A stretch of DNA of 64,000 nucleotides from Trueperaceae bacterium (GCA_011389865.1 JAABTL010000001.1:1-64000), one strand, 5' to 3'. Shown: positions 1 to 64,000, counted from the first letter of the stretch. Notes: generated by a model from the letters alone, not told the origin. Numbers and translations: made by a program.

Positions 1-318
1 CAGTACCCGGTCGCCGGGGCGGGTGAAGAGGCCGCAGATCAGGTACAGGGCCAGCGACGCGCCCGCCGTCAGGAACAGGCGCTCGGGCGGCACCGCGCCG
101 GCGCCCTCGCGCGCGAGGAAGCCCGACACGGCCTCGCGCACGCCCGCGTCGCCGGGCTCGAGGCCGTACTGCAGCAGGTCGGGATCGAGGGCGGCGGTGG
201 CGCGATCGGCGGCCTCGCGCACCAGCGCGGCGGGGAGCAGGTCGCGACCGGGGTCGCCGCGCGCCAGGTCGACGACGCCCGCGTCGTGCCCGTGTTGGGT
301 GCTGATGCCCGCGCTCAC
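1..318 (-). CDS. PLP-dependent aminotransferase, N-terminal part (cut by window edge)
   Basis: Reading leftward from a GTG at 318, the frame stays open for 106 codons to the window edge. The residues resemble the start of class I/II (MocR-type or 2-aminoadipate-like) aminotransferases: VDLARGDPGRDLLP, then LLQYGLEPGDAGVREAVSGF, then LFLTAGASLALYLICGLF. This matches the family's N-terminal arm, the QYG..G...LRE segment and the start of the cofactor domain. The PLP lysine lies outside the window, so substrate cannot be judged. It is divergent from the ureohydrolase operon. The competing plus-strand frame over this stretch has an arginine/serine-rich composition typical of an antisense shadow. 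Confidence 0.75.
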   Translation of the reverse strand, partial: MSAGISTQHGHDAGVVDLARGDPGRDLLPAALVREAADRATAALDPDLLQYGLEPGDAGVREAVSGFLAREGAGAVPPERLFLTAGASLALYLICGLFTRPGDRVL

Positions 319-391
319 GGCTGGAGTATCCCGAGCGGGGCGCGAGAAGTCAACGGCCGCCGCGGAACCGCCGCCGATCGGCGCGCGCGTT

Positions 392-451
392 CCGCAGGCG
401 CGGACGGGCGCCGGTCGGCGCGCCCGCGCCGCAGGCGCGGACCGGCGCCGG
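392..451. repeat. Pair of 23-bp direct repeats upstream of the ureohydrolase gene
   Basis: The 23-bp stretch at 392-414 recurs at 429-451 with one mismatch (406 G versus 443 C), a 37-bp period. Both begin CCGCAGGCGCGG. They lie between the divergent aminotransferase and ureohydrolase genes and end next to the TACGAT hexamer at 453-458. Local tandem duplication or paired regulator sites are both possible. Confidence 0.5.
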
Positions 452-452
452 G

Positions 453-458
453 TACGAT
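453..458 (+). promoter_or_regulatory. -10 hexamer TACGAT for the ureohydrolase operon
   Basis: TACGAT fits the TAnnnT motif seen before many genes here. It is 20 nt before the ATG, leaving room for a short leader that carries GGGAGG at about 467-472. Confidence 0.45.
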
Positions 459-478
459 CGCGCTCGGGAGGACGCCGC

Positions 479-1441
479 ATGCCGCACCACCGACCCGTCG
501 ACGCCATGGCCTACCCGCGCTTCGAGGGCATCCGCACCTTCATGCGCCTGCCCCACCTCGCCGAGGTCGAGCGGCTGCGCGAGGCCGACCTGGCGATCGT
601 CGGCGTGCCCTTCGACACCGGCGCGACCTACCGCGTCGGCGCGCGCTTCGGTCCCGCGGGCATCCGGAACGAGTCGATGCTCCTGCGTCCGTACCACCCC
701 GAACTGGCCGTCGACGTGCACGCCGAGCTCTCGCTGGTCGACCACGGCGACCTGCCCGTCACCCCCGGCTACCTCCCCGAGTCGCACGCGCAGATCGCCG
801 AGGCCGCCGCCGGCGTGCTCGCGACCGGCGTCACGCCGCTCTTCCTCGGCGGCGACCACTCGGTCAGCCTGCCGCTGCTGCGTGCCGTGGCGGCGCGCCA
901 CGGGCCCGTGGCACTCGTGCACGTCGACGCGCACGCCGACCTGTGGCCCGGCTACTACGGCGGCAAGGATACCCATGGCACGCCCTTCCGGCGCGCGCTC
1001 GAGGAGGGCCTGATCGACCCGGAGCGCAGCGTGCAGATCGGTCTTCGCGGCCCCGTCTACGACGCCGACGACGTCGAGGTGTCCGAGCGGCTCGGGCTCG
1101 CGAGCCTCAGCGCCGACGCGCTGCACCGCCGCGGCGTCGACGCGGCGGTGGAGCTGGTGCGCAAACGCGCCGGCGGGCCCGGTCCGCGTTACCTCAGCTT
1201 CGACATCGATGCCCTCGACCCCGTCTACGCCCCCGGCACCGGCACCCCCGAGGTGGGCGGGCTCACGTCCGTGCAGGCGCTGCGGCTGCTGCGCGGCCTG
1301 GCCGGCCTCGACTTCGTCGGCTTCGACCTCGTCGAGGTCATGCCCGCCTACGACGTCGGCGCCGTCACGCAGCTGCTGGCCGCCAACCTGGCGTACGAGA
1401 TGATCGCCCTGGCGGCGGTCGCCAAGCGGGGTCCGGCTTGA
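479..1441 (+). CDS. speB: Agmatinase-type ureohydrolase
   Basis: A 320-aa member of the arginase/agmatinase family, which hydrolyses guanidino groups to urea using two Mn ions. All metal motifs are present: GGDHS (His127), DAHAD (Asp150, His152, Asp154) and SFDIDALDP (Asp242, Asp244). The HGTPFRRALEEG loop is agmatinase-like rather than arginase-like, but guanidinobutyrase or another guanidine hydrolase is possible. ATG 479 is chosen because GGGAGG sits 6-7 nt upstream and the family N-terminus fits; the frame is open further upstream but overlaps the divergent aminotransferase. First gene of a four-gene operon; its TGA overlaps the next start (TTGA). Confidence 0.85.
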   Translation: MPHHRPVDAMAYPRFEGIRTFMRLPHLAEVERLREADLAIVGVPFDTGATYRVGARFGPAGIRNESMLLRPYHPELAVDVHAELSLVDHGDLPVTPGYLPESHAQIAEAAAGVLATGVTPLFLGGDHSVSLPLLRAVAARHGPVALVHVDAHADLWPGYYGGKDTHGTPFRRALEEGLIDPERSVQIGLRGPVYDADDVEVSERLGLASLSADALHRRGVDAAVELVRKRAGGPGPRYLSFDIDALDPVYAPGTGTPEVGGLTSVQALRLLRGLAGLDFVGFDLVEVMPAYDVGAVTQLLAANLAYEMIALAAVAKRGPA

Positions 1442-2610
1442 GCGGCCTGCGCGTCGCGCCCGCCGCCTGGCTCCGCGGCGACGACGCGATCGAGGCGCTG
1501 GCGGGGCACCTGGCCGCGCGCGCGCCCGTCGTGCTCCTGGTGCACGGGCGCGTCGGCTACCCCGTGGTGCGCGACCGGCTCGACGCGGCGCTCGCCGCCG
1601 CGGGCGTGCGGGCGGCGCGGGCAGCGCACGAGGGGTCCTGCACCGCGCGGGCCATCGACGCGCTGGCCGCGGCCGCCGCCCGGGAGGGCGCGCGGGCCGT
1701 GCTGGGCGTGGGCGGCGGCCGCGTCCTCGACGCCGGCAAGGGCGCCGCCCTCGCGGCCGGGCTGCCCTTCGCCGCCCTGCCGACCAGCCCGGCCACCTGC
1801 GCCGCCACCGCGGCGACCGTGGTGCGCTACGACGAGCGCGGCGCGCACGTCGACGTGCTCGAGGGCGGCCCCGTCGCCGCGGCGTGCGCCCTCGATCCCG
1901 GCCTGCTCGCGTCCGCCCCGGACCGCCTGCTGGCCGCCGGCGTCGTCGACGCCTGGGCGAAGGTCCACGAGGTGCGGCTCACCAGCGCGCGCGCCGGCGG
2001 GAACGGCGCGGCCGGCGCGCGCGCCGTGACGAGCGCCACCACGCGCGCGGCGCTCGCGCTGGTCGACGACCTCGCCGAACTGCTGCGAGCGCACGCCTCG
2101 GGCGCGCTGGCGGCCGGCCCCGGGGGCGAGCGCGACGAAGGGCTCCTCCCGCGGCGCCGGCTGGTGGCCGAGGCCGTGGTCGCCTACCCCGGGTTGATCG
2201 GCGGCCTCGCGGGCGCGGACGCCAAGCTGGCGCTCGCGCACCCCCTGCACGACGCGCTCACCCACCTGCCCGGCGCGCACGCGGCGCTGCACGGCGAGCT
2301 GGTCGGCTTCGGGACACTGGTGCAACTGCGTGTTGCCGGGCGGGAAGTGCGCGCGGACGACGCGAGCCGTTGCACCGCAGCGGAGCGCGTCGCCGCGTTC
2401 CGCGCGGAGGCGGTGCGCTACGCCGAGCTGGGCGTCCGCTGCCACCTCGAGGCGCTCGGTTGCGGCGACGCCCGCTCGGCGCCGGTCGAGGAGGCGGTGG
2501 TGCGGCGGGCGCTGGCGGACCCGTCGGTGGCGAGCGCGCTGCCGTCGCTCGGCTTCGACGAACTGCTGGCGGCCGTGCGCGAGGTGGACGCGTGGGTGCG
2601 CGCGGCGTGA
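1438..2610 (+). CDS. Iron-containing alcohol dehydrogenase family protein (glycerol dehydrogenase-like)
   Basis: About 390 aa, read from a TTG overlapping the ureohydrolase stop. The dinucleotide-binding stretch GVGGGRVLDAGKGAA and the following LPTSPATCAATAA correspond to the GGGxxxDxxK and PT...S segments of GldA-type enzymes. A distal His-rich segment, AHPLHDALTHLPGAHAALHG, supplies likely metal-ligand histidines. The family oxidises polyols or reduces aldehydes with NAD(P) using Zn or Fe. Pairing with an agmatinase-like enzyme does not reveal the substrate. Another possibility in the same superfamily is a glycerol-1-phosphate or dehydroquinate-synthase-like enzyme. Confidence 0.7.
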   Translation: MSGLRVAPAAWLRGDDAIEALAGHLAARAPVVLLVHGRVGYPVVRDRLDAALAAAGVRAARAAHEGSCTARAIDALAAAAAREGARAVLGVGGGRVLDAGKGAALAAGLPFAALPTSPATCAATAATVVRYDERGAHVDVLEGGPVAAACALDPGLLASAPDRLLAAGVVDAWAKVHEVRLTSARAGGNGAAGARAVTSATTRAALALVDDLAELLRAHASGALAAGPGGERDEGLLPRRRLVAEAVVAYPGLIGGLAGADAKLALAHPLHDALTHLPGAHAALHGELVGFGTLVQLRVAGREVRADDASRCTAAERVAAFRAEAVRYAELGVRCHLEALGCGDARSAPVEEAVVRRALADPSVASALPSLGFDELLAAVREVDAWVRAA

Positions 2611-3110
2611 GGGGCCTGCTGCCCGACTCCTGGCGCCCGCGCATCGCGGCGCTGCTGCCGACCGCGCCCACCCGCTACGATGGGCCCGCGCTCGCATGGT
2701 GGTTCGCGGCGGCCTACCTCGCCGTCGTCACCGTACGGAGCGTCATCCATCTGTTGGCGCCGGACGGCGGCGCCGGTTCGATCGCGACGATCGACCTGTC
2801 GCAGGCGGGCAGCGCCAACGTCGTCGCCATGTTCGGCCAGTGGGGCGCCGTCCAGCTGCTGCTGGCGCTGCTCCTGTGGGTCCTGCTGCTGCGCTACCGC
2901 GGGCTGGTGCCGCTCGTGCTGCTGGTGTTCCTGGTCGAGCCTGGCCTGCGCGAGCTGGCGGGTCGGCTCAAGCCGCTCGAGACGCTGGGAACGGCGCCGG
3001 GGGCGGCGCTGAACTGGGCCGTGGTGCCCGTCGTCGGCGCGATGCTGTGGCTGTCACTGTGTCCGGCCGGGGACGGCCGCGAACCCCGCGGCGGTGGTGG
3101 CCGGTCGTGA
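2607..3110 (+). CDS. Small integral membrane protein of unknown function
   Basis: A 167-aa protein whose GTG start overlaps the upstream stop (GTGA); GTG 2592 in the same frame is an alternative. After a short basic N-terminus there are about four hydrophobic segments: around residues 27-48, 75-95 (VQLLLALLLWVLLL), 97-112 (LVPLVLLVFLVEPGL) and 130-150 (LNWAVVPVVGAMLWLSL). A conserved-looking cytosolic or periplasmic loop RELAGRLKPLETLG lies before the last helix. I do not recognise a family. Tight coupling to the dehydrogenase and to the HExxH protein suggests co-expression only. Confidence 0.6.
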   Translation: MRGLLPDSWRPRIAALLPTAPTRYDGPALAWWFAAAYLAVVTVRSVIHLLAPDGGAGSIATIDLSQAGSANVVAMFGQWGAVQLLLALLLWVLLLRYRGLVPLVLLVFLVEPGLRELAGRLKPLETLGTAPGAALNWAVVPVVGAMLWLSLCPAGDGREPRGGGGRS

Positions 3111-3793
3111 CCGCCGCCACCGTCCGGGTCGCGCGCGCCTGGGTCGCCGAACGCCTCGCGCTGCCCGCCGGTGAGGAGCCACGGCGAGGGTGGTACGCGG
3201 AGCAGGTGGTGGCCGCGCACGAGACGATCGCGGCGTTCGCCGCGGGCCACGGCTGGGTGGGTCGCGTGCGGCCCTTCTTCCACCGCGTCGAGGTCTTCGC
3301 CGACCAGGGCCCGCTGTGGGCGCGGCTGCGGCCCGTCTTCGGGCTGCCGGACGATGCGCCGCTCCCGACACCCAGCCTGGCGGGGGCGCTGGAGCAGGGG
3401 GTGCTCATGGTCGTGACGCCCGAGGTCTACGCCGGCACGCGACCGCGCTACGGCGCGGCGCCGGGGGCCTACGCGCGACTGCTGGCGCACGAGATGGCGC
3501 ACCGGCTGCACATCGCGGTCCTCGACGGCGACGAGGAGCGCATGGGACCGGCGTGGTTCTTCGAGGGCTTCGCCGTCGTCGCCTCGGGCGACCTCGTCGG
3601 GCTCGAGGTGGCGACCGCCGACGACTTCTGGTGCCACGTGCGCGCCGACGGCGAGGGCGCGTACGCCCACTACGCCGCCGCGCTGCGTCTCGTGTCCGCG
3701 CACGTCCCGCTGCCGGAGCTGGTCGTGCGGGCCGGGGACGCGGGGTTCGAGGAGTGGCTGGCGGAGCGTCTCGCGTTGCTGCGTGCCCCCTGA
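3107..3793 (+). CDS. Putative gluzincin-type metallopeptidase (HExxH protein)
   Basis: A 228-aa soluble protein starting at a GTG that overlaps the previous stop. It has a zinc-site motif LLAHEMAHRLH (HExxH) followed about 30 residues later by GPAWFFEGFAVVASG, whose glutamate is placed like the third ligand of gluzincins (peptidase MA-like clan). There is no signal peptide or membrane segment, so it is probably cytosolic. It closes the operon that begins with the ureohydrolase. Substrate unknown; the call rests on these two motifs. Confidence 0.6.
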   Translation: MTAATVRVARAWVAERLALPAGEEPRRGWYAEQVVAAHETIAAFAAGHGWVGRVRPFFHRVEVFADQGPLWARLRPVFGLPDDAPLPTPSLAGALEQGVLMVVTPEVYAGTRPRYGAAPGAYARLLAHEMAHRLHIAVLDGDEERMGPAWFFEGFAVVASGDLVGLEVATADDFWCHVRADGEGAYAHYAAALRLVSAHVPLPELVVRAGDAGFEEWLAERLALLRAP

Positions 3794-3821
3794 GGCCGCG
3801 CCCACGGGGGCGCGGCCGCGC

Positions 3822-3827
3822 TAGGCT
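3822..3827 (+). promoter_or_regulatory. Leaderless-type -10 hexamer TAGGCT
   Basis: TAGGCT with 7 nt before the ATG at 3835 and no Shine-Dalgarno sequence. Confidence 0.55.
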
Positions 3828-3834
3828 CGGCTTC

Positions 3835-4632
3835 ATGGACCACCCGGGGATGCTCGCCCTCTTCGACCGCTTCGAGCGCCGCGAGGCCATGCCCGTCGGT
3901 CAGCGCCTGGAACGCACCGCGCGCCTCGTCCGCCACGTGGGGGCTCCGGGTCAGCCGAGCTGGATCGTCTGGCATGACCTGGCGGACGCCGACGTCGACG
4001 CCGTGATCGCCGACGAGATCGCCTACTGGACGGCGCTCGGCCAGAAGGTCGAGTGGAAGTTCCATGCCCACGACCTGCCGACCGACCTGCGCCAGCGCCT
4101 GCTGGCCGCCGGCTTCGAGGCCGACGAGGACGAGGCGCTCATGGCGCTCGACTTGCGGCAGGCGCCGGCGTGGGTCGAGGCGGACGGCGTCCACGACGTG
4201 CGCGTGGTCGGCCCGGAGGGCGTGGACGACGTGGCGACCGTGATGGCCGGCGTCTGGCCCGACGAGGTCGATCGCTTCTTGGCCCGCTACCGCGACCACG
4301 GCGCCGCGGCGACGGAACGCACCCGGTTCTTCGTCGGTTACGACGGCGCCGCGCCGGTCGCCGCCGGCTGGACCGAGGCCTCGGGCCCGGTCACGCCCTT
4401 CCTGGGCCTGTGGGGCGGGTCCGTGCTGCCGTCGCATCGGGGGCGTGGCCACTACCGCGCGGTCGTCGCCGCCCGCGCGCGCTACGCCAGGTCCCGCGGG
4501 TACCGCTTCCTCACGGTCGACGCCGGGCCCATGAGCCGGCCGATCCTGGAGCGACTCGGCTTCCAGCGGCTGACCACGATCCTGGCGTGCACGTGGCGCC
4601 CGCCGCGGCCCGCCCCCGTCGCCCTCCGTTAG
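3835..4632 (+). CDS. GNAT family N-acetyltransferase
   Basis: A 265-aa protein. The C-terminal half (about residues 115-255) carries the GNAT fold: FFVGYDGAAPVAAGWTEA as the central strands, then LWGGSVLPSHRGRGHYRAVV, where HRGRGHY corresponds to the acetyl-CoA-binding Q/RxxGxG/A loop, and a terminal ILERLGFQRL typical of GNATs. The N-terminal 110 residues, including WIVWHDLADADVDAVIADE, look like a degenerate first GNAT lobe. ATG 3835 is preceded by a leaderless-type promoter. Acceptor unknown. Confidence 0.8.
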   Translation: MDHPGMLALFDRFERREAMPVGQRLERTARLVRHVGAPGQPSWIVWHDLADADVDAVIADEIAYWTALGQKVEWKFHAHDLPTDLRQRLLAAGFEADEDEALMALDLRQAPAWVEADGVHDVRVVGPEGVDDVATVMAGVWPDEVDRFLARYRDHGAAATERTRFFVGYDGAAPVAAGWTEASGPVTPFLGLWGGSVLPSHRGRGHYRAVVAARARYARSRGYRFLTVDAGPMSRPILERLGFQRLTTILACTWRPPRPAPVALR

Positions 4633-4635
4633 GCT
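4630..4635 (+). promoter_or_regulatory. Leaderless-type -10 hexamer TAGGCT overlapping a stop codon
   Basis: TAGGCT begins with the TAG stop of the GNAT gene and lies 5 nt before the ATG at 4641. Confidence 0.45.
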
Positions 4636-4640
4636 CGTCC

Positions 4641-5822
4641 ATGGACTCCCCGCTACTGGCCGACGCCCGCGCGCTGCGCCCCGACCTCGTCGCCTGGCGT
4701 CGCCACCTGCACATGCACCCGGAACTCTCGTACCAGGAGCAGGCGACGGCCGCCTTCGTGCGCGAACGCCTGGCGGCGCTGGGGCTCGAGGCGTCGCCGC
4801 CCATGGCCGGCGGCACCGGTCTCACCTGCACGATCCACGGCGTCGAGGACGGCCCCACGGTCGCCTTGCGCGCGGACATGGACGCGCTCCCCATCCAGGA
4901 GGACTCGAGCGCGCCGTACGTCTCCAAGGCGCCGGGCGTCGCCCACCTGTGCGGGCACGACGCGCACACGACCATGCTGATCGGCGCCGGCGCGTTGCTG
5001 GCGCGGCAGCGGCCGGCACGCGGGCACGTGAGGCTGCTCTTCCAGCCCGCCGAGGAGGCCGGCGCCGGCGCCGCGCGCATGATCGAGGACGGCGCGCTCG
5101 ACGCCGTCGCGGCCATCTACGCGCTGCACGTCGACCCACGCACGCCCGTCGGGCACACGGGCACCACCGTCGGCCCCGCGAACGCCGCCGCCGACGAGAT
5201 CGCCATCGAGGTCACCGGGGCCGGTGGGCACGCCGCCTACCCGCACCTGTCGGTCGACGCGGTGGCGGTGGCGGCGCAGGTCGTCACCGCGATTCAGCAC
5301 GTGGTTAGCCGCCACAGCGATCCGCTCGAGCCGCTGGTCGTCACGATCGGCACCATCCAGGGCGGCTTCGCGTCCAACGTCATCGCGCCATCGGTGCGCA
5401 TGACGGGCACGGTCCGCACCTTCGGCCCCGAGCTCCGAAAGGCCATGCCCGCCCGCCTGGAGCGGGTGATCCACGCGGTGGCGGCCGCCCACGGCGCCAC
5501 CGCCACGCTCGACGTCCGCTTCGGTTACCCGGCCACGGTCAACGACGGGTCGCTGCTGCCGGACTTCGAGGCCAGCGTCGCCGCCGTGATGGGGGAGGGG
5601 CGCAACGCCCAGATGGCGCCCACGATGGGCGCCGAGGACTTCGCCTACTACGCCCAGCGCGTCCCCGGCATGATCGCCCGCCTGGGCGTGCGCAACGAGG
5701 CGCTCGGCTTCAGCCACCCGCTCCACCACCCTCGCTTCGACCTCGACGAGGACGCGCTCCCGCTCGGGGCGGCGCTGCTGGCGGACGTCGCGCGCCGCTG
5801 GCTGGCTGGCGCGAGGCGATGA
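4641..5822 (+). CDS. M20D-family amidohydrolase (N-acyl-amino-acid / hippurate hydrolase-like)
   Basis: A 393-aa metal-dependent amidohydrolase that removes acyl groups from amino acids. The family motifs appear in order: WRRHLHMHPELSYQE, ALRADMDALPIQE, HLCGHDAHTTML (CGHDAHT metal site), LLFQPAEEAGAGA (EE metal and catalytic base), GAGGHAAYPHLSVDA (dimerisation-domain His), MGAEDFAYYAQ and HPLHHPRFDLDEDAL. The length is standard. Candidates within the family are IAA-amino-acid hydrolase, N-acetyl-L-amino-acid hydrolase and hippurate hydrolase; the sequence does not separate them. It is convergent with the aldehyde dehydrogenase across a strong hairpin. Confidence 0.88.
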   Translation: MDSPLLADARALRPDLVAWRRHLHMHPELSYQEQATAAFVRERLAALGLEASPPMAGGTGLTCTIHGVEDGPTVALRADMDALPIQEDSSAPYVSKAPGVAHLCGHDAHTTMLIGAGALLARQRPARGHVRLLFQPAEEAGAGAARMIEDGALDAVAAIYALHVDPRTPVGHTGTTVGPANAAADEIAIEVTGAGGHAAYPHLSVDAVAVAAQVVTAIQHVVSRHSDPLEPLVVTIGTIQGGFASNVIAPSVRMTGTVRTFGPELRKAMPARLERVIHAVAAAHGATATLDVRFGYPATVNDGSLLPDFEASVAAVMGEGRNAQMAPTMGAEDFAYYAQRVPGMIARLGVRNEALGFSHPLHHPRFDLDEDALPLGAALLADVARRWLAGARR

Positions 5823-5857
5823 TGGACGCGGATCCGGCACCTGGCGCCGGGCACGCG

Positions 5858-5879
5858 GACGCGCCGGGACCGGCGCGTC
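5858..5879. terminator. Bidirectional terminator-like hairpin
   Basis: GACGCGCCG and its exact reverse complement CGGCGCGTC flank a 4-nt loop, forming a 9-bp GC stem between two convergent genes. Neither side has a clear T-tract. Confidence 0.55.
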
Positions 5880-5924
5880 GGTAGCACCTCGTCGACGAGC
5901 GCCGCCGCCAGCCGGCGGGCGAGG

Positions 5925-7358
5925 CTACTCGCTGGGCCAGTAGCCGAAGATCGACTTCGTCTCCAGGTAGTCCTCGAAGCCGTACCGGCCCCACTCGCGG
6001 CCGTTGCCGGACTCCTTGTACCCGCCGAACGGAGCGGCGTGATCGCCGCCGGCGCCGTTGAGGTGTGCCATGCCGGCCCGCATCCGACGCGCGACCCGGC
6101 GCGCGCGTTCGGGGTCGGCCGACCACACGTAACTCGAGAGCCCGTAGCGGGTGTCGTTGGCGATGCGGACGGCGTCGTCCTCGTCCTGGTAGCCGATGAT
6201 GCAGAGCACCGGGCCGAAGATCTCCTCGCGCGCGACGGTCATGTCGTTGACGACGTGCGTGAAGACCGTCGGCCGCACGTAGTAGCCGCGGGACAGCCCT
6301 TCGGGCCTGCCGGTGCCGCCCGCAACCAGGCGCGCTCCGTCTCGCACGCCCGTGTCGATCAGGCCCTGGATCTTCTTCCACTGCGCCTCGGAGACCACCG
6401 GTCCGATCGTCGTGTCGGGATCGTTCGGGTCACCGACGCGGATCCCTTCGGCGGCGGCCCTCGCGAGCGCGGCGACCTCGTCCATCCGCTCGTGCGGCAC
6501 CAGCATGCGCGTGGGTGCGTTGCACGATTGGCCGCTGTTGGACGCGCAGCGCGTCACGCCGCTGGAGACGGCGTGCTCGAAGTCGACGTCGTCGAGCAAG
6601 ATGTTCGCAGACTTGCCACCGAGTTCCTGCGTCACGCGCTTGATGCTGTCAGCGGCTCGCTTGGCGACGTCGCGGCCGGCGCGGGTCGAGCCGGTGAACG
6701 AGATCATGTCGATGTCCGGGTGGGAGGACATCGCGGCGCCGACCGTCGGACCGTCGCCCTGGATCAGGTTGAACACCCCCCTGGGCACGCCCGCCTCGTG
6801 CAGGATCTCCGCGAAGATGATCGGCGACAGCGGGGCGATCTCGGACGGCTTGAGCACCATGGTGCACCCCGTGGCCAGCGCCGGCGCCACCTTGCAGCCG
6901 ATCTGGTTCAAAGGCCAGTTCCACGGCGTGATGAGACCGCACACGCCGATCGGCTCGCGCACGACCAGCGTGGTGCCGATCCGCTCCTCGAACTCGAAGT
7001 CCTTCAAGGCCTCGATCGCGGCGACCAGGTGGTTGCGTGCACTGGGCGCGTGCGAGCGCAGCGCCAGCTTGGCGGGGGCGCCCATCTCCATCGCGACGGC
7101 CTCGGCGAGGTCCGCCATGCGCGTCTCGTACACCTCGACGATGCGTTCGAGGAGTGCCAGGCGCTCTTCGCGCGAGGTCTGCGAGAAGCTCTCGAAGGCA
7201 CGACGGGCGGCGGCCACGGCTCGGTCCACGTCCTCGGTGTTCCCGAGGGTGATGGTCGCGCAGGGCTCCTCGGTGGCCGGGTCGATGACGGCCAAGGTCC
7301 GGTCCCCTCGGGGTGCGACCCACGCTCCGTCGATGTAGAACCTCGAGTGATTCGCCAT
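5925..7358 (-). CDS. NAD(P)-dependent aldehyde dehydrogenase
   Basis: A 477-aa ALDH that oxidises an aldehyde to the acid. Markers include TPWNWPLNQ, CTMVLKPSEIAPLSP and FNLIQGDG (cofactor binding), TQELGGKSAN with the general base Glu245, NSGQSCNAPTR with nucleophile Cys279, EEIFGPVLCI and FGGYKESGNGREWG. Length is standard. The ATG is supported by GAGGAGGG about 8 nt upstream. It resembles the broad AldA/betaine-aldehyde group; substrate is not determined. It is divergent from an MFS exporter and stands alone. Confidence 0.88.
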   Translation of the reverse strand: MANHSRFYIDGAWVAPRGDRTLAVIDPATEEPCATITLGNTEDVDRAVAAARRAFESFSQTSREERLALLERIVEVYETRMADLAEAVAMEMGAPAKLALRSHAPSARNHLVAAIEALKDFEFEERIGTTLVVREPIGVCGLITPWNWPLNQIGCKVAPALATGCTMVLKPSEIAPLSPIIFAEILHEAGVPRGVFNLIQGDGPTVGAAMSSHPDIDMISFTGSTRAGRDVAKRAADSIKRVTQELGGKSANILLDDVDFEHAVSSGVTRCASNSGQSCNAPTRMLVPHERMDEVAALARAAAEGIRVGDPNDPDTTIGPVVSEAQWKKIQGLIDTGVRDGARLVAGGTGRPEGLSRGYYVRPTVFTHVVNDMTVAREEIFGPVLCIIGYQDEDDAVRIANDTRYGLSSYVWSADPERARRVARRMRAGMAHLNGAGGDHAAPFGGYKESGNGREWGRYGFEDYLETKSIFGYWPSE

Positions 7359-7541
7359 CACGGTCCCTCCTCGTGTGGGATCGGTCAGATGCGGTGGTGC
7401 CCCCGCTTCCGGTGTGCGGACCGTGCTGCATCCTAGACCATCATCCGCGGGCTTCGAGGTCACGGTGGGCGCGATCGCCGGCCGGGGTCGTAAGGTAGTC
7501 CGCGAACGCGGGCGCCCGCTCGGCCCGCCGAGGACACCGAC

Positions 7542-8894
7542 TTGAGCGAACGATCCGAACCGCGTCTCCTGCTGCTCCTCTTCGTCGGTGTGCTCATGGC
7601 CGCCCTCGACATCGCCATCGTCGGCCCGGCACTGCCCGCGATCCAGCGCACCTTCGCCGTCGACGCGCGGGCCGCGGCCTGGGTCTTCACGGTCTTCGTG
7701 CTCTTCAACCTGGTCGCGACCCCGACCATGGCGAAGCTCTCGGACCGTTGGGGCCGGCGTCCGGTGTACATGCTCGACATCGCGCTCTTCGCCGCCGGCT
7801 CGCTGGTCGTGGCGGTGGCGCCGAGCTTCACGGTGCTGCTTGCGGGGCGCGCGCTGCAGGCCGTCGGCGCCGGTGGTCTCCTGCCGGTGGCCAGCGCCGT
7901 CGTCGGCGACACCTTCCCCCCGGAGCGGCGCGGACGCGCCCTCGGCATGATCGGCGCCGTGTTCGGGATCGCCTTCCTGTTGGGGCCGCTGCTGGGCGGG
8001 TTGCTGCTGCGCTTCGGCTGGCCGTGGCTGTTCCTCATCAACCTGCCCATCGCGGCGGCGCTCCTGGTGGGGACGCAGCGCTGGATGCCCGCCAGCCGGC
8101 CTCTCACCCCGCGTCCGTTCGATTGGGCCGGCAGCGGCCTGCTGGGCGGGGCGCTCGCGAGCCTCACGCTGGGTCTGAGCCGCCTCGACACCGCGCGGGG
8201 CGCCGCGGCCATCCTCGACCCGAGCGTGGGTCCGCTGCTGCTGGTGGCGCTCCTGCTCCTGGCTGCCTTCGCCGTCGTCGAGCGGCGCGCCGCCGACCCG
8301 ATCGTGCATCCGCGCCTACTGGCCTCCGGCCAGATCCGACTCGTCGGCCTCTTCGCGTTCGCCGGCGGGCTGACCGAGGCGTCGATGGTGTTCCTGCCGA
8401 CGCTGGCGGTGGCGTCGCTGGGGTCGACGGAGACCACGGCGTCGTTCATGCTGCTGCCGCTCGTGACCGCCGTGGCGATCGGTGCGCCCCTGGCGGGCCG
8501 GTTGGTCGACCGCCTCGGCGCCCGACCGGTGATCGCCGCCGGCCTGACTTTGACCGCGCTCGGCCTCTTCGGCCTCGGGACCGTCGGGGGCACGTTCGCC
8601 GGCTTCGGCGTGGCAGCCGCCGTGGTCGGCCTGGGGCTGTCGGCGCTGGTGGGCGCCCCCCTCCGCTACCTGCTCCTGCAGCACGCGGCGCCGGCGGACC
8701 GCGGGGCGGCGCAGGGCGTGCTCACCGTGTTCGGCAGCACCGGCCGCCTCGCCGGCGGGGCCCTGGTCGGCGCGATCGCGGCGTCGGCCGCCGGCGCCGA
8801 CGGCATCGAGCGCGCGCTGCTGGTGCTCGGCGCGCTCCTGGCCGCCAGCGTGTTGGGGACGCTGGGGCTGGAGGGGCGGACGCGGCGGGGGTGA
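7542..8894 (+). CDS. MFS drug/metabolite exporter (DHA2-like)
   Basis: A 450-aa polytopic membrane protein with at least 12 hydrophobic segments. The N-terminus LLLLLFVGVLMAALDIAIVGPALP is the DHA-type helix 1, followed by motif A MAKLSDRWGRRPVYM and by GMIGAVFGIAFLLGPLLGGLL, the antiporter-type motif C. These features point to proton-coupled efflux of small molecules, although the substrate is unknown. The TTG at 7542 is the first start in frame after GAGGAC. Between it and the divergent aldehyde dehydrogenase lie 183 bp with promoters only. Confidence 0.82.
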   Translation: MSERSEPRLLLLLFVGVLMAALDIAIVGPALPAIQRTFAVDARAAAWVFTVFVLFNLVATPTMAKLSDRWGRRPVYMLDIALFAAGSLVVAVAPSFTVLLAGRALQAVGAGGLLPVASAVVGDTFPPERRGRALGMIGAVFGIAFLLGPLLGGLLLRFGWPWLFLINLPIAAALLVGTQRWMPASRPLTPRPFDWAGSGLLGGALASLTLGLSRLDTARGAAAILDPSVGPLLLVALLLLAAFAVVERRAADPIVHPRLLASGQIRLVGLFAFAGGLTEASMVFLPTLAVASLGSTETTASFMLLPLVTAVAIGAPLAGRLVDRLGARPVIAAGLTLTALGLFGLGTVGGTFAGFGVAAAVVGLGLSALVGAPLRYLLLQHAAPADRGAAQGVLTVFGSTGRLAGGALVGAIAASAAGADGIERALLVLGALLAASVLGTLGLEGRTRRG

Positions 8895-8951
8895 ATTCGG
8901 CGCGCCGGGTGACGGGCCGCTCGTGGCGGACGCGGCCGGCGCGCTGGTGGG

Positions 8952-8957
8952 TAGGCT
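8952..8957 (+). promoter_or_regulatory. -10 hexamer TAGGCT with a short leader
   Basis: TAGGCT lies 39 nt before the ATG at 8997, which has its own AAGGAG at 8984-8989. This shows the same hexamer used in a leadered context. Confidence 0.45.
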
Positions 8958-8996
8958 GAGCGGGGCCGCGGCGCCCCGGCCCCAAGGAGCCCGCTC

Positions 8997-10070
8997 ATGA
9001 GCACGATCCTCGAACGCCTCAAGACCCTGGCCGCCATCGACGCGGTCTCCGGCCAGGAGCAGCCCCTCGTCGCCTACCTGCAAGAGGCGCTCGCGCCCAT
9101 CTGCGACGACGTCGAGATCGACGCCGTCGGCAACCTGTACGCCATCCGGCGCGGCGCCGCCGACGGGCCCACCGTCATGGTCGCGGCCCACACCGACGAG
9201 ATCGGCATGCTGGTCAAGAGCGTCGACGCCAACGGCTTCGTGCGGTTCGAGAAGCTCGGCGGCTTGATCGACGGCACCCTCCCCGCGCGCCTCGTGCGGG
9301 TGGCCGGGCACCTCGGCGTGATCGGCATGAAGTCGGGCCACTACCAGAGCGAGGCCGACCGCGCCAAGGTGGTCGCGCACAGCGAGATGTACGTCGACAT
9401 CGGTGCGCACTCCGCGGCGCGCGTGGCGGAGCTCGGCATCGAGGTGGGCGACCCCATCACCTTCGTCAGCGAGATCGTCGAGTTCGGGCACGACGCCAGA
9501 CTGGTCGCCGGCAAGGCGATCGACGACCGGCTCGGCTGCGCCGTGCTGTGGAGCGTCCTGGAGGCCGGCGCGCCCCCGGCCGGCACGTTCGTCGCCGCGT
9601 TCACGAGCCAAGAGGAGGTCGGGCTGAAGGGCGCGGGCATCGCGGGCGAGCGCATCCGCCCGCACCTCGCGCTGGCGCTCGACACCATGCCCAGCGGCGA
9701 CACCCCGGACATGGACTTCGGCAAGGACCTCGGCGTCGCGATCGGCGCTGGGCCCGTCCTGCAGGTGCTGGCCGGCAAGGGCGGGCGGGGCTTCCTGGTG
9801 AACCAGTCCGTGAAGCGCTACTTGCAGCGCGTCGCCTCCGCGGCCGACGTGCCGCTCCAGCTCACGGCCTTCACCGGCGGCAACAACGACGCCGCCACGC
9901 TCGCGTGGTCCGGCGTCGGGGTGCCCGCCGCCTCGATCTGCCTGGCGCGCCGCTACTCGCACTCGCCCATGGAGGTCGCCGACCTCGGCGATGCCGAGGC
10001 CGCCTACCGGCTGCTGCGGGCGATCGTCGAGGGCATGGACGAGCTGCCGGCGTTCGGGTTCCTGGGGTAG
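8997..10070 (+). CDS. M42-family metallo-aminopeptidase
   Basis: A 357-aa member of peptidase family M42 (glutamyl aminopeptidase/deblocking aminopeptidase/TET type), cytosolic and usually a large oligomer trimming peptides. The dinuclear metal site is visible: VAAHTDEIGM (His, Asp), GKAIDDRLGCAV (bridging Asp), TSQEEVGLKGA (catalytic Glu pair), ALDTMPSGDTP and RYSHSPMEVADL (final His). The start has a good Shine-Dalgarno sequence. It is followed by about 1 kb of gene debris. Confidence 0.88.
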   Translation: MSTILERLKTLAAIDAVSGQEQPLVAYLQEALAPICDDVEIDAVGNLYAIRRGAADGPTVMVAAHTDEIGMLVKSVDANGFVRFEKLGGLIDGTLPARLVRVAGHLGVIGMKSGHYQSEADRAKVVAHSEMYVDIGAHSAARVAELGIEVGDPITFVSEIVEFGHDARLVAGKAIDDRLGCAVLWSVLEAGAPPAGTFVAAFTSQEEVGLKGAGIAGERIRPHLALALDTMPSGDTPDMDFGKDLGVAIGAGPVLQVLAGKGGRGFLVNQSVKRYLQRVASAADVPLQLTAFTGGNNDAATLAWSGVGVPAASICLARRYSHSPMEVADLGDAEAAYRLLRAIVEGMDELPAFGFLG

Positions 10071-10202
10071 GAGGGGGCTCAGCACCTGTCATCACGGCAC
10101 CAGGAACCGTCACAGAGCGCGCCGACTTGCGCTCGAAGGGTGTCGCCGGATGCTCCGGATGGCAGGCTGTGACGGAGCAGGCCCACGAGCCGAGGGCGGA
10201 GC

Positions 10203-10612
10203 ACGACCCTACCGGTGCTCCTCCACCTCGCCGGTGGGCCCGGTGGCACCGACATCGGCGCCATGCGGCTCGACACCGGGTTGGAGGAGCGGTTCGTGGT
10301 CGCCACGTGGGACCAATGTGGCACGGGCATCTCGTACCCCGCGTTCGACCCCGCCGACGCCCTCGCCTGGTCGCGCGCCCGCGGCGACACGGCGCTGGTG
10401 ACGTGGTTGGAGGCCATGGGCCCGCCGCCGTACGCCGAACCGATCGGCACCTACCCGACCATCGCGGGCCCGGAGCGCGCGCTCAACCCGTACCCCGGGT
10501 TCGGCGGGCGCACCGAGAGGACGTCGACCATCTTCGTCCCCGAGTTCAGCCTCATGGATACGATCGACGCCCTTCGGGGCCTCACCGACGGGTACGCCCG
10601 CCTCTACCCACA
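10203..10612 (+). pseudogene. Remnant of an alpha/beta hydrolase with an internal deletion and lost C-terminus
   Basis: The frame reads LLHLAGGPGGTDIGA and FVVATWDQCGTGISYPAFDP, the oxyanion-loop HGGPG-like region and second strand of proline iminopeptidase-type hydrolases. It then jumps at about 10360 to RARGDTALVTWLEAMGPPPY and FVPEFSLMDTIDALRGL, segments that belong well after the nucleophile elbow. The G-x-S-x-G motif is therefore missing, as is the C-terminal part with the catalytic Asp and His. After YPQ at about 10612 the composition turns Arg/Gly-rich. No credible start is present. I infer a decayed gene, not a functional short enzyme. Confidence 0.6.
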
Positions 10613-10613
10613 G

Positions 10614-10943
10614 CATCGCGGTCGCGGAGGTGCCGGTGGCCGCGGACGAGCACGCCGACCGAGGCGAACAGCACGAGCGTGTCGAAGACCTGGAACAACC
10701 GCGGGACGGGGCGCACGAGGGCGAACGCCCGCCACGCAAGGATGATGGCGACCGGGGCAAGCGTGACGCCGGCCAGGACCAGCCACCGGCGTCGTGGTGC
10801 GGCCTGGGCCGCCGGAAGGACCTCGCCGCCGCCGATCAACGTGCCGCCCACCCCCCGGACGACCCGAGCGGCGGTGGATCGCTGCGGTACGCGTCCGTCA
10901 CCCGGAACCGCTCGAACCCGACCGATCGTGTGCTCGTGACCAT
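10614..10943 (-). pseudogene. Frameshifted, truncated membrane-protein remnant
   Basis: From an ATG at 10943 a plausible N-terminus, TRSVGFERFRVTDAYRS, runs until a G-rich tract near 10850-10858, where the frame closes. The next frame continues with GGTLIGGGEVLPAAQ and two hydrophobic helices (WLVLAGVTLAPVAIILAW and LFQVFDTLVLFASVGVLV), then degenerates after HLRDRDAV near 10613. The end coincides with the point where the opposite-strand hydrolase remnant stops, which suggests one deletion or rearrangement junction. Family not recognised. Confidence 0.4.
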
Positions 10944-11085
10944 GCTGACACCTATTCCGAGGACGCGCCCGGTGCCCGGGCGGCGGCCGCGTCGTCAGCC
11001 CTGCGGTGGCACACGTGCGGGCGTCGCGACGGGCCCGGCGCGAAGAGGTCGGTGCCAGGTCTACGCTATGTCGACGCCCGCGCCA

Positions 11086-11850
11086 TCAGATGCCCATCTC
11101 GGTCAGCCAGCCCGAGAGGGCTCCCTCACGCACCCTGAGATCCTCGCGCGACGCGTCGTGCGCGCCCGCCAGGTGCTCACCCGTGATCCTCCCGTCCAAG
11201 ATGAACAGCACCCGCTCGGCCCTGGTGGCGACCTTGGGGTCGTGGGTGACCAGCACGATGGTGGTACCGCTGCGATGAATGTCCGCCAGGAGCGCCATGA
11301 TCTCGTTGGATGCCGTCGAGTTCAGGGCCCCGGTCGGTTCATCCCCGAAGATCACCGCCGGGTCGCTCATCAGCGCGCGGCAGATGCCCACCCGCTGAAG
11401 CTGCCCGCCCGACGCCTGGGTGACGTCGCGCGCTTCCAGTTCCGCGATGCCCGTCGTCTCCATCAAGATCCTGGCCTTCTCGCGGATCTGCCGGGCGCGC
11501 TTCCGACCATCGCGCATGGAGGGCAGGATGATGTTGTCGAGCACGCTCAGGTTGCGCAGCAGCGTCGGCTGCTGGAACACGAACCCCATCCGTCGTCGGC
11601 GGACGTCGGCGAGGGCATCGTCGCTGAGCTGCGAGAGGTCCACGCCGTCGAAGACCACCCGCCCGCCGTCCACGGCGTCCATGCCGCTCAGCGCGAATAG
11701 CAGCGTCGACTTGCCAGAACCCGAAGGTCCCATGATGGCCACGAAGTCGCCTGCCGCGATGTCGACCGACACGCCGTCGAGGACGTTGCGCCGCTCCGTG
11801 CCCTGGCCGAACGATTTGACGACGTTCTCGGCGATGATCATCGTGTTCAC
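11086..11850 (-). CDS. ABC transporter ATP-binding protein, LolD/MacB type
   Basis: A 254-aa ATPase with Walker A GPSGSGKST, Q-loop VFQQPTLL, signature ASGGQLQRVGICRAL, Walker B VIFGDEPTGALN and H-loop VTHDPK. The GDEPTGALN form is typical of ATPases that partner FtsX-like permeases (LolCDE, MacB, antibiotic-peptide exporters). The GTG at 11850 lies 3 bp after the permease stop and follows GGGAG, so the two are co-translated. Codon use is a little less GC-biased than in neighbouring housekeeping genes. Confidence 0.88.
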   Translation of the reverse strand: MNTMIIAENVVKSFGQGTERRNVLDGVSVDIAAGDFVAIMGPSGSGKSTLLFALSGMDAVDGGRVVFDGVDLSQLSDDALADVRRRRMGFVFQQPTLLRNLSVLDNIILPSMRDGRKRARQIREKARILMETTGIAELEARDVTQASGGQLQRVGICRALMSDPAVIFGDEPTGALNSTASNEIMALLADIHRSGTTIVLVTHDPKVATRAERVLFILDGRITGEHLAGAHDASREDLRVREGALSGWLTEMGI

Positions 11851-11853
11851 GGC

Positions 11854-14172
11854 TCACTCCCTGAGGTTCTCGGCGACCCTGATGCGCCCCGCGTCCCACG
11901 TGCCGGCGACGGTGGCGATCAGGGTCGCCAGCAGCATCAGCAGTGGGCTCCAGAGGTACGCGAACGCCGGATCGACGACGAACGCGAACGAGTTGGCGCC
12001 GAAGCTTGCGATCACCGCTCCCGCCAGCGCCTCGCCTAGCGTGTTCGCCAGCAGCGTGCCGACGAGGATCCCGATGACGAGAACGAACGCCGAACGCGCC
12101 AAGTACTGCGCTCTGATGTCCGAGTTCGTGAAGCCGAACGCCTTCATGACGGCGATCGCATGGCGGTCCTTGGCGACGAGCATCCGCATGAACAGCAGCG
12201 TGATCAGGACGGTCGTCGCCACCGCGACGCCGATGGCGGCGTACGAGGCCACGCCGATGGCGCCGATGGTCGAGCCGTAGGTCTGCTGAATGAACTCGTC
12301 GAGGTCCGAGACCTTGGCGAACTCGAACCTGGCCGCGTACTCGGCAGCCTTCGCGTCGAGCAGTGCCGGATCCGTGAGCTCCGCGCCGATCACGCTCCGC
12401 ATGGGCTCCGCCGTCTCGTCGGCGAAGGTCGCCTTGGCGGTCTTGCCGCCGTTGGTGACGTCGGAATAGGTTCCCGACACCGTGAGGGCTCGCTCCCGTC
12501 CCGCGATCGTCAACGAGAGGACATCGCCCACCCCCTTGCCCAGGTCGCTCGCCTGCATCACCGAGAGCGCGATCTCGTCGTCGCTCGAGGGCGCACGCCC
12601 GGAGGCGTAGGTGATGGGGAACATCGAGTGATCGCCCAGCTCGGCCGTGATCCGTCCCTCCGAACCGTCGTCCAGGCTCGCTCGGTAGGCCTTGGTGGTC
12701 AGCACGACGAAGCGGGCCACGTCGGCGTCGTTCCCGATGGCCGTGGCGACCTCCGCCACCCTCGCTGCGGCGTCCTCGGCTTGCGTCACGTCGATTCGGA
12801 GATCGACGTCGCCGACGCCCATGTAGGAAACGAAGCTCTCGGAAGCGATGGTGTGGTGCAGGTTCCGCGGCACGATGATGATGAAGGCAGCCAGCACCAG
12901 CACGACCAGCATGGTGGCGTAGAGGTTCCGACGCGCGAGCACGTCCTGCAGGCCCAGGAATGCGTTGGTGCCGAGCAGCCCGTTCATCGTCAGGCGGAGG
13001 CGTCGGCGGCCGGGGGACGCCTTCGGCGCGTTGCCGAAGCGGATGGCGTCCGCCGGTGCGACCTTTCGAAAGCGCCCAAGGACGCCGTTCACGTAGGCGA
13101 CGATCGCCACGAACACCAGCGCGACGCCGACGAGGCCCAGAACCGGGGCCAGCGACGCGTTGGCGCTCTCACCCAAGTACAGCCGGATGTTCTCGAGCAG
13201 CGCGCCCTGGAAGAGGAACGAGAGAGCGTATCCGACCAGGCCGCCCACCGCCGCCAGCGCCGCGTACTGCGCCAGGTAGATCCGCTTGATGTCGGAGACG
13301 CGCAGCCCGATGGCCTTCATCACGCCGATCTCGCGATAGTCGTCTTCGATCTTGGCGAGCAGGGTGAAGCGGATGCAGAGGAACGCGATGGCGATCACGA
13401 GCGCGCTGACCAGGAGGAGTACGGCGATCATCAGCCCATCGGCGAGGCCGTTGACCGTCCTGAAGAGCGGATACGTGAGGGTCGGCCCGTTCGCCTCCAG
13501 GCCGGCGTTGGTGTAGGCGGTCTCGAACGCGCTCAGCGCCGCCAGGTCGTGGAGCCGGAACTCGATGAGGTACTCGACGCGGCCCGAGGGGCGGATCGCC
13601 TCGAAGTCGTCGTGGCTGACCAAGAACCGCTTGGAGGAGGAGAGGAGCGGTTGCATCTGGGAGTCTCGGAGCGGACCCGCGACGGTCATCGTGTGGCCGG
13701 CCACGGTCGCGCGCTCGCCGATCCGCGCCGAACCGTCCTGCAGGTACGTCAGGGGTACGTAGATCTCCCCGTCCTTGACCGAGATGACCTCGCCGTCCAG
13801 GTCGAGCAGGAAGTCGAAGCTTTCGCTCTGAACCGTGAGCCCGTTGTCCTGGACGCTCCCGGCGAGCGAGCGGCTGCCGAACACGAACTGCGCGCCGTCG
13901 ATGTTGAGGAACTCGAGCACCTGGTGGTCGGCCACCGACGCGTGCGCTTCGGCGAAGGCGTCCAGCCGCGCTCGGTCCAGGTCGCCGACGTGCATCTGCA
14001 TGAAGTGCGGCGTCTGCGCACGCTGCATCAGCGCGTCGATGGCCCCCGACAGGTTGACGACGAGGGTCGCCGCCAGCGCCACCAGCATCGCTGCCGCCGC
14101 GACGAACAGCATGGTGGTGATAGAGATGGCCTTGCTCCTAAGTACGTCGTTGCGGATCGCCCTCAAGTACAT
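11854..14172 (-). CDS. ABC transporter permease with two FtsX domains
   Basis: A 772-aa membrane protein with an N-terminal helix (about 18-42), a large extracytoplasmic region (about 43-240), a three-helix FtsX block (about 245-365 with DDYREIGVMKAIGLRVSDIKR), a further helix near 415-435, a second extracytoplasmic domain, and a second FtsX block (about 645-765 with KDRHAIAVMKAFGFTNSDIR). The duplicated layout matches the ABC3 permease family, which moves lipids, lipoproteins or peptides, or transmits mechanical signals. GGAGG before the ATG and TAGGGT at 14190-14195 support the start. It lies upstream of its ATPase. Confidence 0.85.
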   Translation of the reverse strand: MYLRAIRNDVLRSKAISITTMLFVAAAAMLVALAATLVVNLSGAIDALMQRAQTPHFMQMHVGDLDRARLDAFAEAHASVADHQVLEFLNIDGAQFVFGSRSLAGSVQDNGLTVQSESFDFLLDLDGEVISVKDGEIYVPLTYLQDGSARIGERATVAGHTMTVAGPLRDSQMQPLLSSSKRFLVSHDDFEAIRPSGRVEYLIEFRLHDLAALSAFETAYTNAGLEANGPTLTYPLFRTVNGLADGLMIAVLLLVSALVIAIAFLCIRFTLLAKIEDDYREIGVMKAIGLRVSDIKRIYLAQYAALAAVGGLVGYALSFLFQGALLENIRLYLGESANASLAPVLGLVGVALVFVAIVAYVNGVLGRFRKVAPADAIRFGNAPKASPGRRRLRLTMNGLLGTNAFLGLQDVLARRNLYATMLVVLVLAAFIIIVPRNLHHTIASESFVSYMGVGDVDLRIDVTQAEDAAARVAEVATAIGNDADVARFVVLTTKAYRASLDDGSEGRITAELGDHSMFPITYASGRAPSSDDEIALSVMQASDLGKGVGDVLSLTIAGRERALTVSGTYSDVTNGGKTAKATFADETAEPMRSVIGAELTDPALLDAKAAEYAARFEFAKVSDLDEFIQQTYGSTIGAIGVASYAAIGVAVATTVLITLLFMRMLVAKDRHAIAVMKAFGFTNSDIRAQYLARSAFVLVIGILVGTLLANTLGEALAGAVIASFGANSFAFVVDPAFAYLWSPLLMLLATLIATVAGTWDAGRIRVAENLRE

Positions 14173-14218
14173 CGCGCGCCTCCGTGACCCTATCGCGCCT
14201 CATCGTGCCTTCGTCGCT

Positions 14219-14485
14219 CTAGGGCCGAGTCTGCTCTCGAAGGTACTCGACAGCGTGCTCCACCTCGGACACAAGGTGGAAGAAGGCGCCGAAACGATAC
14301 GCCCGGCGATCTCGCGCGGCGAGGGACATCCGGGATATCTGGCGCAGGCCATCGAGGTTTGGCTGGCGTCGGTGCGTACAGGCGCGTGGCGGCACCAAGG
14401 GACGTCGACGAATGGCCCCGCCGTACGGCGGTCTCGTTGGTGCGCCCGAGAGCAACCGATGCAGCCCAAGCCCCACGGCGAGCAC
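14219..14485 (-). CDS. Uncertain small open frame upstream of the ABC operon
   Basis: An 88-codon minus-strand frame whose C-terminal part, AARDRRAYRFGAFFHLVSEV, has protein-like composition and resembles the helical C-terminus of small regulators often placed before such ABC operons. The N-terminal half overlaps the 16-bp tRNA-derived repeat and looks like non-coding translation. I see no helix-turn-helix. It may be the tail of a regulator cut by integration, or nothing. Confidence 0.25.
   Translation of the reverse strand: MLAVGLGLHRLLSGAPTRPPYGGAIRRRPLVPPRACTHRRQPNLDGLRQISRMSLAARDRRAYRFGAFFHLVSEVEHAVEYLREQTRP
14437..14452. repeat. 16-bp copy of the tRNA-Arg 3' end (putative att half-site)
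   Basis: TTGGTGCGCCCGAGAG at 14437-14452 is identical, in the same orientation, to 15689-15704, the acceptor arm, discriminator and CCA end of tRNA-Arg. The next base on each side differs. Confidence 0.6.
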
Positions 14486-14496
14486 GTCCTGTCGCG

Positions 14497-14502
14497 TATC
14501 TT
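14497..14502 (+). promoter_or_regulatory. -10 hexamer TATCTT for the CDF gene
   Basis: TATCTT stands 24 nt before ATG 14527 and is followed by GGGAGGG at 14511-14517, a short leader with a strong ribosome-binding site. Confidence 0.45.
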
Positions 14503-14526
14503 CGAAGCCTGGGAGGGATGACGACG

Positions 14527-15441
14527 ATGTCCCGAGGGCATGGACACGACCATGGTGTCGGCGAAGCCAGCGATCGTCGCATCCTCGCTACGGTGGCCCT
14601 GAACGTCGTGTTGACGGTGGCGCAGATCGTCGGCGGTGTCCTTGCGGGCTCCGTGGCGCTGGTCGCCGATGCGCTGCACAACCTCAACGACGCGATGGCG
14701 CTCGTGATCGTGTGGGTCTCGCGGCGCATCAGCCGACGAAGGCCGGACCGCGAACGGACCTTCGGCTACCGGCGCGCCCAGGTGATCGGCGCCCTCGTGA
14801 ACCTGGTCGCGCTCGCCGTCGTGGCCCTGTTCCTCGGCTACGAGTCCATCCTCCGCTTCTTCGAGCCGCGGGACGTCGGCGGTTGGACCGTGATCGTGCT
14901 CGCCGGCGTGGCGCTCGTCGTCGACGTGGGCACCGTGTTGCTCCTGATCACCATGCGCAAAGGGAACGTCAACGTGCGTGCCGCCTTCGTCCACAACCTC
15001 GCGGATGCGCTGGCGAGCGTGGCGGTGCTGCTCGGTGGCGTCGCGATCGTGCTGTGGGGGGTGAACTGGGTCGATCCGCTGCTGTCCCTCGGAATCGTCG
15101 CCTACATCTTCTGGCAGGTCGCCAAGATGCTGCCCGAGACCCTTCGCGTGCTCATGGAGGCCGCCCCGCCTGGGCTGGACGTCGAGGAGGTCGCCGCAGC
15201 GATCGTCGAGGTCGATGGCGTTCAGGATGTCCATCACGTCCACGCTTGGATGCTGGACGAGGAACACTTCGCGTTGGAGGCGCACGTCGTGATCGCGCGC
15301 CGAGACGTTCCGCGGATGGAGGCGATCAAGGCGCTCGTGCGGCAGAAGATGGAAGCCTTCGGGATCGGTCACAGCACCCTGGAAGTGGAGTTCCCAGAAG
15401 CCGTACGAGGCGAGGACCACGACGCATCCTTGATCGCGTGA
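14527..15441 (+). CDS. Cation diffusion facilitator (CzcD-like Zn/Co/Cd exporter)
   Basis: A 304-aa CDF transporter. It has a His-rich N-terminus (RGHGHDHG), six membrane helices, paired metal sites ADALHNLNDAMAL in helix 2 and FVHNLADALASV in helix 5 (HxxxD twice, the zinc-type pattern), and a cytosolic C-terminal domain with VDGVQDVHHVHAWML. CDF proteins export divalent metals by proton antiport. ATG 14527 is preferred over ATG 14518 because GGGAGGG is then 9 nt away instead of adjacent. It lies alone inside the putative tRNA-Arg element scar. Confidence 0.9.
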   Translation: MSRGHGHDHGVGEASDRRILATVALNVVLTVAQIVGGVLAGSVALVADALHNLNDAMALVIVWVSRRISRRRPDRERTFGYRRAQVIGALVNLVALAVVALFLGYESILRFFEPRDVGGWTVIVLAGVALVVDVGTVLLLITMRKGNVNVRAAFVHNLADALASVAVLLGGVAIVLWGVNWVDPLLSLGIVAYIFWQVAKMLPETLRVLMEAAPPGLDVEEVAAAIVEVDGVQDVHHVHAWMLDEEHFALEAHVVIARRDVPRMEAIKALVRQKMEAFGIGHSTLEVEFPEAVRGEDHDASLIA

Positions 15442-15633
15442 CGTCACGACGCGTGCGGTATCGCGGATCCGGCCGGCGCGCGTCCGTCGCAATCCGTGCC
15501 AACGGCGCAGCGGATGCCGGGCGCGCTCGTGGCCCGTGCGGCGCCACCGCTCGGCGACGCCGACGCTTGGCGAATCGATGGCCTGGCAGCACTTCGTGTG
15601 GCCAACCGTCGACGCATCATTGAAACGGCGAGA

Positions 15634-15650
15634 CCCCGTCGTTGACGGGG
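15634..15650. terminator. Hairpin between the CDF gene and the tRNA cluster
   Basis: CCCCGTC, loop GTT, GACGGGG: a 7-bp stem between the plus-strand CDF gene and the minus-strand tRNA genes, so it could end both. Confidence 0.45.
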
Positions 15651-15689
15651 CCTCCGTTGAGCGTCACGCCGCGTGCGCGAGCGATTCCT

Positions 15690-15766
<77 letters not shown>

Positions 15767-15831
15767 ATGCTGGTTGTCCCCGCTCGATCAACGGGCCTGC
15801 CGTATGGGCAGGGTCTGCCCCGTGGGCAGGT

Positions 15832-15924
15832 TGGCGGAGAGGGAGGGATTCGAACCCTCGATGCAGGTTTTGCCCACATACTCCCTTAGCAGGGGAGCGC
15901 CTTCAGCCGCTCGGCCACCTCTCC
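15832..15924 (-). tRNA. tRNA-Ser (anticodon GCT)
   Basis: Class II tRNA with acceptor GGAGAGG/CCTCTCC, anticodon stem CTCCC/GGGAG around CTGCTAA giving GCT, a long variable arm, T-loop GGTTCGAATCC, discriminator G and an encoded CCA. Confidence 0.95.
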
Positions 15925-15965
15925 GTGCGCTTCCCCGTCCCCGATCTGGCTGCCTCGAAAGCGTG

Positions 15966-16055
15966 TGGCGGAGGGTGAGGGATTCGAACCCCCGGACGGG
16001 TTGCCCCGTCTACGGTTTTCAAGACCGTCGCTTTCGACCGCTCAGCCAACCCTCC
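15966..16055 (-). tRNA. tRNA-Ser (anticodon TGA)
   Basis: Class II tRNA with acceptor GGAGGGT/ACCCTCC, anticodon stem ACGGT/ACCGT around CTTGAAA giving TGA, a long variable arm, T-loop GGTTCGAATCC, discriminator G and an encoded CCA. First gene of the cluster in transcription order. Confidence 0.95.
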
Positions 16056-16163
16056 AGGCCGTGACCTTGCGGTTGGGTTCGGGGCGCGGGCCGGCGTTCG
16101 GCCCGTGCGGTCAGCATCGTGGAGTATACGGAGGCCGTCGCGGTGGTGTCAACGCGACCGCGA

Positions 16164-17273
16164 TCAACCCGCTGCCGCGCGTCCCGCGACCCGCGTGCCC
16201 AGCACCCGCACGCCGTCGCGACCCACGTGCGCGACCGTCAGGTCGCCGCGGTCCTCCAGACCGAGGAGGCGCGCCGGGGTGGTGCTGGCCATGGCCCACG
16301 CGTCCTCCACCGCGGCGCCCGCGTCGCGCACGGCGTGGGCCACGCCGTCGGCCAGCGAGCTGGCCGAGCCGGCGAGGTAGGGGGTGCCCCGGAGCGTGAG
16401 GCGGCCGTCCGGCTGCAGCTCGACCTCCCCGCCCACCGGCTGGCGGTAGACGCCCGGGGCCATGCCGGCGAGCGCGACGGCGTCGCTGGTGAGCACGAGC
16501 CGCTCGGGCCCCTTGACGGCGACGAACACGCGCATGACCGCCGGCGGCAGGTGGTGCCCGTCGAAGATCGCGCTGGCCATCAGCCGCGGCTCGCCCAGCT
16601 GGGTCCAGATGACGTTGTCGTGACGCGGCAGCAGCGCGGCCGTGCCGTTCCCCAGGTGGGTGGAGAGGCGCGCGCCGGCGTCCACGGCCGCGGCGATGGT
16701 GGCGGCGTCGGCGTTCGTGTGCCCGAGGGCGACGACGACGCCGTGGCGGGTGGCATGGTCGACGAGTTCCAGCGCGCCGGGCACTTCGGGGGCGAGCGTG
16801 AGGACGCGGATGCGACCGCCGGCGGCCGCCTGCAGGTCGTCGAACAGGGCGGTGTCGGCGGCACGAACGAACGCCGACGCGTGGGCGCCGCGGGCGCCGT
16901 CCTCGGGCGACAGGAACGGGCCCTCCAGGTGCAGCCCGGGCACGCCGTCGGCGACGGCGGGCTCGGCCTCCACCGCGTGCCTGGCCGCCCGCAGGCAGGC
17001 GGCCATCTGGGGCAGATCGGCGGTGATCACCGTCGGGAGGAAGCGGGTGACCCCGTGGGCGCGCAGCGCCGCGGCCATGCGGGCGTACGCGTCCGGCGGC
17101 GTGCTCGGGTCGTTGGCATCGACGCCGGCGAAGCCGTTGACCTGGACGTCGATCCAGCCGGGGCCGACCCACAGGCCCTCGTCGGCGGGGCCGTCGGCAT
17201 CGGCCAGGTCGAGGCGCTCGCCGTCGAGCGCGACGCGGACGGGCTGGCGGTCGGGCAGGCGGGTGGCGATCAT
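16164..17273 (-). CDS. nagA: N-acetylglucosamine-6-phosphate deacetylase
   Basis: A 369-aa amidohydrolase-superfamily enzyme converting GlcNAc-6-P to GlcN-6-P, feeding NagB. Motifs: GPGWIDVQVNGFAGVD (N-terminal HxN-type region of NagA), PGLHLEGPFLSPEDGARGAH (HLEGPF, metal Glu), ALGHTNADAATI and STHLGNGTAALLPR (metal histidines), ASAIFDGHHLPP and LTSDAVALAGM (catalytic Asp). ATG 17273 is chosen; GTG 17279 is 2 codons upstream. It lies 28 bp after nagB, so the two form a nagBA operon. Confidence 0.92.
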   Translation of the reverse strand: MIATRLPDRQPVRVALDGERLDLADADGPADEGLWVGPGWIDVQVNGFAGVDANDPSTPPDAYARMAAALRAHGVTRFLPTVITADLPQMAACLRAARHAVEAEPAVADGVPGLHLEGPFLSPEDGARGAHASAFVRAADTALFDDLQAAAGGRIRVLTLAPEVPGALELVDHATRHGVVVALGHTNADAATIAAAVDAGARLSTHLGNGTAALLPRHDNVIWTQLGEPRLMASAIFDGHHLPPAVMRVFVAVKGPERLVLTSDAVALAGMAPGVYRQPVGGEVELQPDGRLTLRGTPYLAGSASSLADGVAHAVRDAGAAVEDAWAMASTTPARLLGLEDRGDLTVAHVGRDGVRVLGTRVAGRAAAG

Positions 17274-17301
17274 GGGCACGAGAGCGAGGCGACCCGTGGC
17301 G

Positions 17302-18078
17302 TCACAGGGCGCCGGCGGCATCGCGGTCGAGGTACAGCGTCGCGTGGTTCGCGCGTCGGAGCACCGACGCCGGGCACGCCTCGTCGATCGCTCCGTGCAG
17401 CGCCCGTCGGACCGCGTCGGCCTTGCGCGCCTCCGGCACCACCACCTGCACGCGGGTGGCCGCCAGCAGGGTCGGGATCGTGAGCGTGATGGCATGCGTC
17501 GGCACCGCCTCGAGCCCCGGGAAGTGCCCCTCGCCGACCTGCTGGCGCCGGCTGGCCTCGTCGAGACGCACGACGCGGGCCGGCAGCGGGTCGTCGAAGC
17601 GCGCGTCGGGCGGGTCGTTGAAGGCCAGGTGGCCGTTCTCGCCGATGCCCATGCAGGTGAGGTCGATGCGGCGGGCGGCGACGAGGCCCCCATAGCGGGT
17701 GGCCTCAGCCTCCGGCGGCGCGTCGCCGTGGATCTCGTGGAACGCTCTCGGCCGGACCCGCTCGACGATCCGCTCGCGCAGGAAGCGTCGGAACGAGGCC
17801 GGGTGGTCGCCGTCGAGGCCGACGTACTCGTCCATGTGGTAGAGCTCGACCTTCGGCCAGGGCAGGTCGGGTAGCTCCGCGAGGGCGTCGAGGAAGGCGA
17901 GCTGGCTGGTCCCGGTGGCGAGGATCACGTGCGCCTCGCCGCGGTCGGCGACCGCCGCGCGGATCGCGGCCGCCGCGCCGGCCGCGGCCGCGGCGCCGAG
18001 CGATTCGGCGTCCGCATGGACCTCGATGGGCAACGTGTCGATCTGGAGACGTTGGGGTTGGCGTTCGGTGGTGGTCAC
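17302..18078 (-). CDS. nagB: Glucosamine-6-phosphate deaminase
   Basis: A 258-aa enzyme isomerising and deaminating GlcN-6-P to fructose-6-P and ammonia. It has VILATGTSQLAFLDAL (phosphate loop), YHMDEYVGLDGDHPASFRRF (the DEY active-site segment), CMGIGENGHLAFNDPP (catalytic G.G.NGH.AFNEP region) and a C-terminal THAITLTIPTLLAA. The GTG start has GGAGGG 5 nt upstream. A palindrome 43 bp upstream is a candidate operator, which would make nagBA inducible by amino-sugar phosphates. Confidence 0.93.
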   Translation of the reverse strand: MTTTERQPQRLQIDTLPIEVHADAESLGAAAAAGAAAAIRAAVADRGEAHVILATGTSQLAFLDALAELPDLPWPKVELYHMDEYVGLDGDHPASFRRFLRERIVERVRPRAFHEIHGDAPPEAEATRYGGLVAARRIDLTCMGIGENGHLAFNDPPDARFDDPLPARVVRLDEASRRQQVGEGHFPGLEAVPTHAITLTIPTLLAATRVQVVVPEARKADAVRRALHGAIDEACPASVLRRANHATLYLDRDAAGAL

Positions 18079-18120
18079 GTCGCCCTCCAGCTGCCCGCGG
18101 CTTCGCACCGGGCGCGCGGC

Positions 18121-18135
18121 GTTACCTGAGGTTAC
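18121..18135. promoter_or_regulatory. Candidate operator palindrome upstream of nagB
   Basis: GTTACCTGAGGTTAC fits GTnACCTnAGGTnAC, a 15-bp dyad with one mismatched pair. On the nagB strand it includes TAACCT, a possible -10 hexamer, so a bound regulator would block initiation. GntR-type amino-sugar regulators bind dyads of similar size; the regulator gene is not in the window. Confidence 0.45.
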
Positions 18136-18170
18136 TCCGGGGCGTCGCGGCGGGCGGCACGGGGGCGCGG

Positions 18171-18176
18171 TAGGTT
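18171..18176 (+). promoter_or_regulatory. -10 hexamer TAGGTT for the AKR-RidA gene
   Basis: TAGGTT lies 75 nt before ATG 18252, which has GGAGG about 6 nt upstream, implying a leader of about 70 nt. Confidence 0.35.
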
Positions 18177-18251
18177 GGACACACTTCTGACGCCGGGTCC
18201 CGGCCTCGCCACGCCGCGGGGCCCCCACCCGCGGCCGCACGGAGGCAGACC

Positions 18252-19742
18252 ATGACCACCCCCGCACGGGTCGAGACGACCCAGATCGCCCCCGGCCTGA
18301 CGATCGCCCGAGCCCTCACCGGCCTCTGGCAGGTGGCCGACCTCGAGCGCGACGGCACCACCCTCGACCCCGTCCGGGCGGCCCGCGACCTCGAGCCCTA
18401 CGTCGACGCGGGCCTCACCACCTTCGACATGGCCGATCACTACGGCTCGGCCGAGGTGATCGCCGGGGAACTGCGCCGGCGCCGGGGCGGCGACGCCGTC
18501 CAGCTCCTCACCAAGTGGGTCCCGGAGCCGGGGCCGGTGACGAAGGACGACGCGCGCGCCGCCGTCGATCGCGCCCGTGCCCGCCTGGGCGTGGAGCGCA
18601 TCGACCTGCTGCAGTTCCACACCTGGGCCTACGACGACCCGAGCTGGATGGACGCGCTGTTCTTCCTGCAGGAGCTCAAGGAGGAGGGGGCGATCGGCGC
18701 GCTCGGCCTGACCAACTTCGACGCCGCCCACCTGCGCGTCGCTTGCGCCAGCGGCGTCGAGATCGCCACGAACCAGGTCGCCTACTCGCTGCTCGATCGC
18801 CGCGCGGCCGGCGACCTGACCGAGGTCGCCGGCCGCTACGGGGTGGGCATCCTCGGCTACGGCACGATCGCGGGGGGCCTGCTCAGCGAGCGCTGGCTCG
18901 GGAAGCCCGAGCCGGACGCGGCGACCCTGGAGACCTGGTCGCAGATGAAGTACCAGCGCTTCGTGGCCGCGGCCGGGGGCTGGGCGCCCTTCCAGGGGCT
19001 GCTCGCGGCCGTGAAGCGCGTCGCCGACCGGCTGGGCGTGAGCATGGCCAACGTCGCCTCGCGCTACGTGCTGGAGCAGCCGCAGGTGGCGGGCGTGATC
19101 GTCGGTGCCCGCGTCGGCCGCAGCGAGCACGTCGCGGACACGCTGGGGCTCTTCACCTTCGAGCTCGATGCCGCGGCACGCGCCGAGCTCGACGCGGCGG
19201 TCGCCGGCCTGACGCCGATCCCGGGCGACAGCGGCGACGAGTACCGCAAGCCGCCGTTCCTGACCGCCTCGGGCGACCTCAGCCACCACCTGCGGGGCTT
19301 CCCGGCGCCCTTCGAGGTGCGCGAGGGCGCGGGCGGTCACCGGCGCGCCTTCAGCGGCACCGTGTGGGAGGCGCGCGCCGGCTTCGCGCGGGCGATCCGC
19401 GAGGGCGACCGCGTGCTGGTGTCCGGCACGACCGCCACGCACGGCACCCGCCTGATCGGCGGCACGGACGCCGAGGCGCAGGCCCACGCGGTCATCGACA
19501 AGGTGGAGGGCGCCCTGCGCTCGCTCGGCGCGACGCTCGAGGACGTGGTGCGCACGCGGCTGTTCGTGGCCCGGGCGGAGGACGCGGCGGCGGTCACGCG
19601 CGCCCACGGCCGCCGCTTCGGCTCCGTCCAGCCGGCCAACACGCTGGTGCTCGCCGGCCTGGTCGGCGACGGCTACCTCGTCGAGATGGAGGCGGAGGCC
19701 GTCGTCGCGCCGGAGCCGGCGACCCGGCGGGTGCCGCTCTGA
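18252..19742 (+). CDS. Aldo/keto reductase fused to a RidA-like domain
   Basis: A 496-aa two-domain protein. Residues 10-325 form an aldo/keto reductase with the full tetrad: TTFDMADHYGSAE (Asp59, Tyr64), LLTKW (Lys88) and LLQFHTW (His123), plus GALGLTNF and VIVGARVGRSEH (NADPH site). Residues 345-490 are a YjgF/RidA domain: GDRVLVSGTTATHG, AQAHAVIDKVEGALRSLG and VVRTRLFVA. At the position where imine-deaminating RidA has its catalytic arginine, the sequence is QPANTLV (Asn463), as in non-canonical Rid subfamilies. A reductase coupled to an imine- or enamine-binding domain suggests work on a reactive carbonyl or imine, but the substrate is unknown. Confidence 0.85.
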   Translation: MTTPARVETTQIAPGLTIARALTGLWQVADLERDGTTLDPVRAARDLEPYVDAGLTTFDMADHYGSAEVIAGELRRRRGGDAVQLLTKWVPEPGPVTKDDARAAVDRARARLGVERIDLLQFHTWAYDDPSWMDALFFLQELKEEGAIGALGLTNFDAAHLRVACASGVEIATNQVAYSLLDRRAAGDLTEVAGRYGVGILGYGTIAGGLLSERWLGKPEPDAATLETWSQMKYQRFVAAAGGWAPFQGLLAAVKRVADRLGVSMANVASRYVLEQPQVAGVIVGARVGRSEHVADTLGLFTFELDAAARAELDAAVAGLTPIPGDSGDEYRKPPFLTASGDLSHHLRGFPAPFEVREGAGGHRRAFSGTVWEARAGFARAIREGDRVLVSGTTATHGTRLIGGTDAEAQAHAVIDKVEGALRSLGATLEDVVRTRLFVARAEDAAAVTRAHGRRFGSVQPANTLVLAGLVGDGYLVEMEAEAVVAPEPATRRVPL

Positions 19743-19769
19743 ACCCGCCACGCTAGGCGTGCCCGAACC

Positions 19770-21029
19770 TCAATGGACGGGTCCGCCCGGCGCCTCGTCG
19801 AGGTGCGCCCCCGTGTCGAGCAGCTCGCGCAGGGTGGCCACGGCGCGGTCGACGTCCGCCTCGGTGTTGTAGAGCGCCACCGGCGCCAGGCGCAGCAGGT
19901 CGGGCGGGCGGAAGTCGGGGATCACGCCGCGGCGGCGCAGCGCCAGCGACAGGCGCAGCGCCTCGGGGTGGGCCAGCGCGACGTGGCCGCCGCGGCGCTC
20001 CGGCGCGCGGGGCGTCACCACCGTCATCTCCGGCAACTCCGCGTCGGCCTGCGCCATCAGGTGATCGGTGAGCGCCAGCGAGCGCTCGCGGACGGCCTGG
20101 ATGCCGACGTCCTCGAACACCGCCAGCGCGCCCTCGAGGCCCGCGAGCGCCAGGATCGGCGGCGTGCCGAGCTGGAAGGCGCCCGCCCCCGCGGCCTTGG
20201 TGAAGCTGGGGGCCATGGCGAACTGCGTCGCCTTGTCGTGGCCCCACCAGCCCCGCAGGCCGGGGATGGCGTCGTGGTGGCGGCGGTGGACGAAGAGCCC
20301 ACCCGGCGCGCCGGGTCCGGCGTTGAGGTACTTGTACGAGCACCACACCGCCAGGTCGGCGCCGTCGTCGTGCAGGTGGTGGGGGAGGGCACCGATCGAG
20401 TGGGCCGCGTCCCACGCCAGGACGACGCCGCGCTCGCGGGCGACGGCGCTCCAGCGGCGCACGTCGAGCAGCTGGCCGGAGCGGTAGAGCACGGTGGGGA
20501 GCAGCGCGAAGGCGACGTCGCCGCCCAGCGCGGCGTCGAGGTCGTCGTCGTGCAGGGTGTGACCGTCGCGCGACGGGACCAGCCGCAGCGGGACGCCGCG
20601 GAGCTCGGCCCACGACTGCAGCGCGTGCAGGTCGGTCGGGAAGTCGAGCTCGGTCGCGAGCAGGCCTCCCCGCGTACCGGCGGGGCGGGCGCCGGTGTTC
20701 CCGCCGTCGGCGCCGGCGGGTACGCCGAAGGCGTCCCCGATGCCGTGGAAGGTGGCGAGCAGGGCGTGCAGGTTGACGGTGATCGAGCCGGTCGCGATCA
20801 CCTCGTCCGGGTAGGCGCCGACGAGCTTGCCGAGGGCGCCCGACAGGCGCTCCGCGAGGCCGAACCAGTCGTCCCAGCCGGCGACGCCGTGGTACTGCCA
20901 CTGGCGCATGCGCCGCTCGATGGCGGCCTGCGCGCCGTAGCTGAGCGGGCCGAGCGAGTTGCCGTCGAGGTAGACACCCTTGGGGAGCAGGAACGCGTCG
21001 AGTCGGGGGAGGTGCGCGGGGTCGGGCAC
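19770..21029 (-). CDS. kynU: Kynureninase
   Basis: A 419-aa PLP enzyme cleaving kynurenine to anthranilate and alanine. Evidence: YLDGNSLGPLS near the N-terminus, WYHGVAGWDDWF-like segment at about 45-56, DFPTDLHALQSW, LAWDAAHSIGALPHHLHD, VWCSYKYLNAGPGAPGGLFV (PLP-lysine and the kynureninase YKYLNGGPG loop) and RGWWGHDKATQFAM. Length matches the family. The GTG at 21029 is preceded by TAGGCT with 6 nt between, a leaderless start. kynB is nearby on the same strand but in a different unit. Confidence 0.93.
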   Translation of the reverse strand: MPDPAHLPRLDAFLLPKGVYLDGNSLGPLSYGAQAAIERRMRQWQYHGVAGWDDWFGLAERLSGALGKLVGAYPDEVIATGSITVNLHALLATFHGIGDAFGVPAGADGGNTGARPAGTRGGLLATELDFPTDLHALQSWAELRGVPLRLVPSRDGHTLHDDDLDAALGGDVAFALLPTVLYRSGQLLDVRRWSAVARERGVVLAWDAAHSIGALPHHLHDDGADLAVWCSYKYLNAGPGAPGGLFVHRRHHDAIPGLRGWWGHDKATQFAMAPSFTKAAGAGAFQLGTPPILALAGLEGALAVFEDVGIQAVRERSLALTDHLMAQADAELPEMTVVTPRAPERRGGHVALAHPEALRLSLALRRRGVIPDFRPPDLLRLAPVALYNTEADVDRAVATLRELLDTGAHLDEAPGGPVH

Positions 21030-21035
21030 GGCGCG

Positions 21036-21041
21036 AGCCTA
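21036..21041 (-). promoter_or_regulatory. Leaderless-type -10 hexamer TAGGCT for kynU
   Basis: TAGGCT on the minus strand, 6 nt before the GTG at 21029. Confidence 0.55.
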
Positions 21042-21132
21042 CCGCGCGGCGTGGCTCCGCGCCGCGGTAGTCGACCGGTGGAGTCCGGCCGTCGGTGGTC
21101 CCGGCGCGGGCCGCGCGGTGCCCGCCGCCGGA

Positions 21133-21809
<677 letters not shown>

Positions 21810-21813
<4 letters not shown>

Positions 21814-23207
21814 GGGGCCAGCGACGGGGCGGCCGCGTCCGTCCCCGGCACCGCGCCCCGCACCGCCACGCGCTCGGCGGCGCCCTTGATGGCGGCGGCC
21901 AGGCGTTCGGTCCAGCGGTCGACCGCCTCCTGCGTCGCGGCCTCGACCATGACCCGCAGCAGCGGCTCGGTGCCCGAAGCGCGCACCAGGACGCGGCCCT
22001 CGTCGCCGAGATCGGCGGTGGCCGCCGCGATGGCCGCCGCGACCTCCGGGTCGTCGGCGAGCCCGTCCTTGGCGGCGATGGGGACGCGCAGGCTGACCAG
22101 CCGCTGCGGGAACACGGGGATCTCGTCCACCCAGGTCTCCAGCGGCCGGTCCGACGCGCGGCAGGCCGCGAGCACCTGCAGCGCCGTCAGGATGCCGTCG
22201 CCGGTGGGCGCCTTGTCGAGGAACAGCACGTGGCCCGACTGCTCGCCGCCGAGCGTCAGGCCCTCGGCGCGCAGGCCCTCGAGCACGTAGCGGTCGCCGA
22301 CCGCCACCCGCCGCAGCGCGATGCCGCGTTCCGCGAGGTAGCGCTCGGTGCCCAGGTTGGTCATGTGGGTCGCTACGACGGTCCGCTCCCCGCGCGCGAT
22401 GGCGCAGATCGCGAGGATGTGGTCGCCGCTCACCAGTCGCCCGCGCCGGTCGACGAGCAGGGCGCGGTCGGCGTCGCCGTCGAAGGTGACGCCCGCGTCG
22501 AGGCCCGCCGCCACCACGCGTTCGCTCAGCGCCTGCGGATGCGTGCTGCCGCACTCGGCGTTGATGTTGGTGCCGTCCGGCTTGGCGTTGATCACGTCGA
22601 GGCGCGCGCCGATCCTCTGGAACACGGCCGGCGCCAACGCGTAGGCGGCGCCGTGGGCGCAGTCGAGGCCCACACGCAGGCCGTCGAGGTAGGGCGCCTG
22701 CTGCAGCAGGAAGCGGACGTAGTGGCCGTCCTCGCTGCGGTAGCGGCTGGCCCGGCCGAGCTCGGCCCCCATGCGCGCCGGTGCGCCGTCGCCGCCGGCC
22801 TCGAGGCGCAGCTCCAGCTCCGCCTCCTCCTCGTCCGTCAGCTTGGCGCCGTCGGGCCCGAACAGCTTGAGGCCGTTGTCGTCGAACGGGTTGTGGGAGG
22901 CGCTGACCACCACGCCGGCCTGGGCGCCGAGCGCTCGTACCATGTGGCTCACGCCCGGCGTCGGCATGACGCCCAGGTCGACGACGTCGGCCCCGCGGGA
23001 CGTGAGGCCGGCGGTCATGGCGGCCACCAGCATGGGTCCCGAACGCCGCGTGTCGCGACCGACGACGACCGTCGGGCGGCTGCCGTTCCGCTGGTGGAGG
23101 TGGTCGGCGGTGGCGGCGCCGAGTTCGAGGGCGAAGGTGGCGGTCATCGGGTTGGCGCCCGCGACACCGCGGATGCCGTCGGTGCCGAAGTAGCGTCGCG
23201 CGGACAT
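21810..23207 (-). CDS. glmM: Phosphoglucosamine mutase
   Basis: A 465-aa enzyme converting GlcN-6-P to GlcN-1-P for peptidoglycan precursors. It has YFGTDGIRGVA at the N-terminus, VSASHNPFDDNGLK (catalytic phosphoserine), VTFDGDADRALLVD (Mg loop DGDADR), LGGEQSGHVLF (sugar loop, GEQSGH typical of GlmM) and VRASGTEPLLRVM (phosphate loop). The ATG at 23207 is chosen because TAAGAT lies 7 nt before it; further upstream codons would precede the inferred transcript start. It is the biosynthetic counterpart of nagBA. Confidence 0.93.
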
Positions 23208-23214
23208 GGCGGTC

Positions 23215-23220
23215 ATCTTA
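23215..23220 (-). promoter_or_regulatory. Leaderless-type -10 hexamer TAAGAT for glmM
   Basis: TAAGAT on the minus strand, 7 nt before the ATG at 23207. Confidence 0.55.
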
Positions 23221-23331
23221 GCGTGCAGGCCGCGGTCGAACGGGTGCATTTGCGACACATGCGGGGGTCCGTCCTCAGGCGGCCGGGCGCCGCGGAGCGC
23301 AACCGACCCGCTCGCGACCGGCGACCGGTGC

Positions 23332-23337
23332 TAGCCT
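23332..23337 (+). promoter_or_regulatory. Leaderless-type -10 hexamer TAGCCT
   Basis: TAGCCT 6 nt before the ATG at 23344, divergent from the glmM promoter. Confidence 0.55.
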
Positions 23338-23343
23338 GCACGC

Positions 23344-23919
23344 ATGAGCCAGATCACGGTACGCCCCGTCGAAGCACGCGTCTACACGAACGAGTTCCGG
23401 GTGTACGGGATGGTCCACTTCCGCCCCAACACCGGCGTCGCCTGGCTGCTCAACGCCGAGGACCGGCCGCACCTGCCGATGACCGAGGTGCGGATGTACC
23501 GTGCCGGCATCGAGCACCCGCCAAGCCCCGACGACCTGGTCTACGAGAGCGACTTCGTCGCCATCCCCAAGACGTCGATCGCCTGGATCGCCGGCGGCGC
23601 CCGCGACGAGGCCAGGGAGGGCATGGGCCTGCACGCGCGCGACGTGATCCTGGTGTACCCGACCTACGTGCTCGCCGGCTCCTTCGCCATGCGGCCCGAG
23701 GTGCGGCTGTCCGACTTCGTGGGCCTGGCGATGGGGAAGAAGTCGTTCCTGACGCTGGCCAACGTGCGGGTGCTCGGCCCGGCCAAGCCCGGCGCCAGCT
23801 TCGCGGAGCGGCCGGTGCTGCAGGAGCACGAGTTCGTCACGGTCGACATCCGCAAGGTGGCCGGCGTGCTCGACGCCCGCAGCGCCGACCCGATGAAGGC
23901 GTACCGCGTCGACGGCTGA
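23344..23919 (+). CDS. Conserved-looking protein of unknown function
   Basis: A 191-aa soluble protein with no signal peptide or membrane helix. It is mixed alpha/beta with several strand-like blocks: ITVRPVEARVYTNEFRVYG, GVAWLLNAEDRPHLPMTEV, DFVAIPKTSIAWIAGG and VILVYPTYVLAGSFAM, ending EHEFVTVDIRKVAGVLDARS. I do not recognise a family. Its codon use matches its neighbours and its leaderless promoter is clear, so it is a real gene. It stands as a single-gene unit divergent from glmM and convergent with the methyltransferase operon (12 bp apart). Confidence 0.7.
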   Translation: MSQITVRPVEARVYTNEFRVYGMVHFRPNTGVAWLLNAEDRPHLPMTEVRMYRAGIEHPPSPDDLVYESDFVAIPKTSIAWIAGGARDEAREGMGLHARDVILVYPTYVLAGSFAMRPEVRLSDFVGLAMGKKSFLTLANVRVLGPAKPGASFAERPVLQEHEFVTVDIRKVAGVLDARSADPMKAYRVDG

Positions 23920-23931
23920 CGGACCGGCGGG

Positions 23932-24750
23932 CTAGCCCTCGTCGTCGAGCCGTCGCTCCCAATTGAAGCGGCGGTTCCGCCGCGGCGTGGGGCCCTCCCA
24001 CCCGGGGCTCGGCGACGTGACGGCGACGTCCGGCGCGCCGCGGCCGAGGCCGTAGAGGGCGATGACCACGGCGCCGCGCTCCTCGGCCCGGATGGGGACC
24101 AGGCCGGCGTCCCGCGCCCACCCGTCGAGGTCCGCGGGCTCCGGGAAGCGCAGGCCGCCCCAGCCCATCAGCGCCTGCAGCGGGCGCCCGAGCGGCCCCG
24201 CGCGGCGCGCGTACATGAACCAGGCGCGGCCGGCGGGTCGCAGCACGCGCGCGATCTCGGCGAGGGCGCGCCGGGGGTCCGCGAGCTCGTTCAGCGTCGC
24301 GCCGACGACCACCACGTCGAAGCGGTCGTCCGCGAACGGCAGCGCGTGGGCATCGCCCTGCACCGGCGTCAGGCGCACGCCGTCGCGGGCGGCCAGCCGG
24401 GCGGCCTCGGCGAGGAAGGGCCGTGACGCGTCGAGCGCGTGGACGTTCGCCCCCTCCGCGGCGAGGGTGCGGGCGTAGAGCCCCGCCGAGCAGCCGACGT
24501 CGAGCACCTCGGCGCCCCTCACCGGCGCCGTCCAGGCGAGCAGGGTCTCGAGTTCCCGCGCCGTGCTGAACGCGCCGCGCGTCAGCAGGCCGACCGAGCG
24601 GTGACGCCACAGCGGCTCGTACGCCCGGGCCGTGAGGCGCCAGCCGTTGACCCAGGCGGCCGCGCCGCCACCGGGCACGCTGCCGCGCGGCGGCCGGCCG
24701 TCGACGATCGCGCCAGGCGCTTCCCCGACGCCGTCAGAGGTTCCAGCCAC
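23932..24750 (-). CDS. Class I SAM-dependent methyltransferase
   Basis: A 272-aa protein with motif I VLDVGCSAGLYARTL, acidic loop VHALDASRPFL, LTPVQGDAHALPFADDRFDVVV (motifs II-IV) and EIARVLRPAGRAWF (post-motif). This pattern is of the UbiE/Methyltransf_11 type. The N-terminal 40 residues look disordered, and the C-terminus ends in a basic Arg-rich tail (TPRRNRRFNWERR). The GTG at 24750 has GGAGG about 7 nt upstream and lies inside the end of the SDR gene (17-bp overlap). Last gene of the CDP-alcohol phosphatidyltransferase operon, so a lipid or head-group substrate is plausible but unproven. Confidence 0.8.
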   Translation of the reverse strand: MAGTSDGVGEAPGAIVDGRPPRGSVPGGGAAAWVNGWRLTARAYEPLWRHRSVGLLTRGAFSTARELETLLAWTAPVRGAEVLDVGCSAGLYARTLAAEGANVHALDASRPFLAEAARLAARDGVRLTPVQGDAHALPFADDRFDVVVVGATLNELADPRRALAEIARVLRPAGRAWFMYARRAGPLGRPLQALMGWGGLRFPEPADLDGWARDAGLVPIRAEERGAVVIALYGLGRGAPDVAVTSPSPGWEGPTPRRNRRFNWERRLDDEG

Positions 24751-25480
24751 CGGCCACCTCCAGATGCACGCCGGTGACGTACCGCGCGGGCGGGCTCAGC
24801 AGGTAGCGCACGGCGGCCACCAGCTCGTCGAGCGTGCCGGTGCGGCCCATCGGGATCTCGTCCATCGGCTGGGTGACGCTGTTCTCCATGACGCCGGGGC
24901 TGACGACGTTGGCGGTGATCCCGTGTGCCGCCTCGCTGCGCGCGAGGGCCTTGGTGTAGAGGATGACGCCCGTCTTGGCGATCTGGTACGCGACGATGCC
25001 CGGCCGCGCCTTGAGCAGCTCGGCGCCGGTGTAACCGATGTTGACGATGCGCCCACCGCCCGCGGCGCGCATGATCGGCACCGCCCGCTGGCAGGCGTAG
25101 AAGGTCGCATGCAGGTTGGAGTCGAGCATGTGGTGCCAGGTGCCCGCGTCGAGCTCGGCCACCGGCCCCTTGTGGTAGTTGCCGACGTTGTTGACGAGTA
25201 CCCGCAGGCCGCCGAGCGCCTGCGCCGCGGCGTCGACGAGCCCGTGCGCCTCCGCCTCGAGGGTGACGTCGGCCTGCAGGGCGACGGCGCGCACGCCGAG
25301 CGCCTCGGCGGCCGCCACCACCTGCCGGGCCTCGGCGGCGCTGCGGCGGTAGTGGATGGCGACGTCGAGCCCCTCGGCGGCGAGCCCCAGCGCGATCGCG
25401 CGGCCGATGCCACGCGCCGAGCCCGTCACCAGGGCGCCGCCGCGGCCCGGCAGCTCGAGGGGGGCCGGGGCGCGCCTCAC
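24734..25480 (-). CDS. Short-chain dehydrogenase/reductase
   Basis: A 248-aa classical SDR: ALVTGSARGIGRAIAL (TGxxxGIG cofactor loop), IHYRRS (NADP-favouring basic residues after strand 2), LVNNVGNYHKG (NNxG), VAYQIAKTGVILYTKAL (YxxxK) and NVVSPGVMENS. The catalytic serine normally about 13 residues before the tyrosine is not obvious; the segment reads NIGYTGAELLKARPG, with Thr nearby. The GTG overlaps the Nudix stop (GTGA). FabG-like reductase or a pteridine/sugar reductase are options; the operon suggests a lipid-linked role. Confidence 0.8.
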   Translation of the reverse strand: MRRAPAPLELPGRGGALVTGSARGIGRAIALGLAAEGLDVAIHYRRSAAEARQVVAAAEALGVRAVALQADVTLEAEAHGLVDAAAQALGGLRVLVNNVGNYHKGPVAELDAGTWHHMLDSNLHATFYACQRAVPIMRAAGGGRIVNIGYTGAELLKARPGIVAYQIAKTGVILYTKALARSEAAHGITANVVSPGVMENSVTQPMDEIPMGRTGTLDELVAAVRYLLSPPARYVTGVHLEVAGGWNL

Positions 25481-26031
25481 GCGCGACCCCCGCGCGGCTC
25501 TGGATGCGGGCCGTGGGTCGCCCCCGTCGCCGGGTCCGCGATCAGCCGCGGCGCCGCGAAGCCGACCGCCGCGTAGTGCTCGACCAGCGCGCGGGTCGGC
25601 GCGTTGAGGTCCATCGCCAGCGCTTCGTCGGGGGTCACCCAGGCGTGCGCCTGGGCCTCGTCGTTGAGCGTCACGTCCTCGCCGGTGGCGCGCGCGACGA
25701 AGTTCAGCAGGACGAAGTGGGCGGGCCGATGGAACTGCGGGTGGTCGACCGCCTCGTGGGTCGGCGCCCACACCACGTCGCTCAGCGCCAGGCCGGTCTC
25801 CTCGCGAACCTCGCGCTGCACGGCGGCGAGCAGCGTCTCGCCGAGGTCGACCTTGCCGCCGGGGACGCCCCAACGGTCGCGCCACTTGTGCGTGCGGATC
25901 AGCAGCAGGCGGCCGGACGGTCCCACGATCAGCGCGCCCACCGTCACCAGCGGGTACCCACGACCGGGCTCCGGGGCGGCGCCGGGTGGCGCGCCAGGTG
26001 GCGGGCCGGCTGGCGCGCCACCCGCGGTCAT
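25477..26031 (-). CDS. Nudix hydrolase
   Basis: A 184-aa protein with a complete Nudix box at about residues 59-81, starting GGKVDLGETLL and ending REVREETGLAL, matching GX5EX7REUXEEXGU. Strands LVTVGALIVGPSGRLLLIRTH and HFVLLNFVARATG fit the fold. The first 25 residues are a Pro/Ala/Gly-rich tail. Nudix enzymes cleave nucleoside diphosphates linked to another group. Its ATG overlaps the stop of the CDP-alcohol phosphatidyltransferase gene (ATGA); a CDP-alcohol or nucleotide-sugar substrate is an attractive inference. Confidence 0.85.
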   Translation of the reverse strand: MTAGGAPAGPPPGAPPGAAPEPGRGYPLVTVGALIVGPSGRLLLIRTHKWRDRWGVPGGKVDLGETLLAAVQREVREETGLALSDVVWAPTHEAVDHPQFHRPAHFVLLNFVARATGEDVTLNDEAQAHAWVTPDEALAMDLNAPTRALVEHYAAVGFAAPRLIADPATGATHGPHPEPRGGRA

Positions 26032-26906
26032 GCGCCCGCCAGGTGCCGCCGGAAGCGCCGCGCGCGCAGCGCCTGGACCGCCACGACGTAGGCGGCCATG
26101 GCGTACACGGCGACGACGTAGGCGAAGGGCTGGCCCACCACGAGGCACACGCCCAGCACCAACAACTGCGTCGACAGGCCGAGGTTGACGAGCGTGGCGG
26201 TGCTCCACAGGTCGTTCCAGGCGAGCCGGTCCACCAGGGGCGGTGTCTCGGGCGCCGCTCCGGCGCCCCCAGACGCCAGGCGCAGCCGCTCGAAGGCGGC
26301 CGCGTCGAGCCTCGCGACCAGCTCGTCCTGCGGCCGCAGGACGGCGTCGTAGAACCCGCGGAAGGCCGCCAGCCACCGCTCCGGCGCGCCCGGCGGGTGG
26401 TCGGCGTCGTCGGCCACGCCGACGCGCAGCGCCCGGTAGCGCCGCTCCAGGTTGAAGTCCAGCGACAGCATCGCCATCAGCAGCAGGTAGGCGCCGGCCG
26501 CCAGCGGCCAAGCCCAGAGCCCCGGTCCGTGCAGCGCCAGCGCTGCGAACAGCGCTGCGTTGACGAGCGTGTCCAGGACGGTGTCGAGGTAGCGACCCAT
26601 CTGCGTCACGCGGCCGGTGGCGCGCGCGAGGCCGCCGTCCATGTTGTCGAGCAGCGTCTTGACCTGCAGCAGCGCCGCGGCGGTCCACCACGCAGGCTGG
26701 CCGCCGACCGCGATCGCGATCGCCGCGCCGAGACCCACCGCGCTGTGGGCCCACACGACCGCCTGCGGATCGACGCCCAGTCGCGCCAGCACGCGAACGC
26801 CCGCGGTCGCGACCGGTTGCAGCAGCCGCAGCAGCAACTCGGAACGCGGCCGGGGCTTCGGCGCCGCCGCCGCGTCGATCTGCCAAGTCGCCTGGGTCGC
26901 GCGCAT
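26028..26906 (-). CDS. CDP-alcohol phosphatidyltransferase family membrane enzyme
   Basis: A 292-aa integral membrane protein with the family signature DGx2ARx8Gx3Dx3D, spanning about residues 89-111 (DGGLAR, then G-RYLD-TVLD). Hydrophobic segments lie on either side and near the C-terminus. Between them is an unusual hydrophilic stretch of about 75 residues (155-230) not expected in the roughly 200-aa PgsA/PssA enzymes. The family joins a CDP-linked donor to an alcohol to form phosphodiester lipids. It opens a four-gene operon through a leaderless start and is divergent from a glycerophosphodiesterase. Acceptor unknown. Confidence 0.85.
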   Translation of the reverse strand: MRATQATWQIDAAAAPKPRPRSELLLRLLQPVATAGVRVLARLGVDPQAVVWAHSAVGLGAAIAIAVGGQPAWWTAAALLQVKTLLDNMDGGLARATGRVTQMGRYLDTVLDTLVNAALFAALALHGPGLWAWPLAAGAYLLLMAMLSLDFNLERRYRALRVGVADDADHPPGAPERWLAAFRGFYDAVLRPQDELVARLDAAAFERLRLASGGAGAAPETPPLVDRLAWNDLWSTATLVNLGLSTQLLVLGVCLVVGQPFAYVVAVYAMAAYVVAVQALRARRFRRHLAGA

Positions 26907-26913
26907 CGCGGTC

Positions 26914-26919
26914 AGCGTA
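26914..26919 (-). promoter_or_regulatory. Leaderless-type -10 hexamer TACGCT
   Basis: TACGCT on the minus strand, 7 nt before the ATG at 26906. Confidence 0.55.
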
Positions 26920-26968
26920 GCAGCGCATCACGCCCAGCAAGCCGCGCTCCGCCACGTTCGTCCGGGGG

Positions 26969-26974
26969 TACCCT
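26969..26974 (+). promoter_or_regulatory. Leaderless-type -10 hexamer TACCCT
   Basis: TACCCT 7 nt before the ATG at 26982, back to back with the preceding promoter. Confidence 0.55.
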
Positions 26975-26981
26975 GGGTGGC

Positions 26982-27779
26982 ATGACCGCTGCCTCGTGGT
27001 TCGTGCTGCTCGCGTTGGCGATCCTGATCTGGACGGGGCCGCTGTGGCGCCCTCGGAGCCTGCCCGGGGTCACGCGGCCGCGGCCGTGGGCGCTCGGCCA
27101 CCGCGGCGTGCGCGGCTCGCTCCCCGAGAACACGGACGCCGCCTTCCGGGCGGCGCTCGACGCCGGCCTCGACGGCATCGAGACCGACGTGCAGCGGACG
27201 CGCGACGGCGCGCTGGTGCTGGTGCACGACTTCCAGGTGGCGGGCTTGCGCGTCTGCGACGCGAGCGAGGCCGAGCTGCGGGCCGCCGTACCGCAGTTGA
27301 CGAACCTGGCGGAGCTGCTGGCGCTGCTGCGCGATCGCCCCGGCACGCTGCTCAACGTCGAGCTCAAGACCGTGGGCTGGAACGACCGCCGCCTCGCCGC
27401 CGCGGTCGCGGCCGCCCTCGTCGCCAGCGGCCTCGGGGATCGCCTGCTGGTGTCGTCGTTCAGCGCCGTGGCGCTGTTGCGGTTCCGCCGCCACGCGCCG
27501 CGGATCCGGACGGCGTACCTGTGGTCCGAGGATGCGCGCGTGCCGTGGCCCGGGCGCCGACCGTGGCCCGCGTCGCTGCTCCACGTGGATGCCCTGCACC
27601 CGCACCACCCCGCGGTCACGCCCGAGCGCGTCGCGCGCTGGCGGCGTCGGGGCTTGACGGTGAACACCTGGACCGTCAACGATCCGGTGGACGCCGCCCG
27701 GGTGCTGGCCGCCGGTGTGGACGGCGTGATGGGGGACGATCCCGAGGCCCTGCTGCGGGCGTTGGGACGCGCGACGTAG
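26982..27779 (+). CDS. Glycerophosphodiester phosphodiesterase
   Basis: A 265-aa GDPD-family enzyme that releases glycerol-3-phosphate from glycerophosphodiesters. Motifs: ALGHRGVRGSLPENTDAAF (HRG...PENT), GIETDVQRTRDGALVLVHD (ExD and HD), LLNVELKTVG (ELK) and VNTWTVNDP with GVDGVMGDDPE at the end. An N-terminal hydrophobic segment (residues 4-20) looks like an uncleaved membrane anchor, so the enzyme probably sits at the membrane. Its divergent neighbour makes phosphodiester lipids, so this pair may balance synthesis and breakdown. Confidence 0.9.
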   Translation: MTAASWFVLLALAILIWTGPLWRPRSLPGVTRPRPWALGHRGVRGSLPENTDAAFRAALDAGLDGIETDVQRTRDGALVLVHDFQVAGLRVCDASEAELRAAVPQLTNLAELLALLRDRPGTLLNVELKTVGWNDRRLAAAVAAALVASGLGDRLLVSSFSAVALLRFRRHAPRIRTAYLWSEDARVPWPGRRPWPASLLHVDALHPHHPAVTPERVARWRRRGLTVNTWTVNDPVDAARVLAAGVDGVMGDDPEALLRALGRAT

Positions 27780-27857
27780 GATGGGCCGCGACCCGTGCGC
27801 AGCCCTCCTCGCCAGCCGGCGACCTGGGGGCCGCACCCCGCGTCCATAGGAGGTCCG

Positions 27858-28049
27858 ATGAGCCTGCAGCGATTGAAGGTGATCACGTCCAACAACCTCG
27901 ACCTGTTCCAGGAGCGGCTCGACCGCTACCTCGACCAGCTCGATCGCGACGAGGTGGTGGTGGACGTGAAGTTCTCGACCGCCGCCCTGGGCGAGACGAT
28001 CGAGTTCAGCGCGTTGGTGCAGACGCAGAAGACCGAGTCCTGGGCGTGA
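27858..28049 (+). CDS. Small Cse60-like protein
   Basis: A 63-aa acidic protein starting at an ATG with a strong AGGAGG at 27848-27853. The pattern KVITSNNLDLFQERLDRYL, then DEVVVDVKFSTAALGET and IEFSALVQTQ resembles the short Cse60/sporulation-associated family (one helix, two strands), known mainly from Bacillus with no clear activity. Similarity is by pattern only. The TAGGAT at 27777-27782, overlapping the upstream stop, could be its -10. It precedes the response regulator gene but has its own leader. Confidence 0.65.
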   Translation: MSLQRLKVITSNNLDLFQERLDRYLDQLDRDEVVVDVKFSTAALGETIEFSALVQTQKTESWA

Positions 28050-28088
28050 CCCGGCCCGGTCGCGCGGGCGGCCGCACCGCAACCGGGC

Positions 28089-28094
28089 TAGACT
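28089..28094 (+). promoter_or_regulatory. Leaderless-type -10 hexamer TAGACT
   Basis: TAGACT 8 nt before the ATG at 28103. Confidence 0.5.
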
Positions 28095-28102
28095 GAAGCC
28101 TC

Positions 28103-29152
28103 ATGTCGACCACACTCGTTCTGGCCGTCGACGACGAGCCCGCGCTGCTCAAGATCACCGAACACGCCCTCAAGCAGGGCGGGTACGCGGTTCTGACGTT
28201 CGACGACGCGCGCGACGCGCTCGAGGAGATGCGCGACGGCCTGCGGCCGGACGTCATCGTCAGCGACATCCACATGCCGGCGATGACCGGCTTCGAGTTC
28301 TACGAGCACGTGCGCCAGATCGGCGAGCTGCGCGCCGTGCCGTTCCTGTTCCTGACGGCGCTCGAGGACCGCGCGTCGATGCGCCGCGGCATGACCCTCG
28401 GGGCGGACGACTACCTCACGAAGCCCGTCCGCACCCAGGAGCTGCTCGAGGCCGTCGAGGTCCGCCTCCGCCGGATCGCCGAGCTGCGCAAGCCCCTCGA
28501 GGGCGTCGTCAGCGCGCTCGGTCTCGGACACCCGGTCGTGTCGCGCGACGGCGAGCGCCTCGACTGGGAGTCGCTCAAGGCCCTGGAGCTGCTCTTCTAC
28601 CTGCTCGAGCACCGGTCGGGCGCCACCACCTTCGAGGTCGCCGAGGCGCTGTGGCCCGGGAAGACGGAGGCCAAGGCCTCCTCGTCGTTCCACACGACCC
28701 TGTACCGGCTGCGCAAGGTGATGGGCGGCGAGCTCGTCGAGTCGGCCAACCGCCGCTACTACCTACAGGACCGCTTCACCATCGAGTACGACGTCGATCA
28801 GTACCGGGCGCTGGTGAAGCGCGCGCGCGATTCGCGCCTCGCCTCCGACTACCGCACCGCGGTCGATCGCTACACGGGGCACTTCATGACCGGCTTCGAG
28901 GGGGCGTGGGTCGAGGACCTCCGCGAGTTCCTGCGCTCCGAGCAGCTGGCGTTGCTGAACGCCGCGGCCGAGGCGGCCCGCGGCGAGGGCGACCTCGACG
29001 GCGCCACCCAGCTCTTCCGTCGGATGACGGAGCACGAGCCCTACTCCGAGCTCGCCTGGAGCGGTCTCGCGGACGTCTGGGAGGAGCGCGGCGACCGCGT
29101 GCGCGCCGGCGAGGTGCGCGCGCGCTTCGAGCGCCTGATGGACGAGGGTTGA
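28103..29152 (+). CDS. Response regulator with winged-helix and BTAD (SARP-like) output
   Basis: A 349-aa regulator. Residues 5-122 are a receiver domain with acidic pair DDE, phosphoacceptor Asp55 (VIVSDIHMP), FLFLTALED and Lys107 (YLTKPV). Residues 150-225 form an OmpR/SARP-type winged helix (LDWESLKALELLFYLLEHR and FHTTLYRLRKVMGG). Residues 235-345 form a bacterial transcriptional activator domain with TPR-like repeats (LLNAAAEAARGEGDLDGA, EPYSELAWSGLADVWEERG). No kinase gene is adjacent, so this is an orphan regulator. SARP proteins usually act at promoters with direct repeats. Confidence 0.85.
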   Translation: MSTTLVLAVDDEPALLKITEHALKQGGYAVLTFDDARDALEEMRDGLRPDVIVSDIHMPAMTGFEFYEHVRQIGELRAVPFLFLTALEDRASMRRGMTLGADDYLTKPVRTQELLEAVEVRLRRIAELRKPLEGVVSALGLGHPVVSRDGERLDWESLKALELLFYLLEHRSGATTFEVAEALWPGKTEAKASSSFHTTLYRLRKVMGGELVESANRRYYLQDRFTIEYDVDQYRALVKRARDSRLASDYRTAVDRYTGHFMTGFEGAWVEDLREFLRSEQLALLNAAAEAARGEGDLDGATQLFRRMTEHEPYSELAWSGLADVWEERGDRVRAGEVRARFERLMDEG

Positions 29153-29236
29153 GCCGACCTTTCGCGGCGTTCGCGGCGTCGTGCGCGCGAGCTTCTGACC
29201 ACACCCAAGGGGCGGCCGCCCCTCACGGAGGTACCC

Positions 29237-30052
29237 ATGTACTCGATCGATCTCAGTGGCAAAGTCGGCCTCGTGATGGGCGTGACCAACCAGCGCAGCC
29301 TGGCCTGGTCCATCGCCCAGCCCCTCACGCGGGCCGGCGCCAGCCTGGTGTACTCCTACCAGGGAGAGCGCCTGCGGCCCTCGCTGGAGAAGCTCACCGA
29401 GGGTGAGGCGGCGTCGCTGATCGCCTGCGACGTCACCGACGACGCCCAGCTCGACGACCTGTTCGCCGCGATCGAGGCCGAGCACGGCCACCTCGACTTC
29501 GTGGTGCACGCGCTGGCGTACGCGCCCGCGACGACCTTCGCGCGCCCCTTCCACCACGTCACCCGCGAGGACTGGCGCATCGCGATGGACGTCAGCGCCT
29601 ACTCCTTGGTGGCGGTCACCCACCGCGCCGCCAGGCTGATGCCGCAGGGCGGTTCGATCGTGACGCTGTCGTACCTGGCGGCGGAGCGGGTGGTGCCGCA
29701 CTACAACATGATGGGCGTCGCCAAGGCCGCGCTCGAGGCCTCGGTGCGCTACCTCGCCTACGACCTCGGTCCCAGCAACGTCCGCGTCAACGCCATCTCC
29801 GCCGGGCCGGTCCGCACGGTCGCCGCGCGCTCGATCTCCGGTTTCGGCGACATGTTCAGCGAGGGTGGCTCGCAGTCGATGATGAAGCGCAACATCACGG
29901 CCGAGGAGGTCGGACGGGCCGCCTTCGCCGTCCTGATCCCCGAGTTCGGCGGCGGCGTCACGGGCGAGACGATCTACGTGGACGCCGGCTTCAACGCCAT
30001 CGGCATGTTCATCCCGCCCGGCTACCCGGACCAGCGAGACGAGCCGGGTTGA
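29237..30052 (+). CDS. fabI: Enoyl-[acyl-carrier-protein] reductase
   Basis: A 271-aa FabI-type SDR catalysing the last reduction of fatty-acid elongation with NAD(P)H. It has GLVMGVTNQRSLAWSIAQ (FabI cofactor loop), YSYQGERLRPSLEKL, CDVTDDAQLDDLF, HALAYAP and LSYLAAERVVPHYNMMGVAK (FabI YxxMxxxK-type site with Tyr and Lys), then NVRVNAISAGPVRT and a C-terminal VDAGFNAIGM. ATG with GGAGG 6 nt upstream. Its stop overlaps the trpE start, an unusual pairing of lipid and tryptophan genes. Confidence 0.93.
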   Translation: MYSIDLSGKVGLVMGVTNQRSLAWSIAQPLTRAGASLVYSYQGERLRPSLEKLTEGEAASLIACDVTDDAQLDDLFAAIEAEHGHLDFVVHALAYAPATTFARPFHHVTREDWRIAMDVSAYSLVAVTHRAARLMPQGGSIVTLSYLAAERVVPHYNMMGVAKAALEASVRYLAYDLGPSNVRVNAISAGPVRTVAARSISGFGDMFSEGGSQSMMKRNITAEEVGRAAFAVLIPEFGGGVTGETIYVDAGFNAIGMFIPPGYPDQRDEPG

Positions 30053-31472
30053 GCTCGCCAGCGACCCCGCTCGAGCCCGTCTACCGTGAGGTGCTCGCCG
30101 ATCTCGAGACGCCGCTGACGGCCTACCTCAAGGTCGCCGGGCCGCCGTCGTTCCTCCTCGAGTCGGTCGAGCAGGGCGAGCGGGTGGCGCGCTACTCGTT
30201 CATCGGCACCGGCGCCCGGCGGCGCTTCGAGGCCCGCGGTGAGCGGCTGGTGATCACCGAGGGCGGGCGCAGCGAGACGATCGTCACGCGCGACCCGCTG
30301 CGCGTGCTGTGGGACCGGACGGTTCGCCCGACGGTGCCCCACCCCGACCTGCCGGCCTTCTGGAGCGGGGCGGTGGGCTACGCCGCCTACGACCTCGTGC
30401 GCCTCTACGAGCGGCTGCCCGACGCCAATCCCGACGAGCTCGGCATCCCCGACCTGTGCTTCGTGGAGCCCGAGGTGCTGGTGGTGTTCGACCACCTGCG
30501 GCGCAAGGCGTACGTCGTCGCGCCCGCGGTGGCGGGCGACGCCGACGACCGCGCGCGGGCCCAGACGCTGGTCGACGCCACCTACGAGCGGCTGCGCGGT
30601 CCGCTGCCGGGCGTGCCCGGCGACCGGGCCGGTCGCCGCGTCGAGTTCACCAGCAACTTCACCGCCGACGCCTTCCGCGCGGCGGTCGCCCGTGCCGTGG
30701 CGTACGTCAAGGCCGGCGACATCTTCCAGGTGGTGCCCAGCCAGCGGCTCTCCGCCGACCTCGGCGTGCACCCGTTCGCCGTGTACCGGGCGCTGCGCAC
30801 GATCAACCCCAGCCCCTACCTCGGCTACCTCGACCTCGGTCCGGTCACGCTGGTCGCGTCCAGTCCCGAGAGCCTGGTGCGCTCCGAGGGTCGCGTCGTC
30901 GAGACGCGCCCGATCGCCGGCACCCGCCGGCGCGGCGCCTCCGCCGCGGAGGACGCGGCGCTCGCCGAGGAGTTGCTCGCCGATCCCAAGGAGCGCGCCG
31001 AGCACGTCATGCTCGTCGACCTCGGCCGCAACGACCTCGGGCGCGTGTGCCGCGCGGGCAGCGTGCGGGTGACCGACCTCATGAGCGTCGAACGCTACTC
31101 GCACGTCATGCACATCGTGTCGCGCGTCGAGGGCGAACTGGCGGAGGGCCGCACCGCGCTCGACGCGCTGGCGGCGACCCTGCCGATGGGCACGGCCTCC
31201 GGCGCGCCCAAGGTGCGGGCGATGGAGATCATCGACGAGCTCGAGCCCGTGCGCCGCGGTCCCTACGCCGGGGCCTTCGGCTACCTCTCCGTGGGCGGCG
31301 ACATGGACATGGCGCTCACGCTGCGGACGATGGTGGTCGCCGGCGGGCGCCTGCACCTGCAGGCCGGCGGCGGCGTGGTCGCCGACAGCGACCCGGAGCT
31401 CGAGTACCAGGAGTCGCTCAACAAGCTCGCCGCGCTGCGGCGGGCGGTCGAGGCGGCCGCGGAGGGCCTCGC

Positions 31473-31476
<4 letters not shown>
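30049..31476 (+). CDS. trpE: Anthranilate synthase component I
   Basis: A 475-aa chorismate-binding enzyme making anthranilate with TrpG. N-terminal PPSFLLESVEQGERVARYSF holds the LLES tryptophan-feedback motif. The catalytic domain has FQVVPSQRL, SPESLVRSEGRVVETRPIAG, GTRRRG, HVMLVDLGRNDLGRV, ERYSHVMHIVSRVEG, LPMGTASGAPKVRAMEIIDE and RGPYAGAFGYLS. A TTG start overlaps the fabI stop (TTGA). Followed by trpG with a GTGA overlap. Possible confusion with PabB, but the feedback motif and trpD downstream support TrpE. Confidence 0.93.
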
Positions 31477-32069
<593 letters not shown>

Positions 32070-32076
32070 CGGCCGC

Positions 32077-32949
32077 ATGGACGCGCCCTGGGTGAGCGTC
32101 ATCACGGCCACCATCGGCCGGCGCGCCGCGATGCTCCGCAAGCTCGACGCGCTGCGGTCGCAGACGCTCCCGCCGGAGCGCTTCGAATGGGTCGTGGTGG
32201 CGGATGGCGACGACGACGGCACGCTGGCGGCGATCGCCGCCGCGGACGTGCCGTTCGGGGTGCGCACCCTGCGGTTGCCGCGGAGGTCGGGCGCCGCGAC
32301 CGCCCGCAACGCGGCGGCGGCGGCGGCCTGGGGCCGGGTCCTGCTGTTCTCGGACGACGACTGCGTGCCCGACGACGACAACCTCGAGCGGCACTGGCGC
32401 GCCCAGGCGGCCGCCCCCGGACCGACGGCGATGGTCGGATCGCTGACCTTCGTCGCCGAGAATGGCCGCACGACGTCGTCGCGGCCGCGGCGCGTCGGCT
32501 ACTGGAACCTGAACGGGGCGAACGCCTCGCTGCCGGCCGCGGCCTTCGCCGCCGTGGGCGGCTTCGACGAGGACCTGGCGGCCTACGGCGGCGAGGACGT
32601 CCTGCTGGGGTACGAGCTGCGCCGCCAGGGCGTGCGCTTCCGCGCCCTGCCCGAGGCGCACGCGCGGCACCTGGGGCGCGATCCCGCCGCCTCGGGCGAC
32701 GCGGCCAAGGCGCGCAGCGCGGGGCGCAACGCCGTGCGCATCGCCCGCCGGCGACCGGAGCTGCGCGACCGCCTGGGCGTGCGGCCCGCGCTGCTGCGGG
32801 CCAAGCGGGTCGTCCTGCCGTGGTTCGCCTGGCTGGGCGCCCGGGTGGCCGGCGACCTCGCCTACGTGGACGGGGCCCTCGACGAGCTCCGCGGCGCGGC
32901 GGCCGCGAGCGACCGAGAGCGATCCGGCGGACCGGGGGCGCCGCGGTGA
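32077..32949 (+). CDS. Family 2 glycosyltransferase
   Basis: A 290-aa GT-A fold enzyme. WVSVITATIGRRAAMLRKL opens the nucleotide-binding half; WVVVADGDDDGT and GAATARNAAAAAAWG follow; LLFSDDDCVPDDDN gives the DxD metal motif; GGFDEDLAAYGGEDVLLGYEL supplies the ED catalytic acid region. There is no long C-terminal membrane block, so it is soluble or peripheral. ATG 32077 lies 7 nt after trpG; TACGGT at 32062-32067 could add a promoter. Sugar donor and acceptor unknown. It overlaps the next gene (GTGA). Confidence 0.85.
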   Translation: MDAPWVSVITATIGRRAAMLRKLDALRSQTLPPERFEWVVVADGDDDGTLAAIAAADVPFGVRTLRLPRRSGAATARNAAAAAAWGRVLLFSDDDCVPDDDNLERHWRAQAAAPGPTAMVGSLTFVAENGRTTSSRPRRVGYWNLNGANASLPAAAFAAVGGFDEDLAAYGGEDVLLGYELRRQGVRFRALPEAHARHLGRDPAASGDAAKARSAGRNAVRIARRRPELRDRLGVRPALLRAKRVVLPWFAWLGARVAGDLAYVDGALDELRGAAAASDRERSGGPGAPR

Positions 32950-34178
32950 CGCGCCTGCTGCTCGTCTCGAACGGTCACGGCGAGGACGTGATCGCCGCCA
33001 CCCTCGCGCGGCGGCTGCGGGCCGCCGGCTGCGAGCTGGCGGCGGTGCCGCTCGTGGGGCGCGGGCGGGCGTACGACGCGGCCGGCGTCGAGGTGCTGGG
33101 GCCGCGCGACGAGCACCCCTCCGGCGGCTACCTCCTGTCGGGTCCGCGGGCCCTTCTCGGCGACCTGCGGGCCGGCTGGCTCGGCAGCACGCGCGCCCGC
33201 TGGCGCGCCCTGCGCGCGGCGGCCGGCCGCTCCGCCGGCTGCGTCGTCGTCGGCGACTGGTACGCGCTGACCAGCGCGTGGGCGAACGCGCGGGTGCCCG
33301 TGTTCTACCTGCCGTCGGCGATTTCGGTGCTCGCCTGGTCGCCGGACGCCCCCGCCCATCGCTCGCCGTTCGGGCCGTGGGAGCGGCGGCTGATGGCCCG
33401 GGCGGCCGCCGTGTACCCGCGCGACGAGGCGACCGCACGCTGGCTGCAGGAGCGAACGGTGCCCGGCGTCGACTACCTCGGCAACCCCATGCTCGACGCG
33501 ATCGACGGCGACGCCGCGGTCGCGATCCCCTCGCCCTACCTGCTCCTGCTGCCGGGCACGCGCGGCGACGCCGGTTTCAGCCTGCCCAGGATGCTCGAGG
33601 CCTGCCGCCGCCTGCGCGACGAGCCCGCCGCCGTGGTGGCCTGGGCCGGTGCGGACGCGCCGCCGCAGGCCGACGGCTGGGCGCTCGCGGCGACCGCGGC
33701 GCCGCGCGGCGTGATCGCCCACTACCGGCACGCCGACGGGACCGAGGTCGCGGTCGCGGCGGACGCGTACGCGACGCTGGTGGCCGGCGCCCGCGCGGCG
33801 CTGTCGACGAGCGGCACCGCCGCCGAGCAGTGCGCCGGCCTGGGCATCCCGATCGTCGGGTTCGTCACGCCCGGCCCGCAGTACCGCGAGACGTTCGCGC
33901 GCGCCCAGCGCCGCGCCCTGGGCGACGCCCTGACGCTGACGTCGAGCGCGCCGGAGGCGCTCGCCGCCGCGGTGCGGCGGGCGTTGCACGATGCCGGAGC
34001 GCGCGAGCGGGCTAAGGTGGCGGGTCGACGCGCGATGGGCGTCCCGGGTGGGGCCGACCGCGTGGCGCGCGACATCGCCCGGCGACTGGGCGTCACCGGC
34101 ACCGCCGGTGCCGCGGGCACCATCGGTGCCGGTGACGCCGCGGATGCCGCCCCCGGGCGACGGAACGGAGCAGCATGA
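32946..34178 (+). CDS. Lipid-A-disaccharide synthase-related protein (LpxB-like glycosyltransferase)
   Basis: A 410-aa GT-B-like protein. The N-terminus LLLVSNGHGEDVIAATLARR is diagnostic for the LpxB-related family known from cyanobacteria and Deinococcus that lack lipid A. Later GVDYLGNPMLDAI, YLLLLPGTRGDAGFSLPRML, ALSTSGTAAEQCAGLGIPIV (C-terminal nucleotide-sugar site) and GVPGGADRVARDIA follow. The last 30 residues are a Gly/Ala-rich tail. Probably a membrane-associated transferase in glycolipid synthesis, working with the preceding GT2. Start GTG overlaps the GT2 stop; its own stop overlaps trpD. Confidence 0.8.
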   Translation: MTRLLLVSNGHGEDVIAATLARRLRAAGCELAAVPLVGRGRAYDAAGVEVLGPRDEHPSGGYLLSGPRALLGDLRAGWLGSTRARWRALRAAAGRSAGCVVVGDWYALTSAWANARVPVFYLPSAISVLAWSPDAPAHRSPFGPWERRLMARAAAVYPRDEATARWLQERTVPGVDYLGNPMLDAIDGDAAVAIPSPYLLLLPGTRGDAGFSLPRMLEACRRLRDEPAAVVAWAGADAPPQADGWALAATAAPRGVIAHYRHADGTEVAVAADAYATLVAGARAALSTSGTAAEQCAGLGIPIVGFVTPGPQYRETFARAQRRALGDALTLTSSAPEALAAAVRRALHDAGARERAKVAGRRAMGVPGGADRVARDIARRLGVTGTAGAAGTIGAGDAADAAPGRRNGAA

Positions 34179-35212
34179 GGCACGACAGCCACGCGATCGG
34201 GCCGATCCTCACCCGCGTGTTCGACGGCGCGCGCCTGACGACCGACGAGGCGCGCGGCGTCATGGGTCGCCTGATGGATGGCGAGCTCTCGCAGATGCAG
34301 GCGGCGGCGCTGCTCGCGGCGCTGCGCACGCGCGGCGAGACCATCGACGAGATCGTCGGCTTCGCCCTGGCGATGCGCGATCGGGCGGTGCGGGTGCCCG
34401 TGCGGGTCGACGGCCCCCTGCTCGACACCTGCGGCACCGGCGGCACCGGCGTGTCGACGATCAACGTCAGCACCACCGCCACCTTCGTCGCGGCCGCCGG
34501 CGGCGCCCGCATCGCGAAGCACGGCAACCGCGGGGTCACGAAGCGTTCGGGCTCGGCCGACGTGCTCGAGGCCCTGGGCGTGCGGCTCGACCTCGAGCCT
34601 GAGCGCCTGGCGCAGGCGGTCGACGAGGTCGGGATGGCGTTCATCTTCGCGCGCACGCACCACCCCGCCATGGGTTTCGTGGCGCCGATCCGCGCCGACC
34701 TGCAGGCGCGCACGATCTTCAACAACCTCGGCCCGCTCACCAACCCGGCCGGCGCCACCCACCAGCTGATGGGCGTGTACGACCCGGCCTGGACCGAGCC
34801 GCTGGCCAGGGTCCTCGGCGCCCTGGGGCTGCAGCGAGCGCTGGTGGTCCACGGCGACGGCCTCGACGACCTGGCCCTGTCGGGACCGTCGCGCATCAGC
34901 GAGCTGCACCCGAGCGGCCGCGTGGAGACGCACGAGGTCACGCCGGAGGCCCTGGGGGTGGCGCGCGCGCCGCTCGACGCGATCCTCGGGGGCGACGCCA
35001 GCGAGAACGCGGCCGTGGCGCGCGAGATCCTCGCGGGGCGGGAGCGGGGCCCGCGCCGCGACGTGGTGGCGCTCTGCGCCGGCGCCGCGCTGTACCTCGC
35101 CGAGCGCACGCCCGACCTCGCGTCCGGCGTGCGCCGGGCCCTCGAGCTGCTCGACGCCGGCGCCGGCCTCGAGGTGCTGGAGCGCTACGCGGCGTTCACG
35201 CGCGCCGCCTGA
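34175..35212 (+). CDS. trpD: Anthranilate phosphoribosyltransferase
   Basis: A 345-aa enzyme joining anthranilate and PRPP. Motifs: LLDTCGTGGTGVSTINVSTT (PRPP loop GTGG), RIAKHGNRGVTKRSGSADVL (KHGNR), HHPAMGFVAPIRADL and IFNNLGPLTNPAGATHQLMG, then VVHGDGLDDLALSGPS. Overlaps the previous gene by ATGA, so it is the distal member of the trpE-G operon despite two intervening glycosyltransferase genes. trpC, trpF, trpB and trpA are not in the window. Confidence 0.93.
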   Translation: MRHDSHAIGPILTRVFDGARLTTDEARGVMGRLMDGELSQMQAAALLAALRTRGETIDEIVGFALAMRDRAVRVPVRVDGPLLDTCGTGGTGVSTINVSTTATFVAAAGGARIAKHGNRGVTKRSGSADVLEALGVRLDLEPERLAQAVDEVGMAFIFARTHHPAMGFVAPIRADLQARTIFNNLGPLTNPAGATHQLMGVYDPAWTEPLARVLGALGLQRALVVHGDGLDDLALSGPSRISELHPSGRVETHEVTPEALGVARAPLDAILGGDASENAAVAREILAGRERGPRRDVVALCAGAALYLAERTPDLASGVRRALELLDAGAGLEVLERYAAFTRAA

Positions 35213-35333
35213 GCCCACGGCGTTCGTGTTCGCGCGATTCGGCGTCCAGCTACCGGTCCTGGCCCGGCGGGTGTGACACGATGAGGTGACGAGGGGCTTC
35301 GCCGCGCGCTGGTTGCGGCGCTTCGGAGCCGGT

Positions 35334-35397
35334 GTGCGCCCGTTGGCGCACCTTGCGCCAACAGGCGCACCCTGCGCCAAGACGCGCACCCTGCGTC
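35334..35397. repeat. Three 19-bp-spaced palindromic iterons upstream of pdxS
   Basis: The core GCGCACCyTGCG occurs at 35346, 35365 and 35384, exactly 19 bp apart. Unit 1, TTGGCGCACCTTGCGCCAA (35343-35361), is a perfect 8+3+8 palindrome; unit 2 (35364-35378) is a perfect 6+3+6 palindrome; unit 3 (35381-35397) is imperfect. GTGCGCC/GGCGCAC (35334-35351) forms a further hairpin with unit 1. They fill the 226-bp gap between trpD and pdxS. Confidence 0.65.
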
Positions 35398-35438
35398 GAC
35401 CGGCGCAGTCGCCCCACGGGGCAGGAGGACGGACGCTC

Positions 35439-36380
35439 ATGTCGGACACGAATCCCGAACCGCAAGGCAAGCTGATCGGGTCGACGAAGGTGAAGACCGG
35501 GTTCGCCGAGATGTTCAAGGGCGGCGTCATCATGGACGTCGTCGATCGCGAGCAGGCGCGCATCGCCGAGGACGCCGGCGCCACCGCCGTCATGGCGCTC
35601 GAGCGCGTGCCGGCCGACATCCGCGCGCAGGGCGGCGTCGCCCGCATGAGCGACCCGGACGTCATCCAGCAGATCCTCGACGAGGTGTCGATCCCGGTGA
35701 TGGCCAAGGCGCGCATCGGCCACTTCGTGGAGGCGCAGATCCTGCAGTCGCTCGGCGTCGACTTCGTCGACGAGTCCGAGGTCCTCACGCCGGCCGACGA
35801 GGCCTTCCACATCGACAAGCAGCAGTTCACCGTGCCGTTCGTCTGCGGCGCCACCAACATCGGCGAGGCGCTGCGGCGCATCGGCGAGGGGGCGGCCATG
35901 ATCCGGACGAAGGGCGAGGCGGGCACCGGCGACGTCGTCGAGGCCGTCCGGCACGCGCGTTCGGTGCTCGGCAGCATCCGCTGGATCCAGGCGATGCCGC
36001 GCGAGGAGCTGATGACCTACGCCAAGGACATCGGCGCGCCGTACGACCTCGTCGTGTACGTCCATGAGAACGGCAAGCTGCCGGTGGTCAACTTCGCCGC
36101 GGGCGGCGTGGCCACCCCGGCCGATGCCGCGATGATGATGCAGCTCGGCCTCGACGGCGTGTTCGTCGGCTCCGGCATCTTCAAGTCCGCGGCGACCGAG
36201 ACCGGCAAGGAGCGTGCCCAGGCGTGGTTCCGTCGCGCCCAGGCGATCGTCCGCGCCGTCACCCACTTCCAGGACGCCGACGTGCTGGCCGAGGTCAGCC
36301 GCGGCCTGGGCGAGGCGATGGTCGGCATCAACGTCAGCGCGCTGTCCGAGGAGGAGCTGCTGGCCACCCGCGGGTGGTGA
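35439..36380 (+). CDS. pdxS: Pyridoxal 5'-phosphate synthase subunit PdxS
   Basis: A 313-aa barrel enzyme making PLP from ribose-5-phosphate, glyceraldehyde-3-phosphate and ammonia. Highly conserved throughout: [39 protein letters not shown] (active-site Lys/Arg region), [17 protein letters not shown] (second active-site Lys), [36 protein letters not shown] and [20 protein letters not shown] has GGAGGAC about 6 nt upstream. Its partner pdxT lies 3.3 kb downstream, separated by PBP1A and a peptidase gene. Confidence 0.96.
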
Positions 36381-36431
36381 GCGCGAACGCCGCCTCTCAC
36401 CGGGCGCTACCGCGTCTCACGCGCGTCCTGG

Positions 36432-36437
36432 TAGGCT
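36432..36437 (+). promoter_or_regulatory. Leaderless-type -10 hexamer TAGGCT
   Basis: TAGGCT 6 nt before the GTG at 36444, with no Shine-Dalgarno sequence. Confidence 0.55.
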
Positions 36438-36443
36438 GACGCC

Positions 36444-38657
36444 GTGGTCAGGAAGGTGCTCCAGGGGGCGTTCCTCGTCGCGTTGACGGCCGTGTTGAGC
36501 GTCGGCTCGCTCTTCGGCGCGTCGGCGCTGCGCTGGGCCGACGAGCTGCCGGCCCTCGACCTGCTCGACGCCATGGAGTTCAGCGCCACCTCGCAGGTCT
36601 TCGCCCGCGACGGCAGCGTGATCGGCCAGATCGTGCCCGTCTTCGGCGAGGAACGCGAGTCCGCCAACCGCATCCCGGTCTCGCTCGACGAGATCTCGCC
36701 GGCTGCCCTGCAGGCGATCATCGCCTACGAGGACGCCGACTTCTTCCGCCACTACGGCTTCGATCCCCTCGGTGTCGCCCGCGCGTTCTACGAGGAGTTC
36801 TTCGGCGACGCCGACCGCGGGGGCTCCACCATCACGACGCAGGTGGTGAAGAACACGGTGCTGTTCGACCTGCGCGCCGACCGCTCGCTCGAGCGCAAGG
36901 CGAAGGAGCTCATGCTCGCGGTCGAGCTCGAGCGCCGCCTCACCAAGCCCGAGATCCTGCACCGCTACGTGAACGTCGTGTTCTGGGGCGGCAACGTGTA
37001 CGGCATCCGGGCCGCCGCCCAGACCTACTTCGGCAAGGACCCCAGCGAGTTGACGCTCGCCGAGGGCCTCTACCTCGCGCGCCTGATCCCGGCACCGAAC
37101 CCGCGGCACAACGACTTCGTCGGCACCCGCGCGAGCATGCGGGTGGTGCTCGACAGCATGGTCCGGCGGGGCACCATCAGCCGCGAGGCGGCCGACCGAG
37201 CCTGGCTGCAGCCGATCCAGCCGCGCGGCTGGCAGGTCGCCTACGACGGCCAGGGCGGCGTGGTCGAGGCCGTCCGCACCGAGGACCAGGTCATCGTCCA
37301 GTCGAGCCTCAGCACCGACCTCTCGCGCGACGTGCTGTTCTCCGTGCGCAACTTCCTGACCGAGCGCTTCGGCGAGCCGCGCGTGTTCACGCAGGGCGGC
37401 CTCCGCGTCACCACCACGATCGACGTGCAGGCGCAGCGCGCCGCGAACGCCGCCGCCCAGAGCGCAGAGATCCCCGAGGGCGCCCAGCTGGCGATCGTGG
37501 GGCTCGACCCCGAGACCGGCGCGATCCTCGCGATGGTCGGTCACAAGCCGCGTCCTGGCGTCCCCCCCGGCGAGCTCAACCGCGCTACCCAGGCCTTCAG
37601 GCAGCCCGGATCGTCCTTCAAGCCGATCGTCTACGCGACGGCCTTCGAGCTCGGCGGCTTCCACCAGGCGACCGTCCTCATCGACGAGCCCGCCACCTTC
37701 CTCACCCGGGGTCAGCCGCCGTACGAGCCGGTCAACTGGGACGACCAGTTCATGGGCCTGCTCACCGTCCGCGAGCACGTGAACCTCAGCCGCAACATCC
37801 CCGCCGTCAAGACCCTCGAGGCGGCCTCCGCCGAGGCGGTGGCGGCGCGCGCGCGCGAGCTCGGCTACGACGTACAGCCCTTCTTCTCGCTGGCGCTCGG
37901 CGCCTTCGAGACCACGCCGCTGCAGCACGCCTCCGGCTTCGGAGCGTTCGCCAACGGCGGCGTCCAGGTGGAGGCCCACATCGTCACCCGCGTCGAGGAC
38001 GCCGACGGCAACGTCCTGTACGAGGCGGAGCCGCGGCGCAAGCAGGTGTGGACGCCGCAGACGGCCTACCTCATGCTCGACATGCTGCACGGCAACGTCG
38101 TCGACCGCGACCCGACCGCGCTCTCGTGGCGCGCCGCGCTGCCCGAGCGCTGGGTCGCGGGCAAGACCGGCACCACCAACGACGAGCGCGACATCTGGTT
38201 CGTCGGATCCACCCCCGGCATGACGGCCGCCGTGTGGATCGGCAACGACGACGCCGCCTCGCTGCCCCGCAACATGACGACCAGCGACGGCACCCGCGAG
38301 ACGGTCACGAGCTCGCGCCAGCCGATCTACGTGTGGACGGACTTCGTCGACGGTGCCCTGCAGGGCCGGCCGGCGAACGCCAGCGGCTTCCCGGTCCCCG
38401 ACGGCATCGTGTTCCACCGCATCGACCGGCGGACGGGGGCCCTGACCGCCGACGGCACCCCCGCGGCCTTCCGGGCCACCACCGACCTCAGCGCCGGCGG
38501 TGTCGCGGGCGCGCTGCAGGTGGAGGTCCCGATCGACGTCCGCACGGGCGAGCGGGCCACCGCGACCACCCCGTTCGAGTTCGTCGAGGTGATCCGCGTC
38601 GACCCGGCCGACCTCGACGCCCTCCTCGGCGAAGCGCCCGAGCGGGTCGCGCCGTGA
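36444..38657 (+). CDS. Class A penicillin-binding protein (glycosyltransferase/transpeptidase)
   Basis: A 737-aa bifunctional peptidoglycan synthase. A signal-anchor helix spans about 8-27. The GT51 domain has AIIAYEDADFFRHYGFDP (catalytic Glu), RGGSTITTQVVKNTVL and SLERKAKELMLAVELERRL. The transpeptidase domain has RQPGSSFKPIVYA (SxxK serine), HVNLSRNIPAVK (SxN) and WVAGKTGTTNDERDIWF (KTG). The domain order matches PBP1A-type enzymes; the C-terminus continues about 100 residues past the KTG region without a PASTA or OB domain that I recognise. The stop is part of a GTGA that starts the first micro-ORF downstream. Confidence 0.93.
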   Translation: MVRKVLQGAFLVALTAVLSVGSLFGASALRWADELPALDLLDAMEFSATSQVFARDGSVIGQIVPVFGEERESANRIPVSLDEISPAALQAIIAYEDADFFRHYGFDPLGVARAFYEEFFGDADRGGSTITTQVVKNTVLFDLRADRSLERKAKELMLAVELERRLTKPEILHRYVNVVFWGGNVYGIRAAAQTYFGKDPSELTLAEGLYLARLIPAPNPRHNDFVGTRASMRVVLDSMVRRGTISREAADRAWLQPIQPRGWQVAYDGQGGVVEAVRTEDQVIVQSSLSTDLSRDVLFSVRNFLTERFGEPRVFTQGGLRVTTTIDVQAQRAANAAAQSAEIPEGAQLAIVGLDPETGAILAMVGHKPRPGVPPGELNRATQAFRQPGSSFKPIVYATAFELGGFHQATVLIDEPATFLTRGQPPYEPVNWDDQFMGLLTVREHVNLSRNIPAVKTLEAASAEAVAARARELGYDVQPFFSLALGAFETTPLQHASGFGAFANGGVQVEAHIVTRVEDADGNVLYEAEPRRKQVWTPQTAYLMLDMLHGNVVDRDPTALSWRAALPERWVAGKTGTTNDERDIWFVGSTPGMTAAVWIGNDDAASLPRNMTTSDGTRETVTSSRQPIYVWTDFVDGALQGRPANASGFPVPDGIVFHRIDRRTGALTADGTPAAFRATTDLSAGGVAGALQVEVPIDVRTGERATATTPFEFVEVIRVDPADLDALLGEAPERVAP

Positions 38658-38704
38658 GCGGGCGCGCCGTGAGCGCGCGCGCCGTGAGCGCGGGCGAGCC
38701 ATGA
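38654..38704 (+). CDS. Micro-ORF 1 in a translational relay
   Basis: GTG at 38654 overlaps the PBP1A stop. It encodes VSGRAVSARAVSAGEP and stops at TGA 38702-38704, which overlaps the ATG of the next micro-ORF. The DNA is a tandem repeat of a 15-17 bp unit beginning GTGAGCG. Coding function of the peptide is doubtful; passing ribosomes onward is a more likely role. Confidence 0.35.
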   Translation: MSGRAVSARAVSAGEP

Positions 38705-38721
38705 GCGCGGGCGCGCCGTGA
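38701..38721 (+). CDS. Micro-ORF 2 in a translational relay
   Basis: ATG 38701 starts MSAGAP and stops at TGA 38719-38721, which overlaps the GTG start (38718) of the peptidase gene. Both overlaps are 4 bp (ATGA, GTGA). Same repeat unit as micro-ORF 1. Confidence 0.35.
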   Translation: MSAGAP

Positions 38722-39686
38722 GCGACGGCGCCTCCTCGCCCGGAAGCCTGACCGACATCCCCGGCGTCCGCGTGGGTCACTCGACCGACGCGGACGGTCG
38801 CACGGGGTGCACCGTCGTGCTGTTCGACGCCCCGGGGGCCGTGACCTCCGGCCTGGTGCTCGGCTCGGCCCCCGGTTCGCGCGAGTTCGCCCTGCTCGCG
38901 CCCGAGAAGATGATGGACCGCGTGGACGCGCTGCTCCTCGCGGGCGGCTCCGCGTTCGGGCTCGACGCCGCCACCGGGGTGGTGCGCTACCTGGAGGAGC
39001 GCGGCTCGGGCTTCCCGACCCCGTTCGGGGTGGTGCCGATCGTGCCGGCGGCGGTGCTGTTCGATCTCGGCGTCGGTGACCCTCGGGCGCGGCCCGATGC
39101 CGAGGCAGGCTACGCCGCCGCCATCGCCGCGGGCGGCCCGAACGGGCGCGGGCCCGTGACCGAGGGGGCGGTCGGCGTCGGGACCGGCGCGACCGTCGGC
39201 AAGTTCGCGGGCTTCGAGCGCGCGCAGCGCTCGGGCACCGGCAGCGCCGTCATGCGGGTCCGGGGCGCGCTCGTGGGCGCGCTGGCGGTCAGCAACGCCG
39301 TCGGCGACCTGGTCGACCCGGCCACCGGCGAGCTGGTGGCGGGCTGCGGCGTGGGTACCGATCCCGAGCTGGTCGCCGAGCTCTTCACGCCGGCCCCGGG
39401 TGCCAACACGACGCTGGTGGCCGTCGTGACCGACGCCCCGCTCGGCAAGGCGGAGGCCCACGCGCTGGCCGTCGCCGCCCACGTCGGCATCGCGCAGGTG
39501 ACGCGGCCCTCGCACACGGCCCACGACGGCGACACCGCGTTCGTCAGCAGCGTCGGTCGCGGCCCGACGGTGCCGGTCGCCGTGCTCGGCGTGGCGGTGC
39601 AGGCCGTCGTCGCTCGGGCGCTGCTACGTGGCGCGCGCGCCGCCCGCGACGGTGGCGACGCGGCTGAGGCGACCGCCAACGTGTAG
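38718..39686 (+). CDS. P1/DmpA-family peptidase (S58)
   Basis: A 322-aa self-processing N-terminal-nucleophile enzyme of the DmpA/BapA aminopeptidase family. It starts SLTDIPGVRVGHSTDADG, a family hallmark, then CTVVLFDAPGAVTSG, DALLLAGGSAFGLDAATGVV, GAVGVGTGATVGKF and PGANTTLVAVVTDAPLGKAEA, where the NTTL region holds the expected autocleavage site and nucleophile. Members release N-terminal D- or beta-amino acids. The GTG start follows the micro-ORF relay, so its translation depends on PBP1A translation. Confidence 0.85.
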   Translation: MSDGASSPGSLTDIPGVRVGHSTDADGRTGCTVVLFDAPGAVTSGLVLGSAPGSREFALLAPEKMMDRVDALLLAGGSAFGLDAATGVVRYLEERGSGFPTPFGVVPIVPAAVLFDLGVGDPRARPDAEAGYAAAIAAGGPNGRGPVTEGAVGVGTGATVGKFAGFERAQRSGTGSAVMRVRGALVGALAVSNAVGDLVDPATGELVAGCGVGTDPELVAELFTPAPGANTTLVAVVTDAPLGKAEAHALAVAAHVGIAQVTRPSHTAHDGDTAFVSSVGRGPTVPVAVLGVAVQAVVARALLRGARAARDGGDAAEATANV

Positions 39687-39689
39687 GCT
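39684..39689 (+). promoter_or_regulatory. Leaderless-type -10 hexamer TAGGCT overlapping a stop codon
   Basis: TAGGCT begins with the peptidase gene's TAG stop and lies 7 nt before the ATG at 39697. Confidence 0.5.
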
Positions 39690-39696
39690 GGCGCCG

Positions 39697-40365
39697 ATGC
39701 CCGTCCCAGAGGAACCCTCGAACCCATTGCCCCGCCCGCCGGCGCTGCCCGCCGGCGCGCCGGCGGGGCCCGGCCGCGTCGGCGTGCTGGCGCTCCAAGG
39801 CGCCTTCCGCGAGCACCGTCTCGCGTTCGAGCGCCTCGGCGCCGAGGTCCGCGAGGTGCGCAAGCCCGGCCAGCTCGACGGCCTCGACGGCGTCGTCATC
39901 CCCGGCGGCGAGTCGACCACCATGGCCAAGCTGATGGCGGCCTACGGCTTCGACCGCGCCCTGCCGGCCTTCCATGCCGCGGGCGGCGGCGTGTGGGGCA
40001 CCTGCGCCGGCGCCATCGCCGTCGCGACCGAGATCGACGGGTACCCGGACCAGCCCCGCCTGGCGCTGCTCGACCTCGCGGTCGCCCGCAACGCCTACGG
40101 TCGCCAGGTCGCCTCGTTCGAGGCGGACCTCGACGTGCGCGGCATCGCCGGCCCGTTCCGCGGCGTCTTCATCCGCGCCCCGCGCATCCTGCGGGTCGGG
40201 GACGGTCTCGAGACGCTGTCGGTATACGATGGCGACCCGGTCGCCGTGGCCGCGGGCCGCACCGTCGCCAGCGTCTTCCACCCCGAGCTCAGCGGCGACG
40301 ACCGGTTCCACGCCCTGGTGTTGGCGCGTTGGATCGGGACCCCGCAGAACGGAGTCGATTCGTGA
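39697..40365 (+). CDS. pdxT: Pyridoxal 5'-phosphate synthase glutaminase subunit PdxT
   Basis: A 222-aa glutaminase feeding ammonia to PdxS. After a Pro-rich N-terminal extension of about 25 residues, it has VGVLALQGAFREHRLAFERL, VIPGGESTTMAKLM, GVWGTCAGAIAVAT (nucleophile Cys), ARNAYGRQVASFEADLDV and ASVFHPELSGDDRFH (His/Glu). The ATG at 39697 is supported by the adjacent -10 hexamer. The extension is longer than usual for PdxT. GTGA overlap leads into the pyrophosphatase gene. Confidence 0.94.
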   Translation: MPVPEEPSNPLPRPPALPAGAPAGPGRVGVLALQGAFREHRLAFERLGAEVREVRKPGQLDGLDGVVIPGGESTTMAKLMAAYGFDRALPAFHAAGGGVWGTCAGAIAVATEIDGYPDQPRLALLDLAVARNAYGRQVASFEADLDVRGIAGPFRGVFIRAPRILRVGDGLETLSVYDGDPVAVAAGRTVASVFHPELSGDDRFHALVLARWIGTPQNGVDS

Positions 40366-40910
40366 TCAACCTGTTCCACATGCACCCGGGCAAGCGCGCG
40401 CCGGAGCTCGTGATCTCCGTCGTCGAGGTGCCGGCCGACAGCGCCAACAAGTACGAGTACGACGTCGACAAGGGCATCTTCAAGCTCGACCGCGTGCTGT
40501 ACAGCCCGATGCACTACCCCGGCGACTACGGGTTCATCCCCGGCACCTACGCCGAGGACCAGGACCCGCTCGACATCCTCGTGCTGATGAACCGCCCCAC
40601 GTTCCCGGGGGTGGTGCTGCGCGCCCGTCCGCTCGGCTTCCTCGAGATGAGCGACGAGAAGGGGCGCGACCAGAAGATCCTCGCGGTGCCCGCCGACGAC
40701 CCGCGCTACGACGCCAACCGGCACCTCGACAGCATCTCGCGCCACCGCCTGCGCGAGATCGAGCACTTCTTCCGCATCTACAAGGAGCTCGAGGGCAAGC
40801 ACACCAACGTCGGCGACTGGTTCGGTCTCGACGAGACCCACGCGCTCATCAACGAGGCGCGGGCGGCGTACGAGCAGAAGTTCCCGATCGAGGCGGCACA
40901 GGCCGTCTGA
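40362..40910 (+). CDS. ppa: Inorganic pyrophosphatase (family I)
   Basis: A 182-aa enzyme hydrolysing pyrophosphate with Mg. KYEYDVDKGIFKLDRVLYSP, HYPGDYGFIPGTYAEDQDPLD (containing the DxDPxD metal signature), LGFLEMSDEKGRDQKILAVP and HFFRIYKELEGKHTNVGDWF are characteristic. GTG start overlaps the pdxT stop. Convergent with lipA, only 6 bp apart. Confidence 0.95.
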   Translation: MINLFHMHPGKRAPELVISVVEVPADSANKYEYDVDKGIFKLDRVLYSPMHYPGDYGFIPGTYAEDQDPLDILVLMNRPTFPGVVLRARPLGFLEMSDEKGRDQKILAVPADDPRYDANRHLDSISRHRLREIEHFFRIYKELEGKHTNVGDWFGLDETHALINEARAAYEQKFPIEAAQAV

Positions 40911-40916
40911 GGGCGG

Positions 40917-42664
<1,748 letters not shown>

Positions 42665-43828
42665 TCAGTCCTCGAGCCGGTACAGCACCCCGCCGCCGTA
42701 GTCCGCGAGGTAGGCGTCGAGCGCCTCGTCGAGGCCGAAGGTGGCGATGCCGAAGCCGGCGCGCAGCAACTCGGCCGCGCTGAAGCCGGCGTCGAGGTCG
42801 CCGTCCGCCACGAACACCCGCCCGCTGACGAAGTCGCCGAACAGGTAGCGGCCGCGGAGCGACGGCGCGGCGTCGCCGTACGGCACCACGCCGCCGGTGA
42901 TCGACCGCCCCCAGCCGGAGTCGTGGGTGTAGGTGATGACGGGCGCGACGTAGGCGTCGAGGTCACAGCCGCTGGGCGGGTCGAAGCAGCGGTCGCCCTC
43001 GACCACCCGCCAGCCGTAGTTCTCGCCGCCCGGGCTGTCGGCCGGCTGCAGGTTGACCTCCTCGACGGCGTTCTGGCCGACGTCGGCGATCCACAGGTCG
43101 CCGCTGCGCGCGTCGAAGTGGAAGCGCCAGGGGTTGCGCAGGCCGTAGGCCCAGATCTCGGGCCGCGCGCCGTCCACCCCGACGAAGGGATTGTCGGCCG
43201 GCACGCGCAGTTCGCCCGCTCCGCCCGCGTCGACGTCGAGGCGCAGGAGGGTGCCGAGCGGCGTGCTCAGGTCCTGCCCGGCGTTCAGCGGATCTCCGCC
43301 GCTGCCGCCGTCGCCGAGCGCGAGGTAGAGGTGGCCGTCGGGACCGAAGGCGATCTGGCCACCGTTGTGGTTGCCATACGGCTGGTCGAGGGTGAACAGC
43401 ACGACCTCGGTCGCCGGGTCGACGCGCTCGCCCGCGGGGTCGGCCTGCAGCTCGCTGAGGTGGGTGCGGCCGTTGCGGTCGGTGTAGTGCACGAACAGCC
43501 GGCCGTTGTCGGCGAAGTCGGGGTGGAACGCCAACCCCAGCAGGCCGCGTTCCCCCTGGGCCCGCACGCGTCCCTGGAGGTCGAGCCAGCGTGCCGCCCG
43601 GCCGTCGGCCGAGAGGGCGACGACGGTGCCGCGCTGTTCGACGACGAAGAGCCGACCGGAGCCGTCGCCGGCGGCCACGATGCCGATCGGCTGGACCAGG
43701 CCGTCGGCCACGGGCACGAGGCGCTGGGCGGCGGCGGGCTGCGAGAGGAGCGGTGCGAGGGCCAGCGCCAGCAGCGCGGCGCCGAGCCACGGGAGCAGGC
43801 GGCGGGTGGGGGAGACGGCTGGGCTCAT
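42665..43828 (-). CDS. PQQ-dependent soluble sugar dehydrogenase (glucose/sorbosone type), secreted
   Basis: A 387-aa protein with a signal peptide (basic RRLLPW, hydrophobic core, PAAAQ cleavage region) and a six-bladed propeller of the soluble glucose dehydrogenase family. Characteristic pieces: GLVQPIGIVAAGDGSGRLFV, GLLGLAFHPDFADNGRLFVH, DQPYGNHNGGQIAFGPDGHLYLALGDGG, EIWAYGLRNPWRFHFDARSG (blade with a catalytic-region Arg), WIADVGQNAVEEVN and GGENYGWRVVEG. Likely oxidises sugars or acts as a binding protein in the periplasm. Leaderless-type start. Confidence 0.87.
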   Translation of the reverse strand: MSPAVSPTRRLLPWLGAALLALALAPLLSQPAAAQRLVPVADGLVQPIGIVAAGDGSGRLFVVEQRGTVVALSADGRAARWLDLQGRVRAQGERGLLGLAFHPDFADNGRLFVHYTDRNGRTHLSELQADPAGERVDPATEVVLFTLDQPYGNHNGGQIAFGPDGHLYLALGDGGSGGDPLNAGQDLSTPLGTLLRLDVDAGGAGELRVPADNPFVGVDGARPEIWAYGLRNPWRFHFDARSGDLWIADVGQNAVEEVNLQPADSPGGENYGWRVVEGDRCFDPPSGCDLDAYVAPVITYTHDSGWGRSITGGVVPYGDAAPSLRGRYLFGDFVSGRVFVADGDLDAGFSAAELLRAGFGIATFGLDEALDAYLADYGGGVLYRLED

Positions 43829-43834
43829 CCTCCT

Positions 43835-43840
43835 ACCCTA
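43835..43840 (-). promoter_or_regulatory. Leaderless-type -10 hexamer TAGGGT
   Basis: TAGGGT on the minus strand, 6 nt before the ATG at 43828. AGGAGG directly abuts the ATG, too close to act as a ribosome-binding site. Confidence 0.5.
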
Positions 43841-43859
43841 GGGGGTCGGCGGCGACGGG

Positions 43860-44660
43860 TCAGGATGGTGGATGACGTTCCCGTGTTCCGCGGGCGTCGG
43901 GGGCGGCCTCGCTGGCGCGCCCACCGGCGTCCGGGGGGCCGCTGGCGGCGCTCAGCGCCCCTTCGGGGTCACCCAGCGTGCCACCGGGCAGGCGCGCCAG
44001 CAGTGCGAGCGCGTGCTCCGGCAGCTCGCCCTCGGGCGTGGGGCTGGGCAGCGGCAGGCCGGCGGCGCGGAGCCGCGCGGCCTCGCGCGGGAAGAGCCAG
44101 GCGACCGCCCGCGCGTCGCGCTCCGCCGGCGTCAGACGCGGAGCGTCGTAGGCGCCCGCGGCCCGCCGCTGGCGCTGCGCCTCGAACATCACCAGCGCGC
44201 TGGCGACCGACACGTTGAGCGACGGCACCATGCCGAGCATGGGGATGACGATGCGCGCGTCGGCCGCCGCGGCCGCGGCTTCGCTGACGCCGTCGCGCTC
44301 GTTGCCGAACAGCACGCAGGTCGGGACGGTGTAGTCCACCTCACGGAAGTCGACCGCGTCCGCCGCGAAGTGGGCGGCGTACACCTTCATGCCCTGGGCG
44401 CGGACCGCCGCCAGAGCGGCGTCGAGCGTGGGGTGGACGACGAGCTCCACCCAGCGTTCCGCGCTCGCGCTGGTCGCGCTGTAGGTGGGCAGTCCGCCGG
44501 TGGGGTGGGTCGCGTGCACGCGGTCGACGCCGACCGCGTCGGCCGTCCGCAGCATGGCGCTGAGGTTGTGGGGCTTGTGGACGTCCTCGGCCAGCAACGT
44601 CAGGTCGGGCTGGCGGAAGCGCAGCACCTCCTGGATGCGGCGGTAGCGGCGCTGGGTCAT
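43860..44660 (-). CDS. trmH: TrmH-type tRNA (guanosine-2'-O) methyltransferase
   Basis: A 266-aa SPOUT methyltransferase. VLRFRQPDLTLLAEDVHKPHNLSAMLRTADAVGV is split here for brevity as LAEDVHKPHNLSAMLRTADA (motif 1, catalytic Arg), CVLFGNERDGVSEAA (motif 2) and IPMLGMVPSLNVSVASALVM (motif 3, knot). It methylates G18 of tRNAs in the TrmH group. The start at 44660 is preferred over ATG 44669 because TACGAT lies 7 nt before 44660 and overlaps the other ATG. The C-terminal 60 residues are a poorly conserved Pro/Ala-rich extension. Confidence 0.85.
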   Translation of the reverse strand: MTQRRYRRIQEVLRFRQPDLTLLAEDVHKPHNLSAMLRTADAVGVDRVHATHPTGGLPTYSATSASAERWVELVVHPTLDAALAAVRAQGMKVYAAHFAADAVDFREVDYTVPTCVLFGNERDGVSEAAAAAADARIVIPMLGMVPSLNVSVASALVMFEAQRQRRAAGAYDAPRLTPAERDARAVAWLFPREAARLRAAGLPLPSPTPEGELPEHALALLARLPGGTLGDPEGALSAASGPPDAGGRASEAAPDARGTRERHPPS

Positions 44661-44667
44661 GACGGGC

Positions 44668-44673
44668 ATCGTA
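44668..44673 (-). promoter_or_regulatory. Leaderless-type -10 hexamer TACGAT
   Basis: TACGAT on the minus strand, 7 nt before ATG 44660; it decides between two possible starts. Confidence 0.55.
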
Positions 44674-44759
44674 TCGCCCGGGCCACCTTGACGCCCCGGA
44701 CCGGCATGGTAGAATTTCGTTCGCTCGCGACGGCCGTGTGCCGGCGGGGGCGACGCCGC

Positions 44760-44847
44760 GCCGAGGTGGCGGAATTGGTAGACGCGCCAGCTTGAGGGGC
44801 TGGTGACCATTGCGGTCGTAGGGGTTCAAGTCCCCTTCTCGGCACCA
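44760..44847 (+). tRNA. tRNA-Leu (anticodon GAG)
   Basis: Class II tRNA with acceptor GCCGAGG/TCTCGGC, anticodon stem CCAGC/GCTGG around TTGAGGG giving GAG, a long variable arm, T-loop GGTTCAAGTCC, discriminator A and an encoded CCA. Confidence 0.95.
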
Positions 44848-44858
44848 TCACGAACGTC

Positions 44859-44886
44859 ACGGCCGGTCCCCCACGGGGCCGGCCGT
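44859..44886 (+). terminator. Terminator-like hairpin after tRNA-Leu
   Basis: ACGGCCGG, one unpaired T, CCCC, loop CAC, GGGG, CCGGCCGT: a 12-bp GC stem 12 nt after the tRNA. No T-tract. Confidence 0.55.
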
Positions 44887-44961
44887 CGGCGTTGCGGTCG
44901 CCCGCGGCCGCGACCCGGGACCGCGGCCCACCGGCCGGGAGGGACGCCCGGGGGCCCGTGC

Positions 44962-44967
44962 TAGCGT
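44962..44967 (+). promoter_or_regulatory. Leaderless-type -10 hexamer TAGCGT
   Basis: TAGCGT 6 nt before the GTG at 44974. Confidence 0.5.
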
Positions 44968-44973
44968 GGCCCC

Positions 44974-46530
44974 GTGCGCGCGACCGCGGCCACCAGCTTC
45001 CCCTACGCCCGCTACCGCACCGGCCAGCGCGAGGCGCTGGACGCGGCGCGTGCCGCCTTCGCCGACGGCCGCCGCGTCGTGGTGGTCGAGGCGCCGACCG
45101 GCTCGGGGAAGAGCGGGATCGCGGTGGCGCTGGCGCGCGAGGCGCGCTCCGCCTACCTGCTCACCGCCCAGAAGGTGCTGCAGGACCAGTACCAGCGGGA
45201 CTTCGACGATCTCGCCCTGCTCAAGGGCCGTGCCAACTACCCCTGCGAGGTCGCCCCGACGCACGCTGCCGCGGCGCCCTGCCTCGTCGGGCGGACCTAC
45301 CCGGAGTGCGCCGCCTGCGGCTACTTCAGGGCGAAGGACCGGGCGCTCGCGGCGCCGCGCGCCCTGCTGAACTACGCCTACTTCCTCCACGAGCTCAACT
45401 ACGCCGGCGGCTTCGGGCCCCGCGAGCTGCTGGTCCTCGACGAGGCCCACAACGCCGAGTCGATGCTGATGAGCTTCGTGCAGGCGCAGCTCGGCGACGC
45501 CCAGCTGGCCCGCGCCGGGCTCGACCTGCGCCTGCCCGGATTCCCGGAGACCGAGGCCCTCTTCGAGTTCGCCGAGGACGCGCGGCCGCGACTGGCGGCT
45601 CGCGCGCGGGAGCTCGACCTCGAGCTCGACGCGGGCGGGCTGCCGCCCGATCTCGAGCTCGACGCGTTGCGCCAGCGGCAGTGGCTCGACGGCGCCGTCC
45701 GGCGCCTCGGGTGGCTGTGCGACACGCGCGACGACGGCGTGCCGTGGGTGGTCGAGCACCGCCTCGACGCGTACGGCGCCTCGGTGACCTTCAAGCCGGT
45801 GTCCGTCGCCCCCTTCGCCGACGAGCTCCTGTTCGGGCACGCCGAGCGGGCGCTGCTGCTCTCCGCGACCGTGCTCGACCCCGCCACCTTCCTTCGCGGG
45901 CTCGGCGTGCCGCCGGAGGAGGCGGCCGTCGTGCAGGTGGCCTCGACCTTCCCGCCCGAGCGGCGACCGCTGATGCTGCGGCCCGTGGCGCGCCTCACGC
46001 GGCACCACCTCGACCGCGACCTGCCGCGTCTGACCGACGAGGTCACCGAGATCTTCCGCGATCACGACGCCGAGAAGGGCGTGGTCCACGCGCACTCCTA
46101 CCGCATCGCGGCGGCCGTGGTGAGCGCCCTGCCCCCCGAGCTGCGCGCCCGGGTCGTCACCCACCGCGACGCCGCGGGCCGCGACGCCGCCCTCGAGGCG
46201 CACCTGACGCGGCCGGAGCCGACCGTGCTCGTCAGCCCGTCGATGACGGAGGGGCTCGACCTCGTGGGCGACCTGGCGCGCTGGCAGGTCATCTGCAAGC
46301 TGCCCTACCCCTACCTCGGCGACCCGCAGGTGGCGGCGCGACGCGTCGAGGAGCCCGGCTGGTACGAGTGGCGCACGTGCCTCACGCTCGTGCAGGCGTA
46401 CGGGCGGGCGGTGCGCAGCGAGGACGACCACGCCGTCACCTACCTGCTCGACGCCGATGCGCCGGGTTTCCTGCAGCGGCAGAGCGGCCGGTTGCCCACC
46501 TGGTTCCGCGAGGCGCTGCGCCCCGCCTGA
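44974..46530 (+). CDS. DinG/XPD-like superfamily 2 DNA helicase with Fe-S cluster motif
   Basis: A 518-aa helicase. YRTGQREALDAARAAF (Q-motif-like), VVEAPTGSGKSGIAVAL (Walker A), a four-cysteine cluster region between residues 90 and 120 (YPCEV, APCLVG, YPECAACGYF), LVLDEAHNAESML (DEAH box), LLLSATVLDP (motif III), VLVSPSMTEGLDLVGD (motif V) and LVQAYGRAVRSEDD (motif VI, QaxGRxxR). The cysteine-containing insertion after Walker A matches the XPD/DinG/FancJ family, linking it to repair or R-loop removal. Leaderless-type start. Confidence 0.88.
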   Translation: MRATAATSFPYARYRTGQREALDAARAAFADGRRVVVVEAPTGSGKSGIAVALAREARSAYLLTAQKVLQDQYQRDFDDLALLKGRANYPCEVAPTHAAAAPCLVGRTYPECAACGYFRAKDRALAAPRALLNYAYFLHELNYAGGFGPRELLVLDEAHNAESMLMSFVQAQLGDAQLARAGLDLRLPGFPETEALFEFAEDARPRLAARARELDLELDAGGLPPDLELDALRQRQWLDGAVRRLGWLCDTRDDGVPWVVEHRLDAYGASVTFKPVSVAPFADELLFGHAERALLLSATVLDPATFLRGLGVPPEEAAVVQVASTFPPERRPLMLRPVARLTRHHLDRDLPRLTDEVTEIFRDHDAEKGVVHAHSYRIAAAVVSALPPELRARVVTHRDAAGRDAALEAHLTRPEPTVLVSPSMTEGLDLVGDLARWQVICKLPYPYLGDPQVAARRVEEPGWYEWRTCLTLVQAYGRAVRSEDDHAVTYLLDADAPGFLQRQSGRLPTWFREALRPA

Positions 46531-46545
46531 CGCGCGAGCCGCGGG

Positions 46546-47745
46546 TCAGAAGGCGTCGATGAGCGAGCGGTACGGCCGCCGACCGCCCGAGAGGGCCGCG
46601 ACGGTCGCGAGCGCCCTGCCGCCGCCGTCGGCCCAGCCGGCACGGCGGGCGTCGAGCGGCGCGCCGGCGCCGGAGACCAGCAGCGCCAGGCCGCGCACGT
46701 CGAGCGTGGCGTCCGGCGCGCTCCGCGACGGCGTGACGGTCGTCCCCGTCGGCCCCGGCTCCAGGCGCCACACGCCGTCGTTCCAGGCCGCGTAGGGGTC
46801 GACCACCCGCAGGTGGAGCGGCGGCAGGTCGAGGGGCGCGTCGTCGTCGGCCACCGCCCGCAGCGGCGCGAGGGCGAGGGGGACGTCGGCGACGCGGGCC
46901 ATCAGGCCGGGGTGGCCGGTCCCCGCGTGGCCGCGTACGCGGTCGAGGGCGACCGGGTCGTCCCACGGGACGTGGATGCGCACGCGCGCCACGTGGCCGC
47001 GGAAGGCGGCGAGCGCGCCCCACACGGCGTCGCGGCCCGCGGCGTCCGACCAACCCAGGTCGAGCACCTCCATGTGCGGCTCGCCGTCGACGTAGCGCAG
47101 ACGCAGCGCCACGAAGGCGTCGTCGGAGGCGTAGCGCAGCAGGCCCTCCCCGGGCGCGCCGTCGAGGTTCTCCCACGCGTCCCAGGGACCGCCGATGCGG
47201 GTGTCCGCGAACGTGCGGGTGGCGGCCGCCCGCGCGTAGGGCGCGGCCAGGCCCGCCGCCGCGGGGCCGTCGACGCGGCGCAGGCGGCGCGGCGTCCCAG
47301 CGGGGAGGCGCTCGGGCGGCAGTTCCAACAGGACGCCGGTCGGGACGCTGACCCAGCCGTAGCGGGCGTAGAAGGCGGCGTCGAAGGGGTACAGCAGGTT
47401 CCAGCCCTGGCCGGCGTCGCGGCCCGCGGTCAAGGCCGCGCGCATCAGCCGCGCGACGTGGCCGGAGCGGCGGTGCTCGGGGGCCGTCGAGATCGCGCCG
47501 AAGCCGTTCGCGGCGACGATCGATCCGGCCACGTGGACCCGGTAGTCGTGGCGCGTGACGGCGCTGGCCAGCTCGCCGGCGACGAAGGCGCCGTGCGTGC
47601 GCGGCAGGCGCGCCGTGAAGGCGGCGACCACCTCGTCGGTGCGGCCGGGGTAGCCGAAGGTGGTCTCCCGCAGCCTGAGGTAGGCGTCGAGATCGTCGGG
47701 CGTCAGGGTCCGATCGAGGGCGGCGGGCGGTCCCGGGTCGCTCAC
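46546..47745 (-). CDS. Eis-like GNAT acetyltransferase with SCP2-type C-terminal domain
   Basis: A 399-aa protein of the Eis architecture: N-terminal GNAT lobe with IVAANGFGAISTAPEHRRSGHVARLMRAAL shown here as AISTAPEHRRSGHVARLM (acetyl-CoA loop), NLLYPFDAAFYARYGW, a second degenerate GNAT lobe, then an SCP2-like domain ending in SLIDAF. Eis enzymes use the C-terminal carboxylate of a terminal Phe as base, and this protein also ends in Phe. They acetylate amines including aminoglycosides. The GTG overlaps the upstream Lrp stop, so the regulator and enzyme are co-expressed. Confidence 0.82.
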   Translation of the reverse strand: MSDPGPPAALDRTLTPDDLDAYLRLRETTFGYPGRTDEVVAAFTARLPRTHGAFVAGELASAVTRHDYRVHVAGSIVAANGFGAISTAPEHRRSGHVARLMRAALTAGRDAGQGWNLLYPFDAAFYARYGWVSVPTGVLLELPPERLPAGTPRRLRRVDGPAAAGLAAPYARAAATRTFADTRIGGPWDAWENLDGAPGEGLLRYASDDAFVALRLRYVDGEPHMEVLDLGWSDAAGRDAVWGALAAFRGHVARVRIHVPWDDPVALDRVRGHAGTGHPGLMARVADVPLALAPLRAVADDDAPLDLPPLHLRVVDPYAAWNDGVWRLEPGPTGTTVTPSRSAPDATLDVRGLALLVSGAGAPLDARRAGWADGGGRALATVAALSGGRRPYRSLIDAF

Positions 47746-48215
47746 GCCGTCGCCTCGTCCTCGGTCAGGAAGGGAAGGAACATCGGCCGCTCGGCGTTGG
47801 TGCGCAGCACCATGACGGTCTCGGTGCGCTCCACGCCGTCGAGCATGAACAGTCGGTCCAGGAACGTGTCCAGGGCCGCCGGCGTGGCGACGCGCACCTT
47901 GGCCACGTAGGCGTAGTTGCCGGCGACCGCGTGGAGCTCCTCGACCTCGGGCAACCCCAGCAGGCGCTCGACGAGGTCGTGCGCCGGCTTGCGCGGCTGC
48001 GGCGCGATGTGCACGAAGGCGCAGATCGCCAGGCCGACGCGCTCGGGGTCGAGGACCGCCTGGTAGCCACGGATCACGCCCGCCTGCTCGAGCTTGCGCA
48101 CGCGCTCGCCGATCGCGGGCGCCGAGAGGCCCGTCTCCTTGGCCAGCTGCGCGTGGGTGGTGCGCCCTTCCTCGCGCAGGCGCGCCAGGATCTTGCGATC
48201 GACGGCATCGAACAT
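47742..48215 (-). CDS. Lrp/AsnC-family transcriptional regulator
   Basis: A 157-aa regulator: helix-turn-helix in residues 4-50 (DRKILARLREEGRTTHAQLA, LSAPAIGERVRKLEQAGVIRG) and a RAM ligand domain (LPEVEELHAVAGNYAYVAKV, LDGVERTETVMVL). Lrp proteins sense amino acids. Operonic with the Eis-like gene. Leaderless-type start at 48215. Confidence 0.9.
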   Translation of the reverse strand: MFDAVDRKILARLREEGRTTHAQLAKETGLSAPAIGERVRKLEQAGVIRGYQAVLDPERVGLAICAFVHIAPQPRKPAHDLVERLLGLPEVEELHAVAGNYAYVAKVRVATPAALDTFLDRLFMLDGVERTETVMVLRTNAERPMFLPFLTEDEATA

Positions 48216-48222
48216 GCCCGTC

Positions 48223-48228
48223 AGGCTA
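48223..48228 (-). promoter_or_regulatory. Leaderless-type -10 hexamer TAGCCT
   Basis: TAGCCT on the minus strand, 7 nt before the ATG at 48215. Confidence 0.55.
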
Positions 48229-48233
48229 CCGCA

Positions 48234-48298
48234 CCGCGGGCCCGCGGGCCCGCGGGCGCGCGCGCGGGCCCGTGCGCGGGCCGGCCCGCGGGCGCGCG
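48234..48298. repeat. GC-only palindromic cluster between divergent genes
   Basis: CCGCGGGC is repeated three times in tandem (48234-48257), followed by GCGCGC runs and GGCCGGCCC that complete long inverted repeats up to 48298. No coding potential on either strand. Confidence 0.55.
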
Positions 48299-48318
48299 CA
48301 ACCGGATGGCCGGTGGGG

Positions 48319-48324
48319 TAGCCT
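48319..48324 (+). promoter_or_regulatory. Leaderless-type -10 hexamer TAGCCT
   Basis: TAGCCT 5 nt before the GTG at 48330. Confidence 0.45.
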
Positions 48325-48329
48325 GACGC

Positions 48330-49121
48330 GTGCGCGTCATGTTCATCGGAGACGTCTTCGGCACACCGGGCCTGCGCGCGGTGCGCCACTACCTCGAGGG
48401 CCATCGGGGCGACGTGGACCTGGTGGTCGCCAACGGCGAGAACGCCGCGGGCGGCTTCGGCATCAACCGCAAGCAGGTCGAGCAGTTGTGGTCGTGGGGC
48501 GTCGACGTCGTCACGCTCGGCAACCACACGTGGGACCAGTCGGACGTCGTGGAGGCGCTGGAGACCTCGACGCGGATCGTCCGCCCGGCGAACTACCCGG
48601 TCGGGACGCCCGGCCTCGGGTTCACCACCGTCCAGAGCGCGTCGGGCGAGCGGCTGACGGTGGGGCAGGTGATGGGGCGCGTGTTCATGGACCCGCTCGA
48701 GGATCCCTTCGCGGCCGCCGACGCGATCGTCGAGGCGACGCCCGCGGGTCAGGCGCTGCTGATCGACGCGCACGCGGAGGCCACCAGCGAGAAGAAGGCG
48801 CTCGGCTACCACCTGCAGGGGCGCGCGAGCGCGGTGATCGGCACGCACACGCACGTGCAGACGGCCGACGAGGGCGTCCACGGCGGCACCGCCTACATCA
48901 CCGACGTCGGCATGAGCGGTGTTCAGCACAGCGCGATCGGCATGCAGTTCGAGCAGGTCCACGCGCGCTTCACGACCCGGCGACCGCACCGCTACCGGCC
49001 GGCCGCGGGCGCGGCCACCGTCTGCGGCGTGCTCCTCGACCTCGATGGCCGCCGGGCCCGTGCCATCGAGCGCTTCCAGTGGCACGAACGCGAGCTCGAC
49101 CCGACGGTCGCGGCCGCGTGA
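48330..49121 (+). CDS. YmdB/DR1281-type metallophosphoesterase
   Basis: A 263-aa enzyme of the YmdB family, whose members hydrolyse 2',3'-cyclic nucleotides and affect RNA turnover; the Deinococcus radiodurans homologue DR1281 is structurally known. Motifs: MFIGDVFGTPG (metal Asp), VVANGENAAGGFGI (Glu/Asn), VVTLGNHTWDQSDV (His), LLIDAHAEATSEKKALG (His, Glu) and VIGTHTHVQTADE (two His), ending YITDVGMSGVQHSAIG. Length is standard. The GTG at 48330 fits the family N-terminus. Confidence 0.9.
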   Translation: MRVMFIGDVFGTPGLRAVRHYLEGHRGDVDLVVANGENAAGGFGINRKQVEQLWSWGVDVVTLGNHTWDQSDVVEALETSTRIVRPANYPVGTPGLGFTTVQSASGERLTVGQVMGRVFMDPLEDPFAAADAIVEATPAGQALLIDAHAEATSEKKALGYHLQGRASAVIGTHTHVQTADEGVHGGTAYITDVGMSGVQHSAIGMQFEQVHARFTTRRPHRYRPAAGAATVCGVLLDLDGRRARAIERFQWHERELDPTVAAA

Positions 49122-49171
49122 GCCAGGCTGCGCTCCCCGCCGTCTCTCATTCGGCTCAAGCGGCCGCTGCG

Positions 49172-49177
49172 TACGCT
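49172..49177 (+). promoter_or_regulatory. -10 hexamer TACGCT for the exbBD operon
   Basis: TACGCT 23 nt before ATG 49201; GTGAGGAG at 49187-49194 serves as ribosome-binding site. Confidence 0.45.
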
Positions 49178-49200
49178 GATGCCCACGTGAGGAGCCCCCC

Positions 49201-50163
49201 ATGGACCTGCTGATCAGTGGTGGCGTCGTGCTCGTCGCCATCTTCGCGCTGTCCGTGTACGCGGTGTACCTGTTCTTCGTGCGCCTGTTCAAGCTCTCCC
49301 GCGAGCGACTCGACGTCGAGGAGCTGATGGTGCGGGTGAACGCCGCCGTGCGCGACCGCGACCTCGACCTGGCGCTCGAGGCCTGCGAGCAGCATGGCGG
49401 TCCCGTCGCCCGCGTGCTGCAGTCCGCGCTGCTGCGGCTGCCGTACGGGCGGCAGGCCGTGGAGGCCGCGTTCGCGGAGGCCTCGCTGCTCGAGGAGCAG
49501 AGCCTCACGCGCGGCCTGCGCCCGCTCGCCACCATCGCGCAGGTCGCGCCGTTGCTCGGCCTGCTCGGGACCGTCACCGGCATGATCATCGCCTTCGGCG
49601 AGATCAGCGCCAGCGGGACCGGCAACCCGGGGCTGCTCGCCGGCGGCATCGGCCAGGCCCTGGTGACGACCGCGGCCGGCCTGATCGTGGCGATCCCCGT
49701 GCTCATCGGCCAGAACTACCTCGCCAGCCGGGTCGACGCGATCCTGACCGAGATCGATCGCCGGCGCGAGGAGCTCATGGCGAACGTCGTCCAGGCGGTC
49801 GCCGCCCGCAAGGAGCCGGCGGCCTCGGGACCCGCGGAAGACGCGGCGACGACCGCGTCGGCGCAGGGCGCCAGGGCGGGTGCCGTCCGCCCCCGCCCGA
49901 CTGCCGTGAGTCCGGGGATGGCGCCGGCGGGTATCCGCCCAGCGGCCGTCCCCGTGGCCCCGGGCACCGGCGGATCGACCTCGCTGTTCGCCGGTGGCGA
50001 CGACCCCGCGCCGGCCGGTGCCGGCGAGGACACGCCGGTGGTCGGGCGCGGCGGCAGGTTGCGCGTGGAGCGCTTCGTGGCCGACGGCGGTGGGCGCGGT
50101 GACGGCCGCGGCCCGGACGAGGACGGGTCCAACGGCGACGAGCCGCCCGAACCGGGGCGCTGA
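49201..50163 (+). CDS. exbB: ExbB/TolQ/MotA-type proton channel protein
   Basis: A 320-aa inner-membrane protein. Helix 1 at about 5-27 (SGGVVLVAIFALSVYAVYLF), a cytosolic segment with LALEACEQHGGPVARVLQSAL, then helices 2-3 in LRPLATIAQVAPLLGLLGTV, GMIIAFGEI and GGIGQALVTTAAGLIVAIPV, the conserved ExbB/TolQ core. The C-terminal 110 residues are a Pro/Ala/Gly-rich cytosolic tail, an addition absent from typical ExbB. With ExbD it forms the proton-driven motor of the envelope. ExbB and TolQ are not separable by sequence alone here. Confidence 0.88.
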   Translation: MDLLISGGVVLVAIFALSVYAVYLFFVRLFKLSRERLDVEELMVRVNAAVRDRDLDLALEACEQHGGPVARVLQSALLRLPYGRQAVEAAFAEASLLEEQSLTRGLRPLATIAQVAPLLGLLGTVTGMIIAFGEISASGTGNPGLLAGGIGQALVTTAAGLIVAIPVLIGQNYLASRVDAILTEIDRRREELMANVVQAVAARKEPAASGPAEDAATTASAQGARAGAVRPRPTAVSPGMAPAGIRPAAVPVAPGTGGSTSLFAGGDDPAPAGAGEDTPVVGRGGRLRVERFVADGGGRGDGRGPDEDGSNGDEPPEPGR

Positions 50164-50164
50164 G

Positions 50165-50578
50165 GTGACCGGTCGTCGGAGCTACCGCCGGCGGCGCATC
50201 CCCGTCGCCCCGGGACTCGACCTGACGCCGATGGTCGACGTCGTCTTCCTGCTGATCATCTTCTTCATGGTGTCGACGACGTTCATCACCCTCGAGTCGG
50301 GTCTCCCGGTCGACCTGCCGCAGGCGCAGTCGGCGCAGGCGCAGCCGTCGGACCTGCCGACGGTGACCGTCACCCGTGAGTCGGCCGTCTTCCTGGCGGG
50401 CGCCGAGGTCGAGCCGGCGGACCTGGTCGTCCTGCTGCAGGAGGCGATGCAGGCGAGCGGCCAGACCACCGTGGTGTTGCGGGCGGACGAGACCGTCCCG
50501 CACGGCTTCGTGGTGGAGATCATGGACCTGATCCGGACGGCCGGCGCCCAGCGCATCGCCATCGCCACCGGCGGTTGA
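50165..50578 (+). CDS. exbD: ExbD/TolR-type stator protein
   Basis: A 137-aa protein with a basic N-terminus (GRRSYRRRRIPVAPGLDLTP), a single helix MVDVVFLLIIFFMVSTTF with the essential membrane Asp in the LTPMVDVVFLLIIFF motif, and a periplasmic domain containing VVLRADETVPHGFVVEIMDL. GTG start 2 nt after the exbB stop. Partner of the upstream ExbB. Confidence 0.92.
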   Translation: MTGRRSYRRRRIPVAPGLDLTPMVDVVFLLIIFFMVSTTFITLESGLPVDLPQAQSAQAQPSDLPTVTVTRESAVFLAGAEVEPADLVVLLQEAMQASGQTTVVLRADETVPHGFVVEIMDLIRTAGAQRIAIATGG

Positions 50579-50592
50579 GGGGCGGGGGGACC

Positions 50593-52545
50593 ATGGCGGT
50601 GCGTCCACGGGGTCGAGCGGCGGTTCGCTCACGGCGACGGCCGGCATGGTGGGCCGACGCGGACCGGCGCCGGGCCGCGCTGCTCTCCATCACGCTCCAC
50701 GTCGTCGTCATCTTCCTGGCGATCAGGGCGTTCACGTTCGTCCCGGCCGAGCCGCCGCCGACCTACCTGGTGATCGACCTGGGCGCGCCGCAGGAGGCCG
50801 AGGTCGCCAGGCCCGCGCCCGCGGCGGACGAGGTCGCGCCCGACGCACCCGAACCCCAGGTGGCGGACACGCAGGTCGGCGAACCGGTCACGGCGGTCAC
50901 GCCCGAGCCGCAGCCCGTGGCGCCCGCTCCCGCGCCGCAGACCCAGCAGCCCGAGTCCCCGGCCGCGGCGCCGGCGGCGCCCGAGGAGGCGACCGTGGAG
51001 GCGCCGCGACCGCCGCTGCCGGCGCCGATGACGCCCGTCGCCACCACCCCCGAGGTGCCGGTCGCCAGCGCGCCCGCGACGCCGCTGCCCACGATCGACC
51101 TGCCCGAGATCGAGCCCACGCCCTTGGCCGAGCGCGTGCCCGTGCCGCTGCCGACCGTGGCCGCGCTGCTGCCGGAGCCGCGCGCGATCGCCGCGCAGCC
51201 GCAGGTGTCGGTCGCGGCCCCGGCCGAGGTGCCGGTGCCGCGCGTCGGCGTGGAGGTGGAGGCCGCCGCGCCCGTGCCGGTGCCGCGCGTGGGCGTGGAG
51301 GTCGAGGCCGCCGCGCCCGTGCCGCTGCCGAGTCCGCTGGTCGCGACCGCGCCGGCCCGGCCGGTGGCCGTGCCGGACGTGCGCGCCGACGTGGCGGCCG
51401 CGCGCGACGTGCGGGTGGCGCCGCAGGTCGCGGTCGCCACCCCCGTCGCGGTGCCGCTGCCGCGGGTGCAGGCGACGGTGGCGCCGCTCCCGGCCGCCCC
51501 CGTCGCACCGGAGGTCGAGGCGGGCGCCGCCGCCGCGGCGAGCGAGGTCCCATCGCAGCGCGACGAGGACCTGGCGGCCGGCGGCGACGCGGCCAACCCG
51601 GGCCAGCCCGATGGCGCGGTCGACGACCCCAGCCCGGCCCTCGGCCTGGCGGCCGGACCGGATCCGGAGGAGTTGCCGCCCGGCGCGCGGGCGCTGCCCT
51701 TCGAGCCGTTCGCGCGGCAGCTGGAGCGCCCGTTGGCCGTCCTGGTGGACAACGTCGGCGGCGTCCCGGTCAGCGGGATCCGCCCGGCTTCGCTGGTGTT
51801 CGAGCTGCCCGTGGAGGCCGGTCTGACGCGCCTGATGCTCGTGTTCGACCGCAGCGACCCTGGGCGCGTGGGACCCGTCCGCAGCGCGCGGGCATACTTC
51901 GTCGAGCTGGCGGATCGCCTCGATGCGGTGCTGGTGCACGACGGCGGCTCGCCCGGCGCGCTGGCGGCGATCGCGGCGGGACCGACGCGCACGCTCAACG
52001 CCTTCACCAGCGGCGACCTGTTCAGCCGCGGCGACGGACGCGCGCCGTACAACCTCTACAGCGCCGGCGACGCCCTGCGTGCCGCGGTCAACCGCCTCGA
52101 CTTGGCGCGCGGGCGCACGATCAGCGGCACGATCTACCGCCCGTCGGAGGAGGCCGACGAGGTGGTCGAGGTCGTGGTGGGCTTCGGCGGGGGGTACGTG
52201 ACGGGCTTCCGCTACGAGGCCGGGTTCAACGCGTACCGCTGGCTGCGGGATGGCGCGGCGGCGGTCGACGCCGCCGGCGAGGCCGTCGTGGTCGACGCGG
52301 TCCTCATCGGCGAGGTGGAGGCGCGCCCGTTCCCCAACGACCCGGAGGGGCGGCTGTCGGTCCCCCTGCGTGGCGGGCAGGCCACGCTCTACCTCAACGG
52401 CCGCGCGCTGACCGGTCGCTGGGAGCTGCGCGACGCGACGGGGGTGTTCTTCGTGGGCGACGGCGGCGAGGTGGTCGACCTGGCGCCGTTCAAGACGTGG
52501 GTCGCGCTCACGCCCGCCTACGGCGAGCGCGGCGAGTCCCGTTGA
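50593..52545 (+). CDS. TonB-like membrane anchor and Pro-rich stalk fused to a DUF3048 domain
   Basis: A 650-aa protein in the place where exbBD operons usually carry tonB. Residues 28-50 form a helix with LLSITLHVVVIF, keeping the S-x3-H pattern (Ser32, His36) of the TonB helix that contacts ExbBD. Residues 55-370 are a long Pro/Ala/Val-rich stalk with two 15-residue repeats (213-242). Instead of a TonB C-terminal domain, residues 375-645 match DUF3048 (YerB-like): RPLAVLVDNVGGVPVSGI, FELPVEAGLTRLMLVF, GPVRSARAYFVELADRLDAV and VHDGGSPGALAAI. ATG 50593 follows a G-rich ribosome-binding site; a TTG overlapping the exbD stop is an alternative. Probably an envelope force transducer of new type. 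Confidence 0.8.
   Translation: MAVRPRGRAAVRSRRRPAWWADADRRRAALLSITLHVVVIFLAIRAFTFVPAEPPPTYLVIDLGAPQEAEVARPAPAADEVAPDAPEPQVADTQVGEPVTAVTPEPQPVAPAPAPQTQQPESPAAAPAAPEEATVEAPRPPLPAPMTPVATTPEVPVASAPATPLPTIDLPEIEPTPLAERVPVPLPTVAALLPEPRAIAAQPQVSVAAPAEVPVPRVGVEVEAAAPVPVPRVGVEVEAAAPVPLPSPLVATAPARPVAVPDVRADVAAARDVRVAPQVAVATPVAVPLPRVQATVAPLPAAPVAPEVEAGAAAAASEVPSQRDEDLAAGGDAANPGQPDGAVDDPSPALGLAAGPDPEELPPGARALPFEPFARQLERPLAVLVDNVGGVPVSGIRPASLVFELPVEAGLTRLMLVFDRSDPGRVGPVRSARAYFVELADRLDAVLVHDGGSPGALAAIAAGPTRTLNAFTSGDLFSRGDGRAPYNLYSAGDALRAAVNRLDLARGRTISGTIYRPSEEADEVVEVVVGFGGGYVTGFRYEAGFNAYRWLRDGAAAVDAAGEAVVVDAVLIGEVEARPFPNDPEGRLSVPLRGGQATLYLNGRALTGRWELRDATGVFFVGDGGEVVDLAPFKTWVALTPAYGERGESR
51229..51318 (+). 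repeat. Two 45-bp tandem repeats in the stalk of the TonB-like protein
   Basis: Units 51229-51273 and 51274-51318 encode VPVPRVGVEVEAAAP twice; a third partial unit begins at 51319. Differences are synonymous. Confidence 0.75.
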
Positions 52546-52578
52546 CGCGCCGGCTGGCGCACGAGCGTGGGGCAGGGC

Positions 52579-53394
52579 TCAGGGCGCGTCGGCCGTGTCG
52601 CCGTCGGGGGCCGGGCGCGCGATGAGCTCGTCGAAGAACAGGCCGCGCATGCGGACGCGGTAGCCCTGCGGGGCGATCTCGACCTCGAGGTAGGCGTACT
52701 CCTCACCGTGGCCGTTGGTGTCGAGCAGGATCGCCCGCCCCTGGCTGGCGATGTTCACGCCGCCCCGGACGGGGGTGTGCCCGTAGATGCCCAACCGGTA
52801 CGGCGTGCCCTCGAGCGCGTCGATCTCCTCGTAGATCCAGCGGCGCCGGTTCTCCAGGTAGAAGCCGTGGTCGTAGGTGTTGTGCTCCGGTCTCGGTCCG
52901 ACGTGGGCCAAGTGCAGCCCCTCGATCGCGAGCTCGCGCGGCCAGCCGGCGATCCACGCGCGCAGGTCGGCGGGCAGTTCGCCGCCGTAGGCGGCCTTCC
53001 ACTCGAGGTGGCTGACGTCGTCCGTGCGCAGGGGCCCTTGCTCGTCGTCGATCGCGTTGTGATCGTGGTTGCCGAGGAGCACGACCATCCTCCCCGCGGG
53101 CAGCGCGGCCTGGAACGCCATCACCTCGCGCAGGAAGGCCTCCTGCGCGGCCTCGGCCTTGCGCAGGTGGCGGGGGTTGTGTTCGTCGTAGCGACGGACC
53201 TCGGTCAGGTCGGCGTAGCGATCGCGGCTCTTGGCGTGCACCAGGTCGCCCAGCAGGACGAGGCGAACGTCCTGCTCGGGGTCGCTGAGGCGGTCGCTGG
53301 GTCGGTGCTCGTCGTCGGACAGGTCGGCCTCGCGCAGGATGCGCCAGAGCTTGTCGGACTGCGCGTGGATGTCACCGACGACGACGAGGCGCAT
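52579..53394 (-). CDS. Calcineurin-like metallophosphoesterase
   Basis: A 271-aa phosphoesterase with LVVVGDIHAQSDKLW (DxH), VLLGDLVHAKSRD (GDxxx), VVLLGNHDHNAIDD (GNHD), LHLAHVGPRPEHN and GIYGHTPVRGGVNI (GHTP), the full binuclear site of serine/threonine-phosphatase-like or Ap4A-hydrolase-like enzymes. A long insertion between the GD and GNHD motifs is rich in charged residues. It follows the LysM/M23 gene by 19 bp on the same strand. Substrate unknown. Confidence 0.85.
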   Translation of the reverse strand: MRLVVVGDIHAQSDKLWRILREADLSDDEHRPSDRLSDPEQDVRLVLLGDLVHAKSRDRYADLTEVRRYDEHNPRHLRKAEAAQEAFLREVMAFQAALPAGRMVVLLGNHDHNAIDDEQGPLRTDDVSHLEWKAAYGGELPADLRAWIAGWPRELAIEGLHLAHVGPRPEHNTYDHGFYLENRRRWIYEEIDALEGTPYRLGIYGHTPVRGGVNIASQGRAILLDTNGHGEEYAYLEVEIAPQGYRVRMRGLFFDELIARPAPDGDTADAP

Positions 53395-53413
53395 GGGCCG
53401 GCGGCTCGTCCGC

Positions 53414-54871
53414 TCAGCGCTCGGCGCGCGCTTCGAGGATGGGTAGGGGGTCGATGGGCGTGCCGTCGACGCGAATCTCGAAGTGGAGGTGCGGCCCGGT
53501 GGCGATGCCGGTCGTGCCGACGCGGGCGATGAGATCGCCGGGCGCCACGCGGTCGCCCACCTGCGCGACGAGCGCCGAGGCGTGCCCGTACCAGTACTCG
53601 GTGTCGCCGGTCTCGACGACGACGAGGTAGCCGTAGCCGCCGCGCCAGCCGGAGTACACGACGACGCCGCCGGTCGCGGAGCGGATGGGGTCGCCCGTCC
53701 GGCCGCCGATGTCGAGCCCGTTGTGCATGTTGCTGCCGCCGATGGTGAGACGGCGCCAACCGAAGCGCGAGGTGATCTGCCCGACGAGCGGCCAGACCAT
53801 GGCGTCGCCCCCCTGGGGCACGAAGGCCGCGCTGCCCACGACGTCGCTGGCGACCCCGAGGTCGGGGCCCGGAAGCACGCGGAGGACCTCGCCGACCGCC
53901 AGGCGATCGCTCGACAGGCCGTTGAGCGACATGATCGCCGCGATCGTGGTGTTGTGCTGCCGGGCGATCTTCCAGAGGTTGTCGCCGGGCATCACGCGGA
54001 CCTCCTCGGCGGCGGCGCCACCGACGTTGGCGGAGGGCGCGCCGGTCGTGGCGTCGATCGCGGCGAAGCGTCCAGGGACGGTGAGCGCGAGGCCCACGCG
54101 GAGGGTCGAGTTCGCGCTCAGCCCGTTGGCCATCGCGAGGGCGTCGACGGTGGAGTCATGCGCGCGGGCGATCGACCACAACGAGTCGCCGGGCTGCACG
54201 TGCACGACGAGCGGCGGGGCGGGCGGCGCGTCCGCGTCGCGCGTCAGGCTCAGGACCTGGCCCGGCCGGATGAGTGTGCCGTCGAGATCGTTCCAGGCGA
54301 TGAGGGCGTCGACCGTCAGCCCGTGGCCGCGCGCGATGTCGTACAAGGAATCGCCGCTGCGGACGACGTAGGTCGACGGCGCGGCGGCGGGGGCAGAGGA
54401 AGCGGGCGCGTCCGCGGGCGCGGGCGCCGGTGCCGCCATCTCGGCGGCGGTGGCGGCGGCCGTGGCGACCCTGGCGCCGGGAAGGCGGAGCGACGCGCCT
54501 GGCTGGATCGTGTCGCTGGCCAGGCCGTTCAGGGCCATCAGCGCGGCGGTGGAGGTGTCGTGCGCGCGCGCGATCGACCACAGGCTGTCGCCGGGCTGCA
54601 CCACGTAGACGAGGGGGACCCCGGACTCGAACGCCGCGGCGGCGGCCGGCGTGGCGGCGGCGGAGGGGAGCGTCAGGACCTGCCCGATGCTCAGGCGCTC
54701 GCGGTCGAGCTGGTTGGATGCCATCAGGTCGGCCACGGTCGTGTCGTGCGCGCGTGCGATCGACCACAGGCTGTCGCCGGGTTGCACCGTCACCGTCTGC
54801 GCCGCCGCGTGACCCGCCAGAACGATGAGCGACAGGGTACACGCACGCAGCAGGACGTATGGACGTGGCAT
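53414..54871 (-). CDS. Secreted LysM-repeat M23 peptidoglycan endopeptidase
   Basis: A 485-aa exported protein: signal peptide 1-24 (ending AGHAAAQ), five LysM domains at about 26-69, 88-131, 167-210, 221-265 and 290-334 (four with VQPGDSLW or close variants, the last VMPGDNLW), and an M23 domain at 360-475 with NMHNGLDIGG (His383, Asp387), YWYGHAS (His430) and GPHLHFEIR (His461, His463). All catalytic residues are present, so an active cross-link hydrolase is expected, unlike the inactive EnvC/NlpD type. Leaderless-type start. Confidence 0.92.
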   Translation of the reverse strand: MPRPYVLLRACTLSLIVLAGHAAAQTVTVQPGDSLWSIARAHDTTVADLMASNQLDRERLSIGQVLTLPSAAATPAAAAAFESGVPLVYVVQPGDSLWSIARAHDTSTAALMALNGLASDTIQPGASLRLPGARVATAAATAAEMAAPAPAPADAPASSAPAAAPSTYVVRSGDSLYDIARGHGLTVDALIAWNDLDGTLIRPGQVLSLTRDADAPPAPPLVVHVQPGDSLWSIARAHDSTVDALAMANGLSANSTLRVGLALTVPGRFAAIDATTGAPSANVGGAAAEEVRVMPGDNLWKIARQHNTTIAAIMSLNGLSSDRLAVGEVLRVLPGPDLGVASDVVGSAAFVPQGGDAMVWPLVGQITSRFGWRRLTIGGSNMHNGLDIGGRTGDPIRSATGGVVVYSGWRGGYGYLVVVETGDTEYWYGHASALVAQVGDRVAPGDLIARVGTTGIATGPHLHFEIRVDGTPIDPLPILEARAER

Positions 54872-54878
54872 CCCCGGA

Positions 54879-54884
54879 AGTTTA
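54879..54884 (-). promoter_or_regulatory. Leaderless-type -10 hexamer TAAACT
   Basis: TAAACT on the minus strand, 7 nt before the ATG at 54871. Confidence 0.55.
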
Positions 54885-54994
54885 TCAGAAGTCGAGGCGC
54901 AGCGCTCTAGGACGGAGGTCCTTCGTGGAACGTCGCGGTGGGTTCCACGGTGCCCGGAAGGTCGATCGGCGGCGCCGTCACGATCGGGCGGTGC

Positions 54995-55189
54995 TCAGCG
55001 CCGACCGCCATCGGAGCCGTTCGCCGCGTCGTCCGTCGCGGCGGCGAAGCGATCGGAGATCTCCCACTGCGCCCACGCATAGGTGTCGATGTCCTCGTCG
55101 TTCGCGACGCCCTCGATGATGCGGGCCTCGAGACCCACGACGACACGCATCAGGGTGTCGGTCGTCAGGTCGCGCAGCACGTGACGCAC
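54995..55189 (-). CDS. Small acidic protein of unknown function
   Basis: A 64-aa frame with GTG at 55189, GAGAGGAG 8 nt upstream and TATCTT at 55236-55241 as a possible -10. The peptide reads VRHVLRDLTTDTLMRVVVG, EARIIEGVANDEDIDTYAWA and QWEISDRFAAATDD: amphipathic helices with a net negative charge. Its codon use is like that of real genes nearby. I do not recognise a family. It sits alone between argB and the M23 peptidase gene. Confidence 0.5.
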   Translation of the reverse strand: MRHVLRDLTTDTLMRVVVGLEARIIEGVANDEDIDTYAWAQWEISDRFAAATDDAANGSDGGRR

Positions 55190-55235
55190 CTTGGGCTCCT
55201 CTCCACCGGCGCCCACGATCGAGCCCGGTGTAGCG

Positions 55236-55241
55236 AAGATA
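55236..55241 (-). promoter_or_regulatory. -10 hexamer TATCTT before the 64-aa gene
   Basis: TATCTT on the minus strand, 46 nt before the GTG at 55189. Confidence 0.35.
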
Positions 55242-55281
55242 GCCGGCGTGGGCTTACGGGAATCTGAACCGCCGCCGGGGC

Positions 55282-56037
55282 TCAGGGCACCAGGCGCGTG
55301 CCAGCCTGCCCGACCTGCACGCGCGGCAACTCGCCCGGCGCGCGGCCGTCGGCGATGACGGCGGACGGCGCGCCCCGCGCCAGGGCAGCCAGGGCGGCCT
55401 CGACCTTGGGGATCATGCCCCCGGCGATGCGGCCGTCGGCGATGCGAGCGCGGGCGTCGGCCGCGTCGAGTTGCGCGATGCGGCTGCCCGGATCGGACGG
55501 CTCGGCGAGCACCCCGGCGACGTTCGTCAGGAACACGCACGGCGCGGCGAGCGCGGCCGCGAGCGCCGCGGCGACGTCATCGGCGTTGACGTTGAGCGGC
55601 GCGCCGGCCTCGTCCACCGCCAGGCAACCGATGACCGGCGTGAGCCCGTGCGCCAGCAGGGCCTCGAGCGGCTCGCGACGCACCCGCAGCATGCGCCCCA
55701 CCTCGCCGAGCTCGGGATCGAAGCGCTCGGCGATCAGCAGGCTGGCGTCGCGCCCCGTGAGACCGACCGCGTCGCCGAGCTCGGCGGCCAGGCGCTTGCC
55801 CAGGAGCGTCAGCGCCTGCTCCACCGAGGCGACGGCCGCCGGCGTCGTCACCCGCAGGCCGCGCACGAAGTGGCTCGCGATGCCCGCGGCCGTCAGTGCG
55901 GCCTCGATGTAGGGCCCGCCACCGTGGACGAGGACCGGGCGGCCGTCCGCCGCGCGCAGCGTGCGCACGTCGGCCAGCACGCGGGCCCGTTCGTGCGCGT
56001 CGGTCATGGCGTTGCCGCCGTACTTGATCACCCACAT
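55282..56037 (-). CDS. argB: Acetylglutamate kinase
   Basis: A 251-aa amino-acid kinase for arginine synthesis. WVIKYGGNAMTDAHERAR (phosphate-binding Lys and Gly), VLVHGGGPYIEAALTAAGI (HGGGP), LNVNADDVAAALAAAL (NVNADxxA) and GRIAGGMIPKVEAALAAL (GGMxPK) match ArgB. The LysW-dependent kinase LysZ of Thermus has HGGSAE rather than HGGGP, so ArgB is preferred. ATG 56037 is supported by TACGCT 6 nt upstream; an ATG six codons earlier would precede the transcript start. Confidence 0.9.
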   Translation of the reverse strand: MWVIKYGGNAMTDAHERARVLADVRTLRAADGRPVLVHGGGPYIEAALTAAGIASHFVRGLRVTTPAAVASVEQALTLLGKRLAAELGDAVGLTGRDASLLIAERFDPELGEVGRMLRVRREPLEALLAHGLTPVIGCLAVDEAGAPLNVNADDVAAALAAALAAPCVFLTNVAGVLAEPSDPGSRIAQLDAADARARIADGRIAGGMIPKVEAALAALARGAPSAVIADGRAPGELPRVQVGQAGTRLVP

Positions 56038-56043
56038 GGCGCG

Positions 56044-56049
56044 AGCGTA
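56044..56049 (-). promoter_or_regulatory. Leaderless-type -10 hexamer TACGCT for argB
   Basis: TACGCT on the minus strand, 6 nt before ATG 56037; it decides the start. Confidence 0.55.
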
Positions 56050-56088
56050 CGGCATCCGGGTCGGCGGCGCGCGGACGACGCCCGCACG

Positions 56089-57152
56089 CTAGACCTCGAC
56101 GTACGCCTTGGGGCTGCGCGACAGCACTTCGTGCCCGTCGTCGGTGACCAGCACGAGGTCCTCGATCCGCAGGCCGCCGACGCCGGGCCGGTAGACGCCC
56201 GGCTCGACGGTGACGACCATGCCCGACGCCAGCACGTCGGTCGATCGCGACGACAGCGACGGGCCCTCGTGGATCTGCAGGCCGACACCGTGCCCCAGGG
56301 AGTGGACGAACAGGTCGGCCAGGCCGGCCTCCTCCAGGCGGTCGCGGGCGACCTTGTCGCCATCGACGCCGGACAGGCCCGGGCGGATGGCCGCGACGGC
56401 CTCCTCCTGCGCTCGCAGGACGGCGTCGAACCAACCGCGCAGCGGCTCGGCGACCGGGCCGATCGCGACCGCGCGGGTCATGTCCGCGTGGTAGCCGTCG
56501 ACGCGCGCCCCGAAGTCGAGCGTGACGAGGTCGCCGCGCTCGAGCACGCGGCCGCTGGCGACGCCGTGCGGCATCGCGCTGCGGTGGCCGCCGGCGACGA
56601 TCACGTCGAAGGCCATCCCCTCGCCACCGTTCTGGCGGACGAAGCGCTCGATCTCCAGGGCCACGTCGACCTCGCGCACGCCGGCCCGCAGCGTGCCGTC
56701 GAGCACGTGGGCGAAGGCCGCGTCGGTCAGCCGGGCCGCCTCGCGCAGGCGTTCGATCTCGTCGGGCGACTTCACCAGCCGCAGGGGGCGCGTCAGGCCC
56801 TCGGTCGCCAGCGGCGGGCCGCCGAGCCGCTCCTCGATGTCGCGGGCGACCTTCCAGGTCAGGTGATCGGCCTGCACCGCCAGGCGGAGCCCGGCGACGC
56901 GCTCGAGGATCTCGTCCAGCTGGCGGTGGCCGCCGGCGATCAGGACCTCGATCGCGGACTCCTCGGCCGCCTGCGCGGTGTAGCGGTCATCGGTGACCAG
57001 CGTGGCGGCGTCGGGCGTGACGACGACCTTGGCGTCCGCGGGGGTGGTGAAGCCGGAGGCCCAGCGCACGTCCGCGGGCGCGGAGAGCAACACGGCGTCG
57101 GCGCCGAGCTCCCGCGATCGCGCCCGCAGGGCGCGCAGGCGCTGGCTGGCGC

Positions 57153-57156
<4 letters not shown>
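56089..57156 (-). CDS. M24-family Xaa-Pro aminopeptidase/dipeptidase
   Basis: A 355-aa pita-bread metallopeptidase. An N-terminal creatinase-like domain (1-125, LGADAVLLSAPADVRWASGF) precedes the catalytic domain with VTLDFGARVDGYHADMTRAV (two metal Asp), HSLGHGVGLQIHEGP (His), MVVTVEPGVYRPG and GLRIEDLVLVTDDG (two Glu). All five ligands are present. It releases N-terminal residues before proline or splits Xaa-Pro dipeptides. GTG overlaps the tpiA stop (GTGA). Confidence 0.9.
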
Positions 57157-57920
<764 letters not shown>

Positions 57921-57926
57921 GGCATC

Positions 57927-57932
57927 AGGGTA
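57927..57932 (-). promoter_or_regulatory. Leaderless-type -10 hexamer TACCCT for tpiA
   Basis: TACCCT on the minus strand, 6 nt before the ATG at 57920. Confidence 0.55.
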
Positions 57933-58048
57933 CCGCGCGGGTCGTGGGCGCGCGTCCCCGCGGCGGCGTGGAGAACGGGAGCGGCCCGAGCCCGGTCCGT
58001 GCGCGCTCGAGCGCGCTGGCCGGGTCGGGCCGTCGTGGGTCGGTGATG

Positions 58049-58071
58049 GGGCCCGCCCGGCGGGCGGGCCC
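58049..58071 (-). terminator. Terminator-like hairpin after lon
   Basis: GGGCCCGCCC, loop GGC, GGGCGGGCCC: a perfect 10-bp GC stem 6 nt beyond the lon stop, with no clear T-tract. Confidence 0.6.
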
Positions 58072-58077
58072 ACGCGG

Positions 58078-60534
<2,457 letters not shown>

Positions 60535-60673
60535 GTGCGGCTCCTTAAGCGTCGTTGGCGGGGTTCGCCGCGTTCCGGCGGGCCTCGTCTCGTGCGTTGG
60601 GGCGTCGCCGGAAGCGGCGCGGATGGGCGTTCGTGACGGGCGGTGGTTGAGCGTTCAGATTCCCATGAACCTG

Positions 60674-60701
60674 AGTCTACTGTTGTCAATGTACCTGATA
60701 A
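60674..60701 (-). promoter_or_regulatory. Candidate lon promoter in a local AT-rich patch
   Basis: On the minus strand TTATCA (60701-60696), 16 nt, then TAGACT (60679-60674). The patch around 60665-60705 is clearly less GC-rich than its surroundings. TTGACA at 60689-60684 lies too close to TAGACT to be its -35. No HrcA or HspR dyad was found. Confidence 0.4.
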
Positions 60702-60782
60702 CGCGCGAAGGGTCGCGTCGTGGGCGACGTGCAGGCAGTCTACACCCGCACCCCCCGGGCACCGTGGCGTGGGCCCCGGTGG

Positions 60783-60788
60783 TAGCCT
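60783..60788 (+). promoter_or_regulatory. -10 hexamer TAGCCT for argS
   Basis: TAGCCT 9 nt before ATG 60798; no Shine-Dalgarno sequence. Confidence 0.45.
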
Positions 60789-60797
60789 CTGCGGGTC

Positions 60798-62666
60798 ATG
60801 GCCGACCTGATCCCCGCCCTTCAGAACGCGCTGCGCGACGCCGTAAGGCGGCTGCTGCCCGAGCCCGCCGACGCCGACGCCCTCGAGGTGCCCGTCCTGC
60901 GGGTGCCCGACGACAAACCCGGCGACTACGGCAGCCCGATCGCCTTCGGCCTGGCCAAGACGCTGCGTCGCAACCCCGCGCAGATCGCCGCCGAACTGGC
61001 CGCCGCCGTCGTGCCGCCGGAGGGCGTCGCCCGCGTCGAGGCCGTCGGCCCCTACCTCAACGCCTACGTCGACCCCGGCGCCTTCGTGCGCGCGGTGATC
61101 CAGGCGCCGCTCGACCTGCCGCCCTCCGGCCGCAAGGTCGTCATCGAGCACACCAGCGTCAACCCGAACAAGGAGGCCCACGTCGGTCACCTCCGCAACA
61201 TCGTCCTGGGCGACGCCGTCGCCCGCATCGAGCGGGCCGCCGGTCACCGGGTCGAGGTGCAGAACTACATCGACGACACCGGCCGCCAGGCGGCCGAGAG
61301 CCTCTTCGCGGTCCGCTACTTCGACGAGGTGCCGCCCGCGGACGAGAAGTACGACCACTGGCTCGGGAGGCTCTACGTGCGTCTCGGCGAGGCGAAGGAG
61401 CGCGACCCCGAGACGATCGAGCGCGGTGTGGCGGAGGTGATGCACCAGCTCGAGCGCGGCGAGCTGCGCCACGAGGTCGAGCGCATCGTCCGGTCGCAGC
61501 TGGCGACCTACCACGCGCTCGGCGCCGAGTACGACCTGCTCGTGTGGGAGTCCGACGTCGTCGCCGCGGGCTTCCTGCAGCGTGGCCTCGAGGTGCTGGA
61601 GCGTCTGCCCAACGTGACGCGGCCGACCGAGGGCAAGTTCGCCGGTGCCCTGGTGATGGACGTCTCCGAGTTCCTCCCCGGCCTCGAGGAGCCGCAGGTC
61701 GTCCTGGTGCGCTCGGGTGGCAACGCGATGTACGTCGCCAAGGACATCGGCTACCACCTGTGGAAGGTCGGCCGGCTGGCCGGCATGGCCTACCGCGCGT
61801 TCGACCGGCAGCCGTCGGGACACACGCTGTGGACGACCCACCCGGACGGCGCGCCCGAGATCGAGGGACACGACTTCGGGCACGCTCAGCAGGCCGTCAA
61901 CGTCATCGACGTCCGCCAGGCCCATCCGCAGGCGATCGTGCGCGCCGCGCTGGAGCTGACGCGTGCCGCCGAGGCGGCGGACGACGATGCCGGCGAGGCG
62001 GTCCTGCACCACCTCGCGTACGAGGTCGTCACCCTCGAGGGCCAGGCGATGAGCGGCCGCAAGGGCGTCACGCTGGCGATCGACGCGGTGCTCGAGGAGG
62101 CCGTGCGCCGCGCGCGGGCGGTGGTGGCCGACAAACAGCCGGACCTGCCCGCCATCGACGACGTCGCGCGCGCGGTCGGCGTCGGCGCCCTGCGTTTCGC
62201 GATGCTCAAGAGCGAGGCCAAACGCGTCATCGACTTCCGCTGGGAGCAGGCGCTGAGCCTCGCCGGCGACAGCGCGCCCTACGTGCAGTACGCCCACGCG
62301 CGGGCCGACAGCATCCTGCGCGCGGCCTCGGAGGCCGCGGTAGCGGTGGGTGACCGGGCCGCCGATTGGGACGCGCTCGGCCCCCTCGAGGTCAAGCTCG
62401 CCCAGCTGATCGCGCGCTACCCCGAGGTCGTGCGCAATGCGGCCCACGACGACGCGCCCCACGTGGTCGCGCAGTTCGCGCTCGACCTCGCGACCGCCTG
62501 GAACGGCTACTACAACCACCGCGGGCCCGATGGGCGCCCCGACACCGCCGTGCTGCGCGCCGAGCCCGGGCTACGCGAGGCGCGGCTGGCGCTGGTCGCC
62601 GCCGTGCGCGACACGCTGGCGCGGGCGCTCTCGCTGCTCGGGGTGGAGGCGCCCAGCCAGATGTAG
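60798..62666 (+). CDS. argS: Arginyl-tRNA synthetase
   Basis: A 622-aa class I synthetase charging tRNA-Arg. N-terminal tRNA-D-loop domain (1-100), VVIEHTSVNPNKEAHVGHLRN with HVGH as the HIGH motif (given in part as NPNKEAHVGHLRN), YIDDTGRQAAESLFA, YVAKDIGYHLWK, AMSGRKGVTLAID as the KMSKS-like loop, and an anticodon-binding helical domain ending LSLLGVEAPSQM. Length slightly above E. coli ArgS. A tRNA-Arg gene also lies in this window (15690-15766). Confidence 0.95.
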   Translation: MADLIPALQNALRDAVRRLLPEPADADALEVPVLRVPDDKPGDYGSPIAFGLAKTLRRNPAQIAAELAAAVVPPEGVARVEAVGPYLNAYVDPGAFVRAVIQAPLDLPPSGRKVVIEHTSVNPNKEAHVGHLRNIVLGDAVARIERAAGHRVEVQNYIDDTGRQAAESLFAVRYFDEVPPADEKYDHWLGRLYVRLGEAKERDPETIERGVAEVMHQLERGELRHEVERIVRSQLATYHALGAEYDLLVWESDVVAAGFLQRGLEVLERLPNVTRPTEGKFAGALVMDVSEFLPGLEEPQVVLVRSGGNAMYVAKDIGYHLWKVGRLAGMAYRAFDRQPSGHTLWTTHPDGAPEIEGHDFGHAQQAVNVIDVRQAHPQAIVRAALELTRAAEAADDDAGEAVLHHLAYEVVTLEGQAMSGRKGVTLAIDAVLEEAVRRARAVVADKQPDLPAIDDVARAVGVGALRFAMLKSEAKRVIDFRWEQALSLAGDSAPYVQYAHARADSILRAASEAAVAVGDRAADWDALGPLEVKLAQLIARYPEVVRNAAHDDAPHVVAQFALDLATAWNGYYNHRGPDGRPDTAVLRAEPGLREARLALVAAVRDTLARALSLLGVEAPSQM

Positions 62667-62735
62667 CGCGGCGCGGCGGGGCGCGGGTGTTCGCGACCGG
62701 GCAGGCGTGGTCGCCGGTTCGCCGCGCGGGCTCGC

Positions 62736-62741
62736 TATGAT
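62736..62741 (+). promoter_or_regulatory. Leaderless-type -10 hexamer TATGAT
   Basis: TATGAT 6 nt before GTG 62748, the closest to a consensus -10 among these sites. Confidence 0.55.
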
Positions 62742-62747
62742 GCACCG

Positions 62748-64000
62748 GTGACCCCGGAGCTGCGTCTGTGCGGACCGCCCAGTCTCGTGCTGGACGGCGT
62801 CTCGATGGCGTGGACGGCGACCGCCCCGCGCGCGCTGCTGGCACTGCTGGCCTGCCGCCCCGGCTGGTGGACGCGCGAGGAGCTGGTCGGCGTCCTGCGG
62901 CCCGAGGCGCCCGAGGCCGACGCCCTGCGCTACCTGAGGCAGCTCGTGCATCGGGCGCGCCACGCGCCGGAGGCGGTCGGGCTCGAGATCGAGGTGGACC
63001 GGCTGCGCTGGCGGGTCACGAGCGACGTCCTGCGCTTCCGCGCCGGCTGCGCCGCCGGCGACCCGTTGGCGCTGGCGGTGCCGGTCGAATCGCTGTTGGC
63101 GGGCTGGCGGCCCGCGGGCGAGGCGTTCGCCGCCTGGGTGGAGGCCGAACGCCACGAGCTGCTGCGCCTCCGGAGGCGGCTGGCGCGCGACGTGTGCAGC
63201 GCACGCGAGACGCTGGGGGACCCGTCGGGCGCGGCCGACGCCGCCCAGGTGCTGCTGGCCGACGACCCGTTGGACGAGGCCAGCGTGGTTGACGTCATGC
63301 GCCTGCGCCTGCGGGCCGGCGAGCCGAGCGCCGCCCTCGCGACCTACGAGGCCTTCGAGCGGTGCGTCGCCGAGGAGATCGGGTCCGCGCCGGCGGCGGC
63401 GACCCAGGCGCTGGCCGCCCGGGTGCGGCAGGCACTGCACGACGAGACCGATCCGGGGCTCGACGCGTGGGCGCCGGTCGCGGCCACGCCCTTCGTGGGG
63501 CGCGAGACCGAGCTCAGGCGCCTCGCGCGGACGCTCGACGGCCAGGGTCCTCAGGTCGTCGCGCTGGTCGGGCTCGGCGGGGCCGGCAAGACGCGCCTGG
63601 CGCTCGAGGCGGCCGAGCGGGCCCGGCGCGCCGGACACGATGTCGTCGTGATCACGCTCGCGGGCGCCGACAGCCGCGACGCGGTCGCGGAGCGCGTGGC
63701 TGCGGCGCTCCCGGTCGGCTGGGACGTCACCGGCGCCGCGGCGCGCTGGCAGGCGTGGGTCGCGCGTGGTCGTGGCTTGCTCGTCCTCGACGAGGTCGAG
63801 GACGCAGCGGGACTCGACGCGTGGTGGGGCACGGTGGCGTCGCGCCTGGGCGAGGTGCGCGTGTGGTTGACCTCACGCGTCGCGCCGCGTTGGGCGACGC
63901 TCGTGGTGTGGCCGGTCCGCGGCCTGGACGTCCCGGAGCCCGGCGCCGGCAGGGCCGAGGTGCGGCGCTCGACCGCCGTCCGCCTGCTGCTCGAGCGCGC
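62748..64000 (+). CDS. SARP/BTAD regulator with NB-ARC-type ATPase, N-terminal part (cut by window edge)
   Basis: The frame is open from GTG 62748 to the window end (417 codons). Residues 1-90 resemble a degenerate SARP winged helix (LRLCGPPSLVLDGV, PRALLALLACRPGWWTREEL, LRYLRQLVHRARH). Residues 115-230 are a BTAD domain (AAQVLLADDPLDEASVVDVM, LATYEAFERCVAEEIGSAP). Then FVGRETELRRLARTL opens an ATPase: Walker A ALVGLGGAGKTRLALE (Lys281) and LLVLDEVEDAA (Walker B), then WLTSR. This is the AfsR/MalT-like layout; a sensor domain would lie beyond the edge. Confidence 0.85.
   Translation, partial: MTPELRLCGPPSLVLDGVSMAWTATAPRALLALLACRPGWWTREELVGVLRPEAPEADALRYLRQLVHRARHAPEAVGLEIEVDRLRWRVTSDVLRFRAGCAAGDPLALAVPVESLLAGWRPAGEAFAAWVEAERHELLRLRRRLARDVCSARETLGDPSGAADAAQVLLADDPLDEASVVDVMRLRLRAGEPSAALATYEAFERCVAEEIGSAPAAATQALAARVRQALHDETDPGLDAWAPVAATPFVGRETELRRLARTLDGQGPQVVALVGLGGAGKTRLALEAAERARRAGHDVVVITLAGADSRDAVAERVAAALPVGWDVTGAAARWQAWVARGRGLLVLDEVEDAAGLDAWWGTVASRLGEVRVWLTSRVAPRWATLVVWPVRGLDVPEPGAGRAEVRRSTAVRLLLER

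Follow-up and report, generated by a model that had tools for sequence, protein, structure and literature searches.

Among the described systems closest to the locus analysed here are the Ton system (TonB-ExbB-ExbD), the Tol-Pal system (TolQRA-TolB-Pal) and a more recently described kind of TonB-like transducer. In cryo-EM structures, Ser16 and His20 of TonB contact ExbB, and the equivalent residues of TonB and TolA contact ExbB and TolQ (PMC12215075). Directly after this helix, published TonB and most TolA proteins carry a strand termed the 'motor box' (PMC12204202). TonB-like transducers with a vWA C-terminus, of unknown function, were described in 2025 and named from Proteobacteria, Planctomycetes, Verrucomicrobia, Bacteroidetes and Rhodothermaota (PMC12204202). 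The locus lies in a 64,000-nucleotide stretch of DNA from a Trueperaceae bacterium (GCA_011389865.1, JAABTL010000001.1:1-64000), hereafter the window, for which an initial annotation had proposed a TonB-like protein ending in DUF3048, in a system of a form not described before. In the open-access papers searched, that novelty claim holds for DUF3048, but the general kind, with a vWA tip, had been published in 2025 (PMC12204202). We read the locus, with moderate confidence, as encoding a force transducer of Ton/Tol type in which a YerB domain serves as effector and probably acts on the wall or the outer membrane.

Three genes follow one another on the + strand at window positions 49201-52545: exbB, exbD and the gene of the TonB-like DUF3048 protein. 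Pfam profiles and coordinates bear out the presence of all three. The first (49201-50163) encodes a MotA/TolQ/ExbB proton channel subunit of 320 aa (PF01618, 100.7 bits), and the second (50165-50578, GTG start) an ExbD/TolR protein of 137 aa (PF02472, 105 bits). The third gene (50593-52545) encodes 650 aa from an ATG at 50593, which is preceded by a G-rich stretch resembling a ribosome site; the open reading frame (ORF) can be extended upstream to a TTG at 50575. With the ATG start, the Ser and His of the TonB/TolA-type S-x3-H motif fall exactly at residues 32 and 36, as first annotated, within the N-terminal transmembrane anchor RRRAALLSITLHVVVIFLAIRAFTFVP (50665-50745). Shortly downstream is a strand-like stretch, TYLVIDLG (50761-50784), at the position of the motor box. 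The Pro/Ala/Val-rich stalk (50749-51726) is 326 residues long with 22% Pro and includes the expected 45-bp tandem repeat (51229-51330; 2.3 copies, 94% match). It is followed by the N-terminal (PF11258, 51721-52098) and C-terminal (PF17479, 52183-52503) domains of DUF3048, also on the + strand. Ordinary housekeeping-like genes surround the operon, except for a LysM-M23 peptidase gene on the opposite strand, a setting that weighs against a force transducer.

A survey of 111 Deinococcota genomes showed that this arrangement recurs. DUF3048 was present in 43 of them, comprising 34 of 39 Trueperaceae and 9 of 14 members of a second family that includes Oceanithermus, and many of the fusion copies came from metagenome-assembled genomes (MAGs). 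The five Trueperaceae genomes without a match were 67-89% complete, and in one of these (G077) the start of the fusion is seen running off a contig end (L087). At every locus with enough upstream sequence, in both families, the fusion lies directly behind exbB and exbD. Genomes with DUF3048 have a single gene for it; one alone carries a second, in a different fusion. The closest named relatives are Trueperaceae MAGs, with up to 93% identity across the DUF3048 part, and a peptide-pattern scan of contigs, whose short patterns reach close relatives only, matched Trueperaceae alone.

High-GC DNA yields many long spurious ORFs, and the third gene might in principle be a chance ORF of this sort, a frameshift or an assembly join between two genes, for which the region near 51650-51730 had been singled out. 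We give this explanation next to no credence. Counting the window's own, 33 different sequences, each 534 aa or longer and drawn from independent assemblies, have this fusion without interruption; where the window differs from two relatives, most of the changes sit at third codon positions, in the stalk as in the DUF3048 part; and the fusion occurs in single-contig genomes such as G108:C1. A frameshift, join or chance ORF was ruled out on these grounds.

The C-terminus is DUF3048, as had been proposed, by both sequence and fold. The two Pfam profiles score 106 bits (E=2.6e-30; residues 383-508 of the TTG-start ORF) and 38.6 bits (E=1.5e-9; residues 537-643), against curated cut-offs of 25 and 25, and a whole-genome profile search placed PF11258 at the same position of the third protein. 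Bacillus subtilis YerB (2PSB) matches the C-terminal 297 residues with E=1e-28 over residues 25-289. It is also the sole significant Foldseek match (E=2.7e-17, TM 0.66) of an AlphaFold model that is itself of moderate confidence (pLDDT 55, 7 rows only). No PHROG matched the DUF3048 part. YerB lipoproteins such as that of B. subtilis share with the window protein the complete two-part domain and conserved polar residues. The DUF3048 proteins examined outside the phylum, however, combine a lipobox with a short linker, as opposed to a motor-binding-type helix with a long stalk; N-termini of the lipobox type were seen in examples from Rossellomorea, Subdoligranulum and Nonomuraea. Ten residues (N34, P39, G42, E55, T59, R60, P75, R77, S78 and R80, numbered within window 51652-52545) are present in 32 or 33 of the 33 fusions and in all five lipoproteins used for comparison, which are from Bacillota and Actinomycetota; N34, E55, R60, R77 and R80 are identical between the 33 fusions and the five lipoproteins, and E51 and H96 are common to the fusions and four of the five. 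It therefore seems, from conservation in the alignment, that the same binding or active surface is used whether DUF3048 is lipid-anchored or motor-attached. We know of no ligand for the domain, and the open-access literature on DUF3048 or YerB held incidental mentions only. One genome (G084) has a second DUF3048 (L060), this one joined to a protease of the trypsin type and with an N-terminus resembling a signal, which suggests that DUF3048 is a portable binding module.

The motor assignment is based on the PF01618 and PF02472 matches and on the pore aspartate and threonine motifs, which are present. ExbB matches solved TolQ/ExbB structures by sequence comparison (E~1e-11), and its GTV-T and ALVTTAAGL motifs are retained across Trueperaceae orthologues. 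ExbD aligns with ExbD structures 7ajq/6tyi across nearly the whole protein, and its pore aspartate, within LTPMVDVVFLLIIFFM, aligns with the Asp of TPFID in solved ExbD. The ExbB of this lineage has Gln in place of the Glu of the GIAEALIATA motif of solved TolQ, a substitution that counts against the reading as a Ton/Tol-like transducer. This ExbB also ends in a lineage-specific Pro/Ala/Gly-rich tail of ~120 residues. The unusual Pro-rich tail of the initial annotation is thus present, but is limited to the window's genus and close relatives, in which ExbB is about 292-334 aa or more; most others in the set have 206-263 aa.

Support for a TonB-like anchor comes from the helix and the strand that follows it. 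SxxxH lies within the transmembrane helix, a short way past an RRA motif, in 29 of 29 Trueperaceae N-termini, a conservation that chance does not explain, and [S/T/A]xxxH in 8 of 8 TonB-like proteins from other Deinococcota families that have a different C-terminus or run into a contig end. A YLVIDLG-type stretch directly after the helix is kept in nearly all DUF3048-type orthologues. Full TonB and TolA models gave no significant match to the transducer (TolA 10.8 bits, E=0.21), which also weighs against the force-transducer reading. In the second DUF3048 family (f4), Ser and His are absent from the helix (0/8) and the strand-like stretch is retained; the putative docking contact is accordingly not universal, and this loss is the main inconsistency with plain TonB-like docking. 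Loss of Ser and His with all else retained is what might be expected of a static tether or sensor, in which the protein is anchored by its helix and unmoved, and ExbBD uses the stalk for wall-distance sensing or signalling. We consider this quite improbable, as the proton-binding aspartate motif of ExbD, superfluous for a passive anchor, is kept in both DUF3048-carrying families, and a plain lipid anchor suffices to hold DUF3048 elsewhere.

The locus resembles the Ton system in its ExbB/ExbD motor, SxxxH helix, Pro-rich stalk and motor-box strand, but its tip is DUF3048 and not TonB_C, and its lineage has almost no receptor plugs. The plug of TonB-dependent receptors (PF07715) was detected in 2 of the 111 genomes, and TonB_C in one, a plug-carrying genome (G080), where a plug is encoded on the same contig. 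The contigs with plug and TonB_C in G080 have 45-50% GC, versus about 69-75% in Trueperaceae loci, and because this is unlike Trueperaceae DNA they are likely contaminants; the other genome (G003) has a single plug fragment at 67.7% GC. As in Tol-Pal, the transducer gene lies behind the motor genes in one operon and an envelope role is proposed, and TolQ and TolR are the NCBIfam models that score best for the motor, albeit far short of their cut-offs. Unlike Tol-Pal, the operon is without a TolA C-terminus, tolB or pal, and OmpA/Pal-like domains were found in only 9 of the 111 genomes. Pfam searches detected neither TonB_C nor the TolA C-terminal domain in the transducer, and none of the plug, TonB_C or OmpA/Pal-like domains in the window's own genome, where TonB-dependent receptors are thus lacking by plug profile, much as they are near-absent from the phylum. 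Lacking TonB_C and receptors, the machine is not a member of the Ton system, nor is it one of Tol-Pal, and the near-absence of these domains therefore leaves a motor with no recognisable Ton or Tol target. Given the conserved operon, the SxxxH helix, the motor box and the near-absence of plugs, TonB_C and OmpA/Pal domains, a TonB-like transducer that would not serve TonB-dependent receptors is well supported, as is the architecture. The window's genome also encodes an SLH protein, which is consistent with outer-membrane attachment of the SlpA/OmpM type and speaks for the force-transducer reading.

The same near-absence of plugs and TonB_C, alongside conserved pore aspartate and threonine motifs of ExbB/ExbD and conservation of all three genes, could also point to energised uptake, in which DUF3048 opens or unloads SlpA/OmpM or another barrel channel, and the system genuinely imports, by way of a receptor unrelated to those of TonB. 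OmpM of diderm Firmicutes is described as both tether and nutrient channel (PMC10628300), which would suit such a role. We nevertheless judge an importer unlikely: no barrel gene was recognised beside the operon in the loci inspected, and DUF3048 is also a lipoprotein in single-membrane organisms, which makes an outer-membrane receptor improbable as its only ligand.

The length of the stalk fits the envelope of these bacteria. The stretch from the helix to DUF3048 measures 326 residues in the window protein, against 278-484 across Trueperaceae and 238-371 across the second family. The window stalk is longer than any TonB in a published survey, which gives a maximum of 245 residues for TonB and 110-335 for TolA (PMC12204202). 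The outermost wall layer of T. radiovictrix measures 20-90 nm (PMC3072082) and the periplasm of D. radiodurans 121 nm (PMC9388160), and the stalk lengths of Trueperaceae are in keeping with such a thick wall layer and deep periplasm. At ~0.3 nm per residue, a largely extended chain of 330 residues spans up to about 100 nm.

We propose that ExbB and ExbD, by homology, would form a proton-driven motor, on which the transducer may dock through its SxxxH helix (to ExbB) and its motor-box strand (to ExbD), as suggested by the motifs and their placement. The Pro-rich stalk of ~330 residues would span an unusually deep periplasm, and the DUF3048/YerB tip would use its conserved polar surface of N, E, R and H residues to grip a ligand. 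Peptidoglycan of the thick wall, the secondary polymer attached to it or a protein of the outer membrane would be the likeliest places for this ligand. Proton-motive force would thereby reach the DUF3048 domain, which probably acts at the thick wall or the outer membrane. A job like that of Tol-Pal, coordinating or remodelling the wall and outer membrane, would then be likelier than the opening of TonB-dependent receptors, which the lineage apparently lacks. The conserved TonB/Tol-like set with its YerB-tipped arm, and the apparent lack of the usual receptors, suggest a previously undescribed way of exerting force on the outer membrane or on a cell wall that is thick. For YerB/DUF3048, a widespread and uncharacterised domain, this provides a testable context, as a motor seemingly pulls on it, and it offers a candidate route by which energy could reach the thick wall and outer membrane in diderms without Tol-Pal or TonB-dependent receptors.

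Of all these, the vWA transducers of 2025 (PMC12204202) are most like the window system in kind, and it would widen their class, proposed not long ago, of force transducers whose tips have been exchanged. Both have a TonB-like helix and linker, an unrelated C-terminus and adjoining motor genes, tolQR-like in the vWA case. Of the features of an exchanged-C-terminus transducer, we found the anchor, the linker, a non-TonB tip and adjacent motor genes but not the vWA fold; the tip is DUF3048 with a YerB fold, the host is from Deinococcota and the stalk is about three times longer.

Deinococcota families without DUF3048 encode, after exbB and exbD, a TonB-like protein with the same type of helix. 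On complete contigs, in 14 genomes, it ends in an alternative domain of ~110 residues (VVVDARGL..PAILD..VWPD). In a tree of ExbB-ExbD, the systems with DUF3048, from both families, formed one group with the alternative systems outside, and one alternative system (L081) adjoined the DUF3048 group, both with modest support. It seems that the tip was exchanged at least once and that the motor and anchor were retained. We tentatively put forward, as a possibility, that Deinococcota have a distinct class of Ton/Tol-like machine for a receptor-less envelope with swapped tips, where Trueperaceae and the family of Oceanithermus use YerB/DUF3048 and other families the ~110-residue domain, and that YerB is a binder of a wall ligand, held by a lipid anchor in bacteria with one membrane and driven by a motor here. 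No Pfam model scored above its cut-off for the alternative domain or for the small secreted protein encoded next to it. This small gene usually follows that of the alternative-tip protein, and its product starts with AW-P after the signal.

The cytosolic tail of ExbB (49786-50163 in the window) is long and rich in Pro, Ala and Gly, a feature found only in the window's genus and its close relatives. Genes for a metallophosphoesterase and a LysM-M23 peptidase (52579-54871, - strand) are convergent to the exbB-exbD-transducer operon, and both are found near the operon in about 20 Trueperaceae loci.

In the Oceanithermus-type transducers of f4, the second Deinococcota family with DUF3048 transducers, the anchor helix lacks the Ser and His of the TonB-type SxxxH motif (loci L039, L048, L051, L052, L055, L064, L088 and L090). 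These same loci retain the motor-box stretch, the strand-like segment after the helix, together with the motor genes and, wherever the contig is complete, DUF3048. TonB-like proteins of other Deinococcota families carry an unnamed C-terminal domain of ~110 residues with the pattern VVVDARGL..PAILD..VWPD (loci L077, L080-L082 and L084-L086, and 14 genomes), and a small secreted protein is usually encoded next after them; neither this domain nor the small secreted protein has a Pfam match above the cut-off.

One Trueperaceae genome encodes a second DUF3048 protein (locus L060:3086-4894; G084:C109), in which a trypsin-like peptidase (Trypsin_2, 100.9 bits) is fused to DUF3048 (94.6 bits), with no exbBD adjoining the gene. 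Lastly, a 61-residue piece of DUF3048_C adjoins the metallophosphoesterase in CP070651.1 (locus L038:6001-6183); it lies far from that genome's intact operon (L035) and is probably a remnant of rearrangement.
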